Shown: piece by piece, positions 1 to 54,414 of the stretch
Layout of the letters: the number at the start of each line of letters is the position of its first letter
Numbering within the stretch: position 1 is the first letter of the stretch
From: Bacteroidota bacterium
GTDB lineage: Bacteria > Bacteroidota > Bacteroidia > Palsa-948
Length of the DNA stretch: 54,414 nt
Assembly (NCBI GenBank): GCA_003164895.1
Contig: PLUL01000015.1
Location: forward strand, 91,147-145,560
Direction of reading: 5' to 3'
Program-made: the position numbers and the translations under genes
Notes under the pieces: model-generated
Told to the model about the DNA's origin: nothing
Databases searched by the model: none
What the model saw: the letters and a program-made list of their open reading frames with translations, nothing else

Positions 1-268
1 AACTTATCAAAGTGCTTGGGGAACTTTATTCACATCATTTCGCTATTTTTCAACAGTTTTGGCACATTTTCAGTAGTAAATACTGTGGATTTCATTAGTT
101 TGACTTAAGAATTCCTCAGAAAATCCATAAAAAAGCACCGCCATAATAAATAGACAGGGTTTGCAATGCGAACTTAACGAGAAAGGTTAAAATTCTTGAA
201 TGTTTAACAGTAGCAAAGAACTTTTACCTTTGCGCCTAATTAATTTTTGAAAATAGCATTTTGTTTAC
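1..268. other. Window-start intergenic region
   Basis: No gene with a supportable start and stop is visible here. Two plus-strand frames are open from the left edge for about 25-35 codons, so the tail of a truncated upstream gene cannot be excluded, but neither frame has recognisable content. The only functional signal I can name is the promoter-like motif at 225-232 in front of the ABC transporter. Confidence 0.4.
225..232 (+). promoter_or_regulatory. Bacteroidota-type -7 promoter element
   Basis: TACCTTTG matches the Bacteroidota -7 consensus TAnnTTTG and lies 36 nt before the ATG of the ABC ATPase. A TTTA about 20 nt upstream may be a weak -33 element. It would drive the exporter pair and the barrel gene. 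Confidence 0.5.
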
Positions 269-1201
269 ATGTCAGGTATCCCAGCCATATCCGTAAATAA
301 CGTTATCAAATCTTTCAAAGATGTAAAAGCTGTCAAGGGCGTTTCATTTACTATTAAGAAAGGAGAATATTGCGCTCTGCTTGGACCTAATGGTGCAGGA
401 AAAACCACGCTCATGGAAATGATCGAAGGAATACAAAATCCGGATCAGGGAGAAATTATAATCAACGGACAAACATGGAAGAAGAATGAGTTGGAAATTC
501 ATAAGATACTTGGAATCTCTTTGCAGGAAACAAATTTCTTTGATAAGCTGAAAGTGGGCGAAACGCTGGAACTATTCTCCTCGTTTTACGACCTGGAATC
601 AGAACGCAGCAACGAAATATTGGACTTGGTCAATCTTCAGGAAAAAAAGAACGCACTCGTAAAAAATCTTTCGGGCGGGCAGCGTCAGCGCCTTTCACTC
701 GGCATTGCACTCATCAATCGTCCGGAGATATTACTGCTCGATGAACCTACCACCGGACTCGATCCTACTGCCAGACGCGAAGTGTGGGAAATACTTTTCC
801 GTCTTAAAAAAGAGCATAACATCACCATGATACTCACCACGCATTACATGGAAGAAGCCGATTATTTGTGCGAGCGTATTATTATTATGGATAAAGGAAC
901 TGTTCTTGCGGATGGAACATTGGATCAATTGGTGGCAAAGAATAATGGTGCTGAGATAATTGAATTCAGCATTGAAGGAGAAGCATCGAACGGATTTAAG
1001 CTGAACGATGAAAAAATTAAAATGGTGAGAGATGATAAAAATGAAAAATGGAAGATTACCGTGGATGATATTGCAAGCACGCTTCCATCTTTCCTCGAAG
1101 AAATGAAACAGAAAGGCATTAAGATAAAATCGCTGGAATGCAGAAAGATGACATTAGACGATATTTTTATTTCAATGACAGGAAGAAGACTTGACGAATA
1201 A
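269..1201 (+). CDS. ABC transporter ATP-binding protein (ABC-2 exporter family)
   Basis: ATPase subunit of an ABC exporter, acting on the cytoplasmic face of the inner membrane with the permease encoded directly downstream. Visible motifs: Walker A GPNGAGKT at residues 39-46, signature LSGGQRQ at 134-140, Walker B ILLLDEP at 154-160 and the switch His at about 192. The roughly 80 residues after the nucleotide-binding domain resemble the C-terminal extension common in NatA/DrrA/CcmA-type drug or polysaccharide exporters. Length (310 aa) is normal for that group. The stop codon overlaps the TTG-initiated frame of the permease, so the two are surely cotranscribed. The substrate cannot be read from sequence. 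Confidence 0.93.
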   Translation: MSGIPAISVNNVIKSFKDVKAVKGVSFTIKKGEYCALLGPNGAGKTTLMEMIEGIQNPDQGEIIINGQTWKKNELEIHKILGISLQETNFFDKLKVGETLELFSSFYDLESERSNEILDLVNLQEKKNALVKNLSGGQRQRLSLGIALINRPEILLLDEPTTGLDPTARREVWEILFRLKKEHNITMILTTHYMEEADYLCERIIIMDKGTVLADGTLDQLVAKNNGAEIIEFSIEGEASNGFKLNDEKIKMVRDDKNEKWKITVDDIASTLPSFLEEMKQKGIKIKSLECRKMTLDDIFISMTGRRLDE

Positions 1202-1205
1202 AAAC

Positions 1206-2285
1206 ATGAAACAGTTTCTTCAACTCACCAAGATACAATACCTGGAATTTTTCAGGGAACCTGGAGTGATATTCTGGGCATTGCTGTTTCCTATTGTCAT
1301 GGCATGGGGGTTGGGACTTGCATTCAGCGGAAAGGCAAAACAAGAACGCACCGTAGCGTGGGTTAAAACATCTGCCGATGGACAGCTCATGAAAAATTTC
1401 GTTCATGATACTGCGGGAAATAATAAGGAATCGGTAAAAATATTGGGCAATAAAAAAACCGGATTTGTTACTTATCATTTTGTTCCTTCCACATGGGAAG
1501 ATGCAACGTTGATGGTGAAGCGAGGCAGAACAACATTAATATTGGAAGATATACATGATAGTATTAAATATTTTTTCGATCCTAAAAATCCAGAAGCACA
1601 GCTTGCGTATTTTCAGATCTCAACTGCACTGAAGAATGGATCCGGTAGTGATGATCAGGGGCAAATTCAGCCGCTCGACCAAAAGGGCTTGCGCTATATT
1701 GATTTTTTAGTTCCGGGTTTACTTGCAATGAACATCATGTTCGGAAGTTTGTGGGGAGTGAGTTATTCTTTGATCGAGAAGCGGTCAAAAAAATTATTGA
1801 GGAGGATGATCGCCACCCCGATGAGCAAAACAGCTTTTTTATTTTCCTATTTCGTTACACGCATTTCTCTCAGCTTTGTTGAAGTTATTTTTCTTTTATT
1901 TTTTTCCTGGTTGTATTTCGACATGACTGTGCAGGGCAGTATTCCAGCACTGATTGCAATGGTACTGGCAGGGAACATTGTTTTCTTCGGTCTTGCAGTT
2001 CTGCTTTCTTCACGAACTGCCAATACTCAAATTGCAAACGGAATCATTAACGCAGTATCCATGCCGATGATGATCTGTTCCGGAATATTTTTCAGTTACC
2101 ATAATTTTCCTGACTGGCTCACCATTATTATCCGCCAACTTCCGCTTACTATCATTGCCGATACGATGCGAAGCATTTTTACTGAAGGGGCAGGGTTTGC
2201 AGAAACCAAAATGGCTATTTTACAACTAACAGCAACAGGATTGTTGTTTTTTGTTATCGGAAAGAGAATATATAAATGGTATTGA
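1206..2285 (+). CDS. ABC-2 type transporter permease
   Basis: Membrane subunit partnering the ATPase just upstream. It has one hydrophobic helix near the N-terminus (around residues 15-35), a soluble periplasmic-type stretch of roughly 130 residues, then about five hydrophobic helices in the C-terminal half. This is the ABC-2 / DrrB-like layout. I chose the ATG at 1206 over the in-frame TTG at 1191 because the latter lies inside the ATPase coding end; either would be translationally coupled. The long loop between TM1 and TM2 is typical of ABC-2 permeases such as YhhJ/NodJ relatives. The substrate is unknown. Confidence 0.88.
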   Translation: MKQFLQLTKIQYLEFFREPGVIFWALLFPIVMAWGLGLAFSGKAKQERTVAWVKTSADGQLMKNFVHDTAGNNKESVKILGNKKTGFVTYHFVPSTWEDATLMVKRGRTTLILEDIHDSIKYFFDPKNPEAQLAYFQISTALKNGSGSDDQGQIQPLDQKGLRYIDFLVPGLLAMNIMFGSLWGVSYSLIEKRSKKLLRRMIATPMSKTAFLFSYFVTRISLSFVEVIFLLFFSWLYFDMTVQGSIPALIAMVLAGNIVFFGLAVLLSSRTANTQIANGIINAVSMPMMICSGIFFSYHNFPDWLTIIIRQLPLTIIADTMRSIFTEGAGFAETKMAILQLTATGLLFFVIGKRIYKWY

Positions 2286-2314
2286 GTTCATCATTTCTTG
2301 TCCAAATAAAAGTA

Positions 2315-3658
2315 ATGAAGAAAAATTTTATACTGCCGATTTTTCTTTTTGTAACCTTTTTTTCTTTCGGACAAAAAACAGAGAATAAAAAAGATTCATT
2401 GAAACTTCCTTTTGACATTGCAAAAGAAAAACGACTTTCGGATGAAGAGTTGGAAAATAAAAAAGAAGGGTTTTATGTTACCGGAGTTCCCGATTTAAGT
2501 TCCGATCCTCTCACCGGTTTTGGTTTTGGCGCAGAGGCTCAATTGTTCTTCAACGGTAAAAGAACCGACCCGTTCTTTCCTTATACCGATACCCGCGCAG
2601 AGATAGATATTACTGCATTTTATACTACCAAATATGAACGTGAATTCCGAATGGAGTGTGAGATACCCTATATCTTTAATACAAAATGGAGATTTCATGG
2701 AGAGATAGGATACGAAGTAAATCCCAATCTTCTATATTTCGGCGTGGGTGAACAATCGCTCCAGCCCTTAAGTTATTTTCCGAATAACGATCCGACAAAA
2801 CCCATAGTGAATAATGCATCTTACAATGATTACACAAATTCACTCACAGGTGCAAGAGCTTATTATAATACATATCAAAAATCGGAAGCAGTGGTAAATC
2901 TAATTGTGGCACGTTCATTTGCTAAAGGCAAATGTCGGGTGTTCCTTGGATTTGAACTTACACATATAACCAACATTTCTCCGCTTAACGACAGCTCGCT
3001 TGTGCATCGTGATGCACTTGCCGGAAAAATACTGGGATATGGAAGTGATCTTACACCATTGATCCAAACCGGATTAATCTACGATACGCGTGAAGGAGAA
3101 AAAAATCCTTCTAACGGAGTTTTTGCAGAATTCACAAATGAATTATCATTGAAAGCATTTGGGTCGCCATTTGATTTCGATAAAGCATTTGTGCATTACA
3201 ATTTATACAAAACTATTTTTCCGAAAACTTTTAAGCAACTAATTTTTGCCGGACGTGTAGGACTTGGTTATCTGATGGGTGATGCTCCTTTTTATGAATA
3301 TTCGGATGAAGAAAGTTCGGAACAAACTATTGAAGGATTAGGCGGACCACAAACATTGCGTGGCTATGTGCAAGACCGTTTTGCGTCAAGAGTGCTGGGT
3401 TTCGCCAATTTTGAATTACGCTGTCGTTTTGCCCAGTGTAAGTTTTTAAAACAACATCTTGTTTTCAGTGCAGCTCCTTTTGAAGATATTGGCGGCGTAT
3501 GGGATAACTTGAATCGAATTTCCCAAACCCAAAATCTTCGTTACTCCGAAGGATTAGGATTAAGAATTGCATGGAATGAAAATACTGTATTGCGATTTGA
3601 TTATGCAATTTCAAAAGAAGACAGGCAGTTTTTCTTTACATTGAAACAAGCATTTTGA
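2315..3658 (+). CDS. Omp85/BamA-like outer-membrane beta-barrel protein
   Basis: Predicted outer-membrane barrel of the surface antigen D15 (Omp85) family. The ATG at 2315 gives a clean signal peptide (MKKNFILPIFLFVTFFSFGQ), whereas the upstream in-frame ATG at 2276 overlaps the permease end. The mature protein has alternating aromatic strands, a GLGGPQTLRGY-like motif near residue 355 that matches the conserved (V/I)RG(F/Y) loop-6 signature of Omp85 proteins, and a C-terminal Phe. At 447 aa it has no room for POTRA repeats, so it is a short D15-like barrel, not BamA itself. It begins 29 nt after the permease and is probably in the same transcript, which suggests an envelope-spanning export role (inference). 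Confidence 0.8.
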   Translation: MKKNFILPIFLFVTFFSFGQKTENKKDSLKLPFDIAKEKRLSDEELENKKEGFYVTGVPDLSSDPLTGFGFGAEAQLFFNGKRTDPFFPYTDTRAEIDITAFYTTKYEREFRMECEIPYIFNTKWRFHGEIGYEVNPNLLYFGVGEQSLQPLSYFPNNDPTKPIVNNASYNDYTNSLTGARAYYNTYQKSEAVVNLIVARSFAKGKCRVFLGFELTHITNISPLNDSSLVHRDALAGKILGYGSDLTPLIQTGLIYDTREGEKNPSNGVFAEFTNELSLKAFGSPFDFDKAFVHYNLYKTIFPKTFKQLIFAGRVGLGYLMGDAPFYEYSDEESSEQTIEGLGGPQTLRGYVQDRFASRVLGFANFELRCRFAQCKFLKQHLVFSAAPFEDIGGVWDNLNRISQTQNLRYSEGLGLRIAWNENTVLRFDYAISKEDRQFFFTLKQAF

Positions 3659-3669
3659 AATCAAATAGA

Positions 3670-3696
3670 GAAAGCAAGAAAAATTATTTTGCTTTC
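3670..3696. terminator. Bidirectional terminator overlapping a stop codon
   Basis: GAAAGCAA (3670-3677) pairs with TTGCTTTC (3689-3696) between two convergent genes. The hairpin includes the stop codon of the DUF2911 gene on the minus strand. A/T tracts flank both sides, so it can serve both directions. Confidence 0.55.
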
Positions 3697-4541
3697 TTTG
3701 CTTCTTCAATAAGTTTCTCATTCAGCTTCACATAATCATCGTTCTTGGCATCTTTTGCTAACGCAATTGATTGTTCGGCTGAAGCAATTGCACTTTTATA
3801 ATCTTTTAATTTCATCTGGATTTTTGCCTTCAGGTGAACCATATAAAAAGCTTTCGGATTTTGCTCGATGGCTTTGTTCACCCATTCCAACGCTTTGTTC
3901 AAATCTTTTCCGTTCTCGAAATAATAATTTGCAGCTTGGTAATAAGGGCGTTTGTCAGCAGGCGATAAAGCAGTTTCAATATTTTTCATCATCACACTGT
4001 CAATGTTTGAAGCAATATTAAAAACCACGCGAGTTTTTTCCCATATAATATCTACGTTGGCTGAAGCAGCTGTAACATCTGCAACATTGATAGTGAATGT
4101 TTCAACTTTATCGTTCATCGTCATTGACTTAACTTTAAAGCGAGCAATATCCTCTTCCTGTTTGTAACCATCAGTACCCCAAAGTGTGGTATTCTTATTA
4201 AGAATAATAGTCCACTCTGTTTTTCCTGGAATGGTATAAAGTGAATAAGTGCCGGCTGGAACATCAGTCCCTTCCAGTTTTACTTTATCGCTGAAAGTTA
4301 TTTTTGTAGACGCATTTGCGCCTGTTCTCCATAATTTATCATAGGGAACAAGATCTCCAAAAACCACACGACCTTTTACACTTGGACGAGAGTATTCAAT
4401 TGTAATATCTCCGAGTGCGAAATTTTGTTTTAATGTTTGAGTAGGACTTGGAGCAGGTGTTTTCAATTGTTGTGCCATGGAGCGGAAAGAAAGCAAGGTC
4501 AGTACAACAATTCCTAAGATGGATAAATTTTTATTTTTCAT
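3684..4541 (-). CDS. DUF2911 domain protein with C-terminal TPR-like helices
   Basis: Secreted or periplasmic protein. The start at 4541 gives a signal peptide ending ...FRSMAQ; the longer frame from 4601 adds 20 unremarkable residues and overlaps the promoter motif, so I reject it. After the signal, residues about 30-175 match DUF2911, recognisable by the YSRPSVKGR, LWRTGANAST and PAGTYSLYTIPG segments. The last 100 residues are helical with TPR spacing (ANYYFENGKDLNKALEW and following), a combination common in Bacteroidota. The biochemical role of DUF2911 is not known to me. The gene is monocistronic, convergent with the barrel gene. Confidence 0.85.
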   Translation of the reverse strand: MKNKNLSILGIVVLTLLSFRSMAQQLKTPAPSPTQTLKQNFALGDITIEYSRPSVKGRVVFGDLVPYDKLWRTGANASTKITFSDKVKLEGTDVPAGTYSLYTIPGKTEWTIILNKNTTLWGTDGYKQEEDIARFKVKSMTMNDKVETFTINVADVTAASANVDIIWEKTRVVFNIASNIDSVMMKNIETALSPADKRPYYQAANYYFENGKDLNKALEWVNKAIEQNPKAFYMVHLKAKIQMKLKDYKSAIASAEQSIALAKDAKNDDYVKLNEKLIEEAKKAK

Positions 4542-4598
4542 TTTTATATAATTATAAATTATTGTTTGATGATTAAGATTATAAAATCTCTTAGGTTG

Positions 4599-4606
4599 CA
4601 AAAATA
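4599..4606 (-). promoter_or_regulatory. -7 promoter element for the DUF2911 gene
   Basis: On the minus strand this reads TATTTTTG (TAnnTTTG). It lies 57 nt before the preferred ATG at 4541 and next to the alternative start at 4601, supporting the shorter protein. Confidence 0.5.
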
Positions 4607-4910
4607 GAAATTGTTAGATACGACTCCATTATAAATTTTTATAGAGACAATAACTGAGTCGAAATAGGGGAATAATGTTCAAATAAGTTTAGTCGTGGGT
4701 TCATATCTGCATGAAGATTTCAACATTTGTATTGGAAGAAATAACTAAATCCGCTATAAAGAAAAGGAGAAATCCCTCTTTAAATGTGATTTTTATAGGG
4801 AAAACCCGGAATTCCCCTATGAAATATTATTAACAATCGTGTTTTGCACCTGAAAATGCCTTATATTCGCTATGTAAATTTTAAAACATAAACCATTTAA
4901 ACAAAAAACA
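4602..4910. other. Intergenic region between divergent genes
   Basis: About 300 nt separating the DUF2911 gene (minus) from the SWIB gene (plus). It holds the DUF2911 promoter, a short inverted repeat ATAGGG...CCCTAT around 4795-4820, and a weak TATATTCG -7-like sequence at 4862-4869 in front of the SWIB gene. I see no tRNA and no additional ORF. Confidence 0.5.
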
Positions 4911-5192
4911 ATGGCAACAAAAACAACAAAAACAAAAAGAAAACCATCAGCAGCATTCATGGCTCCGCTGACACCAAGCGCTACTCTTGCAACAGTAACA
5001 GGAAGCAAGGCTCTTCCACGTACAGAAGTTGCAAAAAAACTATGGGCGTACATCAAGAAGAATAATCTTCAAGATAAAAAGAACAGACGCCAAATTAATG
5101 CTGATGACAATCTCAAAGCTATTTTTGGCGGAAAGAAAAGTGTAAACATGTTTGAAATGACTGCGCTTGTAAGCAAGCACCTCAAGAAGTAA
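4911..5192 (+). CDS. Small SWIB/MDM2 domain protein
   Basis: A 93-aa basic protein. Residues about 18-92 form a SWIB (BAF60b) domain, recognised by LTPSATLATVTGSKALPRTE, KKLWAYIKKNNLQD, the KRRQINADD-type turn (here KNRRQINADDNLKAIFG) and the terminal FEMTALVSKHLKK. The first 14 residues are a Lys/Thr tail (TKTTKTKRKPS). SWIB domains are best known from eukaryotic SWI/SNF chromatin remodelling subunits, and stand-alone copies occur in Chlamydiae and some Bacteroidota. The bacterial function is unclear, and DNA or nucleoid association is inference from charge and family. Strong ATG with an A-rich leader; a good intrinsic terminator follows. Monocistronic. Confidence 0.9.
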   Translation: MATKTTKTKRKPSAAFMAPLTPSATLATVTGSKALPRTEVAKKLWAYIKKNNLQDKKNRRQINADDNLKAIFGGKKSVNMFEMTALVSKHLKK

Positions 5193-5209
5193 TCATTTTT
5201 TGTTTACTG

Positions 5210-5249
5210 AAAAAGGCGGGTTAAGAAATTAATCTGCCTTTTTTATTTT
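5210..5249 (+). terminator. Intrinsic terminator after the SWIB gene
   Basis: AAAAAGGC (5210-5217) pairs with GCCTTTTT (5236-5243), followed by more T residues. It begins 18 nt after the SWIB stop codon. Confidence 0.75.
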
Positions 5250-5508
5250 ACATTTTTGATGTGCAAAATCTCCATCTATAGGTGTTAGAAATTACTTTTA
5301 TTCTTCTCTGTTAGGGCAATTAGCAATTTATATAGAAGTAAGATAATTAAAACATAAAATTGTTTTTTTTATTGAACCATCAAGAAATTAAAAGAACAAG
5401 ACAATAAGTAACTAAACTGATATTCGTCATTGCAGGAACAGATGGAAGGCAGTATCATTGCATCTGAATGTTCAATTTATATTTTAATAATTAATTAATT
5501 CAGATGAT
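5250..5508. other. AT-rich intergenic stretch
   Basis: Between the SWIB terminator and the tiny ORF at 5509. I see only AT-rich sequence with stops in all frames and no convincing RNA or repeat. Confidence 0.4.
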
Positions 5509-5598
5509 ATGATTTACCTTTTAATGATATTTTCAGTATTCTGGATTTGGATGGGTTATGAATTATTTCATGCACCTGCAGAAAAAGATTTGTATTGA
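5509..5598 (+). CDS. Possible 29-aa single-helix membrane peptide
   Basis: ATG ... TGA encoding a peptide that begins MIYLLMIFSVFWIWMGYELF and ends HAPAEKDLY. About 18 hydrophobic residues are followed by a short polar tail, the usual design of small stress or complex-stabilising membrane peptides. No family is recognised. The flanking sequence has no strong -7 motif, and an in-frame-unrelated ATGATATGA precedes it. A hairpin at 5617-5654 could terminate it. The alternative is chance: the region is AT-rich and a 29-codon hydrophobic ORF can arise randomly. Confidence 0.35.
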   Translation: MIYLLMIFSVFWIWMGYELFHAPAEKDLY

Positions 5599-5616
5599 TT
5601 GCATGAGAGAGTAGGA

Positions 5617-5654
5617 GAAGCAATCTCCCAAAAATATTTAAGAGAGATTGCTTC
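5617..5654. terminator. 11-bp inverted repeat between convergent genes
   Basis: GAAGCAATCTC (5617-5627) and GAGATTGCTTC (5644-5654) form a perfect 11-bp stem with a 16-nt AT-rich loop. It lies 28 nt beyond the stop of the minus-strand TonB receptor gene and 18 nt after the small plus-strand ORF. It probably works as a bidirectional terminator, though the loop is longer than usual and no T run is adjacent, so it could also be a repeat remnant. Confidence 0.5.
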
Positions 5655-5682
5655 GTTACTCCATGCCCAATTTACGAACTAC

Positions 5683-8175
5683 TTATTTTTTTATATCAAA
5701 CGGAATTATCAGTTTGAAGCTGATGTTTCTGCCCATGTTAAACACGCCCACTTTTCCATTTGCATAATTTACAGGCAGATATTTGAATCGGCTCATGTAA
5801 TCCATATAAGGAGTGTCCAGCAAATTATTTACAACGATATAAAGTTTGCAGAACGTGTGTCCCTTGCTTTGCAAATCTCCGCCAACTCCTGCGCTGAATA
5901 ATGTATATCCTGCGCCAGCAGCTTTGGTGGCTGCATATTCAATTGGGTTTGCCGAAGCACTAAGTCCGCTGTAAATAGCAGATTGCTCATAAACATGGCT
6001 CTGCTGCGAACAATTTATCATTCCGAATTTTATGTAGGCATTTTTTATTCCGCCGCACATTTTCTTAATATGGAATTTAAGGTCAACAGTAATTCTTGTC
6101 GGAGGAACGAATGGAAGATATTTGATGGAATCCGCAACGCCAACCAATCCGCCATCCACCATGCTTAATGTAGAATATAAATCTATCCACGATGCAAACT
6201 CAGGGTGAATATCCAATGCAACTTCTCCGCCGTAAAGATTTGCTTTGCTTTGTGTGTATTTGTAAACCGGAGCAGGTCCTAATCCGATTCCGTTAAAAGT
6301 ATTGTTAAGAGAATCGCCACCCAAAACACTTTTTAAGGATTTTGCATAAATGAAATCACTAATGTTATTATTGAAAATATCAGCTTCAAAACTTATATCT
6401 TTTGAATTAATTCCAAAAGCAAAATCTTCTTCAATGCTTGTTTCAGGTTTTAAATTCTGATCGCCAAGTTCCCAAATCGGTGTGCCATCGTGAACACCAT
6501 TCGCACCACACTCAGCCACGTTGGGAGCTCTGAAACCTTGCGCAACATTTCCTTTTACATAAATGTTGTCGGTGAATTTATAAGTAGCACCAATGCTGCC
6601 CGACATTCCGCTGAAAGTAGAAGTGAATCCCTGAAACTCATGAACACCATAAGGAGTATTCGGAGCAACAGGAACTTGCGTTGTATCCACCCAATGATCT
6701 ACGCCTGTGAATTTTCGTGTATCGTATCTCAAGCCGCCGCTCAAAGTAAGTTTGCCGATGTTTTCATTTGCGATAGCAAATCCTCCTACCTGAAATAAAT
6801 TATAATTTGGAATGAGCATAAATGTTCCTAAACTTTGCGATACCTGATTTGATCCGTTAGTTCCTACGGAATAATTAAATCCTCCCATTTGAGGCGACAC
6901 ATAGCGCAAATCAAAAGTTACTGCATTGGAAGAATAATAAATGTCCGGTGTGTCGGGCTGAGTGGGATCGTTTGTTTCCTGGCGCTGATTTTTCTGATAG
7001 GAGAAAATTGCTTTGATGCGTCCTTTGCCAACCGCGATGCTGTTATCCCAAACTACTTTTGTATGGCGAATGCGCTGATTGATTACAAGCGGAGTGTAGG
7101 ATTTTAATTGCTGTTTGGTTGGGAATTCATAAGTGGGAGCGCCTCCGTTTAAGTCGGGATGATATACAATCATCAACTGTTTTCCGGTTGCGGAATCTCT
7201 TGTGCCATCAATAATGCCCGGCTGCATTTCAAAATAACTTGCATGAACTTGCGTGTAACCCCATTTGCGGTGAAGTCCAATGGTTCCATCCGCATTAAAA
7301 TTGCTGAACTGAGAATTTAAAACATATCCGTCATTTGAATTTTGGTAGGCGTGAGCCATAATATTATCCACTCGCCCGCTCCATGAAATTCCGTTGTTCG
7401 TTCCTGCCACATGAAGCATATTATTTATAAGTCCGTTATTGGTTTGATAATTATTCATGATCTCGCCTTTCACTTCTCCTTCTGGCAATGGTTTTTCAGG
7501 AAGAAAATTTATTACGCCAGAAATTGCATCCGAACCGTAAGCCAGCGAAGCAGGACCTTTTAATATTTCCACTCTGTCAACCGAGTTTGGATCTATCTCA
7601 ATTCCAAATTCGTCAAACCAAACCTGATCTTGCTGAACAACTCCGTCATTCACCGTAAGCACACGATTGTAACCTAAACCGCGAATGACAGGTTTTGCAA
7701 CACTTTGTCCGCTGGTCATTGCCGATATACCCGGAACTTTTGAAATAGCATCAATCACATTCGTTGAAGCATTTTCAGTCAGGTATTCATTCGAAACTTC
7801 AGTGGTTGGCTGAGGTGATTTTGTCGGATCAGCTGCCGAAGAATTTCCGGTAACCACCACTTCCCCTAATTCATTTTCAGATTCGGTGAGAATAAAATCC
7901 TGCGTAACGCTTCCTTCAATTTTAACTGTAGCGGTTTTTATTGAATATCCTGTCAATCTTGCTTCGATGACATACGTTCCTTTTGGAATATTTTGAAAAG
8001 AATATTTTCCGCTTTCATCGGTTGCCGCGCCAATTTTTAAATCGGATATATACACATTTGCATTAGCAAGAGGTTTGCTGTCTGATTTATCGGTTACTGT
8101 TCCAGTAAGATTGTTTTGTGAAAAAACAAACAATGCTGAAAAAATAAATATTGAAAGAGTGATTAGAAGTTTCAT
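5683..8175 (-). CDS. TonB-dependent receptor with carboxypeptidase-regulatory-like N-terminal domain
   Basis: Outer-membrane active transporter energised by TonB-ExbBD. The ATG at 8175 gives a signal peptide (MKLLITLSIFIFSALFVFSQ). Next comes a CarboxypepD_reg-like beta-sandwich (LTGTVTDKSDSKPLANANVY, residues about 22-100), typical of Bacteroidota receptors. Then come the plug domain (from about 125; VIDAISKVPGISAMTSG, PVIRGLGYNRVLTVNDG) and a 22-strand-type barrel to residue 830. There is no SusD partner nearby, so this is not a SusCD pair. The small gene upstream at 8269-8787 is in the same direction and may be cotranscribed. Substrate unknown; siderophore, metal or vitamin are all possible. 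Confidence 0.93.
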   Translation of the reverse strand: MKLLITLSIFIFSALFVFSQNNLTGTVTDKSDSKPLANANVYISDLKIGAATDESGKYSFQNIPKGTYVIEARLTGYSIKTATVKIEGSVTQDFILTESENELGEVVVTGNSSAADPTKSPQPTTEVSNEYLTENASTNVIDAISKVPGISAMTSGQSVAKPVIRGLGYNRVLTVNDGVVQQDQVWFDEFGIEIDPNSVDRVEILKGPASLAYGSDAISGVINFLPEKPLPEGEVKGEIMNNYQTNNGLINNMLHVAGTNNGISWSGRVDNIMAHAYQNSNDGYVLNSQFSNFNADGTIGLHRKWGYTQVHASYFEMQPGIIDGTRDSATGKQLMIVYHPDLNGGAPTYEFPTKQQLKSYTPLVINQRIRHTKVVWDNSIAVGKGRIKAIFSYQKNQRQETNDPTQPDTPDIYYSSNAVTFDLRYVSPQMGGFNYSVGTNGSNQVSQSLGTFMLIPNYNLFQVGGFAIANENIGKLTLSGGLRYDTRKFTGVDHWVDTTQVPVAPNTPYGVHEFQGFTSTFSGMSGSIGATYKFTDNIYVKGNVAQGFRAPNVAECGANGVHDGTPIWELGDQNLKPETSIEEDFAFGINSKDISFEADIFNNNISDFIYAKSLKSVLGGDSLNNTFNGIGLGPAPVYKYTQSKANLYGGEVALDIHPEFASWIDLYSTLSMVDGGLVGVADSIKYLPFVPPTRITVDLKFHIKKMCGGIKNAYIKFGMINCSQQSHVYEQSAIYSGLSASANPIEYAATKAAGAGYTLFSAGVGGDLQSKGHTFCKLYIVVNNLLDTPYMDYMSRFKYLPVNYANGKVGVFNMGRNISFKLIIPFDIKK

Positions 8176-8207
8176 GGTAGTTAGTATTAAAAGTTTAACA
8201 ATAATCT

Positions 8208-8225
8208 GCAATGCGTTTGCATTGC
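8208..8225 (-). promoter_or_regulatory. Perfect inverted repeat upstream of the TonB receptor
   Basis: GCAATGC (8208-8214) and GCATTGC (8219-8225) are separated by four bases. The repeat sits 33 nt upstream of the receptor ATG, in the gap after the 172-aa gene. It could be an operator for a dimeric regulator or an mRNA hairpin; the sequence alone does not decide. Confidence 0.4.
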
Positions 8226-8268
8226 CTTCAATCATGACAAGTAAGAAATAATTCTTCCTTGAAAATTG

Positions 8269-8787
8269 TTAAGCCTGTTTAGGCGGAGGAACGGAGAGAG
8301 AAAGTGAAATGTCAGATGCCGGGTAGCAGATGACAGATGCAAAAATAATTTTATCTGATAGGAGAATAATGTTTTGTTTTTTGCTGATAAAATAGTCCTT
8401 CAGAATATTTTTAGAAACCATATTTTGTTTTTTTTCTGAAGATGATTTGGTGTCAATATTATTTTGAACTTGTTTGTCAAGGTCAGATAGAAGTGCTTCC
8501 TCTTTTTTGTCATTCATGCAATGAAATACAATGTAATCTCCATCAACCGATTTATCTTTTATGTCATACATTTCTCCTTTGAAGGACATTTCCTTTTCTT
8601 CATCTGTGAAAACTATGTTTTTAATTTCTGATTTATGAATGCGAATAGTTTGAAGATTGTTCTCATTCTGAACAAGTCGACTCATTTCAAATTTATTTTC
8701 AAAATTCAAAACTGAAAATGAAAAATAATATCCAATAATATTGTAAAGGAAAATGGAGAGTAATAATGCAGATGCAATTCGTTTCAC
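8269..8787 (-). CDS. Unknown protein with N-terminal hydrophobic segment
   Basis: A 172-aa protein I do not recognise. The N-terminus (MKRIASALLLSIFLYNIIGYYF) is a signal peptide or anchor. The middle is charged with a GEMYDIKD...DGDYIVFHCMNDKKEEALL stretch. The C-terminus has a weakly hydrophobic patch (IILLSDKIIFASVICYPA) and ends in PPPKQA. Small proteins ending in a Pro-rich tail often precede TonB receptors in Bacteroidota, and this one lies 93 nt upstream of the receptor on the same strand, so a role linked to that uptake system is a fair inference. Its ATG is only 4 nt after the -7 motif. Confidence 0.7.
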   Translation of the reverse strand: MKRIASALLLSIFLYNIIGYYFSFSVLNFENKFEMSRLVQNENNLQTIRIHKSEIKNIVFTDEEKEMSFKGEMYDIKDKSVDGDYIVFHCMNDKKEEALLSDLDKQVQNNIDTKSSSEKKQNMVSKNILKDYFISKKQNIILLSDKIIFASVICYPASDISLSLSVPPPKQA

Positions 8788-8791
8788 GATT

Positions 8792-8799
8792 CAAATGTA
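8792..8799 (-). promoter_or_regulatory. -7 promoter element, near-leaderless
   Basis: On the minus strand TACATTTG, a perfect TAnnTTTG. It ends 4 nt before the ATG at 8787, implying a transcript that starts at or within a few bases of the start codon. Confidence 0.6.
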
Positions 8800-8880
8800 A
8801 TAAAACTGACCGAATGTCATAATTTGCATTTAGGCAGGATAATTGACTTTTTTGTCGAGATTAAAATATATTTTTACTGC

Positions 8881-9531
8881 ATGGAAGAAGCCGAAAAGAA
8901 AAAAATAATTCGAAGCATTTTATATCCTTGTTTGTTTGTGTCTGTTTTATGGATGGTAAAGTTTTTGGAAATTGTCTTTAATCTCGACCTTGTTCGCTAT
9001 GGTTTGTATCCACGTGTATGGAGCGGTTTGATCGGCATTCTCACTTGTCCACTCATCCACGGTTCGTTCAATCATCTTTTTTCAAACAGCATTCCGCTAC
9101 TTGTTCTTGGCGGAATTACATTTTATTTTTATCGTCCAATCGCTTTTTCGGTTTTTTTCTGGGTATATCTTATGAGTGGAATATGGCTTTGGGCTGCAGG
9201 AAGATCGGCATATCATATTGGAGCGAGCGGATTGGTTTATGGGTTTGCTGCATTTCTTTTTTTCAGCGGAATTTTCAGAAAGGAAAGGTCGCTGATGGTG
9301 CTTTCTATGCTCGTTGTTTTTCTATATGGAAGTTTATGGTGGGGACTATTTCCTATTCACCCTGAAATATCATGGGAGTCACATTTGCTTGGATCACTTG
9401 CAGGAGTTATCACTGCATTTTATTTCCGCAAAGAAGGACCACAGGCAAAAAAAATTGAATGGAACGAAGATGAGGAAGACAACGAAGAGTGGAAATTGGA
9501 CAATGATGTTAATTCAGCAAAACCAATCTGA
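8881..9531 (+). CDS. Rhomboid family intramembrane serine protease
   Basis: Six-helix intramembrane protease that cleaves transmembrane substrates in the inner membrane. From the ATG at 8881 the catalytic Ser is residue 116 in GASG and the catalytic His is residue 168 in SHLLGSLAG. The oxyanion-side HGSFNHLFSN motif (60-69) is present. I prefer this start to 8824 because the extra 19 residues would precede the usual charged N-terminus. The last 30 residues are strongly acidic (NEDEEDNEEW), an uncommon cytoplasmic tail. No neighbour suggests a substrate. It is divergent from the 172-aa gene. Confidence 0.92.
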   Translation: MEEAEKKKIIRSILYPCLFVSVLWMVKFLEIVFNLDLVRYGLYPRVWSGLIGILTCPLIHGSFNHLFSNSIPLLVLGGITFYFYRPIAFSVFFWVYLMSGIWLWAAGRSAYHIGASGLVYGFAAFLFFSGIFRKERSLMVLSMLVVFLYGSLWWGLFPIHPEISWESHLLGSLAGVITAFYFRKEGPQAKKIEWNEDEEDNEEWKLDNDVNSAKPI

Positions 9532-9538
9532 ATAAATT

Positions 9539-10288
9539 TTATTTCATACTGTCGGACTTATAATAAAGCACCATTAATTTTCCGAGCGCATTTTCTAATA
9601 TATGCGTCTTGATTTTTTTCTTTACGATTACCGGCTGAGTTGTGTTACCGCTGACGCCACCATAAATGTAGGTTGGTTTCTCGATTTGAATGACAGGATA
9701 TTTTACAGTTCGTGTTGAAACATATTTTGCTTGATTTTTATTTCCTTGAAAACTAATTCCAGTTTTGTTACTTATAATTAAATAATTTTCATTTTCGTGA
9801 ATAGTAATTGAATGGTAAGTTCCACTCAGCAAAGTAAATTTTAAAGAATCATTTACAATCACTTTGTCTTTGTTAAGATAACCAACCGGTTCAGCGCTGA
9901 CGATAAAAATTTTTCCATTGTCAGTATCGTTTTTTTTAATTGAATGGAGAGTGGCGGTATCTGTGAGAAAAATATTGCATAGCAAATAATAGTTGTCGTT
10001 TTCTCTGGCGTGATTGAGAATCTGAAAACTATTTGCGCCTAATTTTTGACTTTCCTGTCGGAGTTTTGCGTAAAGCTCAACTACCGTAACATCTTCACCT
10101 TTCAATTTTACTTCGGCAACAAAAATAGATTTGTTTGTGTCAACAGAATTTCCTAAAAGATGAAATTCGTTTTTTCCGTTTTGGCGAGAAAATTCTTTGT
10201 TTGATTTTTTTACAACTTCACAAGTAAGATGATAATTTCGGAGGGAGCAAAATAAAATAAGAATGCACAATAGAGAAAAAGTTCTCAT
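9539..10288 (-). CDS. Secreted protein of unknown function
   Basis: About 249 aa. The ATG at 10288 gives a signal-like N-terminus (MRTFSLLCILILFCSL); the frame continues upstream to a TTG at 10318 that touches the dnaN stop, which I consider less likely. The rest is beta-rich with no family I recognise. One segment, GEDVTVVELYAKLRQESQKL, looks helical and another, SGTYHSITIHENENYLI, looks like strands. It follows dnaN on the same strand with 26 nt between, so it may be on the dnaN transcript. Localisation: periplasm or surface, inferred from the signal only. Confidence 0.7.
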   Translation of the reverse strand: MRTFSLLCILILFCSLRNYHLTCEVVKKSNKEFSRQNGKNEFHLLGNSVDTNKSIFVAEVKLKGEDVTVVELYAKLRQESQKLGANSFQILNHARENDNYYLLCNIFLTDTATLHSIKKNDTDNGKIFIVSAEPVGYLNKDKVIVNDSLKFTLLSGTYHSITIHENENYLIISNKTGISFQGNKNQAKYVSTRTVKYPVIQIEKPTYIYGGVSGNTTQPVIVKKKIKTHILENALGKLMVLYYKSDSMK

Positions 10289-10314
10289 GAAAAATATTTT
10301 GCAATAAAGAGCAA

Positions 10315-11433
10315 TCAATTATTCAGCATCACCGGCATCACGAGCATCAGAATGTCTTCTTCTTTATTTTCGTTTTTCACCGGCACCATTACTCCTGCGC
10401 GGTTGGGACTGCTCATTTCAAACTGCACTTCTTCGCAATCAAAATTACTGAGCATTTCGGCAAGAAATTTTGAATTGAAACCAATTTCCATGTCTTCGCC
10501 TTTGTAATTGCAAGTGAGGCGTTCCGCTGCTTCGTTTGAAAAATCTAAATCTTCTGCCGAAACATTCAGCTCGCTTCCTTTTACTTTCAGGCGAACTTGA
10601 TGAGTGGTTTTGTTCGCAAAAATGGAAACTCTGCGGATGGAATTTAAGAATGCTTCACGGTCAACAATCATTTTGTTAGGATTTTCTTTCGGAATTACTG
10701 CATCGTAATTTGGATATTTTCCGTCAATGAGGCGACTTACCAAAAGAGTATTGCCGAATGAAAAAGAAACATTTGTGTTGTTGTATTCCACTTTTACTTT
10801 TCCATCTCCTGATAAAATATTTTTCAGAAGCACAAGTGGTTTTTTAGGAATGATATAGGAAGTTGCTTTTTTAGATTTTGCATCGCTGCGTTTGTAACGA
10901 ACCAATTTGTGCGCGTCGGTCGAAACAAAGGTAATTCCGTTTGATTCCAACTGTACAAAAACTCCACACATCACAGGGCGAAGTTCATCGCTACCCACAG
11001 CGAATAAAGTTTTTGAAATTGCTTTGCCAAGCGTATCAGCATCCATATCAAACGAAGATGGAGATTCTATTTCCGCCACTTTCGGAAAATCTTCTCCGTC
11101 ATGTCCGGTGAGTTTATATTTTCCGTAATCGGATGAAATCTCAATGGCAAATTTTTTCTTGTCAAAGGTGAACGTAAGCGGTTGCTCAGGAAAAGTTTTC
11201 AAAGTATCAAGAAGCAAACGTGCGGGAACAGCAATGGTGCCTTCATCTTTCGATTCAATCGGAAGTGAAGCGGTCATGGTTGTTTCCAAATCAGAGGCGG
11301 AAATTTTTAGTTCTCCTTTATTAATCTGAAAAAGAAAATTATCGAGAATTGGAAGCGCGTTGCTGGTGCTGAGAACTCCGCTAAGCGCAGAAAGTTGTCT
11401 GAGAAGCGCGGAACTGGATACGATGAATTTCAT
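10315..11433 (-). CDS. dnaN: DNA polymerase III subunit beta (sliding clamp)
   Basis: Ring-shaped processivity clamp of the replicative polymerase. At 372 aa it has normal clamp length, with the three repeated clamp folds. Diagnostic stretches include the N-terminal LLRQLSALSGVLSTSNALPI, the DGEDFPKV turn, VSTDAHKLVRY (homologous to the ATDGHRL region of the family), the LIDGKYPNYDAVIPKE loop and the C-terminal LMLVMPVML, which matches the conserved VMPMR-like end. In this window dnaN is not beside dnaA or recF, as is usual in Bacteroidota, where the oriC cluster is dispersed. Expected to be essential. Confidence 0.97.
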   Translation of the reverse strand: MKFIVSSSALLRQLSALSGVLSTSNALPILDNFLFQINKGELKISASDLETTMTASLPIESKDEGTIAVPARLLLDTLKTFPEQPLTFTFDKKKFAIEISSDYGKYKLTGHDGEDFPKVAEIESPSSFDMDADTLGKAISKTLFAVGSDELRPVMCGVFVQLESNGITFVSTDAHKLVRYKRSDAKSKKATSYIIPKKPLVLLKNILSGDGKVKVEYNNTNVSFSFGNTLLVSRLIDGKYPNYDAVIPKENPNKMIVDREAFLNSIRRVSIFANKTTHQVRLKVKGSELNVSAEDLDFSNEAAERLTCNYKGEDMEIGFNSKFLAEMLSNFDCEEVQFEMSSPNRAGVMVPVKNENKEEDILMLVMPVMLNN

Positions 11434-11492
11434 ATTGATAAATTTAGATTAGGCAAATTATTTTTTGATTACACCGATTTTTTATCGGGAGG

Positions 11493-11500
11493 CAAAACTA
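11493..11500 (-). promoter_or_regulatory. -7 promoter element for dnaN
   Basis: TAGTTTTG on the minus strand (TAnnTTTG), 59 nt upstream of the dnaN ATG. No clear -33 TTG is visible at the right spacing. Confidence 0.45.
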
Positions 11501-11564
11501 ACTTTTTTATGAGCAGAATTTTTTTTGTTCGCACATTCATTTATGCACAAGTTGTACACGGTTT

Positions 11565-12527
11565 TTAAACAGTGGGAAGCAATTCAAAATTTCTAAAATC
11601 AGCAATAAATTTTCTGTCGAAAATCAGAATGTAAATCAGAACCAAAGAAGCGCCGATTACTCCTGCAATTCCAGCAATATTTCCGAAAAGGTCATTGGGA
11701 GAAGCAATCAACAGCAACGACAATCCTGACGAAGCGTTTATCATTCCGTGGAGAGCAGATGAACCCCAAATAGTTTTTGTTTTGAAACGAATGTAGGATT
11801 GTACAAAAGCAAGTCCCACGCAAAATAAAACCATCATTCCGATTCCAATGTGCGGGTGAAGCGGATAATTATGTCCTATCATAATAATTGGCGCGTGCCA
11901 CAACCCCCAAATGGAACCGATGAACAAATTACTTTTCCAAAATCCTAAGTGTTGAGTTTCTCTAAGCAAAAGTCCACGCCAACCAAGTTCTTCGCCAAAT
12001 GTGAAAGGAATATTAAAAGTATATCCGGCAATCAGCGCAGCAATTATTCCGAAAAAAAGTAGAAATGAAGAAATGTTTATATGAAGTTCATCTAATTTTT
12101 CAAAGCGAAAATTTATTTCTTTTCCTTGCGCTTCCATTGCATGTTTGATGTACTCGGTAAAATGTTCGTTTGAAAAATCTAAATAACCGAATGGCAAAAT
12201 GTGCAACTGATTTCCAAGAAAGAAAACTGTAAGCAGCGAGCCAAGAAAAAATGTTACATAAATAAGCGGTGTATAAAGAAAAACCCATTTCCATGAAACG
12301 CCTTTCAATGTAAATCCGAAATCAGCAAGCGATCCGTTCCAGAAAAACTTTTGTACGATGATGGCGGCAATTGCCGGAGCCGGCATGTAAAGCAGCGCAA
12401 TGATGGTGATTGCTTCTGCCGAACCGTATTGAATCTGAGAAAAGCGCATCATGAGCGCACTTGCCCAAGAAATTCCAAAAGCAATAATTAAATACTGATT
12501 TATTTTTTTCCAGTTTGTCTGAGGCAT
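11565..12527 (-). CDS. CPBP family intramembrane glutamic endopeptidase
   Basis: Multi-helix membrane protein of the CPBP (CAAX protease / bacteriocin-processing, Abi) family. The three family motifs are visible: EE(L)GWR at residues 179-184, WGLWHAP with His211, and a third SALHGMINA motif near 260. These residues form the catalytic core in characterised members such as Rce1. It is the last gene of the gldF-gldG-DUF4340 run; its ATG shares one base with the upstream stop (TAATG), indicating coupled translation. The substrate is unknown; processing of an envelope or gliding-system protein is only a context inference. Confidence 0.88.
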   Translation of the reverse strand: MPQTNWKKINQYLIIAFGISWASALMMRFSQIQYGSAEAITIIALLYMPAPAIAAIIVQKFFWNGSLADFGFTLKGVSWKWVFLYTPLIYVTFFLGSLLTVFFLGNQLHILPFGYLDFSNEHFTEYIKHAMEAQGKEINFRFEKLDELHINISSFLLFFGIIAALIAGYTFNIPFTFGEELGWRGLLLRETQHLGFWKSNLFIGSIWGLWHAPIIMIGHNYPLHPHIGIGMMVLFCVGLAFVQSYIRFKTKTIWGSSALHGMINASSGLSLLLIASPNDLFGNIAGIAGVIGASLVLIYILIFDRKFIADFRNFELLPTV

Positions 12528-13588
12528 TATTTTTTTCTGGAAGGATTTAATGGAGAAGGAAAATTCTTTTTAAAATAGGAAACGCTATGAAATATTTTTC
12601 CAAATCCGAAATACTGGATAGTAACCATGTCTTTATCATCGTTGAAAAGCGCGTACATTCGTTCAACATCTTGAGTAATATGTTTTCCGGTTACTTGATC
12701 TGTTTTATTCGGATCATCTACCGGTTTTACAAAAGTTTTCATGATATGAATTTTTCCATCCTTGTCTTTTAATTCGATGATGTGAACCGGTTTTGTAAAT
12801 ATTGAATCTTTGAATGATTTTCTTGAATTGTTCTTCAACGTTTCATAGGAAAGATTAGAAAAATAAGTGATGTAACGTTTTACTTTCAGCGTGTCGAAAT
12901 TAGCAATGTTATTTCCTTTGCTGTCAGCAAGAGAGATTTTATTTATTTCCGGAAGTGAAATAGTAAACGATGAATCAGGAGAATGAACAAACTTCATGGA
13001 AATGGACGTTATCTGGTCTGGATAAAATCCGTAGATGGTTTTATCGCGCCATGTTTCTTCATCCAGCAAATATCGTACAGAAAGAAATCCGTTAAACCCG
13101 GGAATGAACATAACAAAAGGCATGGAAGAATTATTTCCCGATTCCAATTCAGTGAGGAGCATGAATGTTCCCATTCCATCCTGTGTATCGCCGCCTACAT
13201 AATATTTTTTTACAAGTTTGCCTTTCTGATAAATTTCCACTTTAGTTGCACTGGATGCCAGATCTTTTGAAATATTTTCCAGCGCGCTTTTTGCAACAGG
13301 TTCTCGCACACGCATATCTTTTATTGTGGTGAGAAGATTTTTCATGGCATCTATTCTTGCATTAAATTTTCCGTTTACCAACCAAAATTTTGATTTTGTT
13401 CTTTCGAGCGTAACCTGTTTTCCAGACATACTCACCATAAAAATTTTGTTTATGGAGGAAGTATCATCCACAGCAAAATCATAAAGTTCTTTGCGGATGG
13501 TTCCCTGACTATTGTGAAGATAAATCCACAGTGCGAGTGATGCAACAACTATAAAAAGCAGAATGGCTATTTTGTTTTTTGATGACAT
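12527..13588 (-). CDS. DUF4340-like protein, accessory to the GldFG transporter
   Basis: About 354 aa with an N-terminal membrane anchor (KIAILLFIVVASLALWIYL) and a large periplasmic domain. DUF4340 features include the early ISKIFMVSMSGKQVTLER-type strand (here NKIFMVS), the FWLVNGKFNAR segment and LDEETWRDKTI. The start at 13588 begins 11 nt after the gldG stop and has a purine-rich GGAAAT just upstream; the alternative at 13645 would overlap gldG by 47 nt. DUF4340 proteins often follow gldG-like auxiliary-transport genes, so it probably works with that complex, but its role is not established. Confidence 0.82.
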   Translation of the reverse strand: MSSKNKIAILLFIVVASLALWIYLHNSQGTIRKELYDFAVDDTSSINKIFMVSMSGKQVTLERTKSKFWLVNGKFNARIDAMKNLLTTIKDMRVREPVAKSALENISKDLASSATKVEIYQKGKLVKKYYVGGDTQDGMGTFMLLTELESGNNSSMPFVMFIPGFNGFLSVRYLLDEETWRDKTIYGFYPDQITSISMKFVHSPDSSFTISLPEINKISLADSKGNNIANFDTLKVKRYITYFSNLSYETLKNNSRKSFKDSIFTKPVHIIELKDKDGKIHIMKTFVKPVDDPNKTDQVTGKHITQDVERMYALFNDDKDMVTIQYFGFGKIFHSVSYFKKNFPSPLNPSRKK

Positions 13589-13598
13589 ATTTCCTTTT

Positions 13599-15275
13599 TT
13601 AAGTAGTAAACTTTCTTTTTCTGATAATTGCCTGAACAATTCCAAAAATGATTATCAATAATAATGGAAGAACGGTGTTGATCGCCTGCCACTTGAATTT
13701 TTCTTCCGTAACTTTTTTTCTATCCATCATTCTGAGTTTCAATTCGCGTGAACGCACTTCCAATAATCCTGAATCATCGCAAAGATAATTCATGGCATTC
13801 AGAATAAAATTTTTGTTGCCATACGTTTGTTTGGAATAAATATCGTAACCAAGAGGATACGCTCGGTTGGTGGAATGCTGCACCACATTTTTTATAATAT
13901 CGCCATCGGCAACCACAATCATTTTTGTAGGAACACTTCTATCTTTATATTTTATCTGCGGAAGAGAATCCAATCCGCGCAGCAGATGATTTTTATAAAC
14001 CGATTCGAATTCTCCTTCTAATAAATATGCAGCCGGCAGATAGGCACGATTAAATATTTTTACATCCGGTTCCTGAAAAACGGTTCGAAGGTCAATTCGT
14101 GCAGGCGTATTTAAAGCGGTTGAATATTTTGAAGTGGAAAGCAAAGGAGTTTTTTTAATTCCTAAATTATTTACGGTATCTATCGTGCTGCAGAATTCGC
14201 TTTTGACAACATTGATATTATTTACGATCGGGTGGTTATTGCTTTGCGAGAGAAGCGGAAAATAAAACCAAGGCATAAGTTTATATTTCTTATTCACCGG
14301 AATGGGAACAACACCGCAGCGCATGTCCATCACAAGATTTGGATTTATGCGCACGCCATATTTAAAAAGCATATTTTCCAGATTGAGAGGCATGGCAACA
14401 GCAAAAGTTTGTGACGAACGCTGCAAACTATCCATGCTCGCAAAAACGCCATCCACCAGCCACAAAACTTTTCCGCCTTGCATTATGAATTGGTCAATGA
14501 TGAATTTATTTTGTTCGGAAAAAGTAGAGTCCGGCTTGGCAATGATGATGGCTTTCAGTTGATTTATTTTTTCAATAGTTTTTACTTTGCCGTCTAATTT
14601 CATCCGACCAACAACATAATAATCTCTCAGCGAGTTTGCAATGTCAGCTACACTTGCTGAATCCAATTCTCCATGACCGGTTGTGAAAGCAACTTTCGAT
14701 TTTATTATTGTCGTCAGCTTTCTAATGGTGGTGGAAAGTTCGTATTCCAGCGACTGAATGGAATTGTTCAATTGCATATCGCTCGCTATTCCAAACTGTT
14801 CTTTGAAAAGTTGTGCAGGAAATTCCCTTGTGCGATAAGTTGCAAGCGCGGCAGGAAAAAGAGTTTGTTGACTCATTCCGGCTTTATTATTTACCTGAAT
14901 GTCAGTCGGAATTAAACCTTTCTCCATTAATTGGCGAATGACTTCCTCTTGTTTCTTTTTGTCGCCACTTTCAAGCGGATTGATGAATTGATATTCAATA
15001 TTTCCGTGCGAATAAATTCTGAACTCGTCTAAAATTTCTTTTGTGGAATTTTTCAGGCGATCAAATCCAGTAGGTAAATCGCTATCCAAATAAACTTTGA
15101 AGTAAACAATGTCATCCAATTTACCGAGCATTTCTTTGGTGGCAGGAGAAAGTGTGTAACGTTTTTCGGAAGTAAGATCAAATCGCGAAAAGAAAAACGA
15201 AGCAATAAAATTCACCAGCAGAATGATTGCGATGCTTAGAAAAAGCTGAATTATGTCTCTGCGTTTTTTCACCAC
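13599..15275 (-). CDS. gldG: Gliding-motility ABC transporter substrate-binding/auxiliary protein GldG
   Basis: Auxiliary component of the Gld ABC transporter. It has an N-terminal helix (LFLSIAIILLVNFIASFFF), the characteristic FDLTSEKRYTLSPATKEML segment, a large extracytoplasmic region with a TGHGELD motif (KVAFTTGHGELDSA), and a C-terminal helix (NTVLPLLLIIIFGIVQAII) followed by a basic tail. At 558 aa this is the usual GldG length. It overlaps gldF by 7 nt. In Flavobacterium johnsoniae GldA, GldF and GldG are proposed to form one transporter needed for gliding; gldA is not in this window. Homologues also occur in non-gliding species. Confidence 0.93.
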   Translation of the reverse strand: MVKKRRDIIQLFLSIAIILLVNFIASFFFSRFDLTSEKRYTLSPATKEMLGKLDDIVYFKVYLDSDLPTGFDRLKNSTKEILDEFRIYSHGNIEYQFINPLESGDKKKQEEVIRQLMEKGLIPTDIQVNNKAGMSQQTLFPAALATYRTREFPAQLFKEQFGIASDMQLNNSIQSLEYELSTTIRKLTTIIKSKVAFTTGHGELDSASVADIANSLRDYYVVGRMKLDGKVKTIEKINQLKAIIIAKPDSTFSEQNKFIIDQFIMQGGKVLWLVDGVFASMDSLQRSSQTFAVAMPLNLENMLFKYGVRINPNLVMDMRCGVVPIPVNKKYKLMPWFYFPLLSQSNNHPIVNNINVVKSEFCSTIDTVNNLGIKKTPLLSTSKYSTALNTPARIDLRTVFQEPDVKIFNRAYLPAAYLLEGEFESVYKNHLLRGLDSLPQIKYKDRSVPTKMIVVADGDIIKNVVQHSTNRAYPLGYDIYSKQTYGNKNFILNAMNYLCDDSGLLEVRSRELKLRMMDRKKVTEEKFKWQAINTVLPLLLIIIFGIVQAIIRKRKFTT

Positions 15276-16000
15276 TTACGACTTTCTAATTTTGTTTTCG
15301 TCATCAAAATGAAAATTCCAATTATGCTTAAATAATAAATTACATCGCGCGTATCAATCACGCCTCGGCTCATGGAATTGTAATGGTCGTTAATTCCAAG
15401 AGCAAGAATCAGTGAGCCTGCTTTTCCAAACATTGTTAGCATACTCACATATTCAAAACCGATGTATAGGAAAAAGCAAAGAAATACCGCGAGAATAAAT
15501 GCAACAATTTGGTTGTCGGAGAGCGAGGAAGCAAAAATTCCTATAGCGGTGAAAGCGGAAGCGAGAAAAAATAATCCGATATAAGAACCCCAAGTTCCTC
15601 CCGCATCAATGTTTCCTACGGGATTTCCAAGCCGATAAATAGAAAAATAATAAATGAGCGTTGGCAAAAGAGAAAAAAGTACGAGAGTTACACTTGCGAA
15701 ATATTTTGCAAGGATAATTTGTAAATCGGTGAGTGGTTTTGTAAGGAGAAATTCTATCGTACCTGCTTTTCTTTCATCAGCAAACGAGCGCATCGTGATG
15801 GCGGGGATCAAAAAAAGAAAAACCCAAGGTGCAAGCGAAAAAAGTGCGTCAAGTCCGGCATAACCATTATTCAAGATATTTGAATCGGTAGGTAATATCC
15901 ACAAAAAAAGTCCGACCAGCAAAAGAAAAACGCAAATAGCAATGTATCCGATGAGCGAACTCAGGAAGCTGCGAATTTCTTTTTTGAACAACGTAAACAT
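15269..16000 (-). CDS. gldF: Gliding-motility ABC transporter permease GldF
   Basis: ABC-2 type permease of 243 aa with six hydrophobic helices. It starts MFTLFKKEIRSFLSSLIGY, the typical GldF opening. The first helices are separated by a short loop, LSLAPWVFLFLIPAITMRSFA, followed by ERKAGTIEFLLTKPLTD, the coupling-helix region conserved in this permease family. It is the first gene of the run gldF-gldG-DUF4340-CPBP. The region upstream contains the repeated ATTCGTA motif but no clear TAnnTTTG, so its promoter is unresolved. Confidence 0.93.
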   Translation of the reverse strand: MFTLFKKEIRSFLSSLIGYIAICVFLLLVGLFLWILPTDSNILNNGYAGLDALFSLAPWVFLFLIPAITMRSFADERKAGTIEFLLTKPLTDLQIILAKYFASVTLVLFSLLPTLIYYFSIYRLGNPVGNIDAGGTWGSYIGLFFLASAFTAIGIFASSLSDNQIVAFILAVFLCFFLYIGFEYVSMLTMFGKAGSLILALGINDHYNSMSRGVIDTRDVIYYLSIIGIFILMTKTKLESRKW

Positions 16001-16066
16001 GACTGCGAATATACTAAACAGCTTTATTCGTTATTCGTAAATTCGCAACGATTAGTTATTCGTACA

Positions 16067-16654
16067 ATGAATTTTTTAGCACACCTATATCTCTCCGGCA
16101 ACGATGAACAATTGATGATTGGCAATTTTATTGCTGATTCTGTGAAAGGAAGTTCGTTCAAAAATTATCCCGAAGGAATCGCAAAAGGAATTTTGCTGCA
16201 CCGTGCGATTGATTTTTACAGCGATAATCATCCTGTATTTTTGAAAAGTGTTGAGCGACTACGTCCGAATTATAAAAAATATTCAGGAGTGATTGTAGAT
16301 ATTTTTTACGATCACTTTCTGGCGAAGAACTGGAAGGATTATTCTGAAAAACCATTGGAAAAATATGCAGATGAAGTTCATTATTTGATGATGAAAAATA
16401 TTTTATTGATTCCTGAAAGGTCATTGATGTTTTTGAAATATGCTATGCGAACCAATCGTTTGGTTTCTTATGCAACGATTGAAGGAATTGGAGAAACGCT
16501 TTCCGGTATGAGTAGAAGAACAACATTTAAATCGAATATGGAATTTGCAGTTAATGACCTGCAAGAAAGTTATTCTGAGTTTGAAAAAGAGTTTAGAGAA
16601 TTTTTTAAAGATGCAGACAAGTTTGTGAAAGATTGGTTGAAGAATAATGATTGA
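16067..16654 (+). CDS. ACP phosphodiesterase-like protein (AcpH/DUF479)
   Basis: 195 aa, the standard size. Family hallmarks are the opening MNFLAHLYLSG, the MIGNFIADSVKG motif, GILLHRAIDFYSDNHPVF and DIFYDHFLAKNW, which together supply the His/Asp residues of the HD-like metal site. In E. coli AcpH hydrolyses the 4'-phosphopantetheine arm from acyl carrier protein; whether Bacteroidota members do the same is untested here. Monocistronic, convergent with the 105-aa gene. Confidence 0.85.
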   Translation: MNFLAHLYLSGNDEQLMIGNFIADSVKGSSFKNYPEGIAKGILLHRAIDFYSDNHPVFLKSVERLRPNYKKYSGVIVDIFYDHFLAKNWKDYSEKPLEKYADEVHYLMMKNILLIPERSLMFLKYAMRTNRLVSYATIEGIGETLSGMSRRTTFKSNMEFAVNDLQESYSEFEKEFREFFKDADKFVKDWLKNND

Positions 16655-16665
16655 CGATAGCGTTT

Positions 16666-16983
16666 TTATTTTTTTTGTTTAGAATCGATAACTTCTTCTC
16701 CATAAAAATATACTTTACTCCAAGGCGTCATAATGCAGTTTGCTTTTAGAATACGACCCAACTGATCTTTCCATATCACGGAATATTTTCTGCTATATAT
16801 TCTAAAAATTAACATGTCATTATATTTGATAGATATTAATTCACCATTGATTTCTTGAATGTGGTCTCTGATTTTTTCATGTTCTACAAAATGAGTAATA
16901 ATAAACATTGCTCCCATCAAAATAAGAACAAACATAATAGTTTGCCAGTCAAACGAAGAAAAACAAATTGAAGCTGAAACCAT
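16666..16983 (-). CDS. Small membrane protein of unknown function
   Basis: 105 aa. One transmembrane helix (residues about 13-30, TIMFVLILMGAMFIITHFV) is followed by a basic and aromatic region of beta-like character (IEINGELISIKY... RIYSRKYSVIW... KVYFYGEEV). I do not recognise it. It follows aroC on the same strand with a 9-nt gap, so it is probably read through from aroC. It could be a bacterial-PH-like membrane protein, but that is a guess. Confidence 0.6.
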   Translation of the reverse strand: MVSASICFSSFDWQTIMFVLILMGAMFIITHFVEHEKIRDHIQEINGELISIKYNDMLIFRIYSRKYSVIWKDQLGRILKANCIMTPWSKVYFYGEEVIDSKQKK

Positions 16984-16992
16984 GAAATAAAA

Positions 16993-18084
16993 TTATAAAA
17001 TATTTTTGTTATTCCTCAGCAAATGATCAGCAAGAACTAAGGCAGTCATTGCTTCAACGATCGGAACAGCACGTGGCAACACACAAGGGTCATGGCGGCC
17101 TTTTCCTGCCAATTCAACTTCTTCTCCTTTTTTATTTACGGTCATTTGTTTTTGCATAATGGTTGCAACCGGCTTAAATGCCACACGGAAATAAATATCT
17201 TCTCCGTTTGAAATCCCACCTTGTATACCTCCCGAAAAATTTGTTTTAGTGCTAATCTTCGTCCTTCGTCCTTCTTCCTTCGTAACTTGGAATATATCAT
17301 TATGCTCGCTGCCTTTCATCTTCACTCCCTCAAATCCACTGCCGATTTCAAAACCTTTCACCGCATTTATTCCGAGCATTGCTTTTCCCAGATCGGCATG
17401 AAGTTTATCAAACACAGGTTCGCCCAATCCTGCGGGAACATTTTGCGCCACGCAAGTGATGACTCCGCCAATGGTGTCGCCGTCTTTTCGCATCTGCTCA
17501 ATTTTTTTCAGCATTGTGTCGGCAATCAATTCATCAGGACAACGCACTGCATTCGTTTCTGTTTTTGATAGATCTAAATCTTTGTAACTCTTCAGTAATT
17601 TTATTTCTCCAACCTGAGAAGTGTAAGCAGATATTTTAATGCCGTATTTTTTTAGAAGAAGTTTTGCAATCGTTCCGCCAACGACCGAAGAAACTGTAGT
17701 ACGTGCCGATGATCTTCCTCCGCCTTTGTGATCGCGTATTCCATATTTAGCATCATAGGTGTAATCAGCATGTGAAGGACGATAAGCATCTATCAAATGA
17801 TCATAGTCCTGAGATTTTTGATTTTCATTTCGGATGATGAAACCGATGGAAGTGCCGGTAGTTTTTCCTTCAAAGATCCCGGAAAGGAATTCCACTTTGT
17901 CGTTTTCTTTCCGCTGAGAAACAATTTTGGATTGTCCCGGCCGCCTGCGGTCGAGTTCGGATTGAATGAAGTCTATATCAATTTCCAATCCTGCCGGACA
18001 GCCATCGATCACTCCGCCCAAAGCAACTCCATGTGATTCGCCAAAAGTGGTGAGAGAAAATATTTTGCCGATGGTGTTTGACAT
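16993..18084 (-). CDS. aroC: Chorismate synthase
   Basis: Catalyses the last step of the shikimate pathway, converting 5-enolpyruvylshikimate 3-phosphate to chorismate with reduced FMN. The ATG at 18084 gives the canonical N-terminus [19 protein letters not shown]; the frame is open to 18171 but that would overlap the promoter and hutI. Signatures: [52 protein letters not shown] and the C-terminal [19 protein letters not shown] short purine-rich tandem (KEEGRRTK, around 17257-17283) lies in a variable loop. 363 aa, normal. Confidence 0.97.
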
Positions 18085-18089
18085 TGAGA

Positions 18090-18097
18090 CAAAATTA
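18090..18097 (-). promoter_or_regulatory. -7 promoter element of aroC, near-leaderless
   Basis: TAATTTTG on the minus strand, ending 5 nt before the aroC ATG at 18084. It supports the short aroC start and a leaderless or nearly leaderless mRNA. Confidence 0.6.
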
Positions 18098-18125
18098 AGA
18101 ATAAAGATGAACACATAATCTTTCT

Positions 18126-18133
18126 TAACTTTG
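18126..18133 (+). promoter_or_regulatory. -7 promoter element of hutI
   Basis: TAACTTTG (TAnnTTTG), 12 nt before the ATG at 18146. Together with the aroC element it makes a compact divergent promoter only about 45 nt wide. It argues against the in-frame ATG at 18131. Confidence 0.6.
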
Positions 18134-18145
18134 CCATTCTTTCCA

Positions 18146-19387
18146 ATGAAAATTCTAATAAAAAATATCAAATCGCTTGTTCAAGTTGAACAAGATGTGA
18201 GATTGAAAGTAAGTGGCGCAGAAATGAAAAAACTTTCCTGTATTGAAAACGCTTGGCTTGCAATTGAAGAAGATAAGATCGTTGATTTTGGTGAGATGAA
18301 AGATTTCCCGGGCATTTCCGATTGGAGTAACTTGCAAATGATTGATGCGACCGGCAAATTGGTTCTCCCATGTTGGTGTGATTCTCATACTCATCTTGTT
18401 TATGCAGGAAACAGGGAAAGCGAATTTGTGGACAGGATTAATGGATTGTCATACGAAGAAATTTTCAAACGCGGTGGCGGAATTCTCAATTCAGCAAAAA
18501 AATTGGTTGAGGCAACTGAAGATGAACTGTTCGAATCTGCCATGAAAAAAATTCGCGAAGTTATTTTGCTGGGAACAGGTGCGATTGAAATTAAGAGCGG
18601 TTACGGCCTTTCTTTTGAAGCGGAACTAAAAATGCTTCGTGTGATAAAAAAGATAAAAGAAAATGTATCTATTCCTGTGAAAGCAACTTTTTTAGGTGCT
18701 CATGCAGTTCCGGTAGGAGTTACAAAAGAAAATCATATTGAAAATATTATAAACGAAATGCTTCCGCGAATTGCAGAAGAAAAACTTGCTGAATATTGCG
18801 ATGTGTTTTGTGAAAGAAATTATTTTTCGAAAGAAGAAACAATTCGGATCCTTGCCGAAGCAAATAAATACGGCATCAAAGGAAAAGTTCATGCGGAACA
18901 ATTAAGTCATGCGGGTGGAGTGGAGGCAGGTGTTGCATCAAAAGCAATAAGTGTTGATCATTTGGAATTCGCAAATGAAAACGATATTTCCATCTTGAAA
19001 AATTCTGAAACCATGGCGACCATCCTGCCGGGAGCGCAATTTTTCCTTGGTTTGCAAAATCCTCCGGCAAGAAAAATTATTGACGCAGGTTTACCTCTCG
19101 CTATTGCGAGCGATTATAATCCCGGTTCCTGCCCAAGCGGAAATATGAACTTCATGATTTCTCTTGCTTGCATCAATTACAAACTTACGCCTGAAGAATC
19201 CATCAATGCGGCTACAATAAATTCAGCTTATGCGATGGAATTAAGCAAAACGCACGGAAGCATCGCCATCGGGAAACAGGCAAATATTTTTATCACAAAA
19301 GAAATTCCGAATTATTCTTTCATCCCGTATTCTTTTGCCAATAATCCTGTGGAAACAGTAATTTTGAACGGAAAAATTTATAAATAA
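18146..19387 (+). CDS. hutI: Imidazolonepropionase
   Basis: Third enzyme of histidine degradation: hydrolyses 4-imidazolone-5-propanoate to N-formimino-L-glutamate. A metal-dependent amidohydrolase of 413 aa. Visible metal and substrate motifs: [17 protein letters not shown] (HxH), the [12 protein letters not shown] region after [26 protein letters not shown] and [15 protein letters not shown] chose the ATG at 18146 because the promoter ends at 18133. ftcD follows after 6 nt, so the pair forms an operon converting imidazolonepropionate to glutamate. hutH and hutU are not in this window. Confidence 0.96.
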
Positions 19388-19393
19388 TATTTT

Positions 19394-21043
19394 ATGAATA
19401 AATTAATCGAATGTGTTCCTAATTTTTCTGAAGGCAATGATCTCAATGTCATCAAACAGGTCACTGATGAGATCGAAAAAGTTGATGGAGTAAAACTTTT
19501 AAATGTTGATCCAGGAAAAGCCACCAACAGAACGGTGGTGACTTTAGTTGGCGCACCAGATGCTTGTGTTGAAGCGTGCTTTCAGGCGATAAAAAAAGCA
19601 GGAGAACTCATAGATATGAGCAAACATAAAGGCGAACATCCAAGAATGGGTGCGACCGATGTTTGTCCTTTTATTCCGATCTCAGGAATTTCTATGGCTG
19701 AAACTGCTGAGTATGCAAAGAAATTAGCGGAACGAGTAGGAAAAGAATTAAAACTTCCGGTTTACTTGTATGAACATGCGCAGAAAAATCCTGCAAGAAA
19801 AAATCTTTCCATCATCCGCGAAGGGGAATACGAAGGCTTTTTCAAAAAAATAAAACTGGCAGAATGGAAACCCGATTTTGGTCCTGTTGAATACGATGCA
19901 AAACGAGGAGCAACAGTTATTGGCGCTCGTGATTTTCTAATCGCATATAATGTAAATCTAAATACAACTTCCACACGCAGGGCAAATGCGGTGGCATTCG
20001 ATGTGCGTGAGGCAGGAAGAAAAGTGAAAAATGAAAAAGGTGTAGAAATAACTCAGCCCGGAACTTGCAAATCTGTAAAAGGTATCGGTTGGTTCATTCA
20101 GGAATATGGAATTGCGCAGGTGAGCATGAACCTCACCAACATTAATATTACTCCACTTCATATTGCATTTGAAGAGTGTGTGAAAAGTGCAACTAACCGT
20201 GGAATGCGTGTTACCGGTTCTGAATTAGTTGGGTTGATTCCTTTGCAATCAATGCTTGACGCAGCAAAATATTTTCTCAAAAAACAACAACGTTCCATCG
20301 GTATCTCAGAAAAAGAATTAATAAAGATTGCTGTGAAATCACTTGGACTTGATGACCTTGCTCCTTTCAAACCGGAAGAAAGGATTATTGAATATTTATT
20401 GAACACAGATTCAAGTGCGAAATTAGTGAAGATGAATCTTATTGATTTTGCAGAGGAAACAGCAAGTGAAAGTCCTGCTCCGGGAGGTGGAAGTATTTCA
20501 GCTTATGTTGGCACGCTCGGAATTTCTCTCGGAACGATGGTGGCAAATCTTTCTTCTCATAAAAAAGGTTGGGATGCTCGTTGGGAAGAATTTTCTGAAT
20601 GGGCTGAGAAGGGACAAAAAATTAAGAATGAACTATTGAAATTGGTGGATGAAGATACAAACGCATTTAATAAAATTATGACTGCATTTGGTTTGCCGAA
20701 ATCTACTGCCGATGAAAAGAAAGAAAGAGACAAGGCAATTCAATCCGCAACAAAATATGCTACTGAAATTCCTTTTAAAGTGATGCAATTAAGTTTTGAA
20801 TCAATGGAAATAATTAAAGCAATGGTTGAAAAGGGAAATCCTAATTCAGTAACCGATGCCGGCGTGGGAGCGTTGTGTGCACGAAGCGCAGTGCTTGGCG
20901 CAGGTATGAATGTTAAAGTAAATGCAAAAGGATTGACTGATAAAAAAATTGCGAGAAGCATCGTTCAAAAAGCAAAGAACATTGAAGAGAAAGCAAAAAA
21001 AATGGAAACAAATATTCTTGCCATTGTCAGAAGGAAAATCTGA
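19394..21043 (+). CDS. ftcD: Bifunctional glutamate formimidoyltransferase / formimidoyl-THF cyclodeaminase
   Basis: 549 aa, the length of a full two-domain enzyme as in vertebrate FTCD. Residues 1 to about 300 are the formimidoyltransferase (KLIECVPNFSEG, HKGEHPRMGATDVCPF, NARRANAVAFD-like RRANAVAFDVREAG). Residues about 340-545 are the helical cyclodeaminase (FAEETASESPAPGGGSISAY). It transfers the formimino group from formiminoglutamate to tetrahydrofolate and then deaminates it to 5,10-methenyl-THF, yielding glutamate. It directly follows hutI, so histidine catabolism here feeds one-carbon folate pools and does not release formamide. Confidence 0.95.
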   Translation: MNKLIECVPNFSEGNDLNVIKQVTDEIEKVDGVKLLNVDPGKATNRTVVTLVGAPDACVEACFQAIKKAGELIDMSKHKGEHPRMGATDVCPFIPISGISMAETAEYAKKLAERVGKELKLPVYLYEHAQKNPARKNLSIIREGEYEGFFKKIKLAEWKPDFGPVEYDAKRGATVIGARDFLIAYNVNLNTTSTRRANAVAFDVREAGRKVKNEKGVEITQPGTCKSVKGIGWFIQEYGIAQVSMNLTNINITPLHIAFEECVKSATNRGMRVTGSELVGLIPLQSMLDAAKYFLKKQQRSIGISEKELIKIAVKSLGLDDLAPFKPEERIIEYLLNTDSSAKLVKMNLIDFAEETASESPAPGGGSISAYVGTLGISLGTMVANLSSHKKGWDARWEEFSEWAEKGQKIKNELLKLVDEDTNAFNKIMTAFGLPKSTADEKKERDKAIQSATKYATEIPFKVMQLSFESMEIIKAMVEKGNPNSVTDAGVGALCARSAVLGAGMNVKVNAKGLTDKKIARSIVQKAKNIEEKAKKMETNILAIVRRKI

Positions 21044-21109
21044 AATATTATACAAGATTGAAACAAAAATACATTTTGAACGTAAAAATAAAAGAGCAAT
21101 GAAATCTGT

Positions 21110-23389
21110 ATGAGAAGATTACTTTATCATCCTGCAATCAGACGGATAGTTTTCTTTTTTCCGTTTCAGTTATTGTTCCTTCACATCAAAAAAAATCTTT
21201 TGCTTTTATCAATCTGGGGTTTACTTTTTGGATTTGTTACGCAATCGGTTGCGCCAAGATATGGCGCTCCTTATTTGTTTTTAAATCCCGAATATTTAGA
21301 TGAGGTAACTGTTCTTTCTTATTTTATTATCGGATTTGCCTGTGGAGGATTCATCATGGCGTTCAACATCGCAAGTTATACGCTGAATAGTTTTCGATTT
21401 CCTTTTCTCGCAACACTTTCAAATCCGTTCACAAAATATTGTTTCAATAATTTTATCATTCCGGTTTTGTTTCTGGTGGTTTATGTTGCCAATATAATTT
21501 TCTTTTTGAAAGGTGAACAAATTTATTCCCGTATGGAAATTTTTACGATGGTAATGGGATTTCTCGGAGGCGTTACCATATTTATTGTCCTTTCTCTTTT
21601 ATATTTTTTCAGAACTAACAAAGATATTCATCGGATGTTTGGAGTAAAATCTCAGGAACTCGGACTGGATGAGTTGTTGTATAAAAAATATAAAAGAAGA
21701 AATGAATCGTGGAAAAACCCGTATCTCATTAAAGAAGCGCGCGATTGGTACGTGGAAACTTATTTAAGTTTTCCGTTTCGCATCCGCTTGGTGCGAGCAG
21801 TGCGCCATTACAAACGTGAAATGCTTCGAAATGTTTTTAGTCAGAATTACAGAAATGCAGGAGTATATTCTTTCATCGCGATAATCACCTTATTCGGGCT
21901 TGGATTTTTTCGTGAAGTACATTTTCTGATGTTTCCTGCGGGCGCAAGCGTTTTTCTTTTACTCACCATGTTAATCATGCTTCCCATTCCGCTTTATTCT
22001 GTTTTCAAAGGATGGGCTCCAACTCTTTTGCTCCTCTTTTTAGTAGCGCTTAATTTTTTATATCAGATGGAATTTTTTAATAACATTAATAAAGTGTATG
22101 GTTTGAATTACGACACAAAGAAAGCTTCCTATGACAACAACACGGTGGATAAATTTGCTTCTCAAAAAGATACTGCCGCTGCCGATTTTAAATCAATGAC
22201 GGAAACTTTGAATAAATGGAGATTGAAAAATCAAAAAACTTCTTTTCAAAATAATAAAAAACCAAAATTTGTAATTGTCTGCACAAGCGGAGGCGGATTG
22301 CGTTCTTCCCTCTGGACTTTTCAATCGTTGCAATTTGCCGATAGTGTTCTTCAGGGAGAGCTGTTAAAACATACTGCGCTAATAACAGGTTCATCGGGCG
22401 GAATGATTGGTGCTGCTTACCTGCGTGAATTGTATTTTCAAAATCAATCGGGGAAATTGAAAAACTTTTACAGCGCATCTTACCTTGCAGATATTTCAAA
22501 AGATATTCTGAATACACTAACATTCAGCATTGCGACAAGTGATTGGTTTGTTTCTTTCCAAAGCGTGAAATATGGAACGCATAAGTATAATAAAGACAGA
22601 GGATATATGTTTGAAAAAAGATTAAACGATAATCTTCGGGATATTTTTTTAGGCAAAAAAATTTCAGATTACAAGCGTGTTGAATCAGAAGCAATTGTTC
22701 CGATGATGATTTTTTCTCCTACTTTGGTAAATGACGGTAGAAAACTGATAGTTTCTTCTTTGCCGGTTTCTTTTCTTACACAAAATTCGGAATCGGATAA
22801 ACTTCATACTATTCCTTTGAATGATGGAATTGAGTTCTCGCGGTTTTTCAAAAAACAAAATGCCGACAGTATTTTGTTTACTAGCGTATTGAGGATGAGT
22901 TCAACATTTCCATACATCACACCGATTGTTTCACTTCCAAGCGAACCTGCGATTGAAATCATGGATGCCGGAATGCGCGATAATTATGGAATTGAAGTTG
23001 CGTTAAAATATTTATACACCTTTAGAAACTGGATTGCCACGAACACAAGTGGAATTGTTATGATTCAGATTCGTGACCGACACAAAGAATTTCCGATAGA
23101 TGAAAATCCTTCGCCTACAATCTTGGAAGCGCTTAGTTTGCCTCTCGGAAGTTTTTATGGAAATTTATTTTACATGCAGGATTTTTCGCAGAACCAGCAA
23201 ATGGAATTTATCAGTTCCTGGTTTGACGGACCGGTTGACGTGGTGGATTTTCAATTGAAGAATGAAATTCCTGATAAGATTTCTCTTTCGTGGCATCTAA
23301 CAAATCACGAAAAGCAAAAAGTTATCAATTCAATCAACCTTCCTGAAAACCGCAAGGCAATTGATAAACTTCACGAGTTGCTCGAATAA
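21110..23389 (+). CDS. Membrane-anchored patatin-like phospholipase
   Basis: 759 aa. The first 330 residues contain several hydrophobic helices (for example LLLLSIWGLLFGFVTQ, YFIIGFACGGFIMAFNIA, IIPVLFLVVYVANIIFFL, FIAIITLFGLGFF, LLLTMLIMLPIPLY). The C-terminal 400 residues form a patatin hydrolase: oxyanion-type CTSGGGLRSSLW, nucleophile Ser429 in GSSGG, and the dyad Asp619 in DAG (family consensus DG[A/G]). Expected activity is lipid acyl hydrolysis, with the catalytic domain probably cytoplasmic. The gene is alone on its transcript or precedes recQ after 47 nt. The long multi-helix N-terminus is unusual for characterised bacterial patatins. Confidence 0.85.
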   Translation: MRRLLYHPAIRRIVFFFPFQLLFLHIKKNLLLLSIWGLLFGFVTQSVAPRYGAPYLFLNPEYLDEVTVLSYFIIGFACGGFIMAFNIASYTLNSFRFPFLATLSNPFTKYCFNNFIIPVLFLVVYVANIIFFLKGEQIYSRMEIFTMVMGFLGGVTIFIVLSLLYFFRTNKDIHRMFGVKSQELGLDELLYKKYKRRNESWKNPYLIKEARDWYVETYLSFPFRIRLVRAVRHYKREMLRNVFSQNYRNAGVYSFIAIITLFGLGFFREVHFLMFPAGASVFLLLTMLIMLPIPLYSVFKGWAPTLLLLFLVALNFLYQMEFFNNINKVYGLNYDTKKASYDNNTVDKFASQKDTAAADFKSMTETLNKWRLKNQKTSFQNNKKPKFVIVCTSGGGLRSSLWTFQSLQFADSVLQGELLKHTALITGSSGGMIGAAYLRELYFQNQSGKLKNFYSASYLADISKDILNTLTFSIATSDWFVSFQSVKYGTHKYNKDRGYMFEKRLNDNLRDIFLGKKISDYKRVESEAIVPMMIFSPTLVNDGRKLIVSSLPVSFLTQNSESDKLHTIPLNDGIEFSRFFKKQNADSILFTSVLRMSSTFPYITPIVSLPSEPAIEIMDAGMRDNYGIEVALKYLYTFRNWIATNTSGIVMIQIRDRHKEFPIDENPSPTILEALSLPLGSFYGNLFYMQDFSQNQQMEFISSWFDGPVDVVDFQLKNEIPDKISLSWHLTNHEKQKVINSINLPENRKAIDKLHELLE

Positions 23390-23436
23390 TATTTCACCAT
23401 TATTTGTAATTCGTTAAATTCGTATTTCTTAGAACT

Positions 23437-25341
23437 ATGACCATCCAACAAATACTTCTGAAGTATTGGGGTTACAGCCAATTTCGTCCGCTGCAGGAAG
23501 ATATTATTAATTCTGTTATCGGTGGAAATGATACGCTTGCGCTGATGCCAACCGGTGGAGGCAAATCAATTTGTTTTCAGATTCCTTCCCTGGCAAAAGA
23601 TGGAATCTGTATTGTAATTTCTCCGCTCATCGCTTTGATGAAAGACCAGGTTGAAAATCTGAAAGCGAAAGGAATAAGAGCAATGGCGATTAATTCTGTC
23701 ATGAATAAAAAAGAAATTGATATTGCTTTTGACAACTGTGTTCATGGCGATTACAAGTTTCTTTATCTCTCCCCTGAACGAATAGAAACTGAACTTGCGC
23801 GGGTAAGAATTCAGAAAATGAAAGTGAATCTCATTGCGGTGGATGAAGCGCATTGCATTTCGCAATGGGGTTATGATTTCCGTCCGAGCTATTTGAAAAT
23901 TGCAGAGTTGCGCGACCTGCATCCTAAAGTTCCGATTCTTGCTCTCACCGCCACAGCTACTCCGGAAGTTGCAAAAGATATTCAGCAAAAACTTTTTTTC
24001 AAAAAAGAAAATCTTTTACGAAAAAGTTTCGAAAGAAAAAATCTTGCTTACTATGTGATTCATGAAGAAGATAAAATGAAATATCTTTTAAAGATTGCGA
24101 CAAAAAATAATGGAACTGGAATTGTGTATGTGCGCAACCGGAAAAAAACTCAGGAGGTGGCAAGTTTTCTCCAGAGAAATAATATCACTGCCGATTTTTA
24201 TCACGCTGGTTTAGAAGCGAACAAACGCGATGAAAAACAAGATGCTTGGATAAATAATAAAACGCGTGTGATTGTTTGCACCAATGCTTTCGGAATGGGA
24301 ATTGATAAAGCGGATGTGCGTTTTGTGATTCATTTGGATTTACCGGATTGCTTGGAAGCATATTTTCAGGAGGCGGGCAGGGCAGGGCGAGATGAAAAAA
24401 AATCTTTTGCTGTTCTTCTTTATAATGACGCGGATAAAATTGACATGCAACATAACCACGAGATTAGTTTTCCAAATATGGATGAAGTTCGTGCCACCTA
24501 TCAGGCACTTGCAAATTATTTTCAGCTTCCCATAGGAACAGGCAATGGCACTACGCTTGATTTTGATATTCATGATTTTTGTTCGCGATACAATCTAAAA
24601 CCGCTCAATGCGATAAACGCTATCAAACTGCTTGAACGCGAAGGATATTTTGTGATGACAGATTCTTTTTATCAACCATCGCGGGTTCATTTTCTATTGA
24701 ACAAAGAAGAGTTATATAAATTTCAGGTTGAAAATGTTCAGTATGATGAATTTATAAAAGTTGTGTTACGGTCGTATTCAGGAGTGTTTGACAGCTATGT
24801 AAAAATTGCAGAGAAAGAAATTGCGAAACGAATCGGCAAAACTTTTGAAGAAGTAAAAACTATTTTTTCAGAATTGGAGAAACGTGAAATCCTGACCTAC
24901 CTTCCGCAAACCGAAATGCCGAGAATTACTTTTCTTTCGGAAAGAATTAACGCAAAAGATATTCTCATTTCTCCGGAAAACCTTAAAAAGAGAAAAGAAA
25001 AATCCGAGGAGAGAATGAACGCTATGATTCATTATGCCACGAGTAAAACAAAATGCAGAAGCCAGATGCTGCTTTCTTATTTTGGCGAAACGGATTCGTA
25101 TCGCTGCGGTATTTGTGATATTTGTCTGGAAAGAAATAAACTTGAACTCAGCAATCTTGAATTTGAAAGTGTTTCAGAACAGATTAAAAAAAATCTCTCA
25201 TCGCATCCGCTCACATTAATTGAAATAGTGGATACTGTAAAAAATTCTTCGGTGGATAAAACCATCAAAGTGGTTCAATGGCTGATTGATAACGAAAAAT
25301 TAATTTATTTCGAGGATAATAAATTAACTTGGCATAAATGA
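23437..25341 (+). CDS. recQ: ATP-dependent DNA helicase RecQ
   Basis: 3'-5' superfamily 2 helicase in recombination and replication-fork repair. Motifs: the N-terminal GYSQFRPLQ (motif 0), Walker A TGGGKS around residues 39-44, DEAH box at 136-139 within VDEAHCISQWGYDFRP, TATATP, and QEAGRAGRD (motif VI). The zinc-binding Cys cluster of the RecQ-C-terminal region is intact (KCRSQMLLSYF, RCGICDIC). After that only about 70 residues remain and I see no HRDC domain, so this is a 634-aa RecQ-core type. Its last codons overlap the start of the glycosylase gene (ATGA). Confidence 0.95.
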   Translation: MTIQQILLKYWGYSQFRPLQEDIINSVIGGNDTLALMPTGGGKSICFQIPSLAKDGICIVISPLIALMKDQVENLKAKGIRAMAINSVMNKKEIDIAFDNCVHGDYKFLYLSPERIETELARVRIQKMKVNLIAVDEAHCISQWGYDFRPSYLKIAELRDLHPKVPILALTATATPEVAKDIQQKLFFKKENLLRKSFERKNLAYYVIHEEDKMKYLLKIATKNNGTGIVYVRNRKKTQEVASFLQRNNITADFYHAGLEANKRDEKQDAWINNKTRVIVCTNAFGMGIDKADVRFVIHLDLPDCLEAYFQEAGRAGRDEKKSFAVLLYNDADKIDMQHNHEISFPNMDEVRATYQALANYFQLPIGTGNGTTLDFDIHDFCSRYNLKPLNAINAIKLLEREGYFVMTDSFYQPSRVHFLLNKEELYKFQVENVQYDEFIKVVLRSYSGVFDSYVKIAEKEIAKRIGKTFEEVKTIFSELEKREILTYLPQTEMPRITFLSERINAKDILISPENLKKRKEKSEERMNAMIHYATSKTKCRSQMLLSYFGETDSYRCGICDICLERNKLELSNLEFESVSEQIKKNLSSHPLTLIEIVDTVKNSSVDKTIKVVQWLIDNEKLIYFEDNKLTWHK

Positions 25342-25913
25342 AACTCAAGCGGGAATTTTATTTAAGGGAAGATGTCGTTCTCATTGCAAAAGAATTACTT
25401 GGCAAGGTTTTGTTTACAAACATCAGCGGAACAATTACAGCAGGAATCATTACAGAAACAGAAGCGTATGCTGGAATAACCGACCGTGCTTCTCATGCTT
25501 ATAACAGCCGCCGAACAGCAAGAACAGAAGTGATGTACGCTGTTGGCGGAACTTCTTATGTTTATTTGTGTTATGGTATACATCATCTTTTTAACGTAGT
25601 TACGAATAAAAAAGATATTCCACATGCGGTTTTAATACGAGCGATAAAACCTTATAACGGGATAGATATAATTTTTAAAAGAAGAAATAAAAGAATCCTT
25701 CATTATAAAATTTGTAATGGTCCGGGAATTGTTTCTCAGGGATTAGGAATAAAAATTTTCCACACCAATATTGATTTGCTCGGAAAAACTATTTGGATTG
25801 AGGACAGAGGAATAAAAATCATGAAAAATAATATAATAAAAAACCCCCGCATAGGTGTTGACTATGCAGGGGCTGATGCTTTATTGCCCTATAGGTTTAC
25901 AGCGAAAATTTAG
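25338..25913 (+). CDS. DNA-3-methyladenine glycosylase (AAG/MPG family)
   Basis: Base-excision repair enzyme releasing alkylated purines such as 3-methyladenine and hypoxanthine. 191 aa, normal for the bacterial MPG-fold proteins. Motifs: ELLGKVLF, the catalytic region ITETEAYAG(ITDRASHAY) with the base-activating Glu, VMYAVGGTSYVYLCYGIH (the conserved Y-YG substrate pocket) and CNGPGIVSQGLGI. It starts inside the recQ stop (ATGA overlap), so the two repair genes are coupled. The last 20 codons contain a terminator hairpin that functions on the opposite strand. Confidence 0.94.
   Translation: MKLKREFYLREDVVLIAKELLGKVLFTNISGTITAGIITETEAYAGITDRASHAYNSRRTARTEVMYAVGGTSYVYLCYGIHHLFNVVTNKKDIPHAVLIRAIKPYNGIDIIFKRRNKRILHYKICNGPGIVSQGLGIKIFHTNIDLLGKTIWIEDRGIKIMKNNIIKNPRIGVDYAGADALLPYRFTAKI
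25835..25872 (-). terminator. Intrinsic terminator of the minus-strand lipoprotein operon, inside the glycosylase gene
   Basis: Read on the minus strand: CCCC-A-GCATAG paired with CTATGC-C-GGGG, then TTTTTT. Arms are 25844-25854 and 25862-25872, with one internal mismatch, and the T run is at 25838-25843. It lies about 40 nt past the stop of the minus gene ending at 25910 and is entirely within the convergent glycosylase ORF. Confidence 0.75.
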
Positions 25914-26410
25914 AATCCGGTCTTGTCGCTTCTTCTGTGTTCGATTAGAAGACCGGCACACATGCCTTCAGTTCCTTTTACTTTATCCACTTTTGCATCA
26001 CCACCTGGAATTGTAACCATAATATTCACATGGCGTGTATTTTGATTTGTAAGTTGAATCTCATTGGTGTTGTTATCTGTTGAATTATCATAAAGAACTT
26101 CACCTGTTTTTGCGTCTTTGATAGAAAAATTTATTGGAGTTTTATCTTCACAGCAAACAGAAATATGATAATCCATTCCTTGGTAGAACACTGCTTTAAT
26201 TGTGGAACTTTGTCCTTTTGAAAAAAGACCACTGCGTGATTGTCCGTTGTAAGAAAAGCCCTCGTCAGGCGAACGCATACAAGATTTTTTATGAAAATCT
26301 GTGCAAGGAGAAGCAGCTGCAACTCTTGGCACCTGAGAGTGTTGAGCAAGTGCAATAATTGTAGGTAAACCTAACATCAGCACAAGAGAAGTTGAAATAA
26401 GCTTTTTCAT
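25910..26410 (-). CDS. Secreted protein of unknown function
   Basis: 166 aa. Signal peptide MKKLISTSLVLMLGLPTIIALAQ. The mature part has four Cys (SPCTDFHKKSC, SVCCEDK and GMCAGLL) and a beta-sandwich-like pattern (MDYHISVCCED, INFSIKDAKTGEVLYDN, HVNIMVTIPGG), reminiscent of small periplasmic domains that bind another protein or a membrane. I recognise no family. It is the second gene of a pair with the lipoprotein at 26445, 34 nt downstream of it. Convergent 4-bp overlap with the glycosylase end. Confidence 0.75.
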   Translation of the reverse strand: MKKLISTSLVLMLGLPTIIALAQHSQVPRVAAASPCTDFHKKSCMRSPDEGFSYNGQSRSGLFSKGQSSTIKAVFYQGMDYHISVCCEDKTPINFSIKDAKTGEVLYDNSTDNNTNEIQLTNQNTRHVNIMVTIPGGDAKVDKVKGTEGMCAGLLIEHRRSDKTGF

Positions 26411-26444
26411 GATTCTTTTTTTTAGTAGTTTATTTCTAAATAAA

Positions 26445-27347
26445 TTATTTTGTCATTGTGAAACTATCGTGAATACTTTTAATTTTTTCTGTAATAGCTT
26501 TGTATTGCGCTTCGGTGATGATGATTTTTGTACCTCCGCCCAATACTTTTTTACCGCCCTTTGCAGAAACTGCTCCGTTGGTTGTTTCTTCTTTTAATTG
26601 GTCAAAAACACTTTTTAATTCGTTGAGCTGTGCAGTTACTGCCGCAACATTTTCATCGGTTTTGTATTTACCAAGATATCCAAGCAGATTTTCCAATGTA
26701 TATTTCTGTTCAGCTACACGACCAATTGCGGGATCATCAGCTTTGAATTTTTTCGCCATATTGGTTACCAAGTAAACGCTTTCAATCCATCCGCCTGTAA
26801 TAACCAATGCAAGTGTGCTTGCTTTATCGCCATTTTCAAGTGCAGCAATAGATGAAAAATAAAGTGAATTGGAAAGATCGGTAAGCGAATCGTTTTTGCC
26901 AATATTATTTTTTATTCTGTCAGCCATTGATTGATTGATAACTCCTGAAATTCCAAGATCATCGCCTAATTTTTTTACGTTCACAAAATATTTAAGTCCT
27001 TCTGCTCCAAAATCAAATGTGCTGCAATACAAAAAGTCAGTTGCATAAATACCAAAGTTCAGAGCTTTAGATTTTGTGTCAACATAATTTTTCGCGTTAT
27101 CAGGAGAATTCAAATAAGTAGTGCTTTTACCTTCTCCGCCCAAATCTTTCATGAATCCAAACATTTCGTCTGGCGCAGGAACTTGATAATATTCTTCGGG
27201 TTGACCGGAAGTTTTTGAGGCAGTTGTGTCTTTTACAACGGGAGTGTTGTCAGCGTTATTTGTTTCTGATTTTTCTGCCGAGTTACCGCAACTTGAAATA
27301 AAACCGACAAGCGCAATAGCGTTAGCAAATAGGATAAATTTTTTCAT
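26445..27347 (-). CDS. Lipoprotein of unknown function
   Basis: 300 aa. The N-terminus MKKFILFANAIALVGFISSC ends in a lipobox-like SSC, so it should be a membrane-anchored lipoprotein. After a low-complexity Asn/Ser/Thr linker, the remainder is mostly helical (MADRIKNNIGKNDSLTDLSNSL, IAALENGDKASTLALVITGG, LLGYLGKYKTDENVAAVTA). I do not recognise the family. It is transcribed from a clear promoter (TTG, 17 nt, TACATTTG) and precedes the secreted protein at 25910. Confidence 0.78.
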   Translation of the reverse strand: MKKFILFANAIALVGFISSCGNSAEKSETNNADNTPVVKDTTASKTSGQPEEYYQVPAPDEMFGFMKDLGGEGKSTTYLNSPDNAKNYVDTKSKALNFGIYATDFLYCSTFDFGAEGLKYFVNVKKLGDDLGISGVINQSMADRIKNNIGKNDSLTDLSNSLYFSSIAALENGDKASTLALVITGGWIESVYLVTNMAKKFKADDPAIGRVAEQKYTLENLLGYLGKYKTDENVAAVTAQLNELKSVFDQLKEETTNGAVSAKGGKKVLGGGTKIIITEAQYKAITEKIKSIHDSFTMTK

Positions 27348-27375
27348 TGTAATTCAGTCATTTTTTGATTGTTGG

Positions 27376-27403
27376 CAAATGTAATAAATATTTATTAATG
27401 CAA
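27376..27403 (-). promoter_or_regulatory. Promoter of the lipoprotein operon
   Basis: The minus strand has TTG (27403-27401), a 17-nt spacer, then TACATTTG (27383-27376). This is the best complete Bacteroidota promoter in the window, 28 nt upstream of the ATG. Confidence 0.65.
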
Positions 27404-27438
27404 TTATCACTAAAAAAATCTTAGAAAACCCAAACGAG

Positions 27439-27446
27439 TATCTTTG
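27439..27446 (+). promoter_or_regulatory. -7 promoter element for the RlmI-like gene
   Basis: TATCTTTG (TAnnTTTG), 26 nt upstream of the ATG at 27473. It forms a divergent promoter region with the lipoprotein promoter at 27376-27403. Confidence 0.55.
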
Positions 27447-27472
27447 CCGACTTACATTCAAGTACAACATTT

Positions 27473-28672
27473 ATGAATAAGTCATTTCCACAAATTATTC
27501 TTTCATCCGGCAAGGATCAATCACTCCGAAGATTTCATCCTTGGGTTTTTTCAGGGGCGATTAAAAAAGTGAAAGATAAAATTCAACTTAAAGACGGCGA
27601 TATTGTGGAAGTAGTTGATAACAAGGATGAATTCCTCGGCATCGGTCATTATCAGGAATCGAGTATTTCGGTTCGAATTTTTTCTTTTGATAAAATAAAT
27701 CCTGATGCTGATTTCTGGAAATCAAAAATTCAAAAGGCGTATGACTTCCGAAAAAAACTTGGATTGACTGACAATCAACATACAAATTGTTATCGGCTTT
27801 TGTTCGGCGAAGGCGATGGACTGCCCGGACTCATTATCGATTATTACAACGGTACTTGTGTGATGCAATGCCATTCGATCGGAATGCATTTGATGAAAAA
27901 TGAAATTGTCGAGGCGTTGAAGGAAGTTTATGGAGAAAAATTGGTGGCAGTTTTCGATAAAAGTTCAGAAACGCTTCCGAAAAAATATGCGGAGAAAATG
28001 AAAAATGAATATTTATTTGGTGAAGGAACGGATGAGCAACATTTGATTCTTGAAAATGATTCAGCATTTTGGGCAGATTGGAAGTCTGGACAAAAAACCG
28101 GATTTTTTCTTGACCAGCGCGAAAACAGGCAGATGCTTGCGCGATACAGTGAAGGGAAAACAGTCATGAATGCTTTTTGTTACACAGGTGCATTTTCTGT
28201 TTACGCTTTAAAAGCAGGGGCAACTGAAGTGCATTCGGTAGACAGTTCGAAGCGTGCCATTGAACTCACTGAAAAAAATGTGAAGATGAATTCTTTTCCG
28301 GGAAAACATAAATCTTTTTCTGTTGACGTATTTGATTTTCTCAAGGATAAAAAAGATGTATACGATGTAATGGTGCTCGATCCTCCGGCATTTGCAAAGC
28401 ATCACGATGTCCGTCACAACGCAGTGATGGGCTACAAGCGTTTGAACTCGGAAGCGCTGAAGCAGATTAAATCAGGAGGAATTCTTTTTACTTTTTCCTG
28501 CTCGCAGGTAATTGACCGTCCGCTTTTTGAAAAAACAATAATGTCAGCAGCGATTGTTGCAGGCAGAAATGTGCGCGTACTCCATCATCTTTCACAAGCT
28601 CCAGACCATGCAGTAAATATTTTTCATCCGGAAGGAGAGTATTTGAAAGGGTTGGTTTTGTTTGTTGAATGA
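27473..28672 (+). CDS. Class I SAM-dependent rRNA methyltransferase (RlmI-like)
   Basis: 399 aa with an N-terminal PUA-like RNA-binding domain (DQSLRRFHPWVFSGAI, DIVEVVDNKDEFLGIGHY) and a Rossmann methyltransferase domain. Motif I is AFCYTGAFSVYALKAGA, followed by SVDSSKRAIEL and the catalytic VLDPPAFAK. The C-terminal FSCSQVIDRPLFE is conserved in RlmI (23S rRNA m5C1962 methyltransferase of E. coli). The exact rRNA position in this organism is inferred from family only. Divergent from the lipoprotein operon. Confidence 0.92.
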   Translation: MNKSFPQIILSSGKDQSLRRFHPWVFSGAIKKVKDKIQLKDGDIVEVVDNKDEFLGIGHYQESSISVRIFSFDKINPDADFWKSKIQKAYDFRKKLGLTDNQHTNCYRLLFGEGDGLPGLIIDYYNGTCVMQCHSIGMHLMKNEIVEALKEVYGEKLVAVFDKSSETLPKKYAEKMKNEYLFGEGTDEQHLILENDSAFWADWKSGQKTGFFLDQRENRQMLARYSEGKTVMNAFCYTGAFSVYALKAGATEVHSVDSSKRAIELTEKNVKMNSFPGKHKSFSVDVFDFLKDKKDVYDVMVLDPPAFAKHHDVRHNAVMGYKRLNSEALKQIKSGGILFTFSCSQVIDRPLFEKTIMSAAIVAGRNVRVLHHLSQAPDHAVNIFHPEGEYLKGLVLFVE

Positions 28673-28686
28673 ACATTCTTTCTTCG

Positions 28687-28694
28687 TAAGTTTG
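28687..28694 (+). promoter_or_regulatory. -7 promoter element before the 225-aa secreted protein
   Basis: TAAGTTTG (TAnnTTTG), 17 nt before the ATG at 28712. It suggests that this gene and fmt downstream can be transcribed independently of the methyltransferase gene. Confidence 0.5.
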
Positions 28695-28711
28695 GCAAAC
28701 AAAATTTTTTC

Positions 28712-29389
28712 ATGAAAAAACCCCTGCTCTATATTTTTTTCTTTTTTCTTTTTTCTTTTTCAATTGAACCAGGTTATTGCCAAGAACATATATCCGTAAA
28801 AAGAATTTCGCCAGAGGAATTTACTGCGGGCGATGATTATAATGTAGTTGTAACTATCAAGAAAGGAAGAGTTGTCGGTTTTGGAAAATTTTCAGAAGTA
28901 TTTCCCAAAGGCGTTACTGCTTTACAAGTTGATTCAAAAGGAGGGAGTTTCAGTTTTAGAAATCAGCAAATAAAAATTGTATGGGCAAGTCTTCCGCCAG
29001 ACAGTGTTTTCAGTATCACCTATAAAATTAATGTATCGGAGAGCGAGCACACATTGTATTCAAAAGATATTGAAGGTCATTTTTCTTTTATAGAAAACAA
29101 TGAAGCTAAAAAAGTAAAAATCGAATCTGGAGCATCGTCAGATTCTTTTAAAATGGATTTTGAAAAAGAAGGATATGCAAAAGCAACTATCATTAGTTAT
29201 CAGGTGGATGGATGTACTTTTATACTTCAATTGTCGGATGGAAAAAAGCTACAACCTTATAATCTTTCTGATGAATTCAAAAAAGACCAATTAACGGTTT
29301 GGGTAAAGTATGTTCCAAAGAAAAATGTTTTTAATTCATGTATGGCTGGTCAAGTTGTTGAACTTTCCGATATTCAACTTCGAAAATAA
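28712..29389 (+). CDS. Secreted protein of unknown function
   Basis: 225 aa. Signal peptide with an unusually Phe-rich core (LLYIFFFFLFSFSIEPGYC) whose final Cys sits where a lipobox might, but SIEPGYC is a poor match. The mature region has immunoglobulin-like beta patterns (AGDDYNVVVTIKKGRVVGFGKF, SFSFRNQQIKIVWASLPP, SITYKINVS), then a second small domain with one Cys pair. No family recognised; the first domain is reminiscent of DUF11/BatD-like adhesion folds. It precedes fmt by only 2 nt, so the two are cotranscribed. Confidence 0.7.
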   Translation: MKKPLLYIFFFFLFSFSIEPGYCQEHISVKRISPEEFTAGDDYNVVVTIKKGRVVGFGKFSEVFPKGVTALQVDSKGGSFSFRNQQIKIVWASLPPDSVFSITYKINVSESEHTLYSKDIEGHFSFIENNEAKKVKIESGASSDSFKMDFEKEGYAKATIISYQVDGCTFILQLSDGKKLQPYNLSDEFKKDQLTVWVKYVPKKNVFNSCMAGQVVELSDIQLRK

Positions 29390-29391
29390 TT

Positions 29392-30357
29392 ATGGACGAA
29401 AAACTGCGCATAGTTTTTTTCGGCACTCCTGAATTTGCAGTTGCATCACTTGATATTCTTGTCAAAAGCGGATATAATATTGTAGGAATTGTTACAGCTC
29501 ACGATAAACCTGCAGGCAGAGGATTAGAACTCAAAATGTCAGCAGTAAAAGAATACGCCAACTCAAAGAATTTAAAAACACTTCAGCCGGAAGATCTCAA
29601 GAGCGAAGAATTTATTGCTCAGTTGAAAGAGCTGAAACCAAATCTTGGTGTGGTGGTTGCGTTTAGAAAACTTCCCGAGCAAGTTTGGAAAATGCCGGCA
29701 TTTGGAACTTTTAATCTTCATGGATCTTTACTTCCTCATTACCGAGGTGCTGCACCAATCAACTGGGCGATCATCAACGGGGAAAAAGAAAGCGGTGTTA
29801 CTACTTTTTTTCTGGATGATCAGATTGATACTGGGAAAATAATTTTTCGCGCAAAGGAAAATATTTCCGAGAACGATACTGCCGGAGAATTGTACGATCG
29901 GTTGATGAAAGACGGTGCCGATCTTGTTTTGAAAACGGTTCGTGCCATTGAATCCGGCACTTATACACCCGAAGATCAATCTGCTTATGTAAAGCCAAGT
30001 GAAAAATTAAAACCTGCTCCAAAGATATTCAAGGAAAATTGCAAAATAAATTGGAAAAAATCAGTCGAGGAAGTTCATGATTTCATTCGCGGGTTAAGTC
30101 CGTATCCGACTGCTTGGACAGAAGTGAAAAAAGAAAATGAAATCCTGTCGCTTAAGATTTTCAAAACTTCAAAAGAAATATCAGAACATCAGAATACATT
30201 TGGAGCTGTTCTCTCGGATGGAAAAACTTATGCAAAAGTTGCCGTGAAAGATGGCTTTGTTCATCTTTTAGAGTTGCAATTAGCCGGAAGAAAAAAAATG
30301 AGCATCGAAGAATTCCTTCGCGGATTCTCTTTTGAGAACTGGAAAATAAATTTATAG
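29392..30357 (+). CDS. fmt: Methionyl-tRNA formyltransferase
   Basis: Formylates Met-tRNAfMet using 10-formyl-THF, making the bacterial initiator. 321 aa, with the N-terminal formyltransferase domain (RIVFFGTPEFAVASL) and catalytic residues Asn108, His110 (FNLHGSLLPHYRGAAP) and Asp146 (DDQIDTGKI). The C-terminal OB-like domain begins near residue 205. Its neighbours, an agmatinase-family enzyme and a TrmH-like methyltransferase, are separated by 2 nt and by a 4-nt overlap, so the three form one operon. Confidence 0.97.
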   Translation: MDEKLRIVFFGTPEFAVASLDILVKSGYNIVGIVTAHDKPAGRGLELKMSAVKEYANSKNLKTLQPEDLKSEEFIAQLKELKPNLGVVVAFRKLPEQVWKMPAFGTFNLHGSLLPHYRGAAPINWAIINGEKESGVTTFFLDDQIDTGKIIFRAKENISENDTAGELYDRLMKDGADLVLKTVRAIESGTYTPEDQSAYVKPSEKLKPAPKIFKENCKINWKKSVEEVHDFIRGLSPYPTAWTEVKKENEILSLKIFKTSKEISEHQNTFGAVLSDGKTYAKVAVKDGFVHLLELQLAGRKKMSIEEFLRGFSFENWKINL

Positions 30358-30359
30358 AT

Positions 30360-31427
30360 ATGAGCAAACAAGATAAAATCAAATCATTTGATCCGAACAC
30401 TGTTGCTTCGGGCGATGGAAATATTTTCGGACTTCCGTTCACTACTGAGGAAGCAGAACTGGTTTTACTTCCTGTTCCTTGGGACGTAACGGTTTCTTAC
30501 AAGGATGGAACCTCAAAAGGTCCGCAGGCGATCTTTGATGCTTCATCGCAGGTCGATCTGTTCGATCCGCAAGTGAAGGATTCATGGAAGATTGGAGTGG
30601 CGATGGAAAAGATTTCGCCAGTGATCGCAAAAAAGAATGCTGCGTTGAGAAAGAAAGCATCTCAATACATTGGCAAACTTGAAAAAGGAATTTCGGAAGA
30701 TGCTGCGTCAATGAAAAAGATCAGAAACGAAGTGAATGCAGGATGCGAAGAATTGAGAGCCTGGGTGATGACATCGGCAAAAAAGCATTTGGATAAAAAT
30801 AAGCTGGTTGCACTTGTTGGTGGCGATCACAGCACGCCACTGGGTTTCATGGAAGCGCTGGCTGAAAAATATTCCGGTGGATTTGGAATTCTGCAATTTG
30901 ATGCGCACTGCGATCTTAGAAAAGCATACGAAGGTTTTGAATATTCTCACGCGTCCATCATGTATAATGCGCTGAAGATTCCTCAAGTAAAAAAACTGGT
31001 TCAAGTTGGTATACGCGACTGGTGCCAAGCAGAAAATGATCTCATCAATGCATCGAAAGGAAGAGTGAAAACATTTTTTGATTACCAGTTGAAAGAGCAA
31101 TCGTACCGCAGCCGCAGTTGGGTTTCTATTTGTTCTGACATTATTCAGGAATTACCCAAACACGTTTACATCAGTTTTGATATTGACGGGCTCGATCCAA
31201 AACTTTGTCCGAACACTGGCACTCCGGTTCCCGGCGGATTGGAATTCGGAGAAGCAGTTTTCCTGATGGAGATGATCGCACGTTCAGGAAAAAAGATCAT
31301 TGGTTTTGATCTGAATGAAGTAGCACCCGGCAAAGACGAATGGAACGGCAATGTTGGTGCACGATTGCTTTACAAGATGTGCAATATTGCAGCAGTGTCG
31401 AACGGGCTGGCTAAGTTCAATCAATGA
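30360..31427 (+). CDS. Agmatinase/arginase family (ureohydrolase) protein
   Basis: Dinuclear Mn-type ureohydrolase, 355 aa. Metal-ligand motifs are complete: GGDHSTPLG, FDAHCDLR and SFDIDGLDP. The N-terminal SFDPNTVASGDGNIFGLPFT and the PVPWDVTVSYKDGTSKGPQ region match Bacteroidota agmatinase-family proteins. Substrate is undecided between agmatine, arginine and formimidoylglutamate. Because formiminoglutamate is handled by the FtcD enzyme at 19394, a HutG role seems less needed. Its stop overlaps the trmH-like ATG. Confidence 0.88.
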   Translation: MSKQDKIKSFDPNTVASGDGNIFGLPFTTEEAELVLLPVPWDVTVSYKDGTSKGPQAIFDASSQVDLFDPQVKDSWKIGVAMEKISPVIAKKNAALRKKASQYIGKLEKGISEDAASMKKIRNEVNAGCEELRAWVMTSAKKHLDKNKLVALVGGDHSTPLGFMEALAEKYSGGFGILQFDAHCDLRKAYEGFEYSHASIMYNALKIPQVKKLVQVGIRDWCQAENDLINASKGRVKTFFDYQLKEQSYRSRSWVSICSDIIQELPKHVYISFDIDGLDPKLCPNTGTPVPGGLEFGEAVFLMEMIARSGKKIIGFDLNEVAPGKDEWNGNVGARLLYKMCNIAAVSNGLAKFNQ

Positions 31428-32110
31428 GTAAGGAATTAGTAAATTACCTCTCGGGATTTGTTACTGCAAATCGTTTAAAACGTTTTGACGAAGTGCTGCA
31501 GCACCGCACACGCCACTTAACCGTTGTGCTCGAAGATATTTACCAGCCGCACAATGCCGCAGCCGTTTTGCGTTCCTGCGATTGTTTCGGAATTCAGGAT
31601 GTGCATATTGTGGAGAACCAAAATAAATTTGCTCCGAATCCGGATGTAGAGCTTGGCTCTTTGAAGTGGCTCACCATTCATAAATATAATTCGAAAGACG
31701 ACCCCTCGACTTCGCTCGGGGTGACAGAACAATGTATTGCTGAGTTAAAAAAGAACGAATATAAAATTGTTGTTACTTCTCCGCACAAGAACGACTGCTC
31801 GATTGAAGAACTCGACATTACAAAAAAAACAGCTCTCTTCTTCGGAACAGAAATGCGCGGAGCAACGCCTGTAGCATTTGAACAAGCGGATGCATTTGTA
31901 AAAATTCCGATGGTGGGGTTTACCGAGAGTTTGAATATTTCTGTTTCGGCTGCGGTTTCACTTTTTACGCTTTCATCCCGCCTGAAAAAATCCAATATTG
32001 ACTGGAAATTAAGCGAAGAAGAAGAAGTTGAAATCCGTTTAGCTTGGCTGAGAAATACTATTCAGAAACCGGAATTGCTGGAGCAGGAGTTTTTGGAAAA
32101 AAAGAAATAA
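31424..32110 (+). CDS. TrmH-family tRNA/rRNA (ribose-2'-O) methyltransferase, with a repeat insertion
   Basis: SPOUT-fold methyltransferase related to TrmH, which methylates G18 of tRNA. 228 aa. Motif 1 is the DIYQPHNAAAVLRSCDCFG segment; motifs 2 and 3 are ALFFGTEMRGATP and the GFTESLNISVSAAVSLF knot motif. Between about residues 92 and 102 it contains DDPSTSLGVTE, which is encoded by a REP-like palindrome (31697-31727) and is not expected in the family. The frame is kept, so the protein could still be active, because the site lies in the loop before the sheet ahead of ...KIVVTSPH. The start overlaps the upstream gene (ATGA). Confidence 0.92.
   Translation: MSKELVNYLSGFVTANRLKRFDEVLQHRTRHLTVVLEDIYQPHNAAAVLRSCDCFGIQDVHIVENQNKFAPNPDVELGSLKWLTIHKYNSKDDPSTSLGVTEQCIAELKKNEYKIVVTSPHKNDCSIEELDITKKTALFFGTEMRGATPVAFEQADAFVKIPMVGFTESLNISVSAAVSLFTLSSRLKKSNIDWKLSEEEEVEIRLAWLRNTIQKPELLEQEFLEKKK
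31697..31727. repeat. REP-like palindromic element inserted in a coding sequence
   Basis: GACGACCCCTCGACTTCG continues into CTCGGGGTGACA. ACCC(C)...GGGT arms surround a CGA...TCG stem. The complementary strand reads in all-frame translation as CHPERSRGVV, the peptide signature of the interspersed palindromes commonly mis-annotated in Bacteroidota and other genomes. It is in frame within the TrmH-like gene. Confidence 0.7.
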
Positions 32111-32139
32111 TTTTTATAAATTTATTGTATCTATTAATC

Positions 32140-33576
32140 TCAATGCCATCCTATTTCAGAACATAAAAGAAGTTTGGTGTAGAATAAATTTCCATTGAAT
32201 CTTGAATCGCTATTTTTTAATTGCATATAATTTTCGCTGAATCTTAAGATGAATCTTCTGTGAAAGCATTTAACTTTCCAGTCAAAATCAAAACCAATAT
32301 TTAAAGGTGATGCGTTAGTTAGGGAAAGATGGGATTTTCCAAGTTCAAAAAAACTTGCTCCGATACCTACGAATGGAACAAGACGAAACGTTTTGTTATT
32401 TAAACAAGCGTAACCAAAATTCAGATTCATATTTTGTAAATCAGCAGTCGAATCTTGTGTGTAATGGGTGTTATTATAAACAAAAGGAGCATTTATGTGA
32501 GTATTGCTTGGTGCTATTGCCTCTATCTTCAAAAAGAAATTTCTATATCCAAAATCAATTCCTAATGCCAAAGCAAAAGAATTTTGGAAATATTTTGATG
32601 CATTCCCATTCATATTGTTATAGCTTGCGCCTAATCCTCCATCAAAAGTAAATTTATTTGGTTTTTGGTTTACGCTGTCAGCAGTCACAGTTCCTAATAT
32701 TTCCCAACAAATTTTTTTAAGTAATAGCGGGTCAATAATTGCATTTTTTATCTGTAATTTTTTATCATAATTTTCAACTGCAATACAAATCTTTTGCAAT
32801 TGAGGGCATTTAAGAACATTGGTAAATAATTCTCTTTCTGCAACGTAACCTATTTTGTTAGTATGTAGTGGATAGGGTAATCTCCAGTTAATATATTCAT
32901 TAGAAGATTCTATCGGAGACTCTATATTTGTAAAATTTATTTTTTTCAAACTTTTTATTTCTAAAATTTCTTTCGGCAATTTTGTAAAAGAATTATTTAT
33001 TAAATCAAGTACTAATAAGCTATTTAGAGTTTCAATTTCTGTAGGTAAAAACCTAATATTATTCAATCTAAGTTCAAGAACTTCAAGAGATTTTAGATTC
33101 GATATTTCTTTAGGTAGAGTATCAATGTTACAGAAAGAAAGACTTAATCCTTTTAAGTGATTTAAAGAGCAGAGTTCAACTGGAAAATTTCCAAAATCAA
33201 CATATAAAAATTGGAGATATTTTAAATTAGTTAGTTGATTTAATTTATTTGTATCAATCCGAATTTTTACGAGTACTGGAAGCGGGTCGCTTTTCTTTTT
33301 TCGCAATCTTAGTTTTCCAACAACAAAAACATGCTCAACGCTTTTGAACTTCAATAAATCATTATTGGGAAAAATGGAATCAGTATATAATTCGATTTTG
33401 ATACATTTTACTTTCTCTACATTTTTTTTCTTTAATGCTTTTTTTAATGTTAAGAATTTAGAGGAGGAGGAGCGCTTATACATTTCCTTTTCCGAATAAC
33501 TTCTTTGACTAAAGGTACGTGATAATGAAAGAAAAAGGAAGGCAAATAATAGAAGGAAAAAATTTCGACTATTCAT
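32140..33576 (-). CDS. Leucine-rich-repeat protein with predicted outer-membrane barrel domain
   Basis: 478 aa. Signal peptide (NFFLLLFAFLFLSLSRTFSQ), a basic segment with KRSSSSKFLTLKKALKKKN, then about five LRRs between residues 110 and 220 (LKGLSLSFCNIDTLPKEI, LEVLELRLNNIRFLPTEI, LLVLDLINNSFTKLPKEI and similar). The last 170 residues alternate aromatic and polar strands (YSNFFLKIEAIAPS-like, GFDFDWKVKCFHRRFILRF), which looks like a small beta barrel anchoring the LRRs at the surface. No family name fits the whole. It overlaps the SDR stop by 4 nt (ATGA), so it is coupled to it, which is an odd pairing. Confidence 0.8.
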   Translation of the reverse strand: MNSRNFFLLLFAFLFLSLSRTFSQRSYSEKEMYKRSSSSKFLTLKKALKKKNVEKVKCIKIELYTDSIFPNNDLLKFKSVEHVFVVGKLRLRKKKSDPLPVLVKIRIDTNKLNQLTNLKYLQFLYVDFGNFPVELCSLNHLKGLSLSFCNIDTLPKEISNLKSLEVLELRLNNIRFLPTEIETLNSLLVLDLINNSFTKLPKEILEIKSLKKINFTNIESPIESSNEYINWRLPYPLHTNKIGYVAERELFTNVLKCPQLQKICIAVENYDKKLQIKNAIIDPLLLKKICWEILGTVTADSVNQKPNKFTFDGGLGASYNNMNGNASKYFQNSFALALGIDFGYRNFFLKIEAIAPSNTHINAPFVYNNTHYTQDSTADLQNMNLNFGYACLNNKTFRLVPFVGIGASFFELGKSHLSLTNASPLNIGFDFDWKVKCFHRRFILRFSENYMQLKNSDSRFNGNLFYTKLLLCSEIGWH

Positions 33577-34307
33577 TTATTCATGGTATTAAATACTTCC
33601 TCTCTTTTCATGCGTAAACCTTTTGCTTGCCCCACGCAGGTTTCATACACATCGCCTGTAATTCCTGCCATGGCTTCTTTTAAAAATTCAGCTACCGAAA
33701 TTCCCCCGTGCGATTGGGTTTTGTCGTCTCTGCGGTCGTGTCCTAAATTAGTATCTACAGCAGGCGGAGCAATTTCAAAAACTTTTATGGAAGTGCTTTT
33801 AAGTTTGTGGCGCAGCGACATGGTCAGCGAATGCATGGCGGCTTTGGTTGCGCAATAAATTCCCATAAAAGCCAACGGAGCAAATGCCAATCCTGACGTG
33901 ATATTGATAATGGCAGATTCACTTTTTGTTTTCAAAAGCGGAATGAACAACGAACTTAAATGCAGCGGTGCAACAATGTTTGTGCCAATTTCCGCATTTA
34001 CTCTTTTCATATCCAGCGGCTGAGAAATATCTGTGCCCAACTGTACTCCGGCATTATTTATCAAAACATTTGTTTCGGGATGATTTGCTTTTATCCAGTT
34101 AAAAAGTTCTTCGCGTTCTTTTTCAACCGAGACATCGCATTTTCTAATAATCATTTCGGGATGCTCAGCTTTTACTTTGTTGAGCCGATCTTCCCATCGC
34201 GCGCAAACGATTATTTTATTTCCGAGACGCAAAAATTCTTCCGCAAATCCCAGTCCGATTCCCGAAGAACCTCCGGTAATTAAAATTGTATTTCCTGTTG
34301 TTTTCAT
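33573..34307 (-). CDS. SDR family NAD(P)-dependent oxidoreductase
   Basis: Classical short-chain dehydrogenase of 244 aa. TGGSSGIG cofactor motif at residues about 10-17, NNAG in VLINNAGVQLG, catalytic Ser in ITSGLAFA and YxxxK in GIYCATKAAMHS. The C-terminal region (FNTMNK) is short. Sequence resembles the DltE-like SDRs common in Bacteroidota. Substrate unknown. It is the first gene of the pair with the LRR gene, from a TAnnTTTG promoter 14 nt upstream of the ATG. Confidence 0.9.
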   Translation of the reverse strand: MKTTGNTILITGGSSGIGLGFAEEFLRLGNKIIVCARWEDRLNKVKAEHPEMIIRKCDVSVEKEREELFNWIKANHPETNVLINNAGVQLGTDISQPLDMKRVNAEIGTNIVAPLHLSSLFIPLLKTKSESAIINITSGLAFAPLAFMGIYCATKAAMHSLTMSLRHKLKSTSIKVFEIAPPAVDTNLGHDRRDDKTQSHGGISVAEFLKEAMAGITGDVYETCVGQAKGLRMKREEVFNTMNK

Positions 34308-34321
34308 ATATCAGTTTTGTG

Positions 34322-34329
34322 CAAATATA
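34322..34329 (-). promoter_or_regulatory. -7 promoter element for the SDR/LRR operon
   Basis: TATATTTG on the minus strand, 14 nt before the ATG at 34307. Confidence 0.55.
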
Positions 34330-34439
34330 CGTTCGGTTTTCAATCTTTACTCCTGATAATTTTCATACTACTTTGTTCCACTTTTTCTATTACATTCGCA
34401 GTCCAAAACTTAAGAACTTAAACTTTAAAATTTTATATC

Positions 34440-34874
34440 ATGGGAAAAGGAGATATCCGCACACGCAGAGGAAAAATCTGGAGACGCACTTACGGTGTAA
34501 CCCGTCCTCGCAGATGGAAAACAACAACGCCAGCCATCGTTGCTAAACCACGAAAAGTAAAAGCGTTAAAAGACCTTCCGAAAGTCGTAGCAGAGGAACA
34601 AATAAAGAAAATTGTGGTTGAAGCTGTTCAGCCGAAAGTTGTTGAAACGAAAGCGCATATTGCAGAAGTGAATGCACCTGTTGCCGCCGAAGTGCATCAA
34701 TCTGTTGTTACCGAAACTGCTCCTGCTACTGAAACACACGCAGTTGAAACTGCTCATGCAGAAGTAACATCTGAAACAAAAAAACCTGCAGCGAAGAAAG
34801 CTCCGGCAACAAAAAAAGCTCCTACGGCTAAGAAACCTGCAGCAGCGAAAAAAGCTCCGGCAAAGAAAAAGTAA
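34440..34874 (+). CDS. Ribosomal protein bTHX fused to a histone-H1-like tail
   Basis: 144 aa. Residues 1-27 (MGKGDIRTRRGKIWRRTYGV... TRPRR) match 30S ribosomal protein bTHX, normally a peptide of about 25-50 residues that sits at the top of the 30S head. It is followed by a basic linker and a middle region rich in Val, Ala, Glu and Thr (residues about 45-105). The last 35 residues repeat PAAKKAPA / TKKAPTAKK / AKKAPAKKK, like the C-terminal domain of histone H1 or bacterial H1-like proteins. Codons in the tail repeat but are not identical. The start fits the bTHX N-terminus exactly. Convergent with TIGR02757, 1 nt apart. Confidence 0.85.
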   Translation: MGKGDIRTRRGKIWRRTYGVTRPRRWKTTTPAIVAKPRKVKALKDLPKVVAEEQIKKIVVEAVQPKVVETKAHIAEVNAPVAAEVHQSVVTETAPATETHAVETAHAEVTSETKKPAAKKAPATKKAPTAKKPAAAKKAPAKKK

Positions 34875-34875
34875 A

Positions 34876-35628
34876 TTATATTTTTCGGAATACGCCCAAG
34901 CCGAACAAAGCGAAATCGTATTTCACAGGGTCATTGATATCAAATTCTCTTAAACGACTGGTAAGTTCTTCAACGGACTTCCAGTCGTTTTGTTTTCTGT
35001 GCAGTAAACCAAGTTTTCTTGCCACATTTCCTGAATGAACATCGAGCGGACACATCAGTTCGCTCATTTTGATATTATTCCAAATTCCAAAATCTACTCC
35101 GCATTTATCTTTTCTCACCATCCATCGCAGAAACATGTTTAACCGTTTTGAAGATGAGTTTGAATCGGGATTGGAAACATGCTTTCCTGTTCGGTGAGGA
35201 TGGGGAATTGAAAAAAACAGTTGTCTGAAATTTGTAATCGAATTTTTGGCATTACTGCCTGCAAATGCAGCTTCAAGGGATTTATGTTTTCTATAAATGT
35301 TCTGCAAAGATTTTATGAAGAATATGCAATCAACACCGTTAAATGTTCTGTGTTTGAAGTTTTTGAATTGAAGCATATCTTTTTTTGTGTGATGAAGGAC
35401 GAACTCATAAGGCGAAAAATCCATTCGCTTCATCAGTTCGTTTGCATTTTTGATAATAGTCGGACGTTGTCCCCAAGCAATAGTGGCAGAAAAGAATCCT
35501 GCAATCTCAATATCTTCTTTTTTGGAAAACTTATGAGGAATGGAAATAGGGTCGGATTCAATAAAATCAGGACGGTTGTAACACGAGTAATTTTCTTCGA
35601 GAAAAGAAAAAAGTTCTTTGTCAGTCAC
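34876..35628 (-). CDS. TIGR02757 family protein
   Basis: 250-aa member of the TIGR02757 family (DUF2400), found in Bacteroidota. Hallmarks: the opening SFLEENYSCYNRPDFIESDPI, HKFSKKEDIEIAGFFSATIAWG, the FNGVDCIFFI stretch and the C-terminal PLDVHSGNVARKLGLL and PVKYDFALFGLG. It resembles a HhH-type DNA glycosylase fold by these motifs, but no activity is known to me. It follows the SRPBCC gene after 6 nt and should be on the same transcript. Confidence 0.9.
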   Translation of the reverse strand: MTDKELFSFLEENYSCYNRPDFIESDPISIPHKFSKKEDIEIAGFFSATIAWGQRPTIIKNANELMKRMDFSPYEFVLHHTKKDMLQFKNFKHRTFNGVDCIFFIKSLQNIYRKHKSLEAAFAGSNAKNSITNFRQLFFSIPHPHRTGKHVSNPDSNSSSKRLNMFLRWMVRKDKCGVDFGIWNNIKMSELMCPLDVHSGNVARKLGLLHRKQNDWKSVEELTSRLREFDINDPVKYDFALFGLGVFRKI

Positions 35629-35634
35629 AAAAAA

Positions 35635-36648
35635 TTATTTCACCGGATAAAAAACATTGGTCAGCCACTTGGTGGAATCTGCTTCTTTTGACGGATCAGT
35701 TACATATTCTTCCACGATCGGTAAAAGTTTTATGAGTGCTTTTTCTTCCATGTAATCTCGCATGGCATTGTGTGCTGCACCAATTCCAAAATACCCTCCT
35801 TGGTAAGCAACGTGAAGATTTTTTCGCGCAGGAACAACCAGCGTTTCAAAACCTTTCACTTTTGTTTTTGAATTTCCTTTTACGGGAATTGCGGCAGCTA
35901 TCACGGTAGATTTGTTCACCGTGTCCCATGTGAAAAATAATCCCGAAGGCGCGCCATCCATTTCTAATTTTTTCTTTGTAATCGCTTCAAACATCGCAGA
36001 CAAATTCTTTTGATAGAACGCAGAAATCTCACTCCATCCAACTGAGTCCTTTTTAATGATGTAAATTTTTTCAGCAGCATCTTCTTCCTTTACTTCGTAT
36101 TTGTTTTTTGGTTTTACAGGAATGGATTCAGCAAGTTGTTTGAGATTCGATAATCCTTTTTCAAAATCAGGTCCAAGCATTTTGTCCATGAACAAACCAA
36201 AAATCCGTGCAATGGGATTCATTCCCAAGTCGCTTTCCATTATCCAGGTAACTTTTGTCATGCTGTCTTTCTTTGAGAATACAAATTTTCCTCTTGCAAC
36301 TCCATGTTCCATAAAGTTCATGGCGGTGGAAATGGAATCCTGCGTGCTGGATGTAATGGTCATATCTCCGCTGCCGACTTTGGAATTTGCGCTCGACCAT
36401 TTGTAACTTGCTCCCGCTCCGGCAGGAATTTGATTGAATTCCATTTTCATGGCGGTATCCATTTTGTACCAGGGCGACCATTTTTTCCAGTTCTTCAGAT
36501 CATTTACCTGTAAAAAAATCAGTTCGCTTGGCGCTTTCATCACCAGCGAGCGTTCCACGCGCACATGAGCAGGAGATAAAAAGCCAACCGTTGCAGCAAT
36601 GGCAACTAAAATAATGAGTGTGATTAAAATTACTTTGATGATCTTCAT
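35635..36648 (-). CDS. SRPBCC family protein with GyrI-like domain
   Basis: 337 aa. One N-terminal helix (ILITLIILVAIAATVGFLSP), then an SRPBCC/START-like ligand-binding domain (VERSLVMKAPSELIFLQVND, KWSPWYKM) to about residue 180. The C-terminal half is GyrI/SOUL-like (FETLVVPARKNLHVAYQGGY). Both halves bind hydrophobic or small-molecule ligands in other proteins, so a sensing or detoxification role is plausible. No direct partner. It has its own TACTTTTG promoter element 23 nt upstream. Confidence 0.85.
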   Translation of the reverse strand: MKIIKVILITLIILVAIAATVGFLSPAHVRVERSLVMKAPSELIFLQVNDLKNWKKWSPWYKMDTAMKMEFNQIPAGAGASYKWSSANSKVGSGDMTITSSTQDSISTAMNFMEHGVARGKFVFSKKDSMTKVTWIMESDLGMNPIARIFGLFMDKMLGPDFEKGLSNLKQLAESIPVKPKNKYEVKEEDAAEKIYIIKKDSVGWSEISAFYQKNLSAMFEAITKKKLEMDGAPSGLFFTWDTVNKSTVIAAAIPVKGNSKTKVKGFETLVVPARKNLHVAYQGGYFGIGAAHNAMRDYMEEKALIKLLPIVEEYVTDPSKEADSTKWLTNVFYPVK

Positions 36649-36671
36649 GGGGCGGGTTCTTTTTTGAAAAG

Positions 36672-36679
36672 CAAAAGTA
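36672..36679 (-). promoter_or_regulatory. -7 promoter element for the SRPBCC gene
   Basis: TACTTTTG on the minus strand, 23 nt before the ATG at 36648. Confidence 0.5.
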
Positions 36680-36687
36680 GAATAATT

Positions 36688-37923
36688 CTAATGAATTGCT
36701 TTCATATCCAGTTTTCTCAACTTAGGTGAAAATTTTGCAGTCAATCCCACAATTCCAATCGTCATGCAGCCCCCAAATATTACCGAGGGAATCAATCCCA
36801 TCAGTTTTGCCGCGACACCCGATTCAAACGCGCCAATCTCGTTGGAGGAGCCGATAAAAATTCCGTTCACTGCGGCAACTCTTCCGCGCATATCATCGGG
36901 CGTTGTAAGCTGAAGAACAATTTGCCGCACCACCACGCTCACATTGTCAAACGCACCGCTGAGCGCAAGGATGAAAAGAGATAAATAAAAATTCTTAGAT
37001 ACCGCAAAACAAATCATGCACACTCCAAACATTGCCACCGCTAAGAGCAAAGTTCTTCCGGCATTTTTTTGCGCAGGAAACCATGCGAGGATTCCCGCCA
37101 TCACAATGGCGCCAAACGCAGGCGCAGCTCTCAGCAATCCGAATCCTTGACTTCCTACCTGAAGAATATCTGTGGCGAAAATTGGAAGTAGGGCAGTGGC
37201 TCCCCCAAACAACACCGCAAACAAATCCAATGAAAGTGCGCCAAAGACAATTTTATTTTGAAAAACGAATCGCATTCCTGCAGATAAACTTCGGAAGAAT
37301 GGCTCGGTGTAAGATTTTTTTACAACTCCTTTCTTTTTTATCAGCAAAATAAAAATGAGTGAGCAAGAAATAAGCGTAAGCGAAGAACTGTAAGAAAATT
37401 TTATCCCGATAAATCCAAGAATTAATCCTGCCATAGCCGGACCAGCCACTGCTGCAATGTGAAAAGTCGTGCTACTCCATGTTGCTGCATTCGGAATCTG
37501 TTCGCGAGGAACAATCTGAGGAAGAATGGCAAAATAGGTTGGACCGGTAAAGCCACGTGCAATTCCTGTCATGAAAATAACTCCGTAAATAGGAAGTGCG
37601 CCAAAATTTTCAAGCGCGTGTGAATGACCGGATGAAAACCAAAGAAGCAAGCCCGTGGCTGACATAAAAAACAAAGTTGCCAAAAGAATTATTTTTTTTC
37701 TGTCGAACATATCGGCAATATGTCCTGCAAACGGAGCTATGCAAATAAAAGGAATTGCTTCCGCCAAGCCGATAAGTCCGAGCGAGAGCGGGTCGTTTGT
37801 GAGTTCTTTGACTTGCCAGCCCACGATGGTATATTGCATTTGTGCGCCCAAAATATATGTGAAGCGAGCAAGTAAATAGAAGATAAATTCTTTTTCGCGG
37901 AATGCGGAGAAGGGTTTGGACAT
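36688..37923 (-). CDS. MFS transporter (EntS/MFS_3-type)
   Basis: 411 aa, about 10-12 hydrophobic helices. It starts MSKPFSAFREKEFIFYLLARF, a common opening of the MFS_3 branch related to the enterobactin exporter EntS. The motif-A loop between TM2 and TM3 reads GHIADMFDRKKII (family GxLaDrxGRkk). Probable efflux of a small molecule through the inner membrane, with the proton gradient as driver; the substrate is unknown. Not next to any siderophore genes. Confidence 0.9.
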   Translation of the reverse strand: MSKPFSAFREKEFIFYLLARFTYILGAQMQYTIVGWQVKELTNDPLSLGLIGLAEAIPFICIAPFAGHIADMFDRKKIILLATLFFMSATGLLLWFSSGHSHALENFGALPIYGVIFMTGIARGFTGPTYFAILPQIVPREQIPNAATWSSTTFHIAAVAGPAMAGLILGFIGIKFSYSSSLTLISCSLIFILLIKKKGVVKKSYTEPFFRSLSAGMRFVFQNKIVFGALSLDLFAVLFGGATALLPIFATDILQVGSQGFGLLRAAPAFGAIVMAGILAWFPAQKNAGRTLLLAVAMFGVCMICFAVSKNFYLSLFILALSGAFDNVSVVVRQIVLQLTTPDDMRGRVAAVNGIFIGSSNEIGAFESGVAAKLMGLIPSVIFGGCMTIGIVGLTAKFSPKLRKLDMKAIH

Positions 37924-37931
37924 AGATTAAG

Positions 37932-37939
37932 CAAAGGTA
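37932..37939 (-). promoter_or_regulatory. -7 promoter element for the MFS gene
   Basis: TACCTTTG on the minus strand, 8 nt before the ATG at 37923. Very short leader. Confidence 0.55.
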
Positions 37940-37991
37940 AAAATGTAAAGATGAGTTGGATTAAGGAATATTTTCCATCCTAAATTTTGCA

Positions 37992-38654
37992 TTAAGGAGT
38001 ACTCAACGCCATCTGCAAAATCTTTCCATTGAAATATTTTTGTCCTGTAGTTGCAAATTGCGCTACAAACTCGGCAGCATCTTTTGCTGTGATGGGAGCT
38101 TTAAAGTTTGGAAATGCTTCGGCAAGCATTTCTGTCTGCACCGCACCAAAAGCAATTGAATTGAAAGAAATATTTTTGTCTTTGAATTCTTCGGCTAAAC
38201 ATTCAGTAAGCGTTATCAACGCTCCTTTGCTTGAACTGTAAGCCGAAAGTCCGGAAAACTTAACGCTTCCCTGAATTCCACCCATGCTGGCGATATTGAG
38301 CACGTGACCATTTTTCATCAGCGGTAAAATTGCTTGAGTTAATTCAGCAACTGCAAAAACATTAACACTAAATATTTTTTCGAAATCATTGCGGGATATC
38401 TCGTCAAATGGTTTCTTGACAAGTGTTGCAGCGTTATTCATCAGAACATCAACAGTTTCAAAATGTTTTTTTATTTGTGGAAGTAAATCTTTTTTGATAT
38501 TTTCTTTTTCAAAGTCAAAAGAAATAGGAATTATTCCAGTTGGTTTGTTTTTATCTGCACTTCTTGCAATGGAAATAACTTTATGCTCTTTGGAAAGAAT
38601 CTTCGCTGTTTCATAGCCAATTCCACGACTTGCACCTGTGATAATAATATTCAT
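37992..38654 (-). CDS. SDR family oxidoreductase
   Basis: 220 aa from the ATG at 38654 (MNIIITGASRGIGYETAKIL); the longer frame to 38726 would overlap the ABC gene and lacks support. Cofactor motif GASRGIG, NNAA in VLMNNAATLVK, Ser in NIASMGGIQG and YxxxK in SAYSSSKGALI. The enzyme reduces or oxidises an unknown carbonyl or alcohol. It begins 7 nt after the ABC ATPase stop and is probably cotranscribed with it. Confidence 0.88.
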   Translation of the reverse strand: MNIIITGASRGIGYETAKILSKEHKVISIARSADKNKPTGIIPISFDFEKENIKKDLLPQIKKHFETVDVLMNNAATLVKKPFDEISRNDFEKIFSVNVFAVAELTQAILPLMKNGHVLNIASMGGIQGSVKFSGLSAYSSSKGALITLTECLAEEFKDKNISFNSIAFGAVQTEMLAEAFPNFKAPITAKDAAEFVAQFATTGQKYFNGKILQMALSTP

Positions 38655-38661
38655 TGGGAAT

Positions 38662-39606
38662 TTACTCGGTAAGTCCAACCGTGGTGTGCATTTCCGTTTG
38701 CTGAACTTTTGAAATAAAAATATCATTCATGCTCGGTAGAATTTCTCTGAAACTCTGAACCTGTACGTAAGGAAGAATTGTGCTCAGCAAATCATTTGGA
38801 GTTTTATCGTAAAGAAGTTTCACTGTTGTTTTGCACAATACTCCTTCTTGATGTTTTTCTAAAAGTGCAAAATCCTTAAACAGCGCTTTTGTAAAAGTCA
38901 TTAAGTCTCCGGTGAATTCAACTTCATACGTATTTGCTTTGTGTTGTTGACGAATATCGCGAACGGAACCATGTAAAATAACTTTTGCTTTATTGATGAG
39001 AGCGATGTTGTCGCACAGTTCTTCCACCGAACTCATGTTGTGAGTGGAAAGCAAAATGGTTGTGCCGTTATTTTTCAGGCGAAGAACTTCATTTTTAATG
39101 AGCGAAGCATTAATAGGGTCAAAGCCGCTGAATGGTTCGTCAAGGATGAGAACTTTCGGTTCGTGCAGAACAGTTGCTACAAACTGAACTTTTTGCTGCA
39201 TGCCTTTGGAAAGTTCTTCTGTTTTCTTTTTCCACCATTCCTGCATTTCAAATTTTTCGAACCAAACTTTCAGTTTTTTTGTCGCGTCTCTTTTGCTTAA
39301 TCCTTTCAGTTGTGCGAGGTAAACGCATTGTTCACCCACTTCCATTTTTTTATAAAGCCCTCTTTCTTCCGGCAGATAACCGATTTGTTCAGTGTGTTTC
39401 GGCGAAAGTTTTTCTCCTCCGAAAAAAACCTGTCCGCTGTCAGGAGCGGTGATATGATTAATGATGCGGATGAGCGTTGTTTTTCCTGCTCCATTTGGTC
39501 CAAGCAAACCGAAAATGCTTTTCTCGGGAACAGAAATGCTCACATCACCCAGCGCGGTGAAATTGCCGAATTGTTTAAAAATATTTTGTGCGGAAATAAT
39601 TTCCAT
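38662..39606 (-). CDS. ABC transporter ATP-binding protein (NatA-like)
   Basis: 314 aa. Walker A GPNGAGKT at residues about 35-42, a signature LSKGMQQKVQF and Walker B VLILDEPFSGFDP. The GYLPEERGLYKKM stretch is typical of NatA/YhaQ-like ATPases; GldA normally has a GYLPEH-type sequence here, so I do not call it gldA. A long C-terminal extension (about 85 residues) resembles DUF4162. The matching ABC-2 permease is not adjacent, since an SDR follows instead. Promoter TATATTTG 23 nt upstream. Confidence 0.9.
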   Translation of the reverse strand: MEIISAQNIFKQFGNFTALGDVSISVPEKSIFGLLGPNGAGKTTLIRIINHITAPDSGQVFFGGEKLSPKHTEQIGYLPEERGLYKKMEVGEQCVYLAQLKGLSKRDATKKLKVWFEKFEMQEWWKKKTEELSKGMQQKVQFVATVLHEPKVLILDEPFSGFDPINASLIKNEVLRLKNNGTTILLSTHNMSSVEELCDNIALINKAKVILHGSVRDIRQQHKANTYEVEFTGDLMTFTKALFKDFALLEKHQEGVLCKTTVKLLYDKTPNDLLSTILPYVQVQSFREILPSMNDIFISKVQQTEMHTTVGLTE

Positions 39607-39629
39607 AGGGTTAAATCAGTAATGAAGAA

Positions 39630-39637
39630 CAAATATA
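39630..39637 (-). promoter_or_regulatory. -7 promoter element for the ABC ATPase / SDR pair
   Basis: TATATTTG on the minus strand, 23 nt before the ATG at 39606. Confidence 0.5.
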
Positions 39638-39670
39638 CGAATGAAAAATTAAACTTGATTTTTCAATAGG

Positions 39671-40831
39671 TCATTCAAAATATTCCTTCATCCTGTCAAA
39701 AAAACCTTTGTCTTTTTTATTCGGATGGGGCTTGAAGTTATCAGACTCGCGGAGTTTTTCTAAAATCTTTTTTTCTTCGTGAGATAAATGTTGTGGAGTC
39801 CACACGTTAATGCTTATAAGCAAATCACCTTTTCCATAACCATTCACATCAGGAATTCCTTTTCCTTTCAGACGAAGTATTTTCCCCGGCTGAGTACCTG
39901 CATCAATTTTAACTTTTGCTTTTCCGTCAAGCGTAGGAACATCAACTGAAGTTCCAATGGCAGCGTCTGCAAAGTTCAAATGTTCTTCGTAAAAAATATT
40001 ATTCCCTTCGCGTTTGAAGTGAGGATGTTCTGCTTCTTCAATAGCAATAATAAGTTCTCCCGGAATACCACCGCGCGGACCGGCATTTCCTTTTCCGCTC
40101 ATGGATAATTGCATTCCTTCGGCAACTCCTGCAGGAATATTTATTGTGATAACGTCTTCACCACGAACAATTCCATCACCGTTGCAGGGTTTGCATTTGT
40201 CTGCAATCACTTGTCCTTCGCCTCCGCAAGCAGGGCAAGTGGAAGATGTTTGCATGTAACCTAAAATAGTTTGCTGCGTGCGAGTTACTTGTCCTGTTCC
40301 TTTGCATGTGGAACAGTTGCTGAATCCGGAACCCTTATTAGCTCCTGAACCGTTGCAATGTGTGCAGGAAATATATTTGTTGACTTTAACTTTTTTCTCA
40401 ACGCCCGTAGCAATTTCTTCCAACGTAAGTTTTACTTTGATACGAAGATTGGAACCGCGGTTCACTCTTCTTCCGCCTCTTCTTCCGCCACCGCCGCCAA
40501 AAAAACTTTCGAACGGATGCTCTCCACCGAATACATCTCCAAAACGTTCGAAGATATCGTTCATGTCGAATCCGCCACCACCAAATCCGCCTCCGGCTGC
40601 ACTACTTCCTACGCCGGCATGTCCGAATTGGTCGTAGCGTTTTCTTTTTTCAGCATCCCCAAGAACTTCGTATGCTTCAGCGGATTCTTTAAATTTTTCT
40701 TCGGCAGCTTTGTTATCAGGATTTCGGTCAGGGTGAAATTCGAGTGCGTTTTTTCGGTACGCTTTTTTTATTTCATCGGGTGATGCACCTTTTGAAACTC
40801 CAAGTATTTCGTAAAAATCTCGTTTTGCCAT
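39671..40831 (-). CDS. dnaJ: Chaperone protein DnaJ
   Basis: 386-aa type I Hsp40. J domain residues 1-70 with the HPD motif at 33-35, a Gly/Phe-rich region ([16 protein letters not shown]), and the zinc-binding domain with four CxxCxGxG repeats ([32 protein letters not shown]), then the substrate-binding C-terminal domains. It stimulates DnaK ATPase and delivers unfolded substrates. It starts 2 nt after grpE, so grpE-dnaJ form an operon; dnaK is not in this window. Confidence 0.98.
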
Positions 40832-40833
40832 AA

Positions 40834-41370
40834 TTAATTTCCTACAATTACTTTAGCATGACGTATTACTTTTCCGCTAAGCCAATAACCTTTCTCAATT
40901 TCTTCCACCACTTTGCCTTTCATATCTTCGGAAGGAGCCGGAATATTTGTAACTGCATCATGCAGTTCAGGGTCAAAAACTTTTCCGGTAGCATTCATTT
41001 CTGCCAATCCGCTTTGGGTGAATAGCGTTTTGAATTTGTTGTAGATGAGCTGCTCTCCTTCCTTGATTGTTTTAATATCAGTTGCCTGTGCTGCAGCTTT
41101 CATGGCGCGTTCAAAATCATCCATAACAGGAATCAATAGTTTTAAAATATCTTCTCCGGCATATTTTAGCAGGTCCAATCTTTCTTTCGAAACTCTCTTT
41201 CTGTAATTGTCGAAATCCGCATAAAGCCGTAGATATTTATCGTTAAGCTCAGCAAGTTTTTCTTCCGGAGTTTTTTCTTCTACAGGTGAAACAACGGGTG
41301 CTTCAGTTTTTGTTTCATCAGAAGTTTTTTGAACTTGTTCTTCCGGTTCTTTATTTTCTTTCTTGCTCAT
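40834..41370 (-). CDS. grpE: Nucleotide exchange factor GrpE
   Basis: 178 aa from the ATG at 41370; the upstream TTG at 41376 would add two residues. A charged, acidic N-terminal tail ([19 protein letters not shown]) precedes the long dimerising coiled coil ([20 protein letters not shown]) and the C-terminal beta domain ([13 protein letters not shown]... [20 protein letters not shown]). It promotes ADP release from DnaK. It is followed by dnaJ after 2 nt and preceded by a TAnnTTTG promoter; no CIRCE element is visible. Confidence 0.97.
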
Positions 41371-41417
41371 AATCAAATTTTCATTGTAATGGCAATAAAC
41401 CTGCCATTTCGGAACGG

Positions 41418-41425
41418 CAAATATA
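41418..41425 (-). promoter_or_regulatory. -7 promoter element of grpE-dnaJ
   Basis: TATATTTG on the minus strand, 47 nt upstream of the grpE ATG. No heat-shock operator such as CIRCE is visible beside it. Confidence 0.55.
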
Positions 41426-41484
41426 ATAAAGCCAAAGTGTCTTGGTGTGTCAGAAAAAATAAAAAAGACAGTCGGTTTGTCCTT

Positions 41485-42006
41485 TTACTTCATAAGCTTT
41501 TGCAATTCCTCATCGAGCACTGGTCCGCGAAGACCTTTTCCAACGATGATGCCATTTCCGTCAATTAACCAGTTGGTAGGAATAGAATTTACTTGATACA
41601 ATCTTGCTGCAGCACTGTTCCACCATTGCAAATCGCTTACATGATTTGTCCAATAAAGATTATCTTGTTTGATTGCGCCAATCCATCTTTCTTTTTGATT
41701 GTCGAGCGACACGCTGTAAATTTCAAAACCCTTTGCATCTTTAAATTTTGAATCCTTAAATTTATTGTAAGCTGCAACCACATTCGGGTTTTCCATTCTG
41801 CACGGTCCGCACCACGATGCCCAAAAATCTATCAGAACTATTTTCCCTTTGAGAGAAGAAAGCGCAATGAACTTTCCATCTGGATTTGGAAATTTTAATT
41901 CTGGAGCTTTATCGCCAATATTCAATCCTACTTTTGGTTCATCAAGAAACGAAAAATGAAAAATGGAAATTAAAACTAAAGCTGAAAGAGAAATTATTTT
42001 TTTCAT
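41485..42006 (-). CDS. TlpA-like thioredoxin family protein
   Basis: 173 aa. Signal-like N-terminus (IISLSALVLISIFHFSF), then a thioredoxin fold with the redox pair Cys66/Cys69 in FWASWCGPCR and a cis-Pro motif (VNSIPTNWLIDGNG). The start of the domain, NIGDKAPELKFPNPDG, is typical of TlpA/ResA-type reductases. It probably reduces disulfides or supports cytochrome maturation in the periplasm. It lies 23 nt downstream of murA on the same strand. Confidence 0.92.
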   Translation of the reverse strand: MKKIISLSALVLISIFHFSFLDEPKVGLNIGDKAPELKFPNPDGKFIALSSLKGKIVLIDFWASWCGPCRMENPNVVAAYNKFKDSKFKDAKGFEIYSVSLDNQKERWIGAIKQDNLYWTNHVSDLQWWNSAAARLYQVNSIPTNWLIDGNGIIVGKGLRGPVLDEELQKLMK

Positions 42007-42029
42007 AGATGGGTTTTTCTTTATTGTTA

Positions 42030-43346
42030 TTATTTTCTTACAATTTCCGCGCCAATTTTATTCAGACGCTTGTCAATTTGCTGGTAACCTCGGTCAATTT
42101 GTTCAATATTGTGAATGGTACTTTTTCCTTCGGCAGACATTGCAGCTATGAGAAGCGCTACTCCGGCACGAATATCAGGTGATGTCATTGAAATTCCACG
42201 CAAAGGATATTGGCGATTCAATCCGATGACAGTTGCGCGGTGCGGGTCGCATAAAATAATTTGCGCGCCCATATCAATTAATTTATCCAAGAAAAATAAT
42301 CTGCTCTCAAACATTTTCTGGTGAATGAGAACTGTTCCTTTCGCCTGAGTAGCGGTAACAAGAATAACACTCAGCAAGTCGGGAGTAAGCCCGGGCCAGA
42401 TAGCATCCGCAATAGTAAGAATGGAACCATCAATGTAAGTATCAATTGCATAATTTTTTTGCGAAGGAATATAAATATCATCGCCTTTTCTTTCCATTTG
42501 AATTCCGAGTCGCCCAAAAGTATCCGGGATAATTCCTAAATGTTCGTAGCCAACATTTTTAATAGTGATCTCGGATTGGGTCATCGCGGCAAGGCCGATA
42601 AAACTGCCCACTTCGATCATATCAGGCAACATACGGTGATTGCATCCTCCAAGCGAATCAACTCCTTCGATAGAAAGTAAGTTGGAACCGATGCCGGAAA
42701 TTTTTGCGCCCATGCTCACCAGCATTTTACATAATTGCTGAATGTAAGGTTCGCAGGCAGCGTTATAAATTGTCGTAACTCCTTTGGCAAGCACTGCTGC
42801 CATGATAATGTTTGCAGTTCCTGTTACGGATGCTTCATCCAACAACATGTAAGCACCTTTGAGTTTGCTTGAGTCAGCTTTATAAAAACTCGTTTTCTCA
42901 TCGTAGTCAAATTTTGCTCCGAGTTTTTGAAAACCGATGAAGTGCGTATCTAATCTTCTTCTTCCGATTTTATCTCCCCCCGGTTTTGGAATATATCCTT
43001 TTCCGAATCGAGCGAGCAGAGGACCCATGATCATGATGGAACCACGAAGCGCTGCTGCTTTCTTTTTGTATTCGTCCGTGAGAAGGTAATCTACATTTAC
43101 GTTATTTGCTTGAAAAGTATAAGTCGCTCCGTCAAAATCCCCGCTTACTTGGTTTACCTGAACGCCAATTGATTTTAACAGATCAATAAGTTTGATGACA
43201 TCAATAATTTCAGGAATGTTTGAGATGGTAATTTTTTCGTGAGTGAGCAGCACCGCGCATAGAATTTGCAGTGCTTCGTTCTTTGCACCCTGAGGAACCA
43301 GCTCGCCTTTTAATTTTTTCCCTCCAGTTACTTCAAAACTTGCCAT
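42030..43346 (-). CDS. murA: UDP-N-acetylglucosamine 1-carboxyvinyltransferase, Asp variant
   Basis: First committed enzyme of peptidoglycan synthesis, adding enolpyruvate from PEP to UDP-GlcNAc. 438 aa from the ATG at 43346; a TTG three codons upstream is less likely. The two inverse alpha/beta domains are complete (SFEVTGGKKLKGELVPQGAK, the KAAALRGSIMIMGPLLARFG loop and C-terminal AGVALLIAAMSAEG). The catalytic-loop residue equivalent to E. coli Cys115 is Asp125: the loop reads KPGGDKIGRRRLD instead of the usual PGGCxIGxRPVD. DUF4290 upstream and TlpA downstream are close enough to share a transcript. Confidence 0.96.
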   Translation of the reverse strand: MASFEVTGGKKLKGELVPQGAKNEALQILCAVLLTHEKITISNIPEIIDVIKLIDLLKSIGVQVNQVSGDFDGATYTFQANNVNVDYLLTDEYKKKAAALRGSIMIMGPLLARFGKGYIPKPGGDKIGRRRLDTHFIGFQKLGAKFDYDEKTSFYKADSSKLKGAYMLLDEASVTGTANIIMAAVLAKGVTTIYNAACEPYIQQLCKMLVSMGAKISGIGSNLLSIEGVDSLGGCNHRMLPDMIEVGSFIGLAAMTQSEITIKNVGYEHLGIIPDTFGRLGIQMERKGDDIYIPSQKNYAIDTYIDGSILTIADAIWPGLTPDLLSVILVTATQAKGTVLIHQKMFESRLFFLDKLIDMGAQIILCDPHRATVIGLNRQYPLRGISMTSPDIRAGVALLIAAMSAEGKSTIHNIEQIDRGYQQIDKRLNKIGAEIVRK

Positions 43347-43360
43347 AATCTTCAATTTTT

Positions 43361-44056
43361 TTATCGTCCTCTTCTTCTGTTATTGTAACGTCCGCCACCG
43401 CTATTTCTGTCTCTGCCGCGATTATCTCTGCCGCCTTCTCGTCTGCGTTCTCCAGCACGGTCGTCGCGATTGTTGATGCCTTTTGTTTTTGCGAGAATAT
43501 CATACGTGCTGGTCATGCGGAAATTTTCCGGCACTTTTAATTTTCCTTTTGAAAGGTCTTCTAATTCCTGAAGTATCACGCTGTCGCTCACGGTATCTCT
43601 GTTCCAGACGAGGTAAGATTTTTTCATCAGGTTAGCAATGGCTTCAATGAAAGCGGTTTTTTCTTCTCCGCTTTTCATATCCGATGCTTTTTCAATCAAT
43701 CGTTCCACCGCTTTTCCGTAATGCTTGAATTTCATTTTTGCCGCAGGATATTTTACTCGCTCGGGTTTTGTAGTAAGAATTTCTTTCGAAGGAACAGGAT
43801 AGGGAGAATCAACATCTAATTTGAAATTTGAAATGATAAAAAGATGGTCCCAAAGTTTGTGGCGGAAATCGGTGATGTCGCGAAGCATTGGATTCAGTCG
43901 TCCCATAATTGCGATAATGGAGTTTGCAATATTATTTCGCTCCTCTTTATTTTTTATTGTACAGGCATATTCTATGAGCTTCTGAATGTTTCTTCCGTAT
44001 TCAGGAATAATCAACTTCGGCATCTGCGTGTTGTATTCCATTTGCACTTTTTTCAT
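43361..44056 (-). CDS. DUF4290 domain protein with an Arg/Gly-rich tail
   Basis: 231 aa (or 226 from the second ATG at 44041, MEYNTQ...). Residues 1-190 are DUF4290: IPEYGRNIQKLIEYACTIK, LRDITDFRHKLWDHLFI and AVERLIEKASDMKSGEEK. The last 35 residues switch to a disordered GRDNRGRDRNSGGGRYNNR-type tail, resembling RGG-box RNA-binding regions. Function unknown, but DUF4290 genes are commonly found next to murA in Bacteroidota. The gap to murA is 14 nt. Promoter TACTTTTG 86 nt upstream. Confidence 0.88.
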   Translation of the reverse strand: MKKVQMEYNTQMPKLIIPEYGRNIQKLIEYACTIKNKEERNNIANSIIAIMGRLNPMLRDITDFRHKLWDHLFIISNFKLDVDSPYPVPSKEILTTKPERVKYPAAKMKFKHYGKAVERLIEKASDMKSGEEKTAFIEAIANLMKKSYLVWNRDTVSDSVILQELEDLSKGKLKVPENFRMTSTYDILAKTKGINNRDDRAGERRREGGRDNRGRDRNSGGGRYNNRRRGR

Positions 44057-44141
44057 ATTTCAAATTATGGATTGAGGATTTACTTTCATGCATTACCTGA
44101 GCGTTCGTAATTCGTTTAATTCGTAATTAATAGTAGTGTCG

Positions 44142-44149
44142 CAAAAGTA
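44142..44149 (-). promoter_or_regulatory. -7 promoter element for the DUF4290-murA-tlpA run
   Basis: TACTTTTG on the minus strand, 86 nt upstream of the DUF4290 ATG. The intervening leader contains the recurrent AATTCGTA motif (44105-44127). Confidence 0.5.
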
Positions 44150-44179
44150 GGGTAATTATTTTAATGGACAAAGAATCGT

Positions 44180-46618
44180 TTAGGCAACAATTTCCAGTTT
44201 TGCAAACTTCAATAAAAGTTGTTTTTGTCCGGCTTCGCCAAAATCCACCGTTGCTTTTGAATTCGGAAATTGCCCTTCCAAGTTCAATACTTTTCCGTTT
44301 CCGAAACGTTCGTGCGAAACGGTCATCCCCACCTGCAAAGTTCTCAAATGTTCCTGTGATTCGCTTGCTGGTTTGTATTGCGCGACAGTTGCATTGATTA
44401 ATTTCTTGGGAGTTGCTACTGTTTGATTTCTGAATGCTGGTTTTTGGATACTGGTTTTTGGTTTATTACCATATCTAATTACAGGCAAGTCATCATAAGT
44501 TGGGTCAATCACATTTTCTCCTCTTGAATTATTTTGTGACAACTTCCCTCCCAATTCGAGGTATTGCGAATCAATTTCTTCAATGAAACGACTTGGTTCG
44601 GTGTTGATGAGCGAGCCACGATGAAAGCGTGTAGCTGCAAAAGTAAGCGTAGATTTTTTTTCTGCGCGAGTGAGAGCAACATAAAATAATCTTCTTTCTT
44701 CTTCTAAATCATCCCTCGAATTCATGCTGAACGAATTCGGAAAAAGATTTTCTTCCAATCCCACAACGAACACATGCGCAAACTCCAATCCTTTTGCCTG
44801 GTGGATGGTCATTAATGAAACATGATTGCTGTCTGCCGGGTCTTCTTTTTTATCATTATCCGTGAGTAATGCAATGTCAGACATAAAAACATCCAATGTC
44901 TTTGCTTTTATTTCAACTTCTCCATTTCTTTCTTGTTTTGTTTCTTCAATTGGAGTTTCGGAAATTATTTCAGCCTGTGAAGCAACTTTATCCAAGTCAT
45001 CAGGAATCTCAATTGCTTTGAATTCATCTTCGCCAACAGAAAATTCTTTTAACGCGCCAAGAAGTTCTTCAATATTTTCATAGCGGGAAACTCCTTCGGG
45101 ACTTTTATCGTTGTAAAGGTCTTTCTGAATTCCGGTTTTACTTGCAATGTGATTTCCAAGATCGTACGCATTATTTTTTTGCAACATGGCAGAAAAACTT
45201 TTTAACATTGTAACGAAATCAGATATCTTACTCCGTGCTCCAGAGTTCATCTCGACATTAAAGTCATTCAGATTTTCCATCACCATGAACATGCTGATGT
45301 TGTGATCATTTGCAGCGACAATAATTTTATCAATCGTTGTTTGTCCGATTCCGCGCGTTGGATAATTGATAACGCGTTTCATCGCTTCTTCATCGTGATT
45401 ATTTATTGTGAGGCGGAAGTAAGCGAGCAAATCTTTTATTTCTTTTCTCTGGTAAAATGAAAGCCCACCATAAATCCGGTAAGCGATATTTCTTTTTCTC
45501 AGAGCTTCTTCCATCGCGCGTGATTGTGCATTGGTGCGATAGAGAATTGCAAAATTTTTCGGATGCATCTGGTGTTGCATCATATCTTCAAAAATCATCT
45601 GCGCCACTTTTGCTCCTTCTTCGTTATCGGTGAGCGCGCGTACTACTTTTATTTTGTCGCCTTCATCATTATCAGTCCAGATAAGTTTTTGTATCTGATT
45701 TTTATTTTTTAAGATCAAACTGTTTGCCGCATTCACAATGTTTTTTGTTGAGCGGTAATTTTGCTCCAGCTTGAAAGTTCGGGTATCCGGATAATCAGTT
45801 TTGAAATTGAGAATGTTCTCAATGTTCGCACCGCGGAAAGCGTAAATGCTCTGCGCATCATCGCCCACTACGCAGATGTTTTCAAAACGTGCAGCTAATT
45901 GCTTAATGATTGTGTACTGAGCAAAATTCGTATCCTGATACTCATCTACCAAAATATATTTGAACTTGTTCTGATATTTGTAAAGCACTTCAGGATGATC
46001 GCGGAGTAAAAGACTTGTATTATAAAGGATGTCGTCAAAATCCATTGCGCCCGCTTTGAAACAACGCTTGCAATAAGTTTCAAATATTTCTCCGAAGTGT
46101 AATCGTCCTGAAGATCGGTCGCTTTCTACATAAGAAGAATTGTGCTGATATATTTCAAATGACAACAGCATTGTTTTCATTTGAGAAATCCGAGCAAGCA
46201 GCATGGAGGGTTTGTACACTTTCTCATCCAGCTGCATTTGCTTTACAATATCTTTCACCAGATTTTTTGAATCTGCCGTATCGTAAATCGTGAAGTTGGC
46301 AGGATAATTTAATTTATCGTGTTCAAAGCGGAGAATGCGGGCAAACACCGAGTGAAAAGTTCCCATCCATAAATTGCGTGCTTCGTTATCGCCAACAAGA
46401 TTGGTTATCTTTTCCTTCATCGAACGCGCTGCTTTGTTCGTAAAAGTGAGCGCCAGAATATTGAATGCATCCACCTCTTTATTCATCAGGTGAGCAATTC
46501 GATACGTCAGTACACGCGTTTTACCCGAGCCAGCGCCTGCCACGATCATCACAGGTCCTTCAGTGCAGAGAACTGCATCGCGCTGGGAAGAATTTAATTC
46601 GTCTAAATAATTTTTCAT
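44180..46618 (-). CDS. UvrD/PcrA-type ATP-dependent DNA helicase
   Basis: 812-aa superfamily 1A helicase, 3'-5'. Q motif LNSSQRDAV at residues 8-16, Walker A AGAGSGKT at 27-34, motif II VDEYQDTN, motif III VGDDAQSIYAFRGA, motif IV LEQNYRSTKNI, motif V MTIHQAKGLEFAHVF, and motif VI ALTRAEKKS. The C-terminus has the PcrA-like beta-rich extension ending FGEAGQKQLLLKFAKLEIV, in which PcrA interacts with RNA polymerase. Roles: nucleotide excision repair and removal of stalled complexes. Closest to PcrA/UvrD; I do not separate them. Confidence 0.95.
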   Translation of the reverse strand: MKNYLDELNSSQRDAVLCTEGPVMIVAGAGSGKTRVLTYRIAHLMNKEVDAFNILALTFTNKAARSMKEKITNLVGDNEARNLWMGTFHSVFARILRFEHDKLNYPANFTIYDTADSKNLVKDIVKQMQLDEKVYKPSMLLARISQMKTMLLSFEIYQHNSSYVESDRSSGRLHFGEIFETYCKRCFKAGAMDFDDILYNTSLLLRDHPEVLYKYQNKFKYILVDEYQDTNFAQYTIIKQLAARFENICVVGDDAQSIYAFRGANIENILNFKTDYPDTRTFKLEQNYRSTKNIVNAANSLILKNKNQIQKLIWTDNDEGDKIKVVRALTDNEEGAKVAQMIFEDMMQHQMHPKNFAILYRTNAQSRAMEEALRKRNIAYRIYGGLSFYQRKEIKDLLAYFRLTINNHDEEAMKRVINYPTRGIGQTTIDKIIVAANDHNISMFMVMENLNDFNVEMNSGARSKISDFVTMLKSFSAMLQKNNAYDLGNHIASKTGIQKDLYNDKSPEGVSRYENIEELLGALKEFSVGEDEFKAIEIPDDLDKVASQAEIISETPIEETKQERNGEVEIKAKTLDVFMSDIALLTDNDKKEDPADSNHVSLMTIHQAKGLEFAHVFVVGLEENLFPNSFSMNSRDDLEEERRLFYVALTRAEKKSTLTFAATRFHRGSLINTEPSRFIEEIDSQYLELGGKLSQNNSRGENVIDPTYDDLPVIRYGNKPKTSIQKPAFRNQTVATPKKLINATVAQYKPASESQEHLRTLQVGMTVSHERFGNGKVLNLEGQFPNSKATVDFGEAGQKQLLLKFAKLEIVA

Positions 46619-46628
46619 ATCAACAACT

Positions 46629-46722
46629 TGTCATTTCGATGGCGCAATACGCGCTAGAGAAATCTCATTATTTACAATGAGATTTCGGTTTGAGGAGATT
46701 CCTCACTGCGTTCGGAATGACA
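46629..46722. repeat. 94-bp interspersed palindromic repeat in the helicase leader
   Basis: The outer inverted repeat TGTCATTTCGA (46629-46639) pairs with TCGGAATGACA (46712-46722). A perfect inner stem GAAATCTCATT (46659-46669) pairs with AATGAGATTTC (46676-46686). The outer-arm sequence is characteristic of interspersed palindromes in Bacteroidota. It lies between the helicase promoter motif (46732-46739) and its ATG (46618), so it is transcribed as a 5' leader. Confidence 0.75.
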
Positions 46723-46731
46723 AAAGGAACG

Positions 46732-46739
46732 CAAAGATA
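46732..46739 (-). promoter_or_regulatory. -7 promoter element of the helicase gene
   Basis: TATCTTTG on the minus strand, 113 nt before the ATG at 46618. If used, the mRNA begins just before the palindromic repeat. Confidence 0.45.
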
Positions 46740-47099
46740 ATTCATTTCAGCAGCGAAAAATAATTTGTTGAAAAGTTGTGGCGAAAAATAATTGCTTATA
46801 CTTATCGGCTAAGCTCAATCACTTGATTTTTTTACTCGTCGCCCTCATTGCATTTTCAATAAATGCATAAAGCAGATTACTTCGGGGCATATTTATCAAA
46901 AGGGAAATATGAATGCTAATGGTATTGAAGGATTTCCCTGAAAATAAAAATTAGCTTTCGGTGTAACATTCATCTTTGTTTGTATTCTTGCCATTCATGT
47001 AATTGATAGTAACGTATCCAGTTACATAACTATTTTAAGTGTAAATTCAGTAAAGATTCTATACATCGAAGGTCTTATCATACTTCATAGCTAACAGCA
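46740..47099. other. Intergenic region between the helicase leader and the PKD gene
   Basis: No intact gene. On the minus strand, one frame from about 47025 to 46819 is open except for a single stop, and it encodes VTGYVTINYMNGKNTNK and, after the stop, a helical stretch ending ENAMRATSKKIK. This may be a decayed coding remnant. The segment 46993-47025 is the shared element described separately. Confidence 0.4.
46993..47025 (-). repeat. 33-nt interspersed element, copy A, downstream of the PKD/T9SS gene
   Basis: Matches copy B (51114-51146) at 28 of 33 positions by eye. Contains GTAAC...GTTAC arms (47009-47013 and 47021-47025). It lies 74 nt beyond the PKD gene stop codon. Confidence 0.65.
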
Positions 47100-48812
47100 T
47101 TATCTCACAATCATTATTTTACTATGAACCATTTTTGTTCCCGATACAATGGAAAGAGTATAATATCCAACCGGAAGATTTGCAACATTAACTTGAATAT
47201 TATCCGAGTTAACTTTTTCTTTATACACTTCTCTGCCTGTAATATCGGTAATAGAAAAATCTCCTTTCAAGGATTGGCTTAATGAAACCGTTATGTTGCT
47301 ATTCGCAGGGTTAGGAAAAATAGCATTTACAGAAATAGAATTTTCTTGAATGCCAGTCAAAGAATTTAAGACAATTAGATTTTGTATCAAGCCCGAAGTA
47401 GTTATTCTATAAGTGGAATCAGTTGTAGAACTACTACAACCATTAGCATCTGTAATAGTTAAAGATATGGCATAATGACCGGCAACAGCGTAATTGTGTG
47501 TAGGAGTTGGTAGAGTAGAAGTATTTCCATCGCCGAAATTCCATAAATAAGTAAATGGTGCTGTGCCAGTTATTGTAGGTTGCAAATACCATAATAATGG
47601 ATTTGCGCTATCCTTTGTCATTATTAAACTTACGCTTGAACCATACACAATGGCAGATACAGCAGTTGTACTTTGGCATCCGCTGTCTGACGTAATTGTC
47701 ATTATTACAGTATATGACCCCGGCGAAGTAAATGCATGTGAAGGATTTTGTATGTTGGAAATATTAGCAGATGAACTTGGGTCGCCAAAATTCCAAGACC
47801 ATCCTGTGATGCTTCCATATGGTACAAAAGACAAATCAGAGAAAGAAGTCTGATTATTAAAACACACTGTATCCGAAACAAAATTTGGAATCGGCAACGG
47901 ATTGACGAATATAGAATCACGTATAGAATCCTTACATCCAAAATTATTTGTAACCAAAAGTGCTACAGTATAACTTCCATAGCCAGGATAAGTGTGCTGC
48001 GGATTTTGCAAAGTAGAAGTATTGCCATCCCCAAAATTCCAAACCCAACTGGTAATGACACCAGTTTGTGTTGTAGATAAATCAGAAAACGTAGTTGGGT
48101 TGTTAAGGCAAACATTATTGCTTGAATAGTTTGCAGAAAGATTACAACTGTTTATAAAAAATCCACCTGAAAGCACCAATTGCCCATCAATGTCATCACT
48201 CGTACTCACGTCGTAACTACCCGAAATGGCATTTGTAGGAATTGTGAAGTTGGCACTGATCGCTGTGTCGCTGAGTACAGTTACATTATTTGGATAAATT
48301 AATGTGGAGGTTCCCTGATTGAACCATACATTAGCAGTGGAGGTGCCCTGACTGAAATTGGTGTACTGTCCGGTTACGGTTACGGTAAGCGTTTGCCCTG
48401 TAATTGCAGAAGAAGGAGCCACTGAAACAATTACGGGAGGATTTGGATTTGGGTTAAGTAAAAACCCAATGGGAACAATCATCTGACCATCAATCGAATT
48501 CAAAACATTTACATCATAACTTCCGGAAGGAATAGTATTTGGAAAAATAAATCCAGCAATTAGAAGTCCGCTGTTAGTGATCGTAACGCTATTAGGATAT
48601 ACAAGAGTGGAACTTCCCTGGCTAAACCATACGTTGGTGGTAGATGTACCCTGACCGAAACTTGTACTTTGACCGCTGATAGAAACTGAAAGTGTTTGTC
48701 CTAAATTTCCGCTGGCAGGATTCACATTGCTTATGCTTTGCGCGCAAGAAATACTTGCAGCACCAAGAGATAAACAGGAAAATAATAAAAATAATCTGTA
48801 GAGTTTAGTCAT
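47100..48812 (-). CDS. Secreted PKD-domain protein with T9SS C-terminal sorting domain
   Basis: 570 aa. Signal peptide (LYRLFLLFSCLSLGAASISC), then two tandem TIG/IPT-like repeats of about 100 residues (around 26-123 and 127-222). Three PKD domains follow, with the diagnostic WNFGDGNTSTLQNP, WNFGDPSSSA and WNFGDGNTSTLPTP turns (residues about 225-470). A T9SS sorting domain (ENSISVNAIFPNPANSNITV to end, ...GYYTLSIVSGTKMVHSKIM) directs export through the outer membrane and surface attachment. Role: adhesin or extracellular matrix protein. It starts 6 nt after the upstream polymerase gene and is likely read from that gene's transcript. Confidence 0.9.
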   Translation of the reverse strand: MTKLYRLFLLFSCLSLGAASISCAQSISNVNPASGNLGQTLSVSISGQSTSFGQGTSTTNVWFSQGSSTLVYPNSVTITNSGLLIAGFIFPNTIPSGSYDVNVLNSIDGQMIVPIGFLLNPNPNPPVIVSVAPSSAITGQTLTVTVTGQYTNFSQGTSTANVWFNQGTSTLIYPNNVTVLSDTAISANFTIPTNAISGSYDVSTSDDIDGQLVLSGGFFINSCNLSANYSSNNVCLNNPTTFSDLSTTQTGVITSWVWNFGDGNTSTLQNPQHTYPGYGSYTVALLVTNNFGCKDSIRDSIFVNPLPIPNFVSDTVCFNNQTSFSDLSFVPYGSITGWSWNFGDPSSSANISNIQNPSHAFTSPGSYTVIMTITSDSGCQSTTAVSAIVYGSSVSLIMTKDSANPLLWYLQPTITGTAPFTYLWNFGDGNTSTLPTPTHNYAVAGHYAISLTITDANGCSSSTTDSTYRITTSGLIQNLIVLNSLTGIQENSISVNAIFPNPANSNITVSLSQSLKGDFSITDITGREVYKEKVNSDNIQVNVANLPVGYYTLSIVSGTKMVHSKIMIVR

Positions 48813-48818
48813 TCATTA

Positions 48819-50900
48819 TTATTTAAGAAGAACCGAATATTTATTTTTTAATTTGCTTGCTTCTACTGTATCTTTCTCCATTATTTCAGAGACATAAATT
48901 AAATCCAGGATCAATTGTTTTTCTAAAGAAATATTATTTTCGATTGACTTAAAATAAATTTTATTTATCCATTCCTGTGTGTTTAGTATTCCGTCAAGCC
49001 GATTCTTCGTGTCTTCATCAGCTGTATCATGCATCGTCTTGAATCCCGATGAGAGTACAATATTAAGGAAATGATTGTATTTCTCCAAGACTTTTTCATG
49101 ATTTATTTTTCTGAGTTCCAAATACGCCTTTTTACCATTTCCTGAATTATAATAAGAAGCACACAAATTATAACGCGCTTCGTCAAAAGTCGGGGAAAGA
49201 TCAACGGCTTTTTGAAAATATTCTATTGCTTCGTTGTGATTTCCAGCCATTTCGTAACAAGTGCCAAGATTATTTAGAACGTGTACATGATAAGGATTAT
49301 AAAAAAAAGCCTGTTTAAAATCATATAATGCATCTTGCATATTATTTAGATTGAAATTTGCCAACCCTCTATACCATCTTAATGGCGTGCTGACCGGATC
49401 AATGTGATAGAAGAATGATTCGGCAAGATCAATTTCATGTATCATAGTTTTCCAATCGGAATTCTGTCTTGCGTTAAATGCTTTTGCAAGATGTTTTTCA
49501 GAACGCAGACGCATAGTACTCATTAAGAGAGAAAACAATCCGACAAAAAAGATAAGCAGCAAAATTGAAAAAGAGAAATTGCTATTTATGGTTTTATTCT
49601 GAATAGGAAATAGCCTTCTTTTATATATCAGAACCGATGCGATGGTAAAGGACATAAAAAGCAAATGCTCGGCTCTTTCTTTCGGAAAACTAAAAAGCGA
49701 AAAAACACAGTAACCCGTGAAGCCAAAAAATACGAGATAAAAAAATGTGCGTTCATCACTGATTTGGGTATGCAGTATTATTTTGACAATGTTGTAATAC
49801 ACAACAGCCAATATTGAAAGATATAAGAAGAAAGAAAAAATTCCTTGCTCAGTGAGAATCCAGATAAAATCATTATGCGGGCGCTGATAAAAAGTAGTTG
49901 TATCTTCCGAGACTAAACCGTTGCTGCCGTATTTCAGTATTTCTATTTGCCAGTTTCCCATACCAGCACCGAAAAAAGGATGCTCTCTAAAAATATTCAA
50001 AGAATTTTTCCATAAAATGACCCTTTCTTTTGTTGAGCCATATTTAAAATTGAAAATATTGCTAACCTGTTTTACGAAAGTGTTTTCTTTATCATAATGC
50101 GTATATAAAGCTATGCTAAGTAGAACTACTCCGATTAAAACAACAACAGTAAAAAGAACTCTTCTGTTAATCCTGATTGTTTTTTTGCGAACACAGTAAA
50201 ACAAATAAAGCATCAATAGCGCAAATAAGCTGAATGCAAAAGCGATCCAAACTGCTCGTGTCATCAGTATCACAATAAACGCCACGGGAAAAAATGCACA
50301 GATTAGTCCTGCCCACCGCCATAAATTCTTTAATGAAAAAAAACAATAAAGTGAAAAAGGAAGCATTACAAATAGCATCTCAGAAAATATATTTTTATGT
50401 GCAAATGTGGTTTTGATGTCATACAGTGTATGGTGGGTGATGTCTGTTTTTGATGAAAGCAACACAAACTGATAAACCCCATAAGAAATTAAAACGAAAG
50501 AAAGGGTAGTAATACTTTTTGATAAATCAATAATAAAATTGTTTTGCTTATTGTAAACTGCTGTCAAAAGAAAAACAAAACAGGGAAGAATTAGAACTTT
50601 CATCCATTCAAACATACTATCGCCGGACGCAAAAGGAGAAATGATGCAGCCCGGTAACGATATTGCAGCGTACAATACAAAAAGAATAAAAATATTGTCG
50701 TTTGGGAAAAACGGAGTATTGTTTCGTTTTAATAAAAAAAAAGAAAAAACGCAAAGTGATAGGAGGTATAATGACAGCGCTAAAAAGCGGATATGAATGT
50801 TCGCATCAATTGTCGAATCGGTATGCAGAATAGGAATGATTAATATTGGAATCCAAATGAACAGGAGGAAACTGGATTGTATTTTCAGAATTCTTTTCAT
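48819..50900 (-). CDS. O-antigen ligase/polymerase family protein with TPR domain
   Basis: 693 aa from the ATG at 50900 (MKRILKIQSSFLL...). An upstream in-frame start at 50915 lies inside the -7 motif and is therefore rejected. About 11-12 transmembrane helices precede residue 475, with the Wzy_C core (GAGMGNWQIEILKYG, RPHNDFIWILTEQGIF). The last 200 residues contain TPR repeats (IDPVSTPLRWYRGLANFNLN, VLNNLGTCYEMAGNHNEAIEY). O-antigen ligases or Wzy polymerases build surface polysaccharide. In T9SS organisms such as Porphyromonas gingivalis, cargo proteins are attached to A-LPS, so placement next to two T9SS cargo genes fits, by inference. Confidence 0.88.
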   Translation of the reverse strand: MKRILKIQSSFLLFIWIPILIIPILHTDSTIDANIHIRFLALSLYLLSLCVFSFFLLKRNNTPFFPNDNIFILFVLYAAISLPGCIISPFASGDSMFEWMKVLILPCFVFLLTAVYNKQNNFIIDLSKSITTLSFVLISYGVYQFVLLSSKTDITHHTLYDIKTTFAHKNIFSEMLFVMLPFSLYCFFSLKNLWRWAGLICAFFPVAFIVILMTRAVWIAFAFSLFALLMLYLFYCVRKKTIRINRRVLFTVVVLIGVVLLSIALYTHYDKENTFVKQVSNIFNFKYGSTKERVILWKNSLNIFREHPFFGAGMGNWQIEILKYGSNGLVSEDTTTFYQRPHNDFIWILTEQGIFSFFLYLSILAVVYYNIVKIILHTQISDERTFFYLVFFGFTGYCVFSLFSFPKERAEHLLFMSFTIASVLIYKRRLFPIQNKTINSNFSFSILLLIFFVGLFSLLMSTMRLRSEKHLAKAFNARQNSDWKTMIHEIDLAESFFYHIDPVSTPLRWYRGLANFNLNNMQDALYDFKQAFFYNPYHVHVLNNLGTCYEMAGNHNEAIEYFQKAVDLSPTFDEARYNLCASYYNSGNGKKAYLELRKINHEKVLEKYNHFLNIVLSSGFKTMHDTADEDTKNRLDGILNTQEWINKIYFKSIENNISLEKQLILDLIYVSEIMEKDTVEASKLKNKYSVLLK

Positions 50901-50912
50901 GTAAACCGAATG

Positions 50913-50920
50913 CAAAAGTA
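50913..50920 (-). promoter_or_regulatory. -7 promoter element of the O-antigen ligase gene
   Basis: TACTTTTG on the minus strand, 12 nt before the ATG at 50900. Confidence 0.55.
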
Positions 50921-51224
50921 CACAACCTTCCTAACACCTAGGGAATAGCCACAAAAATGAGTAGTTTGTAAAAATATATAGTGGTTCTTGAGTTTAGCTC
51001 TCCCAGTTGAAAGAATTTGAACCTAATCCATTTTTATATAATCATTGAATGAATTTAGGTTCCAGACGCGGAGGTAATTGGATTCAATCCTTTTTTGAGC
51101 TGCTATTTTTATGATTCATATAATCGATAGTAACCGATCCGGTTACGCATCTACGCGTGTGAATTCTAAATGAATTGAGAGTGCGAACGTGGGATGTAAA
51201 ATAAATATCTTCATAAATTGAAAA
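50921..51224. other. Intergenic region between the polymerase and amylase genes
   Basis: About 300 nt. It includes an inverted repeat GAACCTAA (51019-51026) / TTAGGTTC (51055-51062) and the second copy of the 33-nt element at 51114-51146. No intact gene is visible. Confidence 0.45.
51114..51146 (-). repeat. 33-nt interspersed element, copy B, downstream of the amylase gene
   Basis: 28 of 33 positions match copy A at 46993-47025. GTAACCG (51130-51136) and CGGTTAC (51140-51146) make a perfect 7-bp stem with a 3-nt loop. It lies 78 nt beyond the amylase stop codon. Confidence 0.65.
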
Positions 51225-53615
51225 CTACTCTTTTATAATTGCAAATTTGTTGAAAACAGTTTTATCGGCAGTTTGCATTTTAACGATATAGATACCATTT
51301 GCTAAATTGGGATTCTCGAATATAATTTCCTGTGTTCCTCCCGATGTAATGCCATTAAACAATATTTGCAATTCCTCACCTTGTATACTTAACAAACTGA
51401 TCTTTACCTTTTCAACTTTGAGTGTAGTGAATTTTACTGTGGCAGTAGTTGATACAATGGTTGGATAAATCAGAATGTTATTATTCTGTTGGTTTGCCAT
51501 ATTAGAAACAGAGGTAAATATAACAGGCGTAGAAGGGTATTGAATTGTATTTGCAACCATTGGAGCGGTGTAATTTGATTTTACATACACCCGTTGATTG
51601 GTATTAGCAGCATTAGTATTTTTAATATAAATGGTATAGAACCCAATATTCGGTGGCATGTAAGTTAATTGCAATGTGCCTGTATCGGCAACCGTTTGCA
51701 ATAACACACCTGAATGATCTCTTAATTCTAACGTAACATTATTACCGGAACTTGTAGGATACAAATTAAGCGTGATCAGTTTATTTGCATCGCTGAATAT
51801 TTCTCCCACATATCTGTAAGCAGTGCTGGCAGCAGGCAATTCACCTCCTTGCTGCAAACTGTTTGGATGCGAGTCGCCAAGGTCTTGCGCCATTTCCCAC
51901 TCTTGCGTAACACTGTTTATTGGTGAATTCATTGCAATGGCAGAATTTGCTTTACCCCAAATGCAATATCCTTTTCGTGTGTTGCTACCGTTGCATGGAG
52001 GAACATTAATGTTTGCCATTCCATTTGCGTCGGTATAAATATCGGCTGTGTTTGCACCTGAATAATCATGCAGCTGAACATTAGGACCAAAATCGGTTTG
52101 CACTAACGCATTTTGCCAGGTTGTCCAATTATCGGTTATGCCGATGATGGCGTAGCTGTTTTCGGGTCCGGCATTATAACCTCGCTCAATAATTAATAGA
52201 TCGGGTGCTTGCCAGCGAACCTTATAAGTTCCCTTTTTAAATTGCAGTTGCTGATGACAGGCAATAATATTTGCAATGTCAGTATTCACGGGCAGATCGG
52301 TGGTGCTGGTTGGTAAATGCGAATATCGTTTACCGGTGCTTTCAACATTGAACAAGTCTTCAAAAAAAACTTGTGGCGCACCATCAACTGCAAAAGCAAT
52401 GGCATACGCTGCAGAAAGTCTCCCGTCAGCAGCATCAATGTGTCCGCCAATTTCATTTCCAGTATCCCATCCTGTAATATTGCCCGATGTATCTTTTATC
52501 GGGCGGTAGGTGTCGTGATTATTTACAAAAGGAACTGTTCGGTATCTGTTGCTTTGCTGCGCACCGGGTATGTTGCTTAGATCGTAATTTCCATTACCGC
52601 TCACCATATTTTTTATTTCCTGACGTAAACTAAAATCAAAAGTGCCTATCATATTTTCAGTGCCGCTATTACTCGTATTCACTGAATTGATCCAGCTATC
52701 CATTTCACTGGCAGAACCGATGTATTCTCCTACTGCAAATAGTTGTTGTCCTCCATTTGCCCAACCTGCATTGTATTTTGCATTCCATAAAATATCCTGA
52801 ATGGTATATTGAGGATAATTTTTTCCTGCATCAAACCGAAACCCATCCACACCTGTTTGTTTTTTTTGCCACACCAACCAGTGCCTTGCATTTGCCCTCA
52901 TATAAACTGAATCCTGAACCGGATTATACAACGCATTAGAACTGCCGCCATAAGCAGAATTTTCATAGCTAATGTCAGGACCAAACATTACCTGGTCAAT
53001 AACAGTAGTATTAAAATGATTGTTGTATTGATTCGGATAAAAGTTTGTCCAGTTAGCGCTCCAGCGTCCTTGCCTGCTGGTATAATCATTAAAAGATTCA
53101 TCTGTTGCAGGTGTAGCGTAACAAGTATATCTGAAGTTCTTATATTTTGAAGTTGTATTATCATCCAATGCATTAGGGTCTTGACCACCTGCACCTGTAG
53201 ATGAACCGGCAGCATCCATGTGATTGAGAACAATGTCGTCTATTACTTCAATTCCATTTGCATGCATAACAGCAATGAGACGCAACAGTTCGTCTTTATT
53301 TCCCACTCGTGTCCCTGTGTTTCCCTTTTGATATTTATCTCCCAGATCATAATGATCGAACGGAGCATATCCATCACTACTTGATGCACCGTTTTTAATA
53401 AAGGGCGGAATCCATACTGCATCAATACCCATTTGCTTTAAGCGCGGAGCCAAATCAGCCAGGTAATTACTCCAGCCATCAGGATAATTATTGTTCCAGT
53501 AATCCCACCAAAAACATTCTAATACCACTTTGCCATTCCAAACAGTTGTTGTTTGAGAATTAACAGTATTGAAGAACAATGAAGATAGAAGTACTATTAA
53601 AAATATTTTTTTCAT
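51225..53615 (-). CDS. Secreted alpha-amylase (GH13) with T9SS C-terminal sorting domain
   Basis: 796 aa. Signal peptide MKKIFLIVLLSSLFFNTVNSQ. The GH13 (beta/alpha)8 catalytic domain (residues about 25-480) has all conserved regions: DIVLNH at 127-132, nucleophile Asp262 in GFRFDAGK, acid/base Glu297 in AVGEYIG and Asp368 in VNNHD. It endo-hydrolyses alpha-1,4-glucans such as starch or glycogen. A middle beta-domain (about 590-690) follows, then a T9SS sorting domain (NILIYPTIVSTTATVKF to end), so it is exported to the surface or medium. No SusCD or other starch genes are adjacent. Promoter TACATTTG upstream. Confidence 0.95.
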   Translation of the reverse strand: MKKIFLIVLLSSLFFNTVNSQTTTVWNGKVVLECFWWDYWNNNYPDGWSNYLADLAPRLKQMGIDAVWIPPFIKNGASSSDGYAPFDHYDLGDKYQKGNTGTRVGNKDELLRLIAVMHANGIEVIDDIVLNHMDAAGSSTGAGGQDPNALDDNTTSKYKNFRYTCYATPATDESFNDYTSRQGRWSANWTNFYPNQYNNHFNTTVIDQVMFGPDISYENSAYGGSSNALYNPVQDSVYMRANARHWLVWQKKQTGVDGFRFDAGKNYPQYTIQDILWNAKYNAGWANGGQQLFAVGEYIGSASEMDSWINSVNTSNSGTENMIGTFDFSLRQEIKNMVSGNGNYDLSNIPGAQQSNRYRTVPFVNNHDTYRPIKDTSGNITGWDTGNEIGGHIDAADGRLSAAYAIAFAVDGAPQVFFEDLFNVESTGKRYSHLPTSTTDLPVNTDIANIIACHQQLQFKKGTYKVRWQAPDLLIIERGYNAGPENSYAIIGITDNWTTWQNALVQTDFGPNVQLHDYSGANTADIYTDANGMANINVPPCNGSNTRKGYCIWGKANSAIAMNSPINSVTQEWEMAQDLGDSHPNSLQQGGELPAASTAYRYVGEIFSDANKLITLNLYPTSSGNNVTLELRDHSGVLLQTVADTGTLQLTYMPPNIGFYTIYIKNTNAANTNQRVYVKSNYTAPMVANTIQYPSTPVIFTSVSNMANQQNNNILIYPTIVSTTATVKFTTLKVEKVKISLLSIQGEELQILFNGITSGGTQEIIFENPNLANGIYIVKMQTADKTVFNKFAIIKE

Positions 53616-53653
53616 GTATTTAATTTAAAATTGGGTAAAAGAAAATGATGAAG

Positions 53654-53661
53654 CAAATGTA
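53654..53661 (-). promoter_or_regulatory. -7 promoter element of the amylase gene
   Basis: TACATTTG on the minus strand, 38 nt before the ATG at 53615. Confidence 0.55.
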
Positions 53662-53706
53662 AAAGAGTTATCCTCAAAACCAGAGTGCGTTGAAAAGTAT
53701 TTTGTT

Positions 53707-53786
53707 GCCCTCACCCTGCACCCTCTCCCACAGGAGAGGGAAATGCACTTCCTTCTCCCGCTGGGAGAAGGATTGAGGATGAGGGC
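53707..53786. repeat. 80-bp palindromic repeat with two inner hairpins
   Basis: The outer arms GCCCTCACCCT (53707-53717) and AGGATGAGGGC (53776-53786) pair with one G-U-type mismatch. Inside are two perfect hairpins: CCCTCTCC / GGAGAGGG (53721-53740) and CCTTCTCCC / GGGAGAAGG (53751-53771). The C-rich composition is unlike the surroundings. Such CCCTCTCCC-type elements occur in many bacterial genomes as dispersed repeats. Confidence 0.75.
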
Positions 53787-53864
53787 ATAAAGTATTTGCC
53801 GGTCAATCTAATTTCCCCGCTGGTGCGTGTTTACGGTGAAAAAGGAAAATACTAACTTCATCCC

Positions 53865-54221
53865 GTGAAAGCGATCTTCTTCCTCCTCCTTCTGGCACTT
53901 AGCGCTTCGATGGTGCATGGGCAGGCAAAGAAAAAATTCTCCAAGCCGGATTCCTTGAAACTGAATTACTGTAACTGCGATTCCCTGTACAAGAGCTTTC
54001 CCGCCAAGCAACCTTCAAAAGCCAATGCACCTGAATTTGACGGCAACGGATGGAACAAACTATACACCTTTCAGAACCAGATCGGGCAATGCGGGTATTT
54101 TGAAAAATACTACTTCCTTTTCGGTCTGCGCTATATTTATGATGCGGATGAAAAGATCATCCGTATAGACAAATATTTTAACGGAAGAAAAGCGGGAACC
54201 TGCGATGTAGGAAAGAAGTAA
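53865..54221 (+). CDS. Short secreted protein of unknown function
   Basis: 118 aa. Signal peptide (IFFLLLLALSASMVHGQ), then a basic patch (AKKKFSKPDSLKLNYC), a SYKSFPAKQPSK-like stretch and a C-terminal beta region (YTFQNQIGQCGYFEKYYFLFG, LRYIYDADEKIIRIDKYFNGR). Cysteines are at NCNCDS, GQCGY and TCDVG. No family recognised. Codon use is slightly more GC-rich than the surroundings, which may mean a more recent arrival or simply expression bias. Confidence 0.65.
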   Translation: MKAIFFLLLLALSASMVHGQAKKKFSKPDSLKLNYCNCDSLYKSFPAKQPSKANAPEFDGNGWNKLYTFQNQIGQCGYFEKYYFLFGLRYIYDADEKIIRIDKYFNGRKAGTCDVGKK

Positions 54222-54414
54222 GCACAAGTTAGCGCGCGTAATGAATTCCATAACGACAAAAGCAAATATCACTTTTTCCAACTTTTACTCTTTAAACGGC
54301 TCAAATGAACAGAAGAGATATTAAGATAGGAAGCAATGTAATGTTGTGGCACTCTGGAAAGCAAACTGGGAAATAGTTGATTCATTTCGTTATATCTTTC
54401 TAAAGGCTTTTTTG
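54222..54414. other. Window-end sequence
   Basis: Nothing with a supportable function. Only very short frames (for example 23 codons from 54305) are present, and the region runs off the window end. Confidence 0.3.

Follow-up and report, generated by a model that had tools for sequence, protein, structure and literature searches.

A histone H1-like C-terminal extension on the small ribosomal protein bTHX in Bacteroidota

The bTHX gene and its locus

The window (the whole analyzed stretch of Bacteroidota DNA, 54,414 nucleotides long) carries at positions 34440-34874, on the + strand, a gene for the ribosomal protein bTHX (Thx, S31), the only copy in this genome. The gene is a single uninterrupted frame of 144 codons, with the ATG at 34440 and the TAA stop at 34872-34874. 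An earlier note on this DNA had described the frame as continuous, with no frameshift needed, and this was confirmed: the 144 amino acids are uninterrupted and all six bTHX-bearing genomes of the genus concur, so that a frameshift, a pseudogene or an assembly artefact could be ruled out. Each of the other two forward frames over this stretch is interrupted by 7 stops, and the probability of 117 further open codons at the base composition of the window is about 3e-4. An Rfam scan returned no match close to the gene. Upstream of bTHX lie the following features:

30360-31427: agmatinase-like gene, before the TrmH-like gene
31424-32110 (+): TrmH-like SpoU methyltransferase, the usual upstream neighbor of bTHX in relatives (from family and neighborhood comparison)
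32140-34307 (-): LRR gene and SDR gene, between the TrmH-like gene and bTHX
34391-34398 (+): TACATTCG, lying about 41 nt ahead of the ATG, a candidate -7 promoter element of the Bacteroidota type, TAnnTTTG-like (other genus loci have comparable, similarly placed elements; a weak indication)

Sequences like TAnnTTTG form the Bacteroidota -7 promoter consensus, and the element at TACATTCG suggests that bTHX may have its own promoter. The bTHX gene follows a SpoU-family methyltransferase gene on the same strand at 17 loci from 12 families (e.g., L026, L024, L013, and L046), usually with a gap of at most 150 nt (range 26-404 nt), and an agmatinase-like gene often precedes the methyltransferase gene. 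The best solved relatives of the methyltransferase are TrmH tRNA Gm18 methyltransferases; against the NCBIfam equivalogs, it scored under every curated cut-off. In the window, this order of agmatinase-like gene, TrmH-like gene, and bTHX is preserved and broken by the LRR and SDR genes on the opposite strand. Because short and long bTHX genes of 12 families share the neighborhood, the window gene is supported as their ortholog, and by its gene order it belongs to an old bTHX locus. The LRR and SDR genes are missing from that place in the four other genus loci that have the TrmH-bTHX pair, which suggests a local insertion or rearrangement. The literature places the bTHX gene away from the other ribosomal genes (PMC3353972).

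A bTHX core followed by a four-part extension

The bTHX family likeness comprises the N-terminal 27 residues, which start with MGKGD, and the signature MGKGDxRTxRGK stands at the N-terminus with scores over both curated cut-offs: 35.7 bits against PF17070 Thx (cut-off 29.7) and 48.8 bits against TIGR04560 ribo_THX (cut-off 26). These residues also resemble the Thx chains of Thermus in the PDB (E 3e-7), so that the earlier identification of the first 27 residues as bTHX is well founded in Pfam, NCBIfam, and Thermus Thx alike. A sequence search of the PDB found no solved Bacteroidota bTHX. Whereas Thermus Thx is 27 amino acids long in its PDB record, the window protein adds 117 residues, for which Pfam and NCBIfam gave no convincing family and only a few weak hits (E >0.1) of the low-complexity kind. 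The parts of the protein, all on the + strand, are:

34440-34520 (+): bTHX core, residues 1-27
34521-34550 (+): variable spacer, residues 28-37
34551-34583 (+): conserved basic motif RKVKALKDLPK, residues 38-48, found in six of six genus proteins
34584-34766 (+): Val/Ala/Glu/Thr-rich middle, residues 49-109, net charge -6, presumed from its composition to be a flexible tether
34767-34871 (+): basic AKKAPA-type tail, residues 110-144, net charge +12, supported by genus charge, pN/pS, and an 18-nt array

The extension thus runs from a short spacer through a basic motif (RKVKxLKDLPK) and an acidic-to-neutral Val/Glu/Thr middle to a 35-residue tail, with K, A, and P making up 50% of residues 28-144. 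The earlier description of a Val/Ala/Glu/Thr-rich middle and an H1-like AKKAPA tail agrees with this composition, and is refined by the basic motif between core and middle. Linker histone H1 is characterized by a basic tail rich in Lys, Ala, and Pro, as is the window protein, in which Pfam detected neither a globular H1 domain nor an Hc1 family match; the resemblance is a likeness of kind, not of descent.

At the DNA level, the tail (34797-34871) is a degenerate 18-nt tandem array with 65% matches, and its synonymous Lys, Ala, and Pro codons are mixed; the tail is therefore not a plain DNA repeat, and the codon mixing argues against a recent repeat as its origin, the degenerate array notwithstanding.

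Conservation and constraint within the genus

Six of the seven sampled genomes of the genus have a bTHX match (the seventh, 78% complete, has none), and in all six the protein is encoded in one frame of 140-173 residues, with 5 to 18 stops in the other two forward frames of each gene. The order of parts is likewise the same in all six: core, basic motif (consensus R-K-[VA]-K-x-L-K-[DE]-[LI]-P-K), V/E/P/T-rich middle (58-90 residues, net charge -9 to 0), and AKK-type tail, with a net charge of +12 to +15 over the last 35 residues. Homologues in which the extension forms a separate downstream gene, which the earlier note had named as evidence against its proposal, were not found in the genus; the shared frame ruled this arrangement out, and neither the window protein nor three of the other five genus proteins have an internal Met.

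To gauge constraint, we compared pN/pS with 20 shuffled-codon sets that were realigned in the same way. Because these values are simple counts uncorrected for multiple hits, from six sequences with high pS (0.6-0.7), they show constraint and not its strength: pN/pS was 0.29 in the core, 0.75 in the spacer (residues 28-36), 0.32 in the motif region (residues 37-57; near the value of the core), 0.52 in the middle (shuffled mean 0.75, minimum 0.67), and 0.29 in the last 35 residues (shuffled mean 0.58, minimum 0.46). As far as sequence comparison can tell, the tail is maintained by selection.

Tailed bTHX proteins across the Bacteroidota

We then considered 109 bTHX proteins from 50 Bacteroidota families, with a median length of 44 residues. 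At least 60 amino acids were found in 43 of the 109 proteins, spread over 29 of the 50 families, and most others had 31-45 residues; the short forms sampled from families f49, f35, and f56 have 34-51. These counts are not frequencies for the phylum, because sampling was uneven, the first set mostly having a single genome for each family and the second drawing many from a few families. K/A/P-repeat tails occurred in 24 of the 50 families, where a family was counted if at least one protein had at least 60 amino acids, was K/A/P-rich past residue 27, and held at least three [AP]xKK-type units. C-terminal tails of 30-146 residues are common on Bacteroidota bTHX, the purest being that of the G018 protein (136 aa, about 100 of them PAAKK-type repeats), and the genus of the window sits at the long end of the length range. 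The extended bTHX proposed earlier is therefore real, but it is no peculiarity of this gene, since 29 families have such long proteins; the tailed bTHX is a habit of the lineage, ordinary within the phylum, and not a one-off oddity.

The bTHX family search matched in 69 of 395 phylum genomes, whereas a published survey reported Thx in all Bacteroidetes except one (PMC3353972); our search probably misses many copies, the model being so short. A whole-protein search of the genome contigs had one match, the bTHX core in a gammaproteobacterial MAG, and the tail is too variable for that search. In G347 (contig 1), two almost identical bTHX genes (L115 and L116) lie near opposite contig ends, at distances of about 31 kb and 1.4 kb, and the frames between them are shifted; one way to explain this is that the ends of a circular contig overlap in the assembly. 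A literature search that covered subscription journals thinly returned no description of a tailed bTHX, which is weak evidence of novelty. Automated annotation very likely already labels the tailed genes THX.

Similar tails on other proteins

A codon pattern for an AKKxxAKK run, applied to 20 genomes, recovered the bTHX tails together with TopA, bL21, DksA/TraR-type, and stand-alone K/A/P proteins (Pfam matches were checked for L133, L136, L141, and L144, and the remaining loci were named by sequence likeness). Topoisomerase I (TopA) C-termini end in KKPAAKK-type repeats in several Bacteroidota families (L130, L132, L136, L143, and L144), a bL21 carries a lysine-rich tail (L133), and in four genus mates a DksA/TraR-type zinc-finger protein has a long N-terminal part that is rich in lysine, with AKKK repeats (L138, L140, L141, and L152). 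Nucleic-acid-binding proteins of the phylum thus repeatedly bear the same kind of lysine-rich appendage. Other Bacteroidota have stand-alone proteins almost entirely of K, A, and P (L127, 64 aa, for which Pfam gave no match, and L146, 151 aa), and AT-hook-like words occur in the long bTHX tails of two other families (GRPKK in L006 and RGRPKK in L115).

Within the window's own genome, the AKKxxAKK pattern found bTHX and one open stretch of 18 residues that is not gene-like (L137). A profile of the genus tails found bTHX alone; it missed known bTHX tails in G006, G018, and G014, so its negatives carry no meaning. The same genome has an untailed bL21, a bS16 extended to about 174 aa, and, as a different gene from bTHX, an Hc1 homologue that lacks a K/A/P tail.

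Comparison with known tailed proteins

The nearest working parallels are eukaryotic. Mosquito RPS6 is, like bTHX, a small-subunit protein with a Lys/Ala-rich H1-like C-terminal tail, which is retained on the ribosomal subunit, resembles H1 by convergence, and diverges fast (PMC548281); it differs in being an unrelated eukaryotic protein with a tail of about 170 aa, whose ribosomal retention is experimental, whereas the window protein is known from its sequence. Drosophila RpL22 shares an Ala/Lys/Pro-rich tail on a ribosomal protein, but its extension is N-terminal, on the large subunit, and its H1/H5-like domain binds DNA by experiment (PMC8872304). Among bacteria, AlgP and PhaF of Pseudomonas have long disordered KPAA-type tails (PMC9239181), similar in kind only; they are not ribosomal, act in granule positioning, and place the KPAA repeats after a helical N-terminal domain, where the window protein has bTHX. 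DNA binding in vitro has been shown for KPAA-repeat peptides and for the AlgP tail, and AlgP associates with polyphosphate granules, whose positioning requires its tail (PMC9239181). Bacterial S16, L21, and other ribosomal proteins carry low-complexity regions, lysine-rich in L21 and interpreted as nucleic-acid binding where lysine-rich; those of S16 are mostly Ala/Glu, unlike the bTHX tail, and bTHX is not mentioned in the part of that source available to us (PMC6821194).

A polyanion-binding arm as the favored explanation

The explanation that we consider rather probable is that the gene encodes a genuine bTHX whose C-terminal extension is particular to the lineage, under selection, and probably disordered. 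The N-terminus would sit in the 30S head, and the tail would be an arm that binds polyanions non-specifically, rRNA being its most likely target. Counted in its favor were the family matches of the core, the architecture common to all six genus members, the constraint on motif and tail, and the constant charge, as well as the K/A/P tails in 24 of 50 families, the like tails on RNA- and DNA-binding proteins, the RNA methyltransferase neighborhood, and the nucleic-acid-binding interpretation of lysine-rich regions on bacterial ribosomal proteins (PMC6821194). Mechanistically, residues 1-27 would, by homology, insert into the 16S rRNA cavity of the 30S head, as Thermus Thx does, and a second contact near this anchor may come from the basic motif. 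The acidic-to-neutral middle of about 60 residues would, from its composition, form a flexible disordered tether with a contour length of about 220 Å for 61 residues and, by a scaling law for disordered chains, an rms reach of about 66 Å, ending in the last 35 residues as a high-charge, sequence-independent polyanion-binding hand. The net charge stays constant as sequence and spacing change, a pattern more in keeping with electrostatic binding than with a motif for specific recognition. Since a 30S-anchored tail would encounter rRNA first, the likeliest partner is rRNA, bound while the 30S assembles or afterwards; this would make bTHX bind faster and stay bound, and mRNA is a putative secondary partner. 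By analogy with mosquito RPS6, the tail probably remains on the ribosome. Against this reading, many Bacteroidota manage with a bTHX of 31-45 residues, so that the tail is dispensable for the core function.

We regard it as unlikely that the tail instead links the nucleoid with ribosomes, or with free bTHX, as a bacterial parallel of Drosophila RpL22. DNA binding by RpL22 (PMC8872304) and by KPAA-type tails (PMC9239181), the AT-hook-like words in the two distant bTHX tails, and the similar tails on TopA would fit such a role, but on the 30S the tail would meet rRNA and mRNA first, AT-hook-like words are absent from the window's genus, and bL21, with a like tail, binds RNA. Equally doubtful is a nearly neutral, repeat-expanding low-complexity appendage that is tolerated and has little function: tail length and sequence differ greatly among families, the tail is a degenerate tandem array, and short bTHX is common, but motif and tail are constrained relative to the shuffled control, charge is constant, and all six genus members keep the tail. 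The need for the AlgP tail in placing polyphosphate granules (PMC9239181) inspires a further, quite improbable idea, that the bTHX tail binds polyphosphate or another polyanion and would regulate ribosomes in starvation. It is just as improbable that the tail is cleaved off, or that translation ends early, to leave a standard bTHX of about 27 residues; for cleavage, which the earlier note had suggested, we found nothing in support beyond the analogy of ribosomal protein S27a, made as a fusion that is then processed (cited in PMC548281), and the single frame, the absence of internal Met from the window protein and three of its five genus counterparts, the lack of a recognized cleavage motif, and the retained RPS6 tail (PMC548281) argue against it.

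Implications for Bacteroidota ribosomes

Usually pictured as a peptide of about 26 residues, bTHX is in many Bacteroidota a product made up mostly of a basic, probably disordered arm, which ribosome models would not show. The tailed bTHX adds a bacterial case to the repeated, convergent emergence of H1-like tails on ribosomal proteins, and, if present on the 30S, the tail would bring strong positive charge to the head. We give little credence to the boldest form of the idea, in which the smallest 30S protein would, in several Bacteroidota lineages, have turned into a long tethered arm attaching ribosomes to the chromosome or to mRNA, as the bacterial counterpart of insect H1-tailed ribosomal proteins. 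Bacteroidota ribosomes do not use Shine-Dalgarno pairing (PMC9976891), and, if such a tethered arm is real, a phylum without this pairing could benefit from an arm on the 30S head that keeps hold of mRNA non-specifically.
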